Assembly: GCA_949295035.1 (NCBI GenBank)
Contig: CASFJO010000087.1
Coordinates: 1 to 38,106, forward strand
Reading direction: 5' to 3'
From: an uncultured Gemmiger sp.
GTDB lineage: Bacteria > Bacillota > Clostridia > Oscillospirales > Ruminococcaceae
DNA: 38,106 bases
Part shown: positions 1 to 38,106 of the stretch, piece by piece
Layout of the letters: each line of letters opens with the position of its first letter
How positions within the stretch are numbered: position 1 is the first letter of the stretch
The notes under the pieces: generated by a model
Databases searched by the model: none
What the model saw: only the letters and a program-made list of their open reading frames with translations
What the model was told of the DNA's origin: nothing
Translations under genes and position numbers: made by a program

Positions 1-32
1 TCCCGTGTTGCCCCCGCTACACTAAAACGAAA

Positions 33-54
33 CCTGGCGTTGATTAACGCCAGG
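33..54. repeat. Small perfect inverted repeat
   Basis: CCTGGCGTT and AACGCCAGG pair across a GATT loop, giving a 9-bp hairpin. It has no T tract and lies inside an open frame, so it may be incidental. Confidence 0.3.
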
Positions 55-150
55 CCTCGAAAGGTTCTTAACTTCCATTCTGCCCAGGAATTATGGGACT
101 TTGAACTCAATTCCTGTTGCACTTAGTTTGACAATTCACTCAGTCAATAT

Positions 151-1740
151 GTGACTCCAGACCCTAACCAATTTGACAGATATACTTTTTATGACGAAGC
201 CGCTACCAGAGATGTTATTCGCACAAATGTAGACTTTCTCAACCGAATCGGTGCATTACCGTACGCCGATAGCAATACTCTATTTGGATGGATTGCTCAG
301 AAGAAAGTGTTGTTCAAACGAATGCTCGATCCTCAAGCACGCATCCGTTATCACTTAAGCCGGCGTATCTTTCCACAAGAACTTTTTTATGAGTTGTTGG
401 AGGTACTCGGAACCAATAAGAATGATGTCCCAGAAAACATTTTGTATAACTTGGGCCGCTTTAGTGAGCTTATTCTGGATTTCGAGTCGGTTCATCAATG
501 GGTAACGCCCTATGATATGAGGGACTTTGCGTACTATTTGGGGTATTGGGCAACACGAGAAGCAAATGATATTCGGCATCAAGATCTCGGCGCGCAAGAT
601 GCAGTTCAAATTTCCACAATACATCAGGCAAAAGGATTAGAGTGGCCAGTCGTTTTCATTCCAACCTTAACCAATCGGCGCTTTCCTTCGCAAAGAAGGA
701 ATCGTGGAACCGAACACCTAATGGAATCATATGAATGTACTGGCCGAGTTAGCGTTAGAAACAATTCTCCAGAAGCTCAGGAAAGATTCGATGAAGAGTT
801 GCGCCTTTGGTATGTTGCACTGACTAGAAGTAAAAAATATTTATTCATTAGCGGCATAGAATGCGCTCGTACGCATACTTCACAATTTGCTTCAAATATT
901 CAACACGATTATGTCTGCACCGATCCACAGATTGTGTTTCCCAGGCCGAATCGTATTGCTCCTTCTGTTCCGATAGATGCAACGATATTACCAACGAATT
1001 TTAGTGATTTGCGCTATTATTGGGATTGCCCAAAAGACTATTTGCTTCGTAGGCTTATGGGATTTAGTCCCGGCGTAAATGAAAGTTATGGCTATGGCCA
1101 GCAAATTCATAATTTGTTGGCGTTGTTGCATGAAACTTTGCCGAATTCAAATGTTGATGATGCATGGATAGAATCCCAGGTAGACGGGCATTTCAATTTA
1201 CGATATACTCGCGGCGAGCCACTAGAGGCAATGAAGGCTGCTGCTAAACGTATTCTTAAAAACTATCTCCATGATGACCCTGAACTTCAAAGCAAAGTCC
1301 TTCATGCAGAAAAGCCCTTCGAGTTTATTATTGGCGACGCAATGATAAGCGGAACAATCGATTTGCTAAACAAAGCCGATCCAACAGATGAAAATGAGGC
1401 TAAGGTGGAAATCGTTGATTTTAAAACAGGAAAATCTGGAGATGATTTAGCTGCCGCTGAACGTCGCAGTCACGTCCAGCAACAACTGCAAATGTATGCG
1501 ATTGCAACGCAAGACGCTCTCGGCCTTGAACCGTTAAAAGCAACTGCACATTTCTTGTATGCTAACCAACCTCACGTCAAAGAAGATGTAGAGCTTTCGG
1601 AAGAACAAATGGAAAATATGAAGCACCAAATTGCTGACACGGTAACCTCAATAAAGCAAGGTTGTTTTCCTTTATGCGCATCAAAGACTAGGTGTGCTTC
1701 TTGCGATTTTAAGGCTATTTGCAACGGATCGACTAGATAA
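151..1740 (+). pseudogene. C-terminal part of a UvrD-like helicase fused to PD-(D/E)XK nuclease (truncated)
   Basis: The 529-residue frame opens with GTG. It carries only the back half of a superfamily 1 DNA repair helicase: motif V (QISTIHQAKGLEW, residues 153-165) and motif VI (LWYVALTRSKKYLF, 219-232). An AddB/Cas4-like nuclease follows, with GTID (D404), VDFKTGK (D423, K425) and the Q motif QLQMYA (446-451). C293 with C515, C518 and C524 could bind a 4Fe-4S cluster. The Walker A half is absent. The same frame is open upstream from base 1 to a TAG at 124-126, so the gene was probably longer and is now broken or cut by the window edge. No convincing ribosome site precedes the GTG. GC is near 42%, far below neighbours, which suggests transfer. 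A functional nuclease-only remnant is possible but less likely. Confidence 0.75.
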
Positions 1741-1833
1741 GTTATATGCCCGCTGTCGTTTACTGAAAATAGGCAATGAAGTTACTTTCTCACGGCTACA
1801 AAACCACCGTCTATTTGCCTGTCAGCGCAAGCA

Positions 1834-2100
1834 GTGTGTAGCCTGCATCCCCTGACAGCCACGCCAACAGGGTATAGTGCCGAGTTTATCACCTTCTGTC
1901 TCCACCGCTTCCGCAAACTGGATGTGCGGCAGACGTCCCATTGTAAGATGCTGATCCACTCTTTTGTCAATCCCAGTTTTCCATACAACGACAAAATGGC
2001 GATCACTTTCATCTACGAGGGCGGGGCAAGCACTATCACTTTTAACGACTTGAAGGTGGTGCCGAATAAAGGAAAAACAGGCTTAGATTCAGCTTGCTAA
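1834..2100 (+). pseudogene. C-terminal remnant of a large serine recombinase
   Basis: The readable frame ends with features of the C-terminus of large serine recombinases of Clostridia. There is a helix reading FCLHRFRKLDVRQ, then LIHSFVNPSFPYNDKMAITF, then a strand ending in ITFNDL. In that family this part follows the zinc-ribbon and coiled-coil region and precedes a variable tail. The catalytic N-terminal domain, more than 400 residues, is missing, and the sequence before about 1860 does not continue the homology, so this is debris of an excised or deleted mobile element. A rho-independent terminator follows directly. Family recognition is by eye. Confidence 0.6.
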
Positions 2101-2110
2101 ACTGCACCAG

Positions 2111-2150
2111 AAAAGGTCGCTGTACTCATGTGCAGCGACCTTTTCTTTTT
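2111..2150. terminator. Bidirectional rho-independent terminator
   Basis: A 12-bp perfect stem (2111-2122 with 2133-2144; AAAAGGTCGCTG and its complement) closes a 10-base loop. T-rich sequence follows on the plus strand and the A-start of the stem serves the minus strand. It lies between the recombinase remnant and the convergent minus-strand operon, so it can end both. Confidence 0.85.
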
Positions 2151-2153
2151 GAT

Positions 2154-3173
2154 TCAGTTGCCAAGCAGTTTTTCTTTTGCCCTTATGTCTTCCAGAAAAC
2201 GAGGGAACTCTGTTTCCGCGCTATCCGCCAAGCTTCCGTCTTCTGAGAGCATGGGCGTATCCAGCACCGCTTTTACGGACATTGCGGCAGAGGCAGCCAT
2301 CGCAACAGTTTTCTTGCTGTCTTCCGTGTAAAGCGCATAGTCGGTCCCTTCTGTCTCGATGATCCGCTCCAGGTCAAAGACCAGGGGCAGGAAGAGCGCG
2401 TCCAGCCTTGCCAAAAGATTATAGAACATCCAAGTTCTTCTGCGGATCGCTACGCACTGCACAGCTCCATTTTCAAATTGTTGGCACAGTTCATCTGCCT
2501 GCGCAGCGTAGCGTTTCGCCTCTTCCAGGCCCTTTCCGACTTTCGCACTCACGATAACGCCCATGACCAGCAATGCTGGCCCCGCCACCAAACCGCCCAG
2601 AACCGCTGTCCCGCCAGCCATGCCAAGACCCCCGGTAGCAAGCGAACCACCTCCAAAAAAGGCGAGTGTAGCGTTTGTAGCAGCCGCACCGCTGAGAGAG
2701 CTGATTGCCGTGCCGGTGGAGGCCACGGCAAAAGTAGAGGCCGCGCTGTACGCCCCAAAAGCTGCCAACGCGCCGCCAGTCAGGCCGGCCAACGATCCAC
2801 CGGCCAGTGAAACGCCAAAATGCTCAAGCGTATCTTCTTTTTCAAAAGAGGCACTGTCGTCGTGCAATTTACTCAATTCTAACAGACCGGACGATTCTGC
2901 AAAATCGACATTTTTGATCTTTGCAAATGCATCCACAAAAGGAAGAAGGCTGGCTGACAAAACCTGCATCTTTTCTTTGCCCAAGGATCCCAAAGCCTCT
3001 CCGCATTGGTGCCGGAGTCCTTCCAGCCGCAGTGCCGCATGCATGATCCGCTCTTCTGTATTGCTATTGATCTTCTTTGCGGTGTTATGGTCTACACCCG
3101 CCTTTACCGCAGCTCCTGCTCCGGCGGCTCCTGTTGCTGCGGCAATTCCAATAAAGACAATCGGTAATGGCAT
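2154..3173 (-). CDS. Glycine-rich (glycine-zipper-like) membrane protein
   Basis: This is the last gene of the three-gene Nudix/TerB operon. It starts with MPLPIVFIGIAAATGAAGAG, a hydrophobic Gly/Ala-rich segment, followed by a charged helical stretch. A long small-residue region (roughly residues 125-210) has repeated GGSLAG/GGALAAFG/GGGSLATGG patterns and a hydrophobic GPALLVMGVIVSA segment. A second helical, probably coiled-coil, domain follows. Such patterns insert in membranes or form tightly packed helices. A GTG 12 bases upstream overlaps the TerB stop and is an alternative start; I chose the ATG because relatives begin MPLP and a GAGGAG lies upstream. Similar proteins are sometimes labelled chemotaxis proteins without basis. 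The function is unknown. Confidence 0.75.
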   Translation of the reverse strand: MPLPIVFIGIAAATGAAGAGAAVKAGVDHNTAKKINSNTEERIMHAALRLEGLRHQCGEALGSLGKEKMQVLSASLLPFVDAFAKIKNVDFAESSGLLELSKLHDDSASFEKEDTLEHFGVSLAGGSLAGLTGGALAAFGAYSAASTFAVASTGTAISSLSGAAATNATLAFFGGGSLATGGLGMAGGTAVLGGLVAGPALLVMGVIVSAKVGKGLEEAKRYAAQADELCQQFENGAVQCVAIRRRTWMFYNLLARLDALFLPLVFDLERIIETEGTDYALYTEDSKKTVAMAASAAMSVKAVLDTPMLSEDGSLADSAETEFPRFLEDIRAKEKLLGN

Positions 3174-3181
3174 CTCCTCGA

Positions 3182-3952
3182 TCACTCCTCTGTGCTTTCC
3201 GCTTCCGTATGTTCTCCGGCATTTGCATCTTTCGATCGGGAAAACAATTTGCGCGTCTGCTTATTGATGCTTCCGGCAATCGATTTTGTGGCCCCCGCAA
3301 ACTTTCCGCCGAGTTCTGTTCCCGTGGAGGCAAAGTTCGCGCTCCATTTTGCTATTTTGCTGTCTTTGGGCGGTGCAATCTTCTCAACCGATTCATACTC
3401 TTCATCTTGTATCAATTGCCTGATGCCCTCCATCGTAGCGGCGCGGCGATTCTGCAGTTCGTCCACGATCGGGCGAACCTGCGCATACGGACGGTTACTC
3501 TGTTCGATCCAGTTCATTTCTTTTTCGATGGCTGCGATCGTCTTCATGCTGTGCTCCATTTCGAAAAAGACGGAGTGCTCCATCCCGGTCACCCGCACAA
3601 TATGCTTGATGAGCTTTCTTTCCGCACCGGCGTATTCCGCATTGCTGAACGCAATCGTCAAAAGGTCCCATACCAGCAACCGCACCCCGATCCCGGCTTC
3701 GCCCTCCGCAGGCACCGCCAATTCCCGGTCAATGCCCTCCAGAAGCAATTCATAGGCGTCCTCTTCTTCTATTCCGCTATGAATCTGGCGGTCCACCTCT
3801 TCGACAATTTGCTCCCGATATTCGCAAAAGGCATCGGGATCCAATTCGGTACCGATCGCCTGAAAGCATTCCTGCTCGTCCGCTGTTGCGGCCCCATCCG
3901 CCGCCATCAGATAGCAAAAAATTTTCAGCGCAGCCCTCTTGTTCAACACCAT
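3182..3952 (-). CDS. TerB-like (tellurite-resistance B family) protein
   Basis: A 256-residue protein whose N-terminus (ALKIFCYLMAADGAATADEQECFQAIG) has the helix-acidic-loop-helix pattern of TerB/DjlA-type domains. In that family the conserved acidic residues bind metal at the inner membrane face. A second acidic helical repeat (LTIAFSNAEYAGAERKLIKHI, around 135-155) looks like the second half of the TerB fold. The C-terminal 70 residues are basic and polar (KQTRKLFSRSK) and probably flexible. It lies 19 bases after the Nudix fusion gene and overlaps or abuts the glycine-rich gene, so the three are co-transcribed. AAGGA precedes the ATG. TerB proteins often sit in stress or conflict systems with membrane partners; a scaffold role here is inference. 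Confidence 0.7.
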   Translation of the reverse strand: MVLNKRAALKIFCYLMAADGAATADEQECFQAIGTELDPDAFCEYREQIVEEVDRQIHSGIEEEDAYELLLEGIDRELAVPAEGEAGIGVRLLVWDLLTIAFSNAEYAGAERKLIKHIVRVTGMEHSVFFEMEHSMKTIAAIEKEMNWIEQSNRPYAQVRPIVDELQNRRAATMEGIRQLIQDEEYESVEKIAPPKDSKIAKWSANFASTGTELGGKFAGATKSIAGSINKQTRKLFSRSKDANAGEHTEAESTEE

Positions 3953-3970
3953 TTTACGCCCATCCTTTCC

Positions 3971-5980
3971 TTACAGCTTCAGCGGCTCCTCAGACAGCAT
4001 CACCGCATCAAATTGGTTCCGGGAAGATATGGCCTCATTCCGCCCCAGCTGCTTTTGTATCCGGGCACTTGCCGACAAAAACACGTCCGCATCATTTTCC
4101 GCGAAAGCATCTTCCAGTTGGTCAGAGTTCCCTGCAAAGATCTTCAACCGCGGGGTCATATACTGTTCCACGGCCATTTCCATTTCTGCTTCGTATTCGT
4201 GCAGGATCCTTACCCGAACAGCACATTCCTCCTCCACCCGGATCCTTTCCTCCCGGGCGGCGTTGAGTTCTTCCAGAGCTTTGGACATCTCGTCATACAC
4301 ACCGATCGCGGCGGAAACGAATCCAAGAGGGGTGCCCACTTTTTCGATCGTTCCCACCGTCACAGCAGCTTTTTTCAACACCGCAGCTTTCTCTTCGAGG
4401 ACAGGGTCTGCCGCTACCAACCGGTCTTTCTGCTGCTCTGCCAGTGCGGCAAAGCTGTTGTACAGCGTCCCTATGGCTCCTACCGCTTCGACGGATCCAA
4501 CCATGCCGACCCGTATCAACCCAAAATAGTTGATCTTCTGCAAAAAACACAGCGCGAATCCACTTGGATCTCCCTTGTGCGTAAAATAGGCTTCAAGACC
4601 CGCGCTTCCCATATCTACCGCCATAAATGTAGTCGATGCGACCATCCGCATGTGGCGCAGTACAGGGCTGCGCCCCGGAAGAATTCGCTGAAAGTCCAGA
4701 TCCTGCAATTGCTGTGGCGTCTGAACCGGGTGTTCGGACAATTCTTTTGCCAAACGCGACAGCGAATAGAAAGAACAGACGATCGCCTCGTTCAGAAGTA
4801 CCGGAAAATACTGTCTGCTTTTTACAGCTTCATTGGTAAGCCCCAGTTCCGTCCTCAAATCAAATCGGATCGGCGCACGGATGATCCCGCCTTCTTTACT
4901 TTTTTCCATGAAAAGCGTTCCGTTGAACAATTTGGAGCAAAGAAGCGAAAGGTTGTACCGTCCCTCCTTGTTTTTTCCAGCTAGCGCCCGTATTCCAGGG
5001 GCGGAAGAGAGTTCTTTCAGCAGAGAGAGGAGCGGGCCCGGCAGTCCCGTGCCTTCTTTATTCATCGCAATGCTTCCGCTGGAACCCGCCACATCGCTTA
5101 CCATGTGAAAGAACCAGACAATGGTGCCGTTGTACAACCCGGAAAGCAAGTCAGGTTTTTCCCATCCTTGGATCGGGTGCTGAACGAAAGCGCCGTTAAC
5201 GTCTGTTCCATATCCAATTCCGGTAAACTGAGAGAGGATAGAAAACAATAGTCCGACAGGGGTTGGATGATGGGAGAAATCGCGCAAATGATGATATTTG
5301 CCGCCGCCAAATTCGTTGGTCAGCTTGTCAGCCTGGATTGGAAAGTCTTTTTCAAGAAAGCAAACGGCGTATGCAAGGTCGGTCCCTTTATATCCACGCC
5401 AATGGGCGACCTTTAAGACAAAAGCTTCTGTTTGCTTGCTTCCCCAATCGTGTGCGTTCTCCAGCGAAATGTCCTTCGTCCACAGCACGTCCAAGGCGGC
5501 GGTCATCAAACCGCTGGCGATAGCAACCGTGCAATCCCACTTTCCCAGGCGATCCGCTTCGGGTGCGCCGTTGTTGTCTTGAAACTCTAATAACGCTTTA
5601 CCGTTCGTTTTCAATCGTTCCAGAATCGTCTCATCCGCCGGGCAGAACGCATACCGGTCGATCTCGCCCACGGTGATCCAGCGGATGTCGTTGTGCTCCA
5701 GTTTTTGGGGCACGCCTTCCCGGATGGTAGCGTGAAACAGGGTCAGGTGCACCGTCAGATCCGGGTATTCATGGGTCACCTCCATGAACACGTCGCCCAC
5801 GTCCAGTGTGATGGCCAGTTCCTCCTGGCACTCCCGGATGAGAGCCTGCTGCTTGGTCTCGCCCGGCTCCACCTTGCCGCCCACAAACTCCCACAGAAGG
5901 CCCCGGGCCTTGTGGGCCGGGCGCTGGCAGATCATGAACTTATCCTTGTCCCAGATCAGGGCTGCTACTACTTCGGTCAT
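3971..5980 (-). CDS. Nudix hydrolase fused to a large uncharacterised domain
   Basis: Residues 1-130 form a MutT-like Nudix hydrolase with a near-canonical Nudix box: G35, E41, then REC-QEE-LAI at 49-57, with Ala in place of the last Gly. This family hydrolyses nucleoside diphosphate-linked compounds such as oxidised dNTPs. The remaining 540 residues match a family I remember as a separate protein of unknown function in gut Firmicutes. Its marks are HHLRDFSHHPTPVGLLFSIL, WFFHMVSD-AGSSGSIA and GTGLPGPLLSLLKELS, followed by hydrophobic helices and a coiled-coil tail. The ATG at 5980 is preferred over 5989 because AGAGGGGG is then correctly spaced and Nudix relatives start MTEVVAAL. The Nudix part is GC-richer than the rest, so the fusion probably arose where the acquired module joined a resident Nudix gene. 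Confidence 0.8.
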   Translation of the reverse strand: MTEVVAALIWDKDKFMICQRPAHKARGLLWEFVGGKVEPGETKQQALIRECQEELAITLDVGDVFMEVTHEYPDLTVHLTLFHATIREGVPQKLEHNDIRWITVGEIDRYAFCPADETILERLKTNGKALLEFQDNNGAPEADRLGKWDCTVAIASGLMTAALDVLWTKDISLENAHDWGSKQTEAFVLKVAHWRGYKGTDLAYAVCFLEKDFPIQADKLTNEFGGGKYHHLRDFSHHPTPVGLLFSILSQFTGIGYGTDVNGAFVQHPIQGWEKPDLLSGLYNGTIVWFFHMVSDVAGSSGSIAMNKEGTGLPGPLLSLLKELSSAPGIRALAGKNKEGRYNLSLLCSKLFNGTLFMEKSKEGGIIRAPIRFDLRTELGLTNEAVKSRQYFPVLLNEAIVCSFYSLSRLAKELSEHPVQTPQQLQDLDFQRILPGRSPVLRHMRMVASTTFMAVDMGSAGLEAYFTHKGDPSGFALCFLQKINYFGLIRVGMVGSVEAVGAIGTLYNSFAALAEQQKDRLVAADPVLEEKAAVLKKAAVTVGTIEKVGTPLGFVSAAIGVYDEMSKALEELNAAREERIRVEEECAVRVRILHEYEAEMEMAVEQYMTPRLKIFAGNSDQLEDAFAENDADVFLSASARIQKQLGRNEAISSRNQFDAVMLSEEPLKL

Positions 5981-6009
5981 CTGTGCCATCCCCCCTCTTG
6001 TTACCTTCC

Positions 6010-6038
6010 ATTATAGGAGCGCCGACGTCTTTCGGCAA
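6010..6038 (-). promoter_or_regulatory. Sigma-A-like promoter of the Nudix/TerB operon
   Basis: On the minus strand TTGCCG (6033-6038) and a perfect TATAAT (6010-6015) are 17 bp apart, about 30 bases before the chosen start. Confidence 0.75.
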
Positions 6039-6045
6039 GGCGTAA

Positions 6046-6537
6046 TCAGCTCCCTTCGCCGGGCTGGGCCACGTTCCACACCCGCAGGCCCTGCTTTTGT
6101 GCGTAGCGCAGGGTGTAGGCGGTACCGCCGGTGGCGCGGGTACACCAGGCGATGCAGCAGGAGGAGCCGTCCACCAGGTGTCGGTCGCGGGTCAGAAAGG
6201 CCTCACGGCTGGGCGTTTGGCAGCAGACGACCACCTTGTCGACCCGTGCCTCCACTGCGGCTGCACGCGCCTGCTGGGCGGGCGTCCAGCGGATTTGGTA
6301 GCCCGGGAAGGGCTGCACCAGGATGATGCGTATCTGAGGGCGGCTCTCCCGCAGCGCCAGCAGCTTTTCCGCCACCAGCGTGTCGAAACCCAGCGCACCG
6401 CCCACACCGAAGTAGCGCACACCCTCCTCCATCAGCGGGTCCAGACGGGCATACACCCGTTTCCATATTTCCTCTTCTTGTCCAATCGGCAGATTGCGGT
6501 GGCCTGTGAAACAGCAGGTGAAAGATCGCTTGTCCAT
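6046..6537 (-). CDS. SLOG-fold protein of the DUF1273/YpsA type
   Basis: A 163-residue protein starting with CCFTGHRNLP, followed by YFGVGGALGFDTLVAEKLLAL. These two glycine-rich loops are the hallmark of YpsA/DUF1273-type SLOG proteins, which share a Rossmann-like fold with lysine decarboxylase-like and nucleotide-ligand-sensing proteins. A later segment (CTRATGGTAYTLRYAQKQGL) completes the ligand pocket region. No catalytic activity can be assigned; SLOG proteins are thought to bind or process nucleotide-derived ligands. AAGGAG lies 7 bases before the ATG. It is divergent from the ribbon-helix-helix gene at 6642 across a palindrome, so the pair may be jointly controlled. Confidence 0.75.
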   Translation of the reverse strand: MDKRSFTCCFTGHRNLPIGQEEEIWKRVYARLDPLMEEGVRYFGVGGALGFDTLVAEKLLALRESRPQIRIILVQPFPGYQIRWTPAQQARAAAVEARVDKVVVCCQTPSREAFLTRDRHLVDGSSCCIAWCTRATGGTAYTLRYAQKQGLRVWNVAQPGEGS

Positions 6538-6560
6538 AGCTTAGCTCCTTGAAACACGCT

Positions 6561-6582
6561 TATATTACATAATTGTAATATA
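6561..6582. promoter_or_regulatory. Palindromic operator candidate between divergent genes
   Basis: TATATTACA and TGTAATATA form perfect 9-base arms around TAAT, in an AT-rich island between the SLOG gene and the RHH gene. It is centred about 35 bases from the SLOG start and about 70 from the RHH start, a typical place for a dimeric repressor. The adjacent RHH protein is the obvious candidate ligand; this is inference. Confidence 0.55.
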
Positions 6583-6641
6583 TAAATCATACACCATTGT
6601 GCGCCATAATAACTACAAGAAAATATTGGCGGAGGTGCAAG

Positions 6642-6839
6642 ATGGCGCAGGAGGACAGGTTTATCGTTCCGCACCGCAGGCCGGCGGTGGGCAAGTCCAC
6701 GGTGGTTTCGGTGCGTTTGCCGGACACAATGCTCGCCAAACTGGAGGATGTGGCCGCCCAAACGGGCCGTACCCGCAACGAGCTGGTGCAGATGTGCATC
6801 GACTACGCCCTGGCCCGGCTGGAGATCCCCGAAGAATGA
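6642..6839 (+). CDS. Ribbon-helix-helix (CopG-like) DNA-binding protein
   Basis: A 65-residue protein. After a short basic leader, KSTVVSVRLPDTMLAKLEDVAAQTGRTRNELVQMCIDYAL gives the strand-helix-helix pattern of MetJ/Arc/CopG dimers, in which the strand enters the DNA major groove. GGAGG six bases before this ATG decides the start over an ATG 45 bases upstream. No toxin gene is adjacent, so it is more likely a stand-alone or auto-repressor than an antitoxin. A terminator follows the stop at once, so it is monocistronic. Confidence 0.85.
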   Translation: MAQEDRFIVPHRRPAVGKSTVVSVRLPDTMLAKLEDVAAQTGRTRNELVQMCIDYALARLEIPEE

Positions 6840-6841
6840 CA

Positions 6842-6880
6842 AAAGCAGCCTCCCGGCAAGGAGGCTGCTTTCTGTTTCTG
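6842..6880 (+). terminator. Rho-independent terminator of the RHH gene
   Basis: AAAGCAGCCTCC pairs perfectly with GGAGGCTGCTTT around CGGCAA, followed by a T-rich run. Confidence 0.85.
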
Positions 6881-6950
6881 CGGGGCGGTATTCAAACACA
6901 ATTCCGGCCCAGGCCGGGCTTTCCGAACAGCAGCAGGCAGCTTAAAAGGC

Positions 6951-6979
6951 TGGAATGGGCGGCACGAAGCCTGTATAAT
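6951..6979 (+). promoter_or_regulatory. Promoter of the 7072-9648 gene run
   Basis: A perfect TATAAT at 6974-6979 has a weak -35 (TGGAAT) 17 bp upstream. It lies about 90 bases before the first start. Confidence 0.5.
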
Positions 6980-7071
6980 AACAGTGAGGTCACTCGACCA
7001 TCCGCTATGCAAACAGTCCACGAGGGACTTTGTGTGAGGGCCGCTTCTGCCAGTTTGAAGGAGGATTTTCC

Positions 7072-7794
7072 ATGCAGGACCGCTATACAGGCGACATCGG
7101 CGATTACGGCAAACTGGGTATGCTTCGCTGCCTCGCGGCGACCGGGCTGCGGGTGGGCGTCAACTGGTATCGGACGCCCGATGAGGATCACAACGAGGAC
7201 GGGCGGTTCACGCAATACGCCCATGACGGCTCCTATCGGGACTGCGACCCTCAGCTGTGGGCGTCGCTGGCGCAGATCCTGGATGCCAAGCAGCGGCAGG
7301 TGGAATCTCTGGAGGTTCCCGAAATTCTTGATGCCGTCTTTTTCCACGAGCTCCTGGATTTCAGCGAGGTGTCTTTCCGGGAGCGCGCTGGAATTCGCGC
7401 CGACTGGCACCGCCAGGCGCTGGCCACGCTGAACGGCTGCGAGCTTGTATTCGCCGACCCGGACAACGGCCTGATGGTGCCTTCGGCCCGGCGAAGCAAA
7501 AAAGGCAACAAATATGTGCTGCCGGAGGAATTGTTCGACTACTATCAGCAGGGGGTCAGCGTCATCTACTACCAGCACAAAGCCCGCCGCCAGGACGTTT
7601 TTTACACAGACCGGCACAACAAGCTGTTGCAGGACGAGCGGATACAAGGCGCGGAGGGTCTGGGGCTGAAATTCACCCGCACCTCCCTGCGGTACTACTG
7701 GTTCCTGTTGCGTCCCGAGCACGCGGAAACCGTGCGCCGCTGTGTGGCTTCCCTGTTGGCTGGCCCATGGGGCCGTTGTTTCGAACTATGCTGA
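7072..7794 (+). CDS. Conserved uncharacterised protein with DPDNGL motif
   Basis: A 240-residue protein that begins MQDRYTGDIGDYGKLGMLR, continues with a GVNWYRTPDEDHNEDGR segment, and has a central LVFADPDNGLMVPS motif. I recall widely spread bacterial relatives with the same start and the same DPDNGL motif, all uncharacterised. The Asp-rich motif after a strand resembles Rossmann-type methyltransferase or nuclease active sites, but nothing fixes the reaction. GGAGG before 7072 selects this ATG over an earlier in-frame one at 7030. It opens a short plus-strand run with the broken phosphoesterase, the DUF6933-like gene and the GIY-YIG gene. Confidence 0.7.
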   Translation: MQDRYTGDIGDYGKLGMLRCLAATGLRVGVNWYRTPDEDHNEDGRFTQYAHDGSYRDCDPQLWASLAQILDAKQRQVESLEVPEILDAVFFHELLDFSEVSFRERAGIRADWHRQALATLNGCELVFADPDNGLMVPSARRSKKGNKYVLPEELFDYYQQGVSVIYYQHKARRQDVFYTDRHNKLLQDERIQGAEGLGLKFTRTSLRYYWFLLRPEHAETVRRCVASLLAGPWGRCFELC

Positions 7795-7830
7795 TTTGAT
7801 ATTGAGGGAGATGCCCCCAAGGAGAGATTT

Positions 7831-8288
7831 ATGAACCTCATCATTTTGTCCGACACCCACGGCCTGCTGCGACCGGCAGTGCTGGAACTACTGCAAAACG
7901 CTGACGCCATTCTTCATGCCGGTGACATCAACTCCCAAGCGGTGGTGGACAAGCTCTCCGCCTTCGCGCCGCTGTATGTGGTGCGGGGCAACAACGACAA
8001 GGACTGGGCCGAGGCCATTCCCCACGACCTGATTGTCACCCTGGAAGGCGTGCGTTTTACATGGTACACAACAAGAAGGGCGTGCCGGCGGATCTGACCG
8101 GGGCGGACGTGGTGGTGTTCGGCCATTCCCACAAGTACAGCGAGGAGCGGCGCGGAAATGTTTTGTGGCTCAACCCCGGCAGCTGCGGGCCGCGGCGGTT
8201 CCATCAGGAGATTACCCTGATGCAGGCCGAGGTCGCCAGCGGGGCCATCCGGGTGAAAAAGGTCCTCATTCCCCACGAGGTGAACTGA
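7831..8288 (+). pseudogene. YfcE/MJ0936-type metallophosphoesterase, single-base frameshift
   Basis: The first frame carries NLIILSDTHGLL, ILHAGDIN and VVRGNND, metal-binding motifs of YfcE-type phosphodiesterases. It then runs out of register at EGVRFT. The second frame (from about 8061) continues MVHNKKGVPADL and GHSHKY and ends with LNPGSCG and a normal C-terminus. One extra T in the TTTT run at 8054-8057 would restore a continuous protein of about 152 residues (GVRFYMVHNKK). All metal ligands remain in the two halves, so the break is recent, a sequencing error at a homopolymer, or, less likely, recoding. GGAGAG precedes the ATG. The stop overlaps the next start, which shows the gene once belonged to a translated unit. 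Confidence 0.85.
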
Positions 8289-8788
8289 TGGAACTGGGAC
8301 TGACCTTTCCCTTGCAGCGTTTTTTGCGCCAAAAGCCGCCGCCCTATGGCGCCGAAACCGACTGGCGTTTCTGCTGGGACCTGCACGTCATCGAACTGCG
8401 GGGCCGCGACTGCCTGCTGGCCGTGCACTGCCACAGCCGGTACACCTTCGTGCGCTTCGATGTGCCGAGACTGCTATGGGCCGATCTGCCCGGGCTGTTC
8501 CGTGCCGGTCTGACCGACAGCCTGAGCGCCGCCGGGTTTGGCCCGGCGCAGATCGAGGCGTATCTGCAAGCTGCCAGCGAAGTACGGATTACCCGCACCC
8601 ACGGGCGGCGGGAGGTGGCGTTCCTCAACCGGGCCTGGGAGGATGTGCTGGCGCTGGACACCTGCCTGGACACCGCCAGCGCCGCGCAGCCCATGCTGGA
8701 CTGGGCGGTGAACGCCCACCCCAGCCGTTGCGTGGGCTTTGAGGGATTGGCTCCCGCCGCGGAGCGTATCGGAGCATCGCTGAAATAA
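8288..8788 (+). CDS. DUF6933-like protein
   Basis: A 166-residue protein that begins MELGLTFPLQRFLRQK. Its central WDLHVIELRGRDCLLAVHCH resembles the W-H-x(2)-hydrophobic-R-x(2)-C-hydrophobic pattern of DUF6933 proteins, followed by FDVPRLLW and a helical half. The function of that family is unknown. The ATG overlaps the TGA of the broken phosphoesterase, implying translational coupling before the frameshift; with the reading frame lost about 200 bases earlier, coupling may now be poor. The open frame extends farther upstream but antisense to nothing known, and the overlap start is the natural one. Confidence 0.6.
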   Translation: MELGLTFPLQRFLRQKPPPYGAETDWRFCWDLHVIELRGRDCLLAVHCHSRYTFVRFDVPRLLWADLPGLFRAGLTDSLSAAGFGPAQIEAYLQAASEVRITRTHGRREVAFLNRAWEDVLALDTCLDTASAAQPMLDWAVNAHPSRCVGFEGLAPAAERIGASLK

Positions 8789-8802
8789 AAGGAGGAAACA
8801 CT

Positions 8803-9648
8803 ATGGCCATTTTGTACTTTTCCGACATTTTGAAAAAGGTGGGACTCGACCCCGCCAAGGTGCATCTGCTGCGCCATACCTTCTCCCGCAAAGACTTTCG
8901 GGAATGTTATGAAAAGGATATGGTTTTGGAATATACCCGCCAGCAGGACCTTGGATTTGGCAAGGGGCATGACTACTGGTGCATTTTCATCAGTGAGCAA
9001 GGAACACTGGCCCGGTTCTTCGGTTGCTATCGGGTGACCGGCTGGGTGCCGGACACCCCGGCCGTCATGCCCGCCGGTTTCCCCGACGCCACGGCGTTTC
9101 AGGGCCAGCGCGCCTATTTCACGCTGGAGCATCTGCCGCTCCTGGAGGAGTATGAGAACCGGCTGGTGATCGACTGGGGAAATGCCGCTATCCGGTGGCA
9201 TCAGAAGGGTACCAACGAAAAGCCGGTCAGTTACATCCTGCCCAATGAAAAGCAAGTCTTTCCGGGTTTTGAGTCTCTGGTGCTGCCCTTCGGCAAGCTG
9301 AAAAAGGCCGTCGAAGACTCTGAGGCGTATGAGTCCTGGCGCATCGCTCTGTCCTCAGTGAACGGGGTCTACCTGATCGTTGACCGGGAAAGCGGCCGTC
9401 AGTATGTGGGGTCGGCGTCCGGCCAGGATGGCCTTTGGGGGCGCTGGTGCGAATATGTCAAAACGCTGCACGGCGGGGACCAGGCATTGAAAGCCCTGCT
9501 GGTTGACGACCCGGAACGGTATTGGCAGTTTCAATTCTCCATCTTGCAGGTGTTGCCCAGGACCGCTTCTGTCAAGGAGGTTCTGGACGCGGAAAAGCTG
9601 TACAAGGACAAGCTGCTGACCCGGGAGCACGGATTGAACGAGAACTGA
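8803..9648 (+). CDS. GIY-YIG nuclease domain protein with long N-terminal domain
   Basis: A 281-residue protein. The C-terminal third has the GIY-YIG core: NGVYLIVD at 187-194, RQYVGSA at 199-205 and R214 in GLWGRW, and then a helix with an Asp/Glu-rich end (EVLDAEKLYKDKLLT) that could supply the metal-binding Glu. The N-terminal 175 residues (FSDILKKVGLDPAKVHLLRH, WCIFISEQGTLARFFGCYRV) are conserved among relatives I recall but have no named function; they probably guide the nuclease. GGAGG precedes the ATG. It is the last gene of the 7072 run, 14 bases after the DUF6933-like gene. Confidence 0.8.
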   Translation: MAILYFSDILKKVGLDPAKVHLLRHTFSRKDFRECYEKDMVLEYTRQQDLGFGKGHDYWCIFISEQGTLARFFGCYRVTGWVPDTPAVMPAGFPDATAFQGQRAYFTLEHLPLLEEYENRLVIDWGNAAIRWHQKGTNEKPVSYILPNEKQVFPGFESLVLPFGKLKKAVEDSEAYESWRIALSSVNGVYLIVDRESGRQYVGSASGQDGLWGRWCEYVKTLHGGDQALKALLVDDPERYWQFQFSILQVLPRTASVKEVLDAEKLYKDKLLTREHGLNEN

Positions 9649-9729
9649 GGGTGCGCGGGGCGTGGACTATGCCCGCAAGGCGGATCATCGGCGTCGCCGG
9701 CTGCTGTGCCGGGCCTTGCGACAAAGACA

Positions 9730-9777
9730 GATCCTCCCGCGCTGTGCCCTGGGATCGGAGCACACTGCGGGAGGATC
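9730..9777. terminator. Long inverted repeat, probable terminator
   Basis: GATCCTCCCGC (9730-9740) and GCGGGAGGATC (9767-9777) pair perfectly, with an inner GTGC/GCAC stem. It lies between the convergent GIY-YIG and MerR genes. T tracts are weak on both strands. The remaining 9649-9815 spacer shows nothing else. Confidence 0.5.
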
Positions 9778-9815
9778 TTCCCTCGCGTGCCGCCTGCCGG
9801 CGGCACTATCCTAAT

Positions 9816-10574
9816 TCACTTTGCCCAGCGCGTCACCGCGTCCCGCAGGAACTTTGCGCAGCCGGGTACCACCCGGTCATAGTAGGCGGTGAACCGCTCG
9901 TCCAGCACATACAACTGCGCGATGCCCCGGTGCTTTTTGGCCGTCAGGTCCTTCACCGTCACCGCTAGCCAGCGGCGGTGCAGCGCATACAGCTGCCGGC
10001 CCTCCTCGCTGTCCGGGGCAAGGCCCGCTTGCACTGCGGCCTCCAGCCGCCGGCGCAGCTCTGTGTCCTGGGCGTTCCAGGCGTCGTACTGCTCCTGCGT
10101 CAGCCCCATCACGCCAGCATTGGCAGCGTCCACCGCGGCGTCGCCGTATTTGGCCCGGGCCTCTTTACCGTGGGCGGCTTCGTTTTCCGCCACCCGCTTT
10201 GCTTTCAGGGCGGCAAATTTCGTTTCGTCCTTCATGGGTTCCTTCCTTTCTTCGCAGCCGATGGTCTGTTCCACCGACCGGATCAGATCTTCCAGCCGGG
10301 CCTTCTGCGCCTGCAGCGCAGCCAGATGCTGCCGCAGGGCGGCCAGCCGGTCAAAGGAGGGCGCGTCCAGACATTCCCGGATCCGGGCCAGCTCCACCCC
10401 GAGGGCCCGATAAAACAGGATGTCCTGCAGCCGGTCCACCTGGGCCGGGCCGTAGTAGCGGTAGCCGCTCTCGGCTACCCGGCCGGGCTTCAGCAGGCCA
10501 ATCTCGTCATACCAGCGCAGGGTGCGGGTGGACACCCCGGACAACCGCGACAGTTCATGGATGGAGTATTCCAT
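9816..10574 (-). CDS. MerR-family regulator with TipAS domain
   Basis: A 252-residue regulator. Residues 1-70 are a MerR winged helix-turn-helix (SIHELSRLSGVSTRTLRWYDEIGLL, then GYRYYGPAQVDRLQDILFYRALG). A dimerising coiled coil follows at 75-112. Residues 130-250 form a TipAS ligand domain (YGDAAVDAANAGVMGLTQEQYDAW; LYALHRRWLAVTVKDL; GIAQLYVLDERFTAYYD). TipAL proteins of Streptomyces bind thiopeptide antibiotics and then activate drug-resistance genes by untwisting promoters with long spacers; the ligand here is unknown. Its own promoter has the 19-bp MerR-type spacer, so it is probably autoregulated. No obvious target gene is adjacent. Confidence 0.9.
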   Translation of the reverse strand: MEYSIHELSRLSGVSTRTLRWYDEIGLLKPGRVAESGYRYYGPAQVDRLQDILFYRALGVELARIRECLDAPSFDRLAALRQHLAALQAQKARLEDLIRSVEQTIGCEERKEPMKDETKFAALKAKRVAENEAAHGKEARAKYGDAAVDAANAGVMGLTQEQYDAWNAQDTELRRRLEAAVQAGLAPDSEEGRQLYALHRRWLAVTVKDLTAKKHRGIAQLYVLDERFTAYYDRVVPGCAKFLRDAVTRWAK

Positions 10575-10597
10575 GGCACTCTCTCCCTTCTGCTCTC

Positions 10598-10628
10598 AGT
10601 GTACCAGTTGACGGTACGGCAGAGTCAA
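10598..10628 (-). promoter_or_regulatory. MerR-type promoter with 19-bp spacer
   Basis: On the minus strand TTGACT (10623-10628) and TACACT (10598-10603) are separated by 19 bp. The spacer holds an imperfect dyad, GTACC-7 bases-GGTAC. Overlong spacers with a central dyad are the hallmark of promoters activated by MerR proteins. Confidence 0.8.
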
Positions 10629-10682
10629 GAGGGAAACCGAAATATTTTTCCCAGTTTGTAAGCTATTCGCCTCCGCACCGAT

Positions 10683-11861
10683 TTACAGCCCCATCGCCTC
10701 ACTGAGCTTCTGCCCGGCGAGGCGCTTGTTTTTGTCGAAGGCGTGGCTGTAGATGTCCAGCGTGGTGCTGGGCTGGGCGTGGCCCAGCAAGCCCGCCACC
10801 GTGCGCACATCTACCCCCTGGGCGATCAGCATACTGGCGTTGGTATGCCGCAGGCTGTGCACGTTCAGGTCGTCCGGCAGGCCGTTCTCCCGCAGGATCT
10901 TCTTGAACCGGAAGGTGAAGGTGCAGGGTACCATAGGGTCGCCATTGGGTTGGCGGAACAGGTAATCTTCCTGGGTCAGCTCCCCGCCGCCCCGTTGCTC
11001 CGCCTCCCATTGGCACTCCTTTTCCCAGGCGCGCAGCAGCTTGCACAGATCTTTGGAGAGATAGACCACCCGTACCCCCGCCCGGGTCTTGGGTTCCTTG
11101 ACCAGGATGGGCTGCCGGCTCAGCTTGACCACGTTCCGCCGGATGTGCAGCGCCCGCTGCCGCCAGTCGATGTCCGACCAGCGCAGGCCGCAGGCTTCGC
11201 CCCGGCGCATCCCGGTGGCGAGGATGAGCTTGTAGTACACCTCGTATTTCAGGCTCTGGGTCTCCAGCGCCGCGATGAGCCGCTGCACCGTTTCCTCATC
11301 CGCCACCGGCCGCTCCTTGGAAACGCCCTTCTTTTTGTAGGTCCGCCAGGCGGGGTTGTGGGTGATGTATCCCGCTTCCACCGCGTCGGACAGGATGCCG
11401 CACAAGCAGGAGTGGATGCCCTCCACCGTTTTCTCCGCCAGCGGGGCACCGGTGTTTTCGTTTTTCTCCCGGCGCATGGCGTCGTAGAAATCCAGCAAGA
11501 TCTCCTTGTTGAGTTCCGTCAGCTTGTAGTGTCCGAGCGCCGGCAGGATGCGGCGGATGTCCTGCTTGTCCCGCGTCAGCGTGCTGGCCGCCAGCTTTTT
11601 CGGCGCCACCTGCTCGAGCCAGATCTCGATATATTTGGCCAAGGTGATGCTGCGGTCCACCGGCTGGCCGGGGGTGTGTTTTACCTCCTGCTCGTAGAGC
11701 ACCGCCTGCTCGTTCAGCCATTTTTGCGTCTGCTTCGCCGTCAGGCCCAGCGGCGGGTGGACGGTCTTTTGCGCCGGCTTCAACCGGTTTCCCTGATAGT
11801 CGTACCCGCGGGATACCACCAGCAGATAGCTGTTCTCGCCGCGTTTCCGGATGCTTGCCAT
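10683..11861 (-). CDS. Tyrosine recombinase (phage-type integrase) 1
   Basis: A 392-residue integrase, read from MASIRKRGENSYLL where AAAGGAG lies upstream; an earlier in-frame ATG at 11978 lacks a ribosome site. The N-terminal arm-binding domain is followed by a SAM-like core-binding domain (about 72-165) and the catalytic domain. All catalytic residues are visible: R219 (ATGMRRGEACGLRW), K258, H335 and R338 (HSLRHT), H361 (GLLGHA) and Y371 (DIYSH). It excises and integrates DNA at short att sites. It is the outermost gene of the element, next to the MerR gene, the usual position beside an att site. No flanking direct repeat was found by eye. Confidence 0.93.
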   Translation of the reverse strand: MASIRKRGENSYLLVVSRGYDYQGNRLKPAQKTVHPPLGLTAKQTQKWLNEQAVLYEQEVKHTPGQPVDRSITLAKYIEIWLEQVAPKKLAASTLTRDKQDIRRILPALGHYKLTELNKEILLDFYDAMRREKNENTGAPLAEKTVEGIHSCLCGILSDAVEAGYITHNPAWRTYKKKGVSKERPVADEETVQRLIAALETQSLKYEVYYKLILATGMRRGEACGLRWSDIDWRQRALHIRRNVVKLSRQPILVKEPKTRAGVRVVYLSKDLCKLLRAWEKECQWEAEQRGGGELTQEDYLFRQPNGDPMVPCTFTFRFKKILRENGLPDDLNVHSLRHTNASMLIAQGVDVRTVAGLLGHAQPSTTLDIYSHAFDKNKRLAGQKLSEAMGL

Positions 11862-11978
11862 ATTGACCACTCCTTTTGTGTTTTGGTACCACAAAGCATA
11901 CCGACATCTGCGACAGATAGCTATCACCAAACCCAACAAGAAACGGGACCGGTATTTTACGCATCCCGTCAACAGCAA

Positions 11979-12006
11979 CAGGGGCGGCGGTCACCCGTCG
12001 CCCCTG
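11979..12006 (-). terminator. Hairpin after integrase 2
   Basis: CAGGGGCG and CGCCCCTG form an 8-bp stem immediately downstream of the integrase 2 stop. The T tract is interrupted (TTGCTGTTG), so termination may be partial and integrase 1 may receive read-through. Confidence 0.5.
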
Positions 12007-12010
12007 TCGT

Positions 12011-13222
12011 TCAGTTTGCCGCGCTCACCCGCTGCGCTTCGCGCTGTTCCTGCTCCCATGCCTCTTGCTCCGCCGGTTCCAGCATACTCTCCAGAATAAG
12101 CGCCGCCTGCTGCTTGCTCTCCAACTGGGGATGGCAGTAGGTGCGTTCCAGGAAACTGGTGTCCGCATGGCCCAGCAGATCCGCCGCCACCTGTTTGCTG
12201 GTGTTGTTCTGCAACAGATAGGTGGCGAAGAAATGCCGCAGGGTGTGCAGGTGATACTCCGCCGGGAAGTCATTGTTCCGGTAGAGCCGGCGAAGCCGCC
12301 GGGTAAAGGAATCCGGGTGCACCGGTCCTTCGGCGGTGGAGAAGATGTAATCGTCCGGGCGGATGATCCGCCCCGCCCGCGCCTGCTCTAAAAATAACTC
12401 GCCCATGTAGTCGTGCACCAGCTCCGGGATCACCACGATGCGGGTGCGGTGGTTTTTGGTGCCGGTCTCCAGGATTCCCTGGCCCAGCACCGAGCTTCGG
12501 GAGTGCTGCACGGTCACCGCGCCGCCACCGTGCAGGTCGTTCCAGCGCAGGGCGCACAGCTCGCCCCGGCGCATCCCGGTGGCGATGGCGGTCAGATAAA
12601 ACACCCGGTAGAGCAGCGGCTCCTGCAATATGCATTGCAGCAGCTTGCGCATCTCGAACTCACTGGGGATGGGCTGCGCCTTCTTTTCCACCCGGATGCC
12701 CCGCACCCGATGGGCGGGGTTGTAGAGCAGAATGTCGTTCCGTTTCGCGTCCTCCAGCACCGCTGAGACCGTCTGGAGATACTTGCGCACCGTGGCTTCG
12801 CACAGAGGTTCTCCCCGGCGATTTTTTCGTTTGCGCAGTTCGGCGCACAGTTCTTCCAAAACCAGCGGCCGGAGTTTGTTCAGCGCGATACCGCCGATGT
12901 GGGGATAGACGACCTCCAACTGGCGTTTGTATCCCGCCAGCGTGCTGGGCTTGTAATGGGTCTGACGCGCCAGCCAGCTCTCGGCGTACTGCTCAAAGGT
13001 GGTGCGGTCGTCCTCCTCCATCCCGCAGCGGAACCGCTTCTCAAGCTTCTGGGCCTCGGCGTGGACATACTGCATCACGCTGCGCTTGGGGATCTCCCTG
13101 GGCACGTCGATGGTGCGGCTCTGCATCCGCTTTTGTCCTCCGGGGCGGTACCCGTTGCAGACAGTGATCTTGAACTTCCGTTCGCCTCTTTGTTTGATGG
13201 ATGCTATTCGACTCACCCCCAT
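12011..13222 (-). CDS. Tyrosine recombinase (phage-type integrase) 2
   Basis: A 403-residue recombinase only distantly similar to integrase 1. Catalytic residues are present: R218 (ATGMRRGELCALRW), K256 (GTKNHRTRIVVIP), H326 and R329 (HTLRHFFATYL), H352 (LLGHADTSFLE) and Y362 (RTYCHP). Its N-terminus (RIASIKQRGERKFKITVCNGY) is the AP2-like arm-binding domain. The start overlaps the stop of the RepA-like gene (TAATG), so the two are translationally coupled. Two intact integrases in one element suggest either composite integration control, as in some mobilisable and conjugative elements, or two nested insertions. Possible alternative roles are resolvase or excision specificity. Confidence 0.93.
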   Translation of the reverse strand: MGVSRIASIKQRGERKFKITVCNGYRPGGQKRMQSRTIDVPREIPKRSVMQYVHAEAQKLEKRFRCGMEEDDRTTFEQYAESWLARQTHYKPSTLAGYKRQLEVVYPHIGGIALNKLRPLVLEELCAELRKRKNRRGEPLCEATVRKYLQTVSAVLEDAKRNDILLYNPAHRVRGIRVEKKAQPIPSEFEMRKLLQCILQEPLLYRVFYLTAIATGMRRGELCALRWNDLHGGGAVTVQHSRSSVLGQGILETGTKNHRTRIVVIPELVHDYMGELFLEQARAGRIIRPDDYIFSTAEGPVHPDSFTRRLRRLYRNNDFPAEYHLHTLRHFFATYLLQNNTSKQVAADLLGHADTSFLERTYCHPQLESKQQAALILESMLEPAEQEAWEQEQREAQRVSAAN

Positions 13223-14265
13223 TACGAAGCCTGTGACGCCGGTGACGGCAGTGACAGCATATTCACCGCTGTTTCTTCCCCGGGAATGCCGTCACGACCG
13301 TCACTTCTGTCACCAAGCCAAAGCCGCAGGGTCCTTTTGCTGTTGGTACGGCTCACTTCCAGCCCGATCCCCGCTTCCGCCAACTGCCGTCCCCGGCTTT
13401 GGAGATACCGGGAAAGCTGGGCCGGCCCAAAGAGAAGGCCTTCCTTCCCCAGCTGGTCGGCCAGCTCGGTCGCAGTGCCCTGGAACGCATTTTGCCCAAG
13501 CAACTTCTGCAGCAGCATAACAAGCAGGCCAAACTGAAGCTGCTCCGGGTCGGTCGTTCGGTTCCAGCGGCAATCGTCAAACTCCAGTGTTTCCTCCTGG
13601 TCTTCAATGTCCCGCCCGGTCGCGGTAAGCACCGCCACATTCTCCTGCCGTTTGGGCCGCACCAGGATCAAGGTACCGTCCGCCGCGCCAGTCAGTCCAT
13701 TCGTGCCGGACAGCCGGTTGAACGGATCCTCGTCCGGCAGCTTGCGCAGATGATGGATCGCCAACAGACAAACGTGGTAGCGGTCGGCAATACTCTTGAG
13801 CGCTGCCGCATCCTGATAATCCGAACCATAGGACATCCCGCTGCCGGACATACAGCGCACCTTTTGCAGAGTGTCCAGAATGACCAGACGGATACCCGGA
13901 TGCTCGTCCAGCGTGTGCTCCAACTGCTGCTCCAGCCCTTGCCCGACAGGCAGCGCCTGCCCGCAGAGGTAAAGCCCGGAAGGAGCGGTTTTGGTAAGGC
14001 GCAGCGCACGGGAATGCAGCCGCTGGGGGCCGTCCTCCAGCGCCAGATAGAGCACCTCACTTTGGCGGGTCGCACGGCCGAGGAAGGACGTGCCGCCGCA
14101 CACCGCCAGACAGAGCTGCAGTGCCAGCCAGCTTTTTCCCACCTTGGGCGAACCGCCTAAAATGTACAACCCCGGCGCGAGCAGCCCTTCCACGATGAAG
14201 TCCACCGGTTCCACGGGCTGCTCAAACAATGTTTGCATCGTATACAAATTCAAGTCTTGGGTCAT
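13222..14265 (-). CDS. RepA-like RecA-fold ATPase (replicative helicase type)
   Basis: A 347-residue ATPase with Walker A GGSPKVGKS (37-45), Walker B LVILD (127-131), and an LLAIHHLRK motif (168-175) typical of the hexameric RepA helicase/AAA_25 group. A winged-helix-like C-terminal part follows (LLQKLLGQNAFQGTATELADQLGKEG). RSF1010 RepA is the model: a ring helicase that opens an iteron origin. Here it is the first gene of the mobile-element operon. It is preceded by GAGG before the ATG and, 480-740 bases upstream, by tandem repeats and motif clusters that could be its origin. It probably supports autonomous or rolling replication after excision. A regulatory ATPase role cannot be excluded. 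Confidence 0.8.
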   Translation of the reverse strand: MTQDLNLYTMQTLFEQPVEPVDFIVEGLLAPGLYILGGSPKVGKSWLALQLCLAVCGGTSFLGRATRQSEVLYLALEDGPQRLHSRALRLTKTAPSGLYLCGQALPVGQGLEQQLEHTLDEHPGIRLVILDTLQKVRCMSGSGMSYGSDYQDAAALKSIADRYHVCLLAIHHLRKLPDEDPFNRLSGTNGLTGAADGTLILVRPKRQENVAVLTATGRDIEDQEETLEFDDCRWNRTTDPEQLQFGLLVMLLQKLLGQNAFQGTATELADQLGKEGLLFGPAQLSRYLQSRGRQLAEAGIGLEVSRTNSKRTLRLWLGDRSDGRDGIPGEETAVNMLSLPSPASQAS

Positions 14266-14434
14266 CGCAACATCCTCTCTATTTTGTCCTTTGGTGCTTT
14301 ACGAACGTGATAATTGTTCTCTTTCACATTCCTCCTTGTGAATGTTTTTATTTTGAAGAAGAAGGGCGTCGAAATTGAACTTGTAACGCCTTGTCTTCAA
14401 AATCGGGATTGGATCATCCGACCTGCCTGGTCGC

Positions 14435-14575
14435 CGGCCCGGAGCTCCCCGCACGGCGGGTCTTTATCGGACAGTGCCGCGAGGGCACGGGCAAGCTCGC
14501 CCGGCAGGGGTTTGGGTTCTCCCAAGGGGAAAGGCGTTTGGATATCCAAACGCTATGCTAGCAAAATCAGTCACC
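14435..14575. other. Hairpin-rich region with 20-bp palindrome, candidate oriT
   Basis: Several short hairpins occur in series (for example TTGGG-TTCT-CCCAA). They lead to a perfect 20-bp palindrome, GCGTTTGGATATCCAAACGC, at 14534-14553, directly followed by TATGCTAGCAAAATCAG. A hairpin next to a conserved nick strand is the general layout of transfer origins, and the CTAGCAAAAT-like flank reminds me of Tn1549-type elements. No relaxase is encoded nearby, so transfer would need one in trans. This is inference from layout. Confidence 0.4.
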
Positions 14576-14748
14576 CGCCGGGAGAGATGTTTTGATACGC
14601 AAACTTCCTCCAATACCCCTTATAAGCATAGCAGATGTAAAGTACTATAATCAGGATTTTAAGCCAGGTTCATCATTTCTCCGAGACACTTTTCTCAGCT
14701 TGTTTCAGCCGAAGATCGTACTGATATTATTTTGCTGGAAGCAGCAAT

Positions 14749-14886
14749 GGGTTCCTTATGTAGGATTCCTTGTACCAAGTCCAGCAGTATTTCAGGGTTC
14801 CTTATGTAGGGTTCCTTACACCGGGTCCGGCGGCTTTCCAGGGTTCCTTATGTAGGATTCCTTGTGCCGGGTCCAGCGGCTTTTCA
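14749..14886 (+). repeat. Three 46-bp tandem repeats (iteron-like)
   Basis: Units at 14749-14794, 14795-14840 and 14841-14886 each start GGGTTCCTTATGTAGG and repeat a GGRTTCCTT core at base 15, giving six cores. Units 1 and 2 differ at about 10 of 46 bases. 46 is not a multiple of three, and no convincing ORF spans them, so they are not protein repeats. They lie upstream of the RepA-like gene and suit initiator binding sites. Confidence 0.85.
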
Positions 14887-14934
14887 GGGGTTCTGCAGAA
14901 AGGGGGTAATGAGAAAAGAACTGCTTGGTCTGTA

Positions 14935-15000
14935 GTGGATTGCCACATGGCAATCCACTTTTACGCTGCTGTGGATAGCCGGTAATCCATGTGGATTACC
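14935..15000. promoter_or_regulatory. Cluster of five GTGGATTRCC-type sites
   Basis: The 10-base motif occurs at 14935 (+), 14949-14958 (-), 14971 (+, GTGGATAGCC), 14981-14990 (-, one mismatch) and 14991 (+). Two pairs make perfect hairpins with 4-base loops. Alternating dense sites suggest integrase arm sites, excisionase sites or a replication initiator site. Nothing else is recognisable between 15001 and 15189. Confidence 0.7.
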
Positions 15001-15189
15001 AACAACACGCCCGGCCCCTTCCGAACGCCTACTTTTGTACCGCAGTTTCATAATAAAGGTCAAATCTGTCAGATCATCATGCAAGGTTTGAGAAAAAAGT
15101 TCTCACAAAAAACGCGATACTATTTCGGCATTTTGACATTTTGCTCTGCCGGTCCATTTTGCGCCGGTATGTGTCTTCCCGGCTTATCC

Positions 15190-15218
15190 TTGCCAAGCGA
15201 GGTGTTCCGTACTACACT
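15190..15218 (+). promoter_or_regulatory. Promoter of the YaiI-like gene
   Basis: TTGCCA (15190-15195) and TACACT (15213-15218) are 17 bp apart, about 37 bases before the start. Confidence 0.65.
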
Positions 15219-15254
15219 AAATGGTAGAGAGAAAAACGTGGAAGGAGGCGGGCC

Positions 15255-15701
15255 ATGCCCACGGTATTGATCGACGCAGACGGCTGCCCGGTGGTGGATC
15301 TGACCATCCGCCTGTGCAAAGGCCATGGGGTAGCGGTGCTCATCCTCTGCGACACCGCCCACCGCATCGAGCGGGAGGGCGCCGAGACGCTGGTGTTCGA
15401 CAAAGGCGCAGACAGCGTGGACTTTGCCCTGGTCAACCGGGTGCGTCCCGGGGACATCGTGGTGACCCAGGACTACGGCCTCGCCAGCATGTGCCTGGCC
15501 CGCCGGGCCCGGGTGCTGAACCAGAACGGCCTGGAATACACCGCCGACAACATCGACGCGCTGCTGGAACGCCGCTGGCAGAACAAAAAGCTCCTTCGGG
15601 CCGGCAAGCACCCAAAGGGGCCCGCCAGGCGCACGAAGGAGCAGGATGAAGCGTTTGCGAAATCGTTGAGAAGACTGTTGGAAGGGAATGTGCTATTATA
15701 G
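15255..15701 (+). CDS. YaiI/YqxD family protein (UPF0178)
   Basis: A 148-residue protein that begins with VLIDADGCPVVDLTIRLC. It also has LILCDTAHRIE, FDKGADSVDFALVNRVRPGDIVVTQDYGLASMCLA, and a C-terminal RRTKEQDEAFAKSLRRLL. This is the complete UPF0178 pattern, a PIN-like fold with clustered acidic residues (D7, D9 and others) that suggests a metal-dependent nuclease, although no activity is established. GGAAGGAGG gives an excellent ribosome site before the ATG. The gene sits just outside the mobile element and ends with TAG. It is probably monocistronic. Confidence 0.92.
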   Translation: MPTVLIDADGCPVVDLTIRLCKGHGVAVLILCDTAHRIEREGAETLVFDKGADSVDFALVNRVRPGDIVVTQDYGLASMCLARRARVLNQNGLEYTADNIDALLERRWQNKKLLRAGKHPKGPARRTKEQDEAFAKSLRRLLEGNVLL

Positions 15702-15762
15702 ATCCTGTTAAAAGAGGTGTCTCTCTCGAAGGATCACAATACCCCAATTGTTTAAAACAAAC

Positions 15763-15864
15763 TTAGGCAGCAGAATAATCCACACGTTTTCTGGTCTTAT
15801 GATTACTCTTCAGTGGTGTACCCATGTTATAGTAGCCACAGCCTCTCTTGTCTCCACAAAAAGT
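15763..15864 (-). pseudogene. In-frame coding-like extension beyond a TAG stop
   Basis: Directly after the TAG of the small protein, the same frame reads TFCGDKRGCGYYN and then GTPLKSNHKTRKRVDYSAA before TAA. The composition (paired Cys, basic TRKRVDY end) looks like a structured protein tail rather than random sequence. It is either the severed C-terminus of a longer gene or a separate short ORF from the internal ATG. The 15702-15762 spacer shows nothing further. Confidence 0.35.
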
Positions 15865-16149
15865 CTAGTTGTCTTCGATGACAATATCACTATCGTCCAT
15901 TAACGACAGCTGAACAGTGCCATCAGAGAATTCTTCCTCTCGTCCAGTGTATTTAATAAAATAGAACGGCAATATTTCCTTGAAGATCTCTGGACAAGGT
16001 ATTGTTTTTAATTCTGTAACCGTATGTGAAACAAAGCACATTAGCTCTCTTTTTTGCTCTTCGCTCAGTTCACGATAAAGTTCGCGCCAACGATCGGTAG
16101 TTCCATTTTCCTCGAAATGATAGCGGAACATAATTAAGTCACGCGGCAT
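15865..16149 (-). CDS. Small acidic protein of unknown function, possibly a fragment
   Basis: I do not recognise this 94-residue frame (MPRDLIMFRYHFEENGTTDRW; LYRELSEEQKRELMCFVSHTVTELKTIPCPEIF; LPFYFIKY; then an acidic tail). It reads as a real helical protein and is markedly AT-richer than its neighbours. No ribosome site precedes the ATG at 16149 or the next one. The frame stays open upstream but there overlaps the AlkZ-related gene antisense, so the true N-terminus may be lost. The frame ends at a TAG, and the same frame continues beyond it for 33 codons that also look coding (see 15763-15864). Confidence 0.45.
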   Translation of the reverse strand: MPRDLIMFRYHFEENGTTDRWRELYRELSEEQKRELMCFVSHTVTELKTIPCPEIFKEILPFYFIKYTGREEEFSDGTVQLSLMDDSDIVIEDN

Positions 16150-16186
16150 AGCTATAATTTCAGTAACAGGGAAACAGGGTGAGTGC

Positions 16187-16918
16187 ATGGCGGTAGAGAA
16201 CGGCGAATGGATCATGCGGGGACCGGACCGGGACGACCCGGCCTGCATCCGCAGCTGGGAGGCACTGGTGGACTGGATCGACCAGGTGGGCTTTCTGCCC
16301 CTGTTCCGCAACGGGATCGAGGGTTTTTCCGCCGAGGAGCGCACCTGCCCCTTCGACTGGTGGTGCAGCGATGTCGACCGGGACCCGTGGGAATGGCGGC
16401 AGATCATCGCCCGCAGCGGGCGGGTGGCCTACGGCAAATTCTTCGGCAAAAAGTCCGGCTTCATCTCCCGCGCCTGGTTCCCCCACTTCGCCAACTGGCG
16501 GCGGGACGGCTACGACTTCGACAGCCGCTGGGAGGACGAGTTGGCCACCGCCCGCCAGAAAAAGATCATGGATCAGTTCCTTGCCAAGGACGAGCTGTTC
16601 TCCTTTGACCTGAAACAGCTGGCTGGCTTTGGCAAGGGCGGCGAAAAGAACTTCGAGGGCACGGTGACCGATTTACAAATGGGCGGCTATCTGCTGGTCC
16701 GGGACTTTCGCCAGCGGCGGAACAAGCGCGGGCAGCCCTACGGCTGGCCCCACTCGGTCTACGCCACGCCCGAGTCCCTCTGGGGCCGCGACCACATCGC
16801 CTCCGCCTATTCCACCGACCCGGCCCGCTCCTGGGAACTGGTGTTCCGGCAGGTGCAGACCTGCTTCCCCGCCGCCACCGACGAGGCCCTCCGGGCTGTG
16901 CTGGGTGGCGGACGCTGA
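16187..16918 (+). CDS. AlkZ-related protein
   Basis: A 243-residue protein. Marks are WEALVDWIDQVGFLPLF, FDWWCSD--RDPWEWRQIIARSGRVAYGKFF, SRAWFPHFANWRRDGYDFD, GFGKGGEKNFEGTVTDLQM and GYLLVRDFRQRRNKRGQPYGWP. These match a Clostridia family that databases call AlkZ-related. AlkZ/YcaQ glycosylases unhook DNA crosslinks through a winged-helix scaffold and a QxQ/QxD motif; the TDLQM here sits where that motif would be, but activity is unproven. The family is short for a full AlkZ (about 400 residues). It is followed after 14 bases by the SGNH gene and then the deformylase, so the three probably form an operon. Confidence 0.8.
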   Translation: MAVENGEWIMRGPDRDDPACIRSWEALVDWIDQVGFLPLFRNGIEGFSAEERTCPFDWWCSDVDRDPWEWRQIIARSGRVAYGKFFGKKSGFISRAWFPHFANWRRDGYDFDSRWEDELATARQKKIMDQFLAKDELFSFDLKQLAGFGKGGEKNFEGTVTDLQMGGYLLVRDFRQRRNKRGQPYGWPHSVYATPESLWGRDHIASAYSTDPARSWELVFRQVQTCFPAATDEALRAVLGGGR

Positions 16919-16932
16919 AAGGAGTTTTTTCC

Positions 16933-17499
16933 ATGCGCATCCTCATGCTGGGCAACAGCCTGACCTTTGCCAATGATATGCCCGCTATGGTGGCCGAGCT
17001 CACCGGCGCGGAGGTGGTCCACCACACCCGGGGTGGGGCGCGACTGTCGGAGCAGCTGAACCCGGCCACCCGGCTGCGGGCCCGCACCCAGGCCGCTCTC
17101 ACGGGCGAGCACTGGGACTATGTGGTGCTGCAGGAGATGAGCCATGGCCCTGTCTCCTCACCGAAAAGTTTCTTTTCCAGCGTGGCCCGGCTCTGCGAGC
17201 AGATCCGTGCAAACGGGGCCACCCCCGTCCTCTACGCCACCTGGGCCTACCGGAAGGGCAGCGAGGCTCTTTCCGCCAAGGGCTGGGACTACGACGGGAT
17301 GAGCCGGGCCCTGTCTGAGGCGTACCGGCAGGCCGCCCGGGAGAACCGGGCGCTGCTGGCGGACGCAGGCCGGCGCTTTTATGAACGGGCTGACGCCGAA
17401 GAGCTCTACGCCCCGGACGGGGCACATCCCACCGAAGCGGAGTCTCGCCTCGCGGCCGAGACCATCGCGGCGGCCATCCAAAACCACGAGGAGAACTGA
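16933..17499 (+). CDS. SGNH/GDSL-type hydrolase
   Basis: A 188-residue cytoplasmic esterase-fold protein with no signal peptide. Block I is MLGNSLTF, with the nucleophile S9. Block II glycines are at 34-35 (TRGGARLSEQL). YVVLQEMSHGP holds the block III region, although the canonical Asn there is replaced by Gln/Glu. Block V is DGAHPT, with D162 and H165. Members cleave esters or acyl groups; the substrate cannot be read. AGGAG lies before the ATG. It is translated together with the AlkZ-related and deformylase genes. Confidence 0.85.
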   Translation: MRILMLGNSLTFANDMPAMVAELTGAEVVHHTRGGARLSEQLNPATRLRARTQAALTGEHWDYVVLQEMSHGPVSSPKSFFSSVARLCEQIRANGATPVLYATWAYRKGSEALSAKGWDYDGMSRALSEAYRQAARENRALLADAGRRFYERADAEELYAPDGAHPTEAESRLAAETIAAAIQNHEEN

Positions 17500-17500
17500 C

Positions 17501-17911
17501 ATGGTACGAGAAATCTGCAAGGACGTGCTGTTTCTGGCCCGGAAGTCCGAGCCCGCCACGCCGGACGACCTGCCGGTGGCGGCCGACCTGCTGGAAACGC
17601 TCGAGGCCCACGCCGACGGCTGCGTGGGCATGGCCGCCAACATGATCGGCGTGGCCAGGCGCATCATCGCCTTTGACGACGAGGGGATCTACCGGGTGCT
17701 GTTCAACCCGGAAATCGTCAAAAAAAGCGGCCCCTACGAGGCCGAGGAGGGCTGCCTGTCCCTGACGGGCCCCCGAAAGGCAAAGCGCTGGAAAACCATC
17801 AAGGTGCAGTATCAGGACGAGCAGTTCCGGGTGCGGTTCAAGACCTGGTCCGGCTGGCCCGCCCAGATCATCCAGCACGAGATCGACCACTGCGAGGGGA
17901 TTTTGATATAA
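17501..17911 (+). CDS. def: Peptide deformylase
   Basis: A 136-residue enzyme that removes the formyl group from the N-terminus of new proteins. Motif 1 is GCVGMAANMIG (40-50; usual form GxGLAAxQ, so Gln is replaced by Met/Ile context), motif 2 is EEGCLSL (82-88) and motif 3 is QHEIDHCEGIL. Metal ligands are C85, H126 and H130, with E127 as catalytic acid. It is shorter than typical type I enzymes and resembles the short Firmicutes variant that often accompanies a second, longer Def elsewhere. GAGGAG precedes the ATG, which lies directly after the SGNH stop. Confidence 0.88.
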   Translation: MVREICKDVLFLARKSEPATPDDLPVAADLLETLEAHADGCVGMAANMIGVARRIIAFDDEGIYRVLFNPEIVKKSGPYEAEEGCLSLTGPRKAKRWKTIKVQYQDEQFRVRFKTWSGWPAQIIQHEIDHCEGILI

Positions 17912-18067
17912 AAAAGTGCAGGATCACCGTCATGCGTATCACCCGCTACGCGGAGTTGGATGGGTAAAAGCCGCTTTTTTGCTATTCCCACACCCTTTTT
18001 TACCATGCCACTGCCGCAAGGTGCAGTCAAGGGCGGGCTGCCGCAAAGACAGATCAATGTCCGCTGT

Positions 18068-18110
18068 TTTCGTTGGTTTCTTTGGTTCTCCGCCCCGCAA
18101 GGCCGCCGAT
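18068..18110 (+). repeat. Degenerate copy of the 27052-27094 repeat
   Basis: 43 bases beginning TTTCGTTGG and containing GGTTCTCCG and CAAGGCCGC match 27052-27094 at 34 positions. The copy at 27052 runs into a tRNA-Arg 3' end; this one does not. The rest of 17912-18131 shows no gene. Confidence 0.55.
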
Positions 18111-18131
18111 TGGGCTTGCCCGGCATAACGA

Positions 18132-18165
18132 GCAAGGCCCCGCAGCAAACGCTGCGGGGCCTTGC
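18132..18165. terminator. Terminator hairpin of the tRNA cluster
   Basis: A perfect 15-bp stem (GCAAGGCCCCGCAGC with its complement) closes an AAAC loop, 37 bases beyond the 3' end of the last tRNA. The T tract is poor. Confidence 0.65.
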
Positions 18166-18202
18166 CTGCTGTTTGGGAACCGCTGCCGACAGATTCCCGC
18201 TA

Positions 18203-18280
18203 TGGTGACCCCTGTGGGATTTGAACCCAACATTTCCGGATTGAAAGCCCGGCGTCCTGAACCGATTCGACCAAGGGGCC
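18203..18280 (-). tRNA. tRNA-Glu (UUC)
   Basis: On the minus strand a complete cloverleaf starts GGCCCCTTGG and ends GGGTCACCA with CCA encoded. The anticodon stem CCGGG/UCCGG carries loop CUUUCAA, so the anticodon is UUC. GGTTCAAATCC is the T arm. Confidence 0.95.
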
Positions 18281-18283
18281 CTG

Positions 18284-18370
18284 TGGTGGGGAGGGAGAGA
18301 TTTGAACTCTCTTAGCCCGAAGGCAACGGATTTACAGTCCGCCGCGACTCGCCGTCTTCGCCGCCTCCCC
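18284..18370 (-). tRNA. tRNA-Tyr (GUA)
   Basis: Acceptor arms GGGGAGG and CCTCCCC pair. The anticodon loop CUGUAAA gives GUA. The long variable arm (TTGCCTTCGGGCTAA) and encoded CCA fit tRNA-Tyr. Confidence 0.95.
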
Positions 18371-18375
18371 TGATA

Positions 18376-18453
18376 TGGTGACCCCTGCGGGATTCGAACC
18401 CGGCGCCTCCGGCTTGAGAGGCCGGCGTCTTGCACCAACTTGACTAAGGGGCC
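18376..18453 (-). tRNA. tRNA-Glu (CUC)
   Basis: The cloverleaf begins GGCCCCTTAGTCA. The anticodon stem CCGGC/GCCGG carries loop CUCUCAA, so the anticodon is CUC. GGTTCGAATCC and CCA are encoded. It is the first of three tRNAs in one minus-strand cluster. Confidence 0.95.
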
Positions 18454-18511
18454 ATAGAACAGGCAGGACGCTTTTGCCGCTCTGCCTGGATCGGAAACCT
18501 GTTTTGCGGCG

Positions 18512-18739
18512 TTATCCCGCCACGTCGATCGCCAGAATATCGTCGATCCGCACGCCGAACAGCGCCGCCAGCACGACCAGGTTGTCCACGGTCGGCAGGC
18601 AATCGCCGCGCTGCCATTTGAAGATGGCGCGGGGCGAAGAGAGCCCCAGCGCCGCCTGCAGGTCCGCGGTGGAAAGCCCCGTTTGCTTGCGGAGACGATT
18701 GATGTTTTGTCCGGTACGCACCATATCCACGGTTGGCAT
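18512..18739 (-). CDS. Small XRE-family helix-turn-helix regulator
   Basis: A 75-residue protein consisting only of a lambda-repressor-like domain: MVRTGQNINRLRKQTGLST, ADLQAALGLSSPRAIFKWQRG (recognition helix), and LPTVDNLVVLAALFGVRIDDIL. It is the typical single-domain XRE regulator of Firmicutes, with no sensor part. GGAGGG lies before the ATG. The leader contains a hairpin with a T7 run (18769-18795), so expression may depend on terminator read-through from the promoter at 18965. The gene lies directly upstream of the tRNA cluster. Confidence 0.9.
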   Translation of the reverse strand: MPTVDMVRTGQNINRLRKQTGLSTADLQAALGLSSPRAIFKWQRGDCLPTVDNLVVLAALFGVRIDDILAIDVAG

Positions 18740-18760
18740 TTTCTTTCCCTCCAATCGAAA

Positions 18761-18797
18761 AAAATAACCGCCTGCCTTCCATGGCAAGCGGTTTTCT
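18761..18797 (-). terminator. Terminator hairpin in the leader of the XRE gene
   Basis: On the minus strand AACCGCTTGCC and GGCAGGCGGTT pair around ATGGAA and are followed by ATTTTTTT, just before the XRE ribosome site. It separates the 34-codon ORF from the XRE gene and may attenuate it. Confidence 0.7.
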
Positions 18798-18813
18798 TCG
18801 TTGGAGGAATCCC

Positions 18814-18918
18814 TCAACGACCCCGGCTCTCTCCCCATGAAGGCGCACGAAACAGACCGCGCGCGTATTCCGCGCAGGCTTCATAACGCTCTTCAACATA
18901 CAGGGAGAAACGGATCAT
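18814..18918 (-). CDS. Small 34-residue ORF upstream of XRE gene
   Basis: The minus-strand ORF reads MIRFSLYVEERYEACAEYARG and ends GESRGR. AAAGGAAAG precedes the ATG and the promoter at 18965-18992 is close, so it is well placed to be translated. The EERYEACAEYARGLF helix looks protein-like. I do not recognise it. It could be a leader peptide for the hairpin that follows, or the stub of a longer gene. Confidence 0.4.
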   Translation of the reverse strand: MIRFSLYVEERYEACAEYARGLFRAPSWGESRGR

Positions 18919-18964
18919 GGTGCTTTCCTTTCCCGAAGCGCCGCTTCGTTTGGTTTCTGTCTCT

Positions 18965-18992
18965 ATTATACGTCCAAATTCTGTTTTGTCTA
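18965..18992 (-). promoter_or_regulatory. Strong sigma-A-like promoter
   Basis: On the minus strand TAGACA (18987-18992) and a perfect TATAAT (18965-18970) are 16 bp apart, 47 bases before the small ORF. The 18993-19334 spacer has no gene I can support. Confidence 0.75.
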
Positions 18993-19334
18993 CTGTACCG
19001 GTGGTTCACCCGCTTTCGGGCGCGCTTGCATGATCCCGTCCGCCAGGGAGCTGGCGTTTTCACCGACATGCTTTGGCCTTTTCAAAATCGTCCATCCAAC
19101 GCTGTCTTGGTGTTCTGGCACTGACCCTTTCCCTTGTCTCTCGCGCCTATTTTTCCGACGAGCTTGTCGGATTTTAAACTTCTTGCGGCGACAATGACGC
19201 TCTGTTTTTTGATCTGCGCCAACTGCGCTTGTTTTCTTTTCCACTTTCATTCCTCCGGTCAAGGCAACCATTCTGTTTGCGCAGGCGTCGTTGACGCTGA
19301 TTCAAACAGACAATCTCTTTGCTCATTTTCAAAA

Positions 19335-19391
19335 GTTTGTGCTGTCAGGAGCACAAACTTGATTTTTTTCATTGTTTGTGCTACACTGCAG
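19335..19391 (+). promoter_or_regulatory. Promoter with three GTTTGTGC repeats
   Basis: GTTTGTGC occurs at 19335, inverted at 19351-19358 (GCACAAAC), and direct again at 19374-19381. The first two form a hairpin followed by T7. A promoter, TTGATT (about 19358-19363) and TACACT with a 17-bp spacer, overlaps the repeats: the third copy fills the end of the spacer. Such repeats over a promoter suggest an operator or terminator/operator hybrid for the ATPase gene. Confidence 0.6.
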
Positions 19392-19405
19392 TTGGAGGTG
19401 AGCCC

Positions 19406-20746
19406 ATGCTGAAGAATGCAAACGAATTGCGCCCCCGGGATCTGTATTTGAATCGTCTGATCGCGTTTCAGGATACCGAACCGGTGAAAGTCATCTCAGG
19501 CATCCGCCGCTGTGGAAAATCCAGTCTTTTGAAACTGATGGCCCTGCATCTGCGGCAGTCCGGTATAACAGAGGATCAGATTATTGAAATGAATTTCGAG
19601 TCCATGGAATTCTGCAACATGTCAGCAGAAGAGTTATACCGATCTGTAAAAGAACGGCTTCCCGAAAATAAGCGCGCTTACCTGTTTTTTGACGAGATCC
19701 AGCGGATCGATCGCTGGCAGGATGCAGTAAATTCCTTTCGGGTAGATTTTGACTGCGACATCTATGTGACTGGTTCCAATGCCTATCTTCTGTCGTCAGA
19801 GTATGCCACCTATCTGGCCGGGCGCAGCGTGGAAATCAAGATGCTTCCCCTTTCCTTCCGGGAATTCCTGGACTTTCATGGCTATACCGTCAGAGAGAGC
19901 AAAAGTCCCGCCGGAGGATTGCGCAAACGGATTTACGATTCGGATGGGGAAATCTACGAACCGCAAGAACTGTTGGACGCCTATCTTCGATTTGGCGGAA
20001 TGCCCGGCATTGCTGATGTGGGGCTGGATACAGATAAGGCTCTGACGCTGCTGGACGGGATATATTCCACCGTCGTGGTTCGGGATATTCTGGAGCGGGA
20101 GCGCCGCCGCGGCCAGCGGCAGATCACCGATCCGGATCTGCTGCGCAAGGTCATTATGTTCCTGGCCGACAATATCGGCAACAGCACATCCCTCACTTCC
20201 ATCAGCAACACCTTGGCGAATGAAAAGCTGCTTGATGCAAGCCGCAAAGGGAAGCCTTCTGTACACACGGTTCAGGCCTATGTAGGCGCACTTGTGGAAT
20301 CCTATATCTTTTATGAGATCAAACGCTTTGACATCAAGGGCAAGGAGTATCTGCGCACCTTGGGCAAGTATTATATCGTGGACATCGGGCTGCGGAACTA
20401 CCTGCTGGGCTATCGGGATATGGACACCGGGCATACCATGGAGAACATTGTTTACTTTGAACTGCTTCGTAGAGGATATGATGTGTCGATTGGAAAGATA
20501 GACAACAGGGAAGTGGATTTCATTGCCACCAATGCCAGCGAGAAACGATACATTCAGGTAACTGAATCTATGAACGAGCCGGCCACCCGCGAGCGGGAAC
20601 TTGCCCCTCTGCGGATGATTCGGGACAACTACGAGAAAATTGTGATTGCCGGCAGCTGTGATTACCCAATAACGGAAGACGGTATCAAAATCATGAAGCT
20701 GACCGATTTTCTTTTGGAACCCCATCCTCATCCAACAACAAGATAG
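19406..20746 (+). CDS. AAA_14 ATPase with DUF4143 C-terminal domain
   Basis: A 446-residue protein of a large family with unsettled function. Walker A is SGIRRCGKSS (31-40), Walker B YLFFDE (92-97), and the sensor VTGSNAYLLS (121-130). LAGRSVEIKMLPLSFREFL is the typical AAA_14 motif. The DUF4143 half (LDAYLRFGGMPGI; TVVVRDILER; LRKVIMFLADNIGNSTS; YIVDIGLRNYLLG) ends in a restriction-endonuclease-like core (REVDFIA, YIQV). GGAGGTG lies before the ATG, and an in-frame start 87 bases upstream is rejected. These genes are usually solitary and mobile, and expand in gut bacteria and archaea. Repeats over its promoter suggest tight control. Confidence 0.92.
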   Translation: MLKNANELRPRDLYLNRLIAFQDTEPVKVISGIRRCGKSSLLKLMALHLRQSGITEDQIIEMNFESMEFCNMSAEELYRSVKERLPENKRAYLFFDEIQRIDRWQDAVNSFRVDFDCDIYVTGSNAYLLSSEYATYLAGRSVEIKMLPLSFREFLDFHGYTVRESKSPAGGLRKRIYDSDGEIYEPQELLDAYLRFGGMPGIADVGLDTDKALTLLDGIYSTVVVRDILERERRRGQRQITDPDLLRKVIMFLADNIGNSTSLTSISNTLANEKLLDASRKGKPSVHTVQAYVGALVESYIFYEIKRFDIKGKEYLRTLGKYYIVDIGLRNYLLGYRDMDTGHTMENIVYFELLRRGYDVSIGKIDNREVDFIATNASEKRYIQVTESMNEPATRERELAPLRMIRDNYEKIVIAGSCDYPITEDGIKIMKLTDFLLEPHPHPTTR

Positions 20747-20856
20747 ACTCCCTTCCGTCTCGTTACAACAGCGGCCGCCGGACGAACAGGAGCACGGAAA
20801 ATCGGGCAAAGTGCGCTTCTTTCCGATATGCTGAAACTGGAAGGACGGTGTGACCT

Positions 20857-21714
20857 ATGGACTGGGTAACAGGCATTCATCGGGCGATCCGGTATGTCGA
20901 GGAACATCTCCGGGAGGAGTTGACCATCCAAAAGATTGCGCAGCAGGCGGCTGTATCCCCTTTCTACTTTCAGAAAGGCTTCGCCATACTGTGCGGCATG
21001 ACGGTGGGCGACTACATCCGCCAGCGCCGGCTCTCCGCCGCCGGACTGGAGGTCCTCACGACGGACCGGAAGATCATCGACATCGCGCTGGAGTTCGGCT
21101 ACGACTCGCCGGACAGCTTCACCAAAGCCTTTACCCGCTTCCATGGCCTCACGCCCACCGCACTGCGAAAGAGCGGAGGCGCGGTCCGTTCCTTTGCTCC
21201 GCTTCGGATCAAAGTGACATTGGAAGGTGGTCAGAATATGGATTGCAAAATCACGAAAAAAGAGGCGTTCACGGTGCTCTGCCGTGCAAAGACCTTCAAG
21301 TATGAGGACGCGGCAGCTCAGGTGCCCCGGTTTTGGGCAGAGCATTTTGCGGCGGGCGGCGGCAAAGTGGTATGCGGCATGTACGGCATCAACCTAGACG
21401 AGAGCATGGGCGGAAATGAGTTCGAGTATCTCATTGCCGACAATTACGACCCGGCCAGAGAAGTCCCTGACGGCTTTACCACCCGGACGATTCCGGCCCA
21501 CACCTGGGCGGTGTTCCCCTGTACCGGCCGGATGCCCCAGGCACTCCAGGGGCTGAACCAGCAGATTTTTTCGCAATGGCTGCCCACGAATCCCGACTAC
21601 AAGATCGCCGCAGGCATCAATGTGGAACTGTACAGCGACGCCAGCAAGTTCGAAAACGGCACACAGGACCAGGACTACTACTGCGAGATCTGGATCCCCG
21701 TGGAGAAAAAGTAA
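20857..21714 (+). CDS. AraC-family regulator with GyrI-like effector domain
   Basis: A 285-residue regulator. Residues 1-105 carry two AraC helix-turn-helices (ELTIQKIAQQAAVSPFYFQKGF; KIIDIALEFGYDSPDSFTKAFTRFHGLTPTALR). Residues 125-285 form a GyrI-like/SOUL ligand domain (MDCKITKKEAFTVLCRAKTF; IPAHTWAVFPCTG; VELYSD; YYCEIWIPVEK). Such proteins (Rob/BltR-like) bind small hydrophobic or drug-like ligands and activate efflux or stress genes. GGAAGG lies before the ATG. The two-component/ABC operon follows, but the gap (168 bases) has its own promoters. The 20747-20856 gap shows nothing. Confidence 0.9.
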   Translation: MDWVTGIHRAIRYVEEHLREELTIQKIAQQAAVSPFYFQKGFAILCGMTVGDYIRQRRLSAAGLEVLTTDRKIIDIALEFGYDSPDSFTKAFTRFHGLTPTALRKSGGAVRSFAPLRIKVTLEGGQNMDCKITKKEAFTVLCRAKTFKYEDAAAQVPRFWAEHFAAGGGKVVCGMYGINLDESMGGNEFEYLIADNYDPAREVPDGFTTRTIPAHTWAVFPCTGRMPQALQGLNQQIFSQWLPTNPDYKIAAGINVELYSDASKFENGTQDQDYYCEIWIPVEKK

Positions 21715-21798
21715 AACGGTGTGGCGGCCGCCATGCCCGAGGCCGCGCCGGACACGGAGCAGATGACAGCATTGGCGGCCCTCTGTATGCGGAACTTG

Positions 21799-21848
21799 TG
21801 GTATAATAACCCCAAAGCAGCCGCTTTTCGGCGGCGTCATGATATAAT
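21799..21848 (+). promoter_or_regulatory. Tandem extended -10 promoters
   Basis: TGGTATAAT (21799-21807) and TGATATAAT (21840-21848) are both TGN-TATAAT extended -10 elements without good -35 boxes. A small CCGC-TTTTC-GGCGG hairpin lies between them. They precede the response regulator gene. Confidence 0.6.
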
Positions 21849-21881
21849 AGGCCAAAGAAATGCGCAAACAGGGGGGCAGCC

Positions 21882-22565
21882 ATGAAACACATCTTTCTTT
21901 TGGAGGACGACGAGACCCTGGGGCGCGGGATTGCCATAGCGCTGACGGGACCGGAGGCGTCGGTCGTTTGCCGCTCCACCCTGGCGCAGGGCCGGGAGGC
22001 TCTGGCAAAGGAACGCTTTGACCTGCTGATCCTGGACGTCAACCTGCCCGACGGCAGCGGTCTGGACCTGCTGCGGCAGCTGCGGGCAGGGGGCGACTGC
22101 ACACCGGCTATTCTGCTCACCGCCAACGACCTGGAGCTGGACGAGGTCACCGGGTTGGAGGCCGGGGCGGACGACTACATCACCAAGCCCTTTTCCCTGG
22201 CGGTGCTCCGCGCCCGGGTGAACGCCCAGCTCCGGCGGGGCGCTCCCACTATTTCCCGCACGCTGTCCGTGGGTCCTTTCACCTTTGATTTTGAAAAAAT
22301 GGACTTTCGCCGGGACGGGGCGGCAGTAGAATTAAGCAAAACGGAACAGAAACTTCTGCGGGTGCTGGTGGAAAACCGTGGGCACACGGTTCCCCGGGCC
22401 ACGCTGGTGGACCGGGTGTGGACGGACGGCGCGGAATTTGTGGAGGAAAACGCCCTGTCCGTCACGGTCAAGCGGCTGCGGAGCAAGCTGGAGGCGGACC
22501 CCGCCAAGCCCGAATACCTGAAAACGGTGTACGGCATCGGCTATACCTGGGTGGTGGAACCATGA
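21882..22565 (+). CDS. OmpR-family response regulator
   Basis: A 227-residue regulator. The receiver domain has D9/D10, phospho-acceptor D52 (LILDVNLPDGSG), T80 and K102 (DDYITKPF). The winged-helix domain (LSVGPFTFDFEKMDFRRDG; LSKTEQKLLRVLVENRG; VDRVWTDGAEFVEENALSVTVKRLRSKLE; VYGIGYTW) binds direct repeats. GGGGGG precedes the ATG. The stop overlaps the kinase start (ATGA), and the kinase is followed by an ABC transporter, the arrangement of BceRS-like antimicrobial-peptide sensing modules. It probably activates the promoter of the transporter genes. Confidence 0.93.
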   Translation: MKHIFLLEDDETLGRGIAIALTGPEASVVCRSTLAQGREALAKERFDLLILDVNLPDGSGLDLLRQLRAGGDCTPAILLTANDLELDEVTGLEAGADDYITKPFSLAVLRARVNAQLRRGAPTISRTLSVGPFTFDFEKMDFRRDGAAVELSKTEQKLLRVLVENRGHTVPRATLVDRVWTDGAEFVEENALSVTVKRLRSKLEADPAKPEYLKTVYGIGYTWVVEP

Positions 22566-23461
22566 CCGGGTATGTGATCGCAGGCGGGGCGGCGCTGCTG
22601 GCGCTGGCGGTGGTCTTTTATGACCGCTGGCGCACCGCCCGCACCATCCGGCGGCTGGACGAAATGCTCACCGCCGCCATGGACGGCAGCTTTTCCGAAG
22701 AGTCCTTTGACGAGAGCCGGCTCTCCGCCCTGGAGAGCCGGCTGGCCCGGTATTTGACGGCCAGCGTCCTGTCCGAGCGGAACGTGCGCCGACAGAAAGA
22801 CCAGATCAGCGCCCTCGTCTCCGACATCTCCCACCAGACCAAAACCCCGGTGGCCAACCTGCAGCTCTATGCCCAGCTGCTGGCGGAGCAGCCCCTTACT
22901 CCACAAGGGCAGGACTGTGCCGCCGCCATCTCCGCCCAGACGGACAAGCTCCAGACCCTCATCGAGGCGCTGGTCAAGACCTCCCGGCTGGAGACAGGGA
23001 TTTTGGCCCTGCACCCCCAGCCCGGCGAGATCGCGCCGGCGGTGGAGCGGGCGGTGGCCCAACTGGCCCCCAAGGCGGCGGAAAAAGGCGTCGAACTGGC
23101 CATCCGGCAGGCAGAGGGCACGGCGGTCTTTGACCCCAAGTGGACGGAGGAGGCGCTGTGCAACCTGCTGGACAACGCCGTCAAGTACACCCCCGCCGGC
23201 GGGGCGGTGACGGTGGAGGTCAAAAACTACGAACTGTTTTCCGCCATCCGGGTGCGTGATACCGGCCCGGGCATCCCCGAGGAGGAGCAGGCCAAGATCT
23301 TCGGGCGGTTCTACCGTGCCCCCGGCGCCTATCAGACCGAGGGCGTGGGCATCGGCCTCTACCTCACCCGGCAGATCGCCGAAAAGCAGGGCGGCTATGT
23401 GAAGGTGGAGAGCGCGCCGGGCAAGGGCAGCGTCTTTTCGCTGTTTTTGCCCCGGTCGTGA
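22562..23461 (+). CDS. Sensor histidine kinase
   Basis: A 299-residue kinase with a single N-terminal membrane helix (YVIAGGAALLALAVVFY) and no extracellular sensor. The H box is SDISHQTKTPVANLQ with H91, N box LLDNAVKYTP, G1 DTGPGIP, F box IFGRFYRA, and G2 GVGIGLYLTRQI. Kinases without a sensor domain, next to an ABC exporter, usually read the state of the transporter rather than a free ligand (BceS type), though BceS has two membrane helices and this one seems to have one. It overlaps the response regulator by 4 bases. Confidence 0.92.
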   Translation: MTGYVIAGGAALLALAVVFYDRWRTARTIRRLDEMLTAAMDGSFSEESFDESRLSALESRLARYLTASVLSERNVRRQKDQISALVSDISHQTKTPVANLQLYAQLLAEQPLTPQGQDCAAAISAQTDKLQTLIEALVKTSRLETGILALHPQPGEIAPAVERAVAQLAPKAAEKGVELAIRQAEGTAVFDPKWTEEALCNLLDNAVKYTPAGGAVTVEVKNYELFSAIRVRDTGPGIPEEEQAKIFGRFYRAPGAYQTEGVGIGLYLTRQIAEKQGGYVKVESAPGKGSVFSLFLPRS

Positions 23462-23568
23462 CATTCTTTCAGAACTGACACATTCCCGAAAGTGCCAGGA
23501 CAGATTTGCATGATAGAGTCTGTATTGTCAAAAGACGGTACAGGCTTTTTCTTTGGAGGAAACACAGC

Positions 23569-24237
23569 ATGACAATTCTTGAGACCCGTGACCTGAAAAA
23601 ATACTACGGCGCCGGGGACACCCAGGTCAAGGCGCTGGACGGCGTGAATCTCCGTGTTGAGCCGGGCGAGTTTGTGGCCATTGTGGGCACCTCCGGCTCC
23701 GGCAAGTCCACTTTGCTCCACATGCTGGGCGGGCTGGACCGGCCCACCTCGGGCACGGTCACCGTGGACGGCAAGGACATCTTCTCCCTGAAGGACGAGG
23801 CTTTGACCATCTTCCGCCGCCGGAAGATCGGCTTTGTGTTCCAGTCCTACAATCTGGTGCCGGTGCTCAGCGTATGGGAGAACATCGTCCTGCCGGTGGA
23901 GCTGGACGGAAGAAAGGTGGACAAGGCCTTTGTGGAGGAGGTCGTCGCCACGCTGGGGCTGGAGAAAAAACTCGCCAATCTCCCCAACCAGCTCTCCGGC
24001 GGGCAGCAGCAGCGGGTTGCCATTGCCCGGGCGCTGGCCGCCAAGCCCGCCATCCTGCTGGCGGATGAGCCCACCGGCAACCTGGACAGCAAAACCAGTC
24101 AGGACGTGCTGGGGCTGATGAAGGTGACGGGGCAGAAATTTGCCCAGACGATGGTGATGATCACCCACAACGAGGAGATCGCCCAGACGGCCGACCGCAT
24201 CGTCCGCATCGAGGACGGGCGGATCGTGACGCGGTAA
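23569..24237 (+). CDS. ABC transporter ATPase (MacB/BceA/LolD type)
   Basis: A 222-residue ATPase with Walker [10 protein letters not shown] (40-48), Q-loop Q92, signature [15 protein letters not shown] (142-156), Walker [13 protein letters not shown] (162-173), and H-loop MITHN. The ADEPTGNLD string places it with the MacB/LolD/BceA group that powers mechanotransmission rather than direct import. GGAGGAAACACAGC precedes the ATG. The open frame goes 63 bases upstream but without a ribosome site. It pairs with the FtsX-type permease at 24251. The 107-base gap from the kinase may contain the response-regulator-controlled promoter. Confidence 0.93.
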
Positions 24238-24250
24238 GGGGGTGCCGGGT

Positions 24251-26905
24251 ATGAACGTCTCCAACCGCGGCTGCATTCGCCGCCTGAGCCTGCGCACCCT
24301 GCTGGCCAGCCGCACCCGGAACCTGGTGGCGGTGCTGGCCATTGCCCTGACGGCGGTGCTGTTCACCTCCCTGTTCACCATTGCCCTCTCCATCAACGAG
24401 GGCATTCAGCAGAACAACTTCCGCCAGGCCGGCGGCTGGGCCCACGGCACCTTCAAGTACCTGACGGAGGAACAGTTTGAGGATTTGAAGGACGATCCCC
24501 TCATTGACCAGTGGGGCCTGCGGCGCTTTGTGGGCATGCCCACCGACGTGCCCTTCAACAAATCCCATGTGGAGATCGGCTACTCCGACGCAAATCAGGC
24601 CCACTGGAGCTATTGCGATCCGGTGGAAGGCCGCCTGCCCCGGGAGGGCACCGACGAGGCTGCCACCGACACCCATGTGCTGGAACTGCTGGGGGTGGAG
24701 CCGGAACTGGGCGCGCAATTCACCGTCACCTTTACTGTGGACGGCCGCGAGACCACCCAGACCTTTACCCTGTGCGGCTGGTGGGAGTATGACGAGGCCG
24801 TCGTCGCAAACCACATCCTCATCCCCGAGAGCCGGGTGGACGCCATTCTGGCCGAGGCGGGCGTTACCCCGCCCGGCAGCGACGGCATGACCGGCAGCTG
24901 GAACCTGGACGTGATGCTGCAACACGGGGCCCGCTCCATCGCCTCCGATCTGGAGGAGATTTTGGCCAACCACGGCTATCAGTCAGAAACTCCTGGCGAA
25001 ACCTATATTTCCACCGGCGTCAACTGGGGCTACACCGGGGCGCAGCTCTCGGACAAGCTGGATCCCACCGTGGCGGCCATCGTCGCGGGGGTGCTGCTCC
25101 TGATCCTGCTCACCGGCTACCTCATCATCTACAATGTGTTTCAGATCTCGGTGGCCGGGGACATCCGCTTCTACGGCCTGCTGAAAACCATCGGCACCAC
25201 GCCCCGGCAGCTGCGGCGGATCATCCGCACCCAGGCTCTGGCCCTCTCCCTCGTCGGCATCCCTGTGGGCCTGCTGCTGGGCTGGCTGCTGGGCGGCGTG
25301 CTCACCCCGGTCATTGTCGCGCGGCTGGACGGGGTGACCAGCGTGGTGTCGGCAAGTCCCCTTCTCTTTGCGGGCGCGGCCCTCTTTGCCCTGGCGACGG
25401 TGCTCATCTCCTGCCGCCGCCCCGGCCGTCTGGCGGGCAAGGTGTCCCCGGTGGAGGCAGTGCGCTACACCGAGGGCAAGGCCCTGAAACGGAAAACCCG
25501 GCGCGGCGGCAAGGGGGTGTCGCTGCTGTCCATGGCATGGGCCAACCTGGGCCGCAGCCGGGGCAAGACCTTTCTTACCGTGCTGTCCCTGACGCTGGCC
25601 GTGGTGCTGCTGACCCTGACGGTGACCTTCACCGGCGGCTTTGACATGGACAAATATGTGTCCACCTTCACCGCCAGCGACTTCATTCTGGCCGACGCGG
25701 GCCAGTTCCAGACCGGCGGGGAGGGATTTAACAGCGGGATGGCGGTGCCGGAGGAGGTCATCGCCGCGGTGGATGCCCAAGGGGGCGTCACCGGCAGCGG
25801 CCGTGTCTACGGCAAGACCAGCTCCGCCCTGGAATTTGTCACCGAGGAATACTACCGCGCCCTGTGGGGCCGCTGGAACACCCCCGAGCAGCTGGACAGT
25901 ATGCTCGCTTTCATGGACCGCAATGAAAACGGCCTGCTGGCGGACCGGGTGCAGCTCTACGGCATGGAGCCCTTTGCCCTCGACCACCTGACCGTGCTGG
26001 AGGGCGACCTTTCCAGACTGAACGACCCGGACAAAAACTGCATTGCCGCCGTGTACAGCGAGGACGACTACGGCAACCCGGAGATGGACAGCCACTGGGC
26101 CCGGCTGGGGGACACGGTGACCATCCGCTATGTGGAGGCGTTCGAGTATTACGACCCCGCCACCGGCGAGGTCTACGGCGCATGGGACAATGTGCCGGAG
26201 GGTACGGCCTTTGCCGAGCGGGCGGTGGAGTACCGGGACGTGGACTACACCGTGGCCGCCTTAGTGTCGGTGCCCTCCGCCCTGAGCTACCGCTACTACG
26301 GCGCCGACGAGTTCGTGCTGGGCGCGGAAGCCTTTCTCCGGGACACGGGCACCGACTGCGTCATGTACTACGCCTTTGACACCACCGACGAAGCCAACGC
26401 CGCCATGGAAGCCTTTCTCCAGGATTACACGGAGAATGTGAATCCCCAATTCGACTACGAGAGCAAGGCCACCTATGCCGGGGAGTTTGAGAGCACCCGG
26501 AGTATGTTCCTGCTGCTGGGCGGCGCTTTGAGCTTCATCGTGGGCCTGGTGGGGGTGCTCAACTTTTTCAACGCCATTCTCACCGGCATCACCGCCCGCC
26601 GCCGGGAGCTGGCGGTGCTCCAGTCCATCGGCATGACCGCCCGGCAGCTGCGAATCATGCTGGCTTTGGAGGGACTGCTGTATACCCTGGGCGCGGCGCT
26701 GCTGGCACTGGCGCTGGTCGTGGTCACGGCGCCCATCCTCGGGCCGGGGCTCAGTCGGCTGCTCTGGTTTTTCACCTACCGCTTTACCCTCTGGCCCATC
26801 GCGGCGGTGCTGCCCCTGTTCGGGGCGCTGGGCATCCTCATCCCGGTGCTCAGCTGCCGCGCCGCCCAGCGCTATTCCGTGGTGGAGCGTCTGCGGCAGG
26901 AGTGA
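24251..26905 (+). CDS. FtsX-family ABC transporter permease
   Basis: An 884-residue permease. It has an N-terminal helix (NLVAVLAIALTAVLFTSLFTIALS), a roughly 230-residue extracytoplasmic domain, three helices with the first FtsX fold (about 280-400), another signal-like helix (TFLTVLSLTLAVVLLTLTVTF, around 440), a second large external domain, and a last FtsX fold (about 755-880). The two large external domains and duplicated FtsX folds are typical of 8-10 helix antimicrobial-peptide or lipoprotein-releasing permeases. I chose ATG 24251, with AAGGGGG 8 bases upstream, over GTG 24242. With the ATPase, kinase and regulator it forms a putative peptide-sensing and detoxification module. The substrate is unknown. 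Confidence 0.9.
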   Translation: MNVSNRGCIRRLSLRTLLASRTRNLVAVLAIALTAVLFTSLFTIALSINEGIQQNNFRQAGGWAHGTFKYLTEEQFEDLKDDPLIDQWGLRRFVGMPTDVPFNKSHVEIGYSDANQAHWSYCDPVEGRLPREGTDEAATDTHVLELLGVEPELGAQFTVTFTVDGRETTQTFTLCGWWEYDEAVVANHILIPESRVDAILAEAGVTPPGSDGMTGSWNLDVMLQHGARSIASDLEEILANHGYQSETPGETYISTGVNWGYTGAQLSDKLDPTVAAIVAGVLLLILLTGYLIIYNVFQISVAGDIRFYGLLKTIGTTPRQLRRIIRTQALALSLVGIPVGLLLGWLLGGVLTPVIVARLDGVTSVVSASPLLFAGAALFALATVLISCRRPGRLAGKVSPVEAVRYTEGKALKRKTRRGGKGVSLLSMAWANLGRSRGKTFLTVLSLTLAVVLLTLTVTFTGGFDMDKYVSTFTASDFILADAGQFQTGGEGFNSGMAVPEEVIAAVDAQGGVTGSGRVYGKTSSALEFVTEEYYRALWGRWNTPEQLDSMLAFMDRNENGLLADRVQLYGMEPFALDHLTVLEGDLSRLNDPDKNCIAAVYSEDDYGNPEMDSHWARLGDTVTIRYVEAFEYYDPATGEVYGAWDNVPEGTAFAERAVEYRDVDYTVAALVSVPSALSYRYYGADEFVLGAEAFLRDTGTDCVMYYAFDTTDEANAAMEAFLQDYTENVNPQFDYESKATYAGEFESTRSMFLLLGGALSFIVGLVGVLNFFNAILTGITARRRELAVLQSIGMTARQLRIMLALEGLLYTLGAALLALALVVVTAPILGPGLSRLLWFFTYRFTLWPIAAVLPLFGALGILIPVLSCRAAQRYSVVERLRQE

Positions 26906-26957
26906 AAACGGAAGTTCAAAACAAGCTGACCACCATTTGACCACCACGCATGCAAAC

Positions 26958-26996
26958 GCCCGCGAAGCCGGTTCTGAAAAGGCTTCGCGGGCTTTT
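26958..26996 (+). terminator. Terminator of the ABC transporter operon
   Basis: A perfect 12-bp stem (GCCCGCGAAGCC and complement) closes an 11-base loop and is followed by TTTTG. Confidence 0.85.
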
Positions 26997-27061
26997 GTAT
27001 ACCATTTCCGATTTGTGCATGACTGACGAAAAACGGCTTGAAATCGCGGTTTTTCGTTGGC

Positions 27062-27116
27062 TGTCTGGGTTCTCCGACCCGGAAGGCCGCTGGTTCGAAT
27101 CCAGTCGGGCGCACCA
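27062..27116 (+). pseudogene. 3' remnant of tRNA-Arg (UCU-like)
   Basis: GCTGGTTCGAATCCAGT is a T arm and CGGGCGCACCA an acceptor 3' strand with CCA, as in tRNA-Arg. An anticodon-arm-like CTGGG-TTCTCCGA-CCCGG precedes it, with an 8-base loop. No GCGCCCG 5' acceptor strand exists upstream, so the 5' half is missing. Such 3' halves are typical of att sites left by integration in tRNA genes. Confidence 0.7.
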
Positions 27117-27117
27117 G

Positions 27118-27155
27118 ATCGTCGCAAGCGTCATAACGCTTGCGACGATTTTTTT
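27118..27155 (+). terminator. Terminator after the tRNA-Arg remnant
   Basis: ATCGTCGCAAGCG pairs perfectly with CGCTTGCGACGAT around TCATAA, followed by seven T. Confidence 0.92.
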
Positions 27156-27288
27156 GTACGGGGCGTTATCCGAACATAAACTTCGCCATGGGCGGGGCTT
27201 TCCAAACAGAGGCAGGGTGGATTCGCAGGCTGGCGTCCGTATCCCAGAACCTATATAACAAAACCAATACAAAACAAAAGAGATTACC

Positions 27289-27432
27289 ATAAACCTCATA
27301 GCCCTCTCCGGCACCCACAGCTTGCTGCGGACGGTAGCACTGCAGGGACCGGCACGCAATCGAACTGCAGGCCGCAAAAGACTTTTATTGCGCGGGCAGG
27401 TCGGTGTCCTGCATCTGGGCGGCGGAATGTTG
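27289..27432 (+). pseudogene. Decayed start of a second YfcE-type phosphoesterase
   Basis: The frame from ATA at 27289 reads INLIALSGTHSLLRTVALQ, parallel to MNLIILSDTHGLLRPAVLE at 7831. About 36 of 50 bases match over the best stretch. The start codon has become ATA, the metal-binding Asp of SDTHG is Gly, and the homology dissolves after about 35 codons (a later VLHLGG may echo ILHAGD). It is a dead gene relic. Confidence 0.55.
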
Positions 27433-27458
27433 CATTCGCAACACGTTTGCATTATACT
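27430..27458 (+). promoter_or_regulatory. Promoter of the LuxR-type gene with inverted repeat
   Basis: TTGCAT (27430-27435) and TATACT (27453-27458) are 17 bp apart. TGTTGC-ATTC-GCAACA (27428-27443) is a perfect dyad over the -35, a probable operator. Confidence 0.65.
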
Positions 27459-27513
27459 ATAAAAAAACGCGGGTGCGGCGATACGGCGCATTGCATCCAG
27501 AAGGAGGAAGATC

Positions 27514-28965
27514 ATGGGTTGCGTTCCGGTCAACCGTGCTGTGGATGGGCGCAATGCGCGCAGGGCGGCTTTTCTGGCCCTCCTTTTTTCCACCTATATG
27601 TTCGAATACATGGTCACCCTCACCTTCATCGACCAGCGGAACATCGCCATTTCCGGCTCCTCCTGGCAGCTTGCCCTGCACTACATCGACACGCTCCTTT
27701 CCGCCACAGGCTTTGCCTCCTTCGCGCTGCTGCGAAGGATCTTCAAGGAGGAAAAAACGCGGGTCAGGCTGCTGGTGATTCCGAACATGGTGTATTGCGT
27801 GAGCATGATCGCCCTTTGCTTTATGGACTCGGTGGCGGCCTATTCCGTTACCGCAATGCTGACCGCTTTTTCTCTGGGCGTGCTGGGCGGGATGGTCTAC
27901 TTCTGCATGTCCCAGGCGTTGGCCCAGACCTCCTGCATGGGAAAGGTCATGGCGGCGGGGGCGGCAGCGGCGGTATTGCTTCAGTATCTGCTGCAGAAGC
28001 ATCTGGATATCGTCCTCGGCCTGCCGGTGGTGCTGGTCCTGGGGTTTTCGGCAACGCTTTGGCTCACCGTCAAAAGGCCCTGGGATTGGCTGGGAGAAGA
28101 CTGCCTTCCCTATGCCAAGGAGTCGCCGGCATCCAAAAGCGAGCTTCGGCAAAAGCAGTTCATCCTGTCGCTCACCGTGGTGGCCCTTGCGGTGGTCGGG
28201 ATCTTTTACGACGCGCAGATGATGCGGCTCAACGTGCAGACCCGCTACCAGGAGTTCGATTATTACGCCTGGCCTCGCCTGTTCCTCATTGTCGGCTACG
28301 CTTTGATTGGGATCATCGGCGATGTGAAACAGCAGAAATACGTTCCCATCGCCACCTTGTGCACGGCGATGTTTGCCGTGTTCAACCCAATCCTGCTGGG
28401 GGAGATGGAAGGCTACCAGTTTAATATGTGCATCCACTATGCCTGCCTGGGGGCCAGCGTCTCCTATTTCAACCTGATGTTCTGGAACATTGCCCCCAAG
28501 ACCGGCTGTCCTGAGCTTTGGGCCAGCATGGGGCGGGTGATAAGCGGCCCGGTGGAGGCCGCCCTATCGGCCATGCAGGTGGCGGACCTGCCCTTGAACG
28601 CGATGGTCGGCATCGACATTCTGATGTTTGTGTTGCTGGTTCTTGCGCTGGCGGCGGGCGACTATCTGCAGATCGGCCGCCGGGAGGAGAAGGAGCGGCC
28701 GGACGGGCGGCCCGTCGGCCCGCCGGAATTGACGCAGCAGCAGCGGCTTGCGCTGTACGCGGTCCATTGCTCCCTGACGCCCCGCGAGACCGAGGTGCTG
28801 GAAAAGCTGCTGACCACCGAGGACGGCGTGCAGGAGATCGCGGACAGTTTGTATATATCCCGCCGCATGCTCCAGCGGTACATCGCCTCCATTTACGAAA
28901 AGACCGGCACCGGTTCCCGGATCGGGCTTTTCCGGCGCTACACCGGTTTTATGACCAAAGAATAA
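27514..28965 (+). CDS. Membrane-bound LuxR-type regulator with 12-TM MFS-like domain
   Basis: A 483-residue protein. Roughly residues 15-390 form about 12 hydrophobic helices in two groups of six, split by a polar loop (residues 190-215), like a major facilitator fold. The last 70 residues are a LuxR helix-turn-helix: SLTPRETEVLEKLLTTEDGVQEIADSLYISRRMLQRYIASIYEKTG. I know this layout mainly from gut Actinobacteria (Eggerthella group), where dozens of such regulators sit next to substrate-specific redox or transport genes. The membrane domain probably senses a small molecule. AAGGAGG precedes the ATG. No dedicated target gene is adjacent on the same strand; the divergent-facing lipoproteins are separated by a strong terminator. 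Confidence 0.85.
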   Translation: MGCVPVNRAVDGRNARRAAFLALLFSTYMFEYMVTLTFIDQRNIAISGSSWQLALHYIDTLLSATGFASFALLRRIFKEEKTRVRLLVIPNMVYCVSMIALCFMDSVAAYSVTAMLTAFSLGVLGGMVYFCMSQALAQTSCMGKVMAAGAAAAVLLQYLLQKHLDIVLGLPVVLVLGFSATLWLTVKRPWDWLGEDCLPYAKESPASKSELRQKQFILSLTVVALAVVGIFYDAQMMRLNVQTRYQEFDYYAWPRLFLIVGYALIGIIGDVKQQKYVPIATLCTAMFAVFNPILLGEMEGYQFNMCIHYACLGASVSYFNLMFWNIAPKTGCPELWASMGRVISGPVEAALSAMQVADLPLNAMVGIDILMFVLLVLALAAGDYLQIGRREEKERPDGRPVGPPELTQQQRLALYAVHCSLTPRETEVLEKLLTTEDGVQEIADSLYISRRMLQRYIASIYEKTGTGSRIGLFRRYTGFMTKE

Positions 28966-28972
28966 CCAGGAT

Positions 28973-29022
28973 AAAACACGCTGCCCCATCACCCGGCCGG
29001 GTGATGGGGCAGCGTGTTTTTT
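28973..29022. terminator. Long bidirectional terminator palindrome
   Basis: A 48-bp perfect palindrome (28973-29020; arms of 24) runs into T6. It lies between the convergent LuxR and lipoprotein genes. Confidence 0.92.
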
Positions 29023-29063
29023 GCCCGGCGGACCTGCCGGGAACCGGGCCGGCGGTTTTCCCG

Positions 29064-29894
29064 TCAGGCCACCAGGGTCAAAAGGGCCTCGTACGCCGGC
29101 ATATCGTCGGGCGTGGAAATGCCGACGTCCCAATAGATAGCGTAAAGGTCGCCCTGGTATTCGCCATAGGGGTTGCACATGAGCCGGTAGGGCGTGCCGC
29201 CGCAGTCGTACTCCAAAACTGTGCTCAGAAAACCCTCGTCCTCGGTGCTCACGCCGTACCCGCAGTGGGTGAGGAAATGCTCGATCAGCTCCACGCTGCT
29301 GGTATAATCGGACCTGGACTCAAAGCTGTCGATTGCCTCGGCGGCGGGCAGCATCAGCTGGGCGTAAAGCGCGCCGACCTCCTCCTCGGTGTACTGGGGG
29401 AAGAGGGCAGCCAGCAGGTCCATCATGGCTTCGCAGGAAAGGGCGTTGTCGTTCTTGCCCACGTTCGCGCTGTTGCTGAGGGTGAACAGCGCCTTGAAGA
29501 GCACCAGCCGCCCGTCGGGGTCGTAGATGAGGCGGGCGTTCATGATGTTGTCGGGGTCGCTGCCGGTGAAATCGCCCACCAGCCCCATAATGCGGCCCAC
29601 CGCCTGGTCGTCCCAGAGCAACACGCGGTAGACGGAATAGCCCTGCTCCTGGAAGGAGGTGCCCTCCAGGGTCTGGGCGTCGCTCTCCACCATGTAGGCG
29701 TAGCCGTCGGTGTTGTTGTTGAAGTTCTCGATGAAGCTCTCGATGGCGGCGGCGTCTTTAAAGCCCAGTTCGGTGCTCACCACCGCGTCCTCGTCTTCGC
29801 CGGGCGCGCCGCCGCCCGTCTGCGCGCCGCCGCAGGCCGCAAGGCACAAGAGCATGAACGCGGCCAGCAGCAATGCCAATCCCTTTTTCAACAT
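29064..29894 (-). CDS. Lipoprotein of unknown function
   Basis: A 276-residue lipoprotein: signal peptide MLKKGLALLLAAFMLLCLAAC with lipobox LAAC (C21), then a short Gly-rich linker and a compact acidic domain. Segments are ELGFKDAAAIESFIENFNNN, VLLWDDQAVGRIMGLVGDF, a two-strand hairpin with DPDGRLV, a helical middle, and YDCGGTPYRLMCNPYGEYQG. I do not recognise a named family. GGAGG lies before the ATG. It is last in a row of three minus-strand lipoprotein genes, so all three may act at the same cell-surface site. Confidence 0.8.
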   Translation of the reverse strand: MLKKGLALLLAAFMLLCLAACGGAQTGGGAPGEDEDAVVSTELGFKDAAAIESFIENFNNNTDGYAYMVESDAQTLEGTSFQEQGYSVYRVLLWDDQAVGRIMGLVGDFTGSDPDNIMNARLIYDPDGRLVLFKALFTLSNSANVGKNDNALSCEAMMDLLAALFPQYTEEEVGALYAQLMLPAAEAIDSFESRSDYTSSVELIEHFLTHCGYGVSTEDEGFLSTVLEYDCGGTPYRLMCNPYGEYQGDLYAIYWDVGISTPDDMPAYEALLTLVA

Positions 29895-29986
29895 AGATCG
29901 TTCCTCCGTTTTCTGTGTTCTTATGGTGGCCGGGGCCGGGGCCTGGCCCGGCGCCGGTTACCGCGTGGAAAGAGGCGCGGCGGGCG

Positions 29987-31732
29987 TCAGCCGGCCGCGA
30001 AGAAGGCGCCCGCCGAGGCAAAGGCCGCTTCGATGGCGATCTTGCCGTCGGTGGTCATGTAGCCCAGCAGCCCGCTTTGCGCGTCCTGGTAGGCCACCAG
30101 GCCGCTGCCGCAGGAGAAATAGCCGCTGATGGAAGGGTCGCTTGCCACCACGTTGCCGCTGGTGTCGATGAGGATCCACCGGTCGCCGTCCTGCACCTTG
30201 CCCACGCCGTCCCAGAAGGTGCAGCCGCCCACATAGGGGTCGGTGCCGGTGGCCACCATGCTGGCCGTGCGATAGGCGGGCGCGATGACCATTTCCCCCG
30301 CCTCGTTGATAAAGCCCCACAGCCCGTTTTGCAGCACCGGCGCCAGCCCGCTGCTGAACACCATGGCCTGCTCAAACGCAAAGTCGATCATCACCTTGCC
30401 GTCCTTGTCGATGAAGCCGTAGCGGCCGTTCTGATCCTGGGCCAGGTACCAGCCGTTCTCGCAGTAGTGGAGATAGGGATACTGGCAGGGCACGACCACG
30501 TTGCCGCTGTCGTCGCACAGGCCGTAGAGGTCCGCGCCGTGGAACGGCCCGCCGGGCTTGATCTTCACCCGCATGTTGGGGTCAAAGCCGTTTTCGTCCG
30601 CGTAGTACTCCTTGGGGATGGTGGCCAGGATGTTGCCCTGGGTATCCAGGATGACCGGCGCGTCCTCGCTGCCCATCCGCTGGTCGGTGGCCTCGTTCAC
30701 CCGGCGGGCGGCCACGGCCTTGCCGCCGGTAAAATTAGAGGCGAAGCCGAAGAAGTAGGTGCTGGCGTAGCCCGAACCGGTGACCTTGGGCAGCGCCTGC
30801 GCGCTGAACAGCACGTTGCCGTCCCGGTCGATGTAAATTTTGTCGTAGCTGCTGTCGGTCTTCAGCTCCACCGCCGCGATGCCCTCCCGGAACTGCTCGG
30901 AGCTGGCCAGGGGGTAGGTGGCCCCGTCGCTGTCGCGCACCTCCCGGATCACCAGCGTGCCGGCGCGGTCGATGTAGGCCCAGCTGCCGTCCGTCAGCTG
31001 CACCATGGCGCGCCCGTCGGAAAAGTCATAGGCGCTCTGGAACTGGGGCTGGATGCGCCAGTCGCCCGCCTTGTCAATGTAGCCGTAGAGGCCGGTGTCC
31101 GCGTCCTGCACGGCCGCGAGGGCGCCGTCGTCCGCCAGCTGCACCGCCTCCAGCGCGGCGGACTGCCCCTGGGGCAGCTCGCCGGTGTATTCCGGCAGAG
31201 GGGCTTTGGGGTCGGCGTTGTACGCCTCCAGCGCCATCATGAACTCGATCACCGCCGTGTCGTCCTCCATGGCCGCGTCCATGTCCATCACCGGGAAATC
31301 GGCCGCCCGCGCCGCCGTTTGCCGCACACGCTCCAGGAAAAGCGACGCCTCGGCGTTTTCAGAGGGGGAGAGGACGACCACCGGCTGCGCGTCGGTCTCG
31401 GTGACGTAGCAGCGGATGAAGATGTCCTGCGGCCCGCTCACCATCAGCACCGAGAAGGAGGTGGCGGACGCCGCCTCCGGGTAGCGGTAGAGCCCCCAGG
31501 TGGAGGGCACTTCCAGCGTGACGCCGTAGCCGTCGTAGCCGGTCCATTGGGTGTCGGCAAAGGACACGCTCTCCGTGCTTCCGCCGCCATACATCACCTC
31601 GCCCTGCTCCTGCCGGGACGAGGACGCTTCACCCGCGCCGCCGGCGGGGACGGACGGCTCCTGGGACGCCGTTCCGCAGGCGGCAAGGCAGAAAACGCAG
31701 ACCGTCAGCAAAAGCGAAAACCATCTCTTCAT
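29987..31732 (-). CDS. Lipoprotein with WG repeats
   Basis: A 581-residue lipoprotein with lipobox CLAAC (C19) and a Ser/Gly linker. After an N-terminal domain (LEVPSTWGLYRYPEA; VLMVSGPQDIFIRCYV) the C-terminal two thirds is built from WG-type repeats: GLYGYIDKAGDWRIQPQF, GSWAYIDRAGTLVI, GRYGFIDKDGKVMIDFAF, GLWGFINEAGEMVIAP, and GLLGYMTTDGKIAIEAAF. Each has the G-x-W/Y-G-F/Y-I-D-x-x-G-K pattern and predicts a beta-propeller-like or solenoid fold. Such proteins are surface exposed and their ligands are unknown. GGAGGAA precedes the ATG. The N-terminal part resembles the neighbouring 441-residue lipoprotein only loosely. Confidence 0.88.
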   Translation of the reverse strand: MKRWFSLLLTVCVFCLAACGTASQEPSVPAGGAGEASSSRQEQGEVMYGGGSTESVSFADTQWTGYDGYGVTLEVPSTWGLYRYPEAASATSFSVLMVSGPQDIFIRCYVTETDAQPVVVLSPSENAEASLFLERVRQTAARAADFPVMDMDAAMEDDTAVIEFMMALEAYNADPKAPLPEYTGELPQGQSAALEAVQLADDGALAAVQDADTGLYGYIDKAGDWRIQPQFQSAYDFSDGRAMVQLTDGSWAYIDRAGTLVIREVRDSDGATYPLASSEQFREGIAAVELKTDSSYDKIYIDRDGNVLFSAQALPKVTGSGYASTYFFGFASNFTGGKAVAARRVNEATDQRMGSEDAPVILDTQGNILATIPKEYYADENGFDPNMRVKIKPGGPFHGADLYGLCDDSGNVVVPCQYPYLHYCENGWYLAQDQNGRYGFIDKDGKVMIDFAFEQAMVFSSGLAPVLQNGLWGFINEAGEMVIAPAYRTASMVATGTDPYVGGCTFWDGVGKVQDGDRWILIDTSGNVVASDPSISGYFSCGSGLVAYQDAQSGLLGYMTTDGKIAIEAAFASAGAFFAAG

Positions 31733-31765
31733 GGGTGTTCCTCCTTTTCTCTGTCGCTGCCGCCC

Positions 31766-33091
31766 TCAGTTGGGGATCAGCTGCTCCCAGCCCAGGGGCG
31801 CGTCGCCCTTTGAGCCAAAGTAGAATTCGTCCCCGTTCTGGAACACCGAGTCCACCTCGGTGCCCACCTTGATGGTGGAGCCGTCGGCGGTGGTGTATTC
31901 GTTCCGGTCGTAGATGTAGTCGCTCCAGTCGTTCGCCCAGTCGTCGGAGGTGTAGCCGGAATCGCCGGAGGACACCGAGGAATCGTAATCGTTCATGTAA
32001 GCCTGCGCCTGGGCCTCGGTCATGGCGGCGATGGAATTCGCCTGCTGCTGCATGACCATGTTGCGGATGTAGTTTCCATACGCCTGCTTGGCGTAGTTGA
32101 ACTCGTCGCGGATGACCATGTTGCTGCAGATCATCTCATACTCGCCGCTGTACCGGTCCAGCGTCGCCTCGTCCGGCGCGATGCACACCATGATCCCCGG
32201 CACCACCCACAGGGTGTTCACAAAGTTGATCCCGTAGGACGGGCTGATGTACTGCGCCGCGATGCAGAGGGTGGCGGCGTCCGCCATATAGGTCTGCCCG
32301 CCGCTGGTAAAGCGGTACCGCCGCATGGAAATGGTGCCCTCGCAGCTGGACGCCTGCGCGGTGACGCCGTACCCGCCGCCGATCTGGTTGATGCCGTCCA
32401 CCACCGTGTTGAGGAAGGTCTGGGCCGTCTGGTCAAGGAACGACTGGAACTCGGCGGGCACCGGCGTTTCGCTCACCACCGTGCCCCCCGTGCCCAGCAC
32501 GCCGTTGAAGTACATGTCCAGCACCTGCCCGGCGTTTTTGTAGGCCAGGTGGACGATGTAGGTCTCCATGTCGGTGTAGTCCTGGTGGGGGAACAGCCCG
32601 GTGTTGTCGTAGCTCTCCAGATAGTCCTGGGAGGTGTGGATCAGCACCGCGACCTGCTGGTCCGGGCTGGTGAACTGGACGGACGCGATGCAGGGGTTGC
32701 TGGTGGAAACGAAGCTCCAGTCGCACTGCACCTGGGCCGTCCAGCCGTAGGGCATCAGCACATCCATCACCGGGATGCCGGTGGCCGGGTCGGTGAGGGT
32801 GGTGTAGCTGCCAAAAGAGCCGCTGTAATCCGAGGTGTCCAGCTGGGACAGGTCCTGCCCGCCCTGCGCCTGGGCGTCCGGCGAGGACGTGTCCTCCTGC
32901 CAGAATGGATCCGAGTCGTCATACCAGGACGGGTCCTGCCCGTCCGGCTCCGAAACACCGGACCAGAACGTGTCCTGCCCGGGCGGTTCCGAGGGGGCGG
33001 CGGGCGGCCCGCCGGTATACCCGCCGCCGCAGGCGGTGAGCAGCAAAACCGCCGCGATGCCCAGGCAAACCGATCTTCTGCTTTTTTTCAT
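31766..33091 (-). CDS. Lipoprotein of unknown function with acidic Pro/Ser-rich linker
   Basis: A 441-residue lipoprotein: signal MKKSRRSVCLGIAAVLLLTAC (C21), then about 80 low-complexity residues rich in Pro, Gly, Asp and Trp (repeats like DPSWYDDSDPFWQED). A folded domain follows, starting LTDPATGIPVMDVLMPYGWTAQVQCDWSF, a pattern like domains that describe a profile of promiscuous surface lipoproteins in Clostridia. The tail is acidic (SGDSGYTSDDWANDWSDYIYDRN) and closes with FQNGDEFYFG. GAGG precedes the ATG. It is the promoter-proximal gene of the lipoprotein row and divergent from the solute-binding gene across the 33214-33396 repeats. Confidence 0.75.
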   Translation of the reverse strand: MKKSRRSVCLGIAAVLLLTACGGGYTGGPPAAPSEPPGQDTFWSGVSEPDGQDPSWYDDSDPFWQEDTSSPDAQAQGGQDLSQLDTSDYSGSFGSYTTLTDPATGIPVMDVLMPYGWTAQVQCDWSFVSTSNPCIASVQFTSPDQQVAVLIHTSQDYLESYDNTGLFPHQDYTDMETYIVHLAYKNAGQVLDMYFNGVLGTGGTVVSETPVPAEFQSFLDQTAQTFLNTVVDGINQIGGGYGVTAQASSCEGTISMRRYRFTSGGQTYMADAATLCIAAQYISPSYGINFVNTLWVVPGIMVCIAPDEATLDRYSGEYEMICSNMVIRDEFNYAKQAYGNYIRNMVMQQQANSIAAMTEAQAQAYMNDYDSSVSSGDSGYTSDDWANDWSDYIYDRNEYTTADGSTIKVGTEVDSVFQNGDEFYFGSKGDAPLGWEQLIPN

Positions 33092-33213
33092 CGCTTTTTT
33101 CCTCGCTTTCGTTGTTCCCCTGTGCGGGCGGCCGCTTTTCCAACGGCGCCGTCGTTCGCGCGCGGCTTTTCCGCCTCACTTTGACTATATAAGAGATGGG
33201 GGCGGTTTTGCAG

Positions 33214-33396
33214 TTCACATGTGTGCCATTTTTTCAAAAACGGGATTCGTATCTGTGCCATTTTGCAAAACGGGCGAAAAAAGCCGGGCTGGGGCCGCGG
33301 GGGCTGCGCTCTTTTTCCTTTCGCGGTTCACAAGTGTGCCATTCCCGCCCAAAGGCTTTTGACGGGCGGCCCGGGGAGAATGGCACACTTGTGAAC
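33214..33396. repeat. Four copies of a TTCACAWGTGTGCCATT motif in the divergent spacer
   Basis: Copies lie at 33214-33230 (+), 33246-33262 (+, 14 of 17 bases), 33327-33343 (+) and 33379-33395 (-). The last two form an inverted repeat with perfect 19-base arms (33326-33344 and 33378-33396) and an inner CCGCCC/GGGCGG stem. TTGACG (33405-33410) next to the right arm is a likely -35 for the solute-binding gene, and TATATA near 33187 on the minus strand a likely -10 for the lipoproteins. The repeats probably bind a regulator that serves both sides. Confidence 0.65.
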
Positions 33397-33536
33397 TACA
33401 AAAGTTGACGGAATGCAGGTAGAATGATAGTGGCCGGTCGTCTGGCTTGACGCCAGAGGGCGGCGGGGCGAAGGCCGGGCGCCCGGAAAAACGCGTGAAA
33501 AAAAGACCGGACCCAAGAAAGGAGCCACGGGATCAT

Positions 33537-34616
33537 ATGAAAAGGCAAACGGACAACAGCTTGAAAAGAGGCATCTCGTTTATCGTGGCGGCGGCCCTGA
33601 CGCTGGGCCTGTGCGCCTGCGGGGGCACGCAGCAGCCCCAGCAAACGCAGTCCCAGCCACAGGAGAACCAGCCGGCCCAGGCGCGCCAGATCACCATCTA
33701 CACCGCCGTGGACCAGGTGTACTCCGAACAGATCTTCGCGGAGTTTGAAGAGAAAACGGGCATCCAGGTGAACGCCGTTTACGACATCGAGTCCAACAAG
33801 ACCACCGGCCTCACCAACAAGATCCTGGCCGAGGCGGAAAACCCCGTCTGCGACGTGTTCTGGAACAACGAGTTCGTGCAGACCATCGAGCTGCAGAACG
33901 CCGGGGCCCTGCAGCCCTACGTTTCTCCGGTGGCGGCGGACATCCCGGACGCCTACAAGGACGCGGACGGCTACTGGACCGCCTTCGGCGGCCGGGCCCG
34001 CACACTGCTGGTGAACACCGAGCTCTTGGCGGAAGAGGATTGGCCCACCTCCATCTACGACCTGATCTCGGACAAATATCCCGGCGAGAGCATCGCCATC
34101 GCCTACCCCATGTTCGGCACCACCCGCACCCAGGCGGCCGCCCTCTACGCCGCTTTGGGCCCCGAGGAGGGCCGGGCCTTCTTTGAGGCCATCGCCGACC
34201 GGGGCGTGCAGATCGTGGACGGCAACTCGGTGACCAAGGACATGGCGGTGAGCGGCCAGGTGGCCATCGGTTACACCGACACCGACGACGCCAAGGTGGC
34301 CGTGAACGACGGCGCGCCGGTGGCCATGGTGTTCACCGACCAGGAGGAGGGGGGCCTGGGCAACCTGATCACCCCCAACACGGTGTGCATCATCAAGGAC
34401 TGCGAGCACCCGGACGAAGCCAAGGAGTTCGTGGACTACATCATCTCCCTGGAGATGGAAAAGAAGCTGATCGGGATGGATTTCTTTGACCTGTCCATCC
34501 GTCCGGACGCGGACGTGGAGGGCCTGTCGGTCAAGGGCATGACGGTGAACCTGAAGGACGTGTACGACATGCTGGAGACCGCCAGCGCCGATATGCAGGA
34601 GATCTTCGCCAGATAA
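33537..34616 (+). CDS. ABC transporter solute-binding lipoprotein, iron(III)-type (FbpA/AfuA-like)
   Basis: A 359-residue lipoprotein with lipobox LCAC (C28) and a Gln/Pro linker. The mature part has the type 2 periplasmic-binding fold: QITIYTAVDQVYSEQIFAEFEEKTGIQVNAVYD, then NKTTGLTNKILAEAENPVCDVFW, GYWTAFGGRARTLLVNT, and GLGNLITPNTVCIIKDC. The YTAVDQVY start and GYW-AFGGRAR segment are typical of iron-binding FbpA/phosphonate-like members, although no Tyr pair can be assigned as ligand by eye. AAAGGAG lies about 12 bases upstream. No permease or ATPase gene is present; a polytopic protein of another type follows 34 bases later, so it is an orphan binding protein in this window. Confidence 0.88.
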   Translation: MKRQTDNSLKRGISFIVAAALTLGLCACGGTQQPQQTQSQPQENQPAQARQITIYTAVDQVYSEQIFAEFEEKTGIQVNAVYDIESNKTTGLTNKILAEAENPVCDVFWNNEFVQTIELQNAGALQPYVSPVAADIPDAYKDADGYWTAFGGRARTLLVNTELLAEEDWPTSIYDLISDKYPGESIAIAYPMFGTTRTQAAALYAALGPEEGRAFFEAIADRGVQIVDGNSVTKDMAVSGQVAIGYTDTDDAKVAVNDGAPVAMVFTDQEEGGLGNLITPNTVCIIKDCEHPDEAKEFVDYIISLEMEKKLIGMDFFDLSIRPDADVEGLSVKGMTVNLKDVYDMLETASADMQEIFAR

Positions 34617-34650
34617 CGCCGGCCAGCCGGCCGGGAAAGAAGGGCGGCAG

Positions 34651-36777
34651 ATGAAAAAGAAAGAGAAACAAATCAAACAACCAAAGCAGGAGAAAAAGGG
34701 GTTCCAGTTCGCCGACTGGGACTATGACACGATAAGCGGGAGCATCCCCAACCTGCCTGCCTCGTGGCTCGGCTTTTGGGCCTGGCGGATAAAGCGAATA
34801 TTTCTGGGGCTCAAGCTCAGCAAGTCCGCCTTTTTGCTCCTGCTCAAGGCGCTGCTGGCATTCGTGGCCGTCTCGGCGGCAAGCTACTACTTCAACATCT
34901 TCTTCTGGGCCTGGCTCAACGACAGCATGTGGATCGGCTGGGGCAAAGGCTACGGCAACGTGGCCGGCTTCCTCATCCCGGGCGGCGCGTTCAACACCGG
35001 CAACGGGATCATCGGGCTGGAGCCCCTCGCCGTCTTTTTAAATCTGTTCTTCAAACAGGGCAGCAACTACTCGGTGCCCAACGGCTTGCTGGCGTGGCCC
35101 TTTACCCTGGCGATGGGCTGCCTTGTCACCTACCTCATCTCCAACATCCTCACAAGGGGTCTGACGGGCGTCCTCCGTGACGTGGCGGGCATCCCCGTCT
35201 ATCTGCACCACTACGCCGGCAGGGGCAGCAAAAAGCTGTGGAAGTTCCTTTTGGAGGGTGTGTTCTACGCCACCGTCATCGGCTTTGTGGTGGTGAATCC
35301 CTTTGCGGTGCCGCTGCTGGGGGTCTACATCCTGCTCTGTTTTGGCCAGGAAGCGGACAACCCCCGCGTCATCGGTCTTTTCCTCAGGCGGTGCCGCCTT
35401 TACAAAAAAGCGGAAAAGGGCGGGGGCAAAGCGGGCGAAAAGCCCCTGCTGGCCGACACGATGCTCCAGATCTTCAGCCTGGGGCTGGGATTCTTTGTCT
35501 ACTCCCTGCTCAACCTGCTGGTGTGGAACCTGTTCGCTTACCACTTTTTCGCCCGGCTGATCTTCAGCCTGCTGCTGGCAGCCATGACCCTCACCCTCTC
35601 CGGCGGCGCGCGGCGTAAAAAGCTGGGCAAGGCCATGGGCATGATGGCCATCACCACCGGCGTGCTCGCCGTCAGCCACGTCACCGCGTTCGCCCACGAC
35701 GGGGGCGCCTCGGAGTCCGGCGGCACCTGGTCGGGGCTCAAGCGCAACGCTGGTTTCAGTGATATGGACGCAAGCAGCAAGCTGGGCGTGGCCGGCCTGA
35801 ACATCGGCGCGCTGCACGCCTCGCGGCTGGTGAACTACGCCGATATCCTCATGGACAGCAAGACCCGGCTGACCGCCACCGACCAGTTCATCCTGGACCG
35901 TATGTTCAATATGTACGACCGGTACTACCGGGGCGAGCCGGTGTCCGTGGAGGAGTTCAACAGCCTGCGCGACCTGTACATCAAAAACCTCAACGGCCAG
36001 CTCTCCGACGACGTGAACTACCAGCGCAGCTGGGGCGAGACCCTGTGGGATGACACCAAAACCGCCCTCTCCAACTCGTTCCGGGAGTTCGCCGAGGGAC
36101 AGACCATCAACTCTGTCATCGCCCGCCTGCCCCTGGGCGTGGCCACCTATGGCTACTCGGAACTGGCCCTCGCCCCCTTCGGGGCGGCCTACGACGCCTA
36201 CGGCCGGGTCCAGTCCGGCAACTCCAACGCCTGGAGCGTCTGGTCGGGCACCATGGGCAACCAGATCTTCAACCTGGCGCTGGGCGAGGCCTGCGGCCGG
36301 GCGGTGGGCAGCGCCTCCGGCGCGATGTACAACGCGATGGCCGGGGCCTCCGGCGCGGTGCGTAGCCTCCAGTCCAGCTCCGCCCAGTGGATGGGCTCGG
36401 CCAGCAACAGCATCTCCCGCTCCACCGCCTCCTTTGTGAACTCGGTATCCCGCGGCGTGCAAGGCATGGCGGACACCCTCTCCCAGATGGGGCAATATGC
36501 CAACGTCTCCGGCAGCCAGCGGTTCTACTCCCAGTCCTGGGACCACGGCGTGGTGAACGTGATGAACGAGACGGTCAACAGCGCCGCGGGCACCGCCGCC
36601 ACCGGCGCGGCGGGGCAGGCCATCTCCTCCTGGTTCCAGGGAAGCGGCGGCTCTTCCGGCGGCACATCTGGCGGCTCTTCCGGTGGCAGCTCTTCCGGCG
36701 GCAGCTCTTCCGGCGGCGGCAGCGACGGCACCCTTTGGGGGGCGCGGCAGCAGTACGCCGATGAATTCGGATTCTGA
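34651..36777 (+). CDS. Polytopic membrane protein with Gly/Ser-rich tail
   Basis: A 708-residue protein I do not recognise. A basic start (MKKKEKQIKQPKQEKKGFQF) is followed by hydrophobic segments at about 59-88, 104-132, 145-168, 200-232, 268-318 and 327-347. The last (MMAITTGVLAVSHVTAFAHD) looks like an internal signal ending in AFAHD. The next 310 residues are soluble and probably extracellular, with helices rich in Ser, Ala and Asn. A tail of repeated GGSSGG/GGSSSGG (about 655-690) ends in GARQQYADEFGF. Early Trp-rich motifs (WLGFWAWRIKRIF; FNIFFWAWLNDSMWIGWGKGYGN) recall conjugation channel parts but without ATPase motifs. It lies between the orphan binding protein and the zinc-ribbon gene, likely one operon. 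Confidence 0.7.
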   Translation: MKKKEKQIKQPKQEKKGFQFADWDYDTISGSIPNLPASWLGFWAWRIKRIFLGLKLSKSAFLLLLKALLAFVAVSAASYYFNIFFWAWLNDSMWIGWGKGYGNVAGFLIPGGAFNTGNGIIGLEPLAVFLNLFFKQGSNYSVPNGLLAWPFTLAMGCLVTYLISNILTRGLTGVLRDVAGIPVYLHHYAGRGSKKLWKFLLEGVFYATVIGFVVVNPFAVPLLGVYILLCFGQEADNPRVIGLFLRRCRLYKKAEKGGGKAGEKPLLADTMLQIFSLGLGFFVYSLLNLLVWNLFAYHFFARLIFSLLLAAMTLTLSGGARRKKLGKAMGMMAITTGVLAVSHVTAFAHDGGASESGGTWSGLKRNAGFSDMDASSKLGVAGLNIGALHASRLVNYADILMDSKTRLTATDQFILDRMFNMYDRYYRGEPVSVEEFNSLRDLYIKNLNGQLSDDVNYQRSWGETLWDDTKTALSNSFREFAEGQTINSVIARLPLGVATYGYSELALAPFGAAYDAYGRVQSGNSNAWSVWSGTMGNQIFNLALGEACGRAVGSASGAMYNAMAGASGAVRSLQSSSAQWMGSASNSISRSTASFVNSVSRGVQGMADTLSQMGQYANVSGSQRFYSQSWDHGVVNVMNETVNSAAGTAATGAAGQAISSWFQGSGGSSGGTSGGSSGGSSSGGSSSGGGSDGTLWGARQQYADEFGF

Positions 36778-36795
36778 ACAAAGGAGGGATGACCA

Positions 36796-37533
36796 GTGGC
36801 ACAAAAGGCCCTGGAAAATTGGGACCGTCTGTTTCAGCTGTTTGCGGGGCGGTCTGGCGGCATCGTTACAAAGAGCGTCTACCTGCGGCGGGAGGGGACC
36901 TATTACGGTGTGCTCGACGGAGAAAACGGGCAAGAGACCGTCAAAGTCCCCGCGCCCATGGGGGAGTTCGCCCTTTCCCTTTTGGATATCGAGGGGGAAC
37001 TGGAATGTCTCCCCTCCACCCTGGCTCTCAGCGAGGACGCCGGCTGGGTCCTTTTTGCCCTGGCCGATCTTGCCCGGCGGACCCACTGCAAGAGCCTGAT
37101 GAACGGCACCCCGGAAGCAGACCTCACCACCGACCCCATGGGGGTGGTGGAGGCTTTGGAACAGGAGCTGTTCCCGGGAGTGGACGATATGCGCTTTCTT
37201 ACGCCCTTTCTGTCGGTGGCGCTGGGAGCCAGGGCCCATCCGGACGTGAAAAAGGCCCGGCAGGACCTGATCGCCGCCGAATTCCTCAACAAAAGCGGCA
37301 ACATGACAAGGGAGGGAAGCGCGCTGCTGCGGGCGTTTACCGAGACCCACGCCATGCTGGGCGTCTACGGGCAGAAAAAGGACGAGGGGCAGACCACTCT
37401 GTGCTGCGGGGCGATGCTCAACTGCTACCACTCGGCCTGGAGCATCACCCTGGACAGCACGGAAAAAACCTTTTATCTCACCACGATGAGCCGCAAGGAA
37501 CTGGGAAAGACGCTGGAAAAGGTCTTTTCCTGA
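36796..37533 (+). CDS. Uncharacterised soluble protein
   Basis: A 245-residue protein with a GTG start, chosen because AAGGAGG lies 8 bases upstream. No signal peptide or membrane segment is visible. The sequence alternates strands (VYLRREGTYYGVLDGENGQETVKVP) and helices (AGWVLFALADLARRTHCK; VKKARQDLIAAEFLNKSG), with a C-terminal LTTMSRKELGKTLEKVF. I do not recognise a family. Its position, 18 bases after the polytopic gene and 35 before the zinc-ribbon gene, implies that it works with them on the cytoplasmic side, perhaps as an effector-like or chaperone partner. Confidence 0.75.
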   Translation: MAQKALENWDRLFQLFAGRSGGIVTKSVYLRREGTYYGVLDGENGQETVKVPAPMGEFALSLLDIEGELECLPSTLALSEDAGWVLFALADLARRTHCKSLMNGTPEADLTTDPMGVVEALEQELFPGVDDMRFLTPFLSVALGARAHPDVKKARQDLIAAEFLNKSGNMTREGSALLRAFTETHAMLGVYGQKKDEGQTTLCCGAMLNCYHSAWSITLDSTEKTFYLTTMSRKELGKTLEKVFS

Positions 37534-37568
37534 TCTGTCTGCGGCAGCATGAAGAAAGGAGCGATCGT

Positions 37569-37964
37569 ATGTCATTGTTTGAGGGTTTGTCCAAGGTCAT
37601 CTCGGAGACCAGCGCCACGGCGGTGAGCAAGACCAAGGAGCTTGCCCGCATCGCCCAGCTCAACGGCGCCATCTCGGACGAGGAGAAGATCATCACGGCC
37701 GCCCACGCGGAGATCGGGCGGCGGTATATGGAGAACCTTGCCGGCGAGCGGCCGGATCTGTTCGGGGATCAGGTGGAGCGGATCCGGGAGGCCCAAAGCC
37801 GGATCGAGGCCCTGCGCCGGGAGCTGGAAGAGGTCAAGGGCATGGGCAAATGCCCCTACTGCGGCGCGCAGGTGGAGGCGGGCAAGGCTTTCTGCGGCAG
37901 CTGCGGCGCAAAGCTCACCCAGCCGGCCGCGGCGGAGAACCTGCCCCGGCCCATTGAGGAATAA
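37569..37964 (+). CDS. Coiled-coil zinc-ribbon protein
   Basis: A 131-residue protein starting MSLFEGLSKVISETSATAVSKTKELA, with a helical coiled coil through residue 92 (AQSRIEALRRELEEVKG). A zinc ribbon follows, CPYCGAQVEAGKAFCGSCGAKL, with a C-x2-C-x11-C-x2-C spacing. Such proteins occur in Clostridia beside envelope genes and are not DNA-binding by default. GGAG precedes the ATG. The helical part may dimerise or contact a membrane partner. The role is unknown. Confidence 0.85.
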   Translation: MSLFEGLSKVISETSATAVSKTKELARIAQLNGAISDEEKIITAAHAEIGRRYMENLAGERPDLFGDQVERIREAQSRIEALRRELEEVKGMGKCPYCGAQVEAGKAFCGSCGAKLTQPAAAENLPRPIEE

Positions 37965-37985
37965 GGGCCGGCGGTGGGGCGTAGG

Positions 37986-38106
37986 ATGAAAACCGGGAAA
38001 GCGCCGGGGGCGGGCGCCGCCCTCTATTTCGCTTTGAGCTTCGCGCCTGTCCTGTACCTGCTGACCCGGGTGCGGGCGGGCGGCGTCGCCCTGCTGTCGG
38101 CGCGCA
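37986..38106 (+). CDS. Start of a membrane protein (cut by window end)
   Basis: An ATG at 37986 opens a frame that is still open at the last base. It reads MKTGKAPGAG, then ALYFALSFAPVLYLL, a membrane helix, and a basic loop. The ribosome site is weak (GGGGCGTAGG). Probably the next gene of the envelope operon. Confidence 0.45.
   Translation, partial: MKTGKAPGAGAALYFALSFAPVLYLLTRVRAGGVALLSAR

What the first reader, a model, noticed from the sequence alone, without database searches (positions are those of the whole stretch)
2154..6038. Three-gene operon: Nudix fusion, TerB-like protein, glycine-rich membrane protein
One promoter and one terminator bracket a nucleotide-hydrolase fused to a large uncharacterised domain, a TerB-like helical protein and a protein with membrane-inserting Gly-rich segments. 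Catalytic head, TerB scaffold and membrane partner in one compact unit is the build of a stress or phage-defence module. The GC step within the fusion suggests an acquired module that joined a resident Nudix gene. I do not know a described system with this content.
Basis: partly seen in the sequence, partly recalled or inferred. Interest (0 to 1): 0.75.

Follow-up and report, generated by a model that had tools for sequence, protein, structure and literature searches.

The report
Bunzi-like defence operon with Nudix head
Three neighbouring genes in a gut bacterium form a recurring unit related to a known but unexplained anti-virus system (Bunzi); here an ordinary Nudix enzyme gene has been joined to its front, and relatives suggest that the front part is swapped like a tool on a handle.

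Summary
The operon is real and its genes belong together. The "uncharacterised 540-residue domain" is a homologue of BnzB of the anti-phage system Bunzi (PADLOC 8e-29). The Gly-rich protein matches candidate defence family PDC-M09A (1.5e-25). The middle protein is TerB-like by way of its relatives. Of 80 homologous loci kept, 58 carry the Gly-rich protein, fused (51) or adjacent (7); all 6 with this C-terminal tail have TerB and Gly genes downstream in this order; neither family matches any of 841 genes further away. Restriction and McrBC genes neighbour some copies. Tail+TerB+Gly also occur with other BnzB lineages, an M48 peptidase fusion, and heads unlike BnzB. Best reading: a membrane-acting abortive-infection module, a Bunzi/PDC-M09 relative with exchangeable heads. 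No function was tested; BnzB chemistry and a pore-forming Gly protein are hypotheses.

The parts
3971..5989 (-). Nudix-BnzB-like fusion gene, 672 aa
   Evidence: ORF; PADLOC PDC-S07 (res 1-129) and BnzB (res 147-328, 8.4e-29); same fusion, 91% aa identity over 669 residues, in L036
5603..5989 (-). Nudix domain, residues 1-129 (separate gene in same-genus genomes)
   Evidence: Pfam NUDIX_4 1.8e-23; separate in G353 and G691
5813..5878 (-). Nudix box, residues 38-59
   Evidence: pattern match
4511..5542 (-). BnzB core, residues 150-493
   Evidence: profile match; AF2 model of residues 130-672 mean pLDDT 85.6
5270..5293 (-). invariant HH.....H motif, residues 233-240
   Evidence: invariant in 60-row alignment, numbering
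5084..5116 (-). invariant W..H..SD.AG motif, residues 292-302
   Evidence: invariant in 60-row alignment, numbering
3977..4336 (-). C-terminal tail shared with unrelated heads, residues 552-671
   Evidence: profile; found on L216, L217, L218, L222, L223
3182..3952 (-). TerB-like protein, 256 aa
   Evidence: profile family with L048 (Pfam TerB 8.9e-8) and L030 (2.1e-13)
2154..3173 (-). Gly-rich membrane protein (PDC-M09A-like), 339 aa from ATG 3173 (GTG 3185 also possible)
   Evidence: PADLOC PDC-M09A 1.5e-25; conserved start in A4
2544..2858 (-). Gly/Ala-rich hydrophobic head of the third protein (residues 110-214 counted from 3185)
   Evidence: composition; the 13 columns invariant in the 41-row alignment are residues 153-192
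6010..6038 (-). promoter-like site TTGCCG-17-TATAAT
   Evidence: scan; number of such sites not above shuffles
2109..2146 (.). terminator-like hairpin after the last gene
   Evidence: scan (listed for + strand); operon strand folds at -26 kcal/mol, z -4.87

Best explanation
An anti-phage module of the Bunzi/PDC-M09 kind. A BnzB-type head, here with a Nudix domain in front, is joined by its constant C-terminal tail to a TerB-like adaptor and a Gly-rich membrane protein. Proposed action (inferred): the complex sits at the inner membrane; the head senses or processes an infection product; the Gly-rich protein then inserts or oligomerises and damages the membrane, so that the infected cell dies before phage release. 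Shown here: homology to BnzB and PDC-M09A, conserved gene order, restriction/McrBC neighbours at some loci, low dN/dS of all parts, capture of a resident Nudix, and occurrence of tail+TerB+Gly with other heads. Inferred: docking by the tail, complex formation, anti-phage activity, trigger, membrane damage, and a nucleotide-handling role of the Nudix.
For: BnzB 8.4e-29 and PDC-M09A 1.5e-25. Canonical BnzA+BnzB pairs found for comparison (Vibrio and Lactococcus plasmids). Weak links of BnzA to the Gly family: PDC-M09A 0.0014 on Vibrio BnzA, BnzA 9e-5 on the L129 Gly protein. Gly partner at 58 of 80 loci, TerB+Gly at 6 of 6 tail-bearing loci, 0 of 841 genes further away. Neighbours HsdR/HsdM (L048), McrBC (L037), ResIII/PLD and DUF3427 helicase (L036). 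dN/dS window-L036: Nudix 0.085, core+tail 0.133, TerB 0.139, Gly 0.116. Top Foldseek hits of the Gly model are alpha-pore-forming AhlB, then SmhB and ClyA, with Tc-toxin subunits among them.
Against: No function tested. No Foldseek match of the Gly model at E <= 0.001 (best 0.03, TM 0.22; model pLDDT 68, under 50 over residues 109-197). Foldseek of the core found nothing at that level. 13 of 80 loci have, instead of the Gly protein, a downstream partner that looks coiled-coil by eye, so not every BnzB core needs the Gly protein. No BnzA hit for the window proteins (E up to 1, TerB-like protein, E up to 10). In Vibrio and Lactococcus BnzA no Pfam TerB was found, and the TerB set gave only 1.6% against BnzA in hhalign.
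Confidence: 0.6

Rival explanations
1. The head is the killing enzyme and TerB+Gly are only the membrane tether and trigger. BnzB would be a metal-dependent hydrolase (invariant HH.....H and W..H..SD), and the other heads alternative toxic enzymes.
For: Heads differ while tail, TerB and Gly stay; invariant His/Asp set in 60 sequences; some other heads (L222, L223, L216) look nuclease-like by eye only; some BnzB cores have no Gly partner.
Against: YdjM (PF04307) resemblance rests on motif order; profile comparison gives 0.3%. No Pfam nuclease hit in the six other heads scanned.
Confidence: 0.3
2. A general stress or membrane-maintenance module (Ter-type), not phage defence.
For: TerB is named for tellurite resistance; no phage test exists for this lineage that I saw.
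Against: BnzB homology, restriction/McrBC neighbours at some loci, patchy distribution (15 of 394 genomes of the order match, one of them only through the tail), relatives on plasmids and one phage record.
Confidence: 0.12
3. The Nudix fusion is an accident without a role in the system; the module works through BnzB, TerB and Gly alone. (Compatible with the best explanation.)
For: Among the loci examined fused only in the window and L036, at the same locus; of 4 genomes held for the genus only the window's has the fusion, G353 and G691 have it separate, G690 (75% complete) has no match; other tail-bearing loci lack it.
Against: Nudix box intact and lowest dN/dS (0.085, single estimate) between two fused copies; in L060 a Nudix of the same family lies 20 bp behind the BnzB-Gly gene; an M48 peptidase takes the same N-terminal place in three others.
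Confidence: 0.35

Closest known systems
Bunzi (BnzA+BnzB)
   Same: Head homologous to BnzB (res 147-328 against 159-353 of 504, 8.4e-29); TerB is listed for Bunzi in PMC10952713 (passage seen)
   Different: No BnzA hit; its place is taken by a TerB-like and a Gly-rich gene; Nudix in front; BnzB match covers only part of the profile; C-terminal tail shared with other heads
PDC-M09 (PADLOC candidate, M09A+M09B)
   Same: Gly-rich protein matches PDC-M09A (1.5e-25); C-terminal tail shared with heads L030 and L216, L222, which match M09B
   Different: Head is BnzB-like, without detectable similarity to the other heads (phmmer E up to 10); full M09B heads (L224, L225) lack the tail match and a TerB gene
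Separate NudG/MutT-like Nudix (PDC-S07)
   Same: Whole Nudix domain, PDC-S07 3.4e-44; separate gene in same-genus genomes
   Different: Fused to a BnzB-like head
Alpha-pore-forming proteins (AhlB, SmhB, ClyA)
   Same: Long helices around a hydrophobic Gly-rich head; among the top Foldseek hits
   Different: E 0.03 at best, TM 0.22; no sequence similarity shown
Dionysus and Shango (TerB defence systems)
   Same: Contain TerB (passages seen in PMC12926258, and PMC10952713)
   Different: Not compared by sequence here

Membership tests
Bunzi | BnzB protein | tested here: met
   8.4e-29 over residues 147-328 only; partial profile coverage
Bunzi | BnzA partner (PDLC03833) | tested here: not met
   no BnzA hit for the window proteins; Vibrio and Lactococcus BnzA score 3.8e-177 and 5.1e-128
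Bunzi | TerB domain | tested here: inconclusive
   TerB-like gene by its relatives; BnzA of Vibrio/Lactococcus gave no Pfam TerB hit
Bunzi | protects against phage | not testable with these tools
   none
PDC-M09 | M09A Gly-rich protein | tested here: met
   1.5e-25
PDC-M09 | M09B head | tested here: not met
   no M09B hit for the fusion; only the tail is shared with M09B-like heads
TerB (PF05099) | profile score above cut-off | tested here: inconclusive
   window protein 13.2 bits, cut-off 24.4; homologues L048 32.9, L030 51; others of the set below it (L033 21.9; L037, L038, L043, L047)
Nudix hydrolase | Nudix box GX5EX7REUXEEXGU | tested here: met
   residues 38-59, with Ala for the last Gly; box wording seen in the abstract of PMC11784022 (listing)
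YdjM (PF04307) metal hydrolases | profile similarity | tested here: not met
   hhalign probability 0.3%
Alpha-pore-forming proteins | same fold | tested here: inconclusive
   top Foldseek hits AhlB, then SmhB and ClyA, none at E <= 0.001

The most novel reading that the evidence does not exclude
Bunzi and PDC-M09 are two faces of one undescribed modular immune architecture: a constant membrane platform (C-terminal docking tail + TerB adaptor + Gly-rich pore-forming protein) on which heads are swapped between BnzB lineages, M09B-like and nuclease-like proteins, themselves topped with Nudix or M48 enzymes, like a tool changer for abortive infection.
Probability: 0.35. Interest if true: 0.8.

Novelty: new variant of a known kind. 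Interest (0 to 1): 0.6.

Why it matters
Bunzi is listed without a mechanism in a 2026 review (PMC12926258, passage seen). The comparison gives it a concrete, testable frame: a glycine-rich membrane protein at 58 of 80 relatives, TerB as an adaptor in one class, and interchangeable heads. It links two families that PADLOC keeps under separate names, would explain loci that carry only half of either, and offers a case in which an ordinary Nudix gene was captured by a defence-type module at a known spot.

Tried and rejected
BnzB core as a YdjM-type metal hydrolase: conserved His/Asp motifs fall in the same order, but hhalign gives 0.3% (29 YdjM rows) and 0.2% in a first try (with only 12 YdjM rows because I had read minus-strand loci on the wrong strand); not claimed. 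Linker of the single-chain BnzB-Gly proteins as a hidden TerB: hhalign 0.2%; not claimed. Solved-structure search with the core profile: 0 hits. Foldseek of the core against PDB and BFVD: nothing at E <= 0.001. First impression that L036 carries the fusion at another locus: rejected, since flanks of 87-88% identity show the same locus. A single origin of the tail class: not supported by the tree; that count is against the two other labelled groups only, and L033 sits on a long branch. The tree left out three rows of the 99 aligned: L102 (same contig as L024), L113 (cut by the contig end) and L084 (dropped without good reason). L082 had no called core and is counted so. Genes in all these maps come from a simple longest-ORF caller of my own, not from annotation.

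Literature: the listings (25 of 355 shown; 10 of 51 shown) showed no paper on BnzA/BnzB mechanism; PDC-M09 occurs in none of the 8 papers. Only passages of PMC10952713 and PMC12926258 were read. The original Bunzi paper (Millman 2022, recalled) was not seen.

Full report
WHAT IS THERE. Three genes on the minus strand lie head to tail between a promoter-like site at 6038-6010 and a hairpin at 2109-2146. Gene 1 (5989-3971, 672 aa) is a Nudix domain (residues 1-129; Pfam NUDIX_4 1.8e-23; Nudix box intact apart from Ala for the last Gly) joined to 543 residues without a Pfam family above cut-off. Gene 2 (3952-3182, 256 aa) is TerB-like. Gene 3 (likely start 3173; end 2154) is glycine-rich. Promoter-like sites are not above shuffles (2 against 2.9), nor terminator-like ones as a class (4 against 6.0); this hairpin folds far better than its shuffles (z -4.87).

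WHAT THE PROTEINS ARE. PADLOC profiles give PDC-S07 for the Nudix part (3.4e-44), BnzB of Bunzi for residues 147-328 (8.4e-29), and PDC-M09A for the Gly-rich protein (1.5e-25). The TerB-like protein scores 0.12 against Pfam TerB on its own; two relatives pass the cut-off (L048 8.9e-8; L030 2.1e-13), five others stay below it (L033; L037, L038, L043, L047), and L036 had no TerB hit. For comparison, complete Bunzi pairs on plasmids of Vibrio sp. SCSIO 43009 and Lactococcus score 3.8e-177/7.6e-178 and 5.1e-128/2.7e-150 for BnzA/BnzB. So the window has a BnzB-type head but no BnzA. Part of BnzA resembles the Gly family: BnzA scores 9e-5 on the Gly protein of L129 and 1.6e-6 on a 165-aa protein beside a BnzB-like gene on an Enterobacter plasmid. 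In L130 a TerB domain (Pfam 1.4e-5) and the Gly hairpin are in one protein, beside a short BnzB piece of 218 aa. The last two genes of the window thus stand where BnzA stands in Bunzi; homology of the window TerB to BnzA was not shown (hhalign 1.6%).

CO-OCCURRENCE. 15 of 394 genomes of the order match the 543 residues, one of them (G377, L030) only through the tail. A pattern scan of genome contigs found 225 relatives, of which the best 80 were kept. Of these 80: Gly fused to the core in one protein 51, Gly as a neighbour 7, a partner that looks coiled-coil 13, other or contig end 8, core not called 1. Six carry the C-terminal tail of the window's head, and all six have TerB then Gly downstream on the same strand. 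Further than two genes from the core, 0 of 841 genes match Gly, 0 TerB and 2 the Nudix. The set is biased towards the window, being its best 80 by tblastn. From the order sample, L033 and (with an unrelated head) L030 have the same order; L034 ends at the contig edge.

HEADS ARE SWAPPED. Of nine BnzB-type tail-bearing loci (window, L033, L034, L036, L037, L038, L043, L047, L048), two have Nudix in front (window, L036), three an M48 peptidase (Pfam for L033 and L047; HExxH in all three), and in four I recognised no extra domain. On a tree of 96 cores the tail class needs 4 changes against the two other labelled groups, starred branches force at least 2, and 0% of 200 bootstrap trees need only 1: the same tail+TerB+Gly set is paired with cores of different lineages. 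A search with the window-type Gly alignment matched 9 of 394 genomes of the order and 9 of 299 of the phylum, the window's own counted in both. Of 12 further stretches read: L216, L217, L218, L222 and L223 have the tail (E 9.9e-15 to 4.9e-34) and a TerB gene; L219 has a weak tail (0.0054) and no TerB; L224 and L225 have a full M09B head without tail match and without TerB; L215 and L220 have Gly with no such head called; L221 and L226 gave no called Gly gene. No similarity between the window's head and those of L030, L216, L217, L218, L219, L222, L224 or L225 was seen by phmmer (E up to 10; L223, a close relative of L222, was not in that run). L216, L222, L030 and weakly L219 match PDC-M09B; L218 does not.

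STRUCTURE. The core plus tail model (60 sequences) is confident (pLDDT 85.6, pTM 0.68) and almost all helical, with no match at E <= 0.001 in PDB or BFVD. Its invariant residues include H233, H234, H240, W292, H295, S298, D299, which look like a metal site; this is inference, and a profile link to YdjM failed. The Gly model (41 sequences, pLDDT 68) has long helices at 21-89 and 220-279 around a low-confidence Gly/Ala-rich head. The 13 columns invariant among the 41 sequences are residues 153-192, inside that head. Its best Foldseek hits are AhlB and SmhB pores, with ClyA lower and Tc-toxin subunits and coiled coils between, none at E <= 0.001: suggestive only.

HOW THE NUDIX GOT THERE. In G353 (same genus) a separate Nudix, 95% identical over 125 residues, ends in its own stop, and some 80 bases on lies a tRNA-Arg 3' fragment. 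G691 has two separate copies (91% and 89%); G690 (75% complete) has none; G730, another genus, has a 90% identical one. L036 (Candidatus Fournierella merdigallinarum) has the same fusion at the same locus: flanks are 87-88% identical, a ResIII/PLD plus DUF3427 helicase gene pair lies between the SLOG gene and the Nudix, and a complete tRNA-Arg(ccg) lies beyond the operon. G730 has a gene with a like start between its SLOG gene and Nudix. GC and GC3 step down at the junction. The low dN/dS of the Nudix between two fused copies (0.085) suggests that it has been kept working since capture, if the fusion predates their split.

DEFENCE CONTEXT. HsdR and HsdM beside L048, McrBC beside L037, helicase/PLD/DUF3427 beside L036 (Pfam); other genes scanned near L038, L043 and L047 in that call were not defence genes. 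Cas9-like and Cas1-like genes beside L086, L093, L105, an HsdR-like gene beside L024, and McrB/McrC-like genes beside L032 were recognised by eye only. No matched control for neighbour enrichment was run.

MECHANISM. I commit to a membrane-acting abortive-infection complex in which the head senses or processes an infection product and the Gly-rich protein carries out membrane damage, TerB acting as adaptor. Homology, order, low dN/dS and head exchange are shown; complex formation, trigger, membrane damage and phage protection are inferred. The main rival makes the head the effector.

NOVELTY. Bunzi is listed with mechanism 'Unknown' in PMC12926258 (passage seen). No listing or passage that I saw links Bunzi with PDC-M09 or describes this operon; the library lacks most subscription papers. 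It is a new variant of a known kind; the platform view would be larger if confirmed.

Noticed in passing
window 27072-27116: 45-base 3' end of a tRNA-Arg(ccg) without the rest of the tRNA (100% identical to part of the complete gene in L036); a like fragment lies behind the separate Nudix in G353 and G730: looks like attachment-site scars of an integration hotspot.
   Followed up: partly
window 151-2100: Low-GC (43%) contig end with a UvrD_C/PD-(D/E)XK gene that seems to lack its front (151-1740) and an 88-aa ORF that looks by eye like the C-terminus of a serine recombinase.
   Followed up: no
L138 2013-4762: IncHI2 plasmid of Enterobacter: trypsin-like protease, 165-aa Gly hairpin and BnzB-like gene in a row; 461 of 72,556 plasmid records hold at least 80% of this BnzB-like protein.
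   Followed up: partly
L231 3294-5847: Phage NatCom_3357 carries a BnzB homologue followed by a 369-aa gene; the second gene was not tested for the Gly family.
   Followed up: no
L216 7069-7383, L217 6870-7193, L218 9004-9705, L030 12649-12942, L035 10601-10861: A Cys-rich protein (CxxCxxCC-like pattern, by eye) recurs next to the Gly and TerB genes.
   Followed up: no
L033 7873-8094, L047 8812-9036, L048 8820-9041: A 73-74 aa HTH-like gene (by eye) overlaps the called start of the M48-BnzB fusion at all three such loci.
   Followed up: no
L039, L044, L054, L059 and others: A second BnzB class has directly downstream a 174-499 aa protein that looks coiled-coil (15 loci, two of them from the order sample) instead of the Gly protein.
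   Followed up: partly
window 2154-3952 against L036: dS of TerB and Gly (0.65, 0.62) is nearly twice that of the Nudix and BnzB parts (0.37, 0.36).
   Followed up: no
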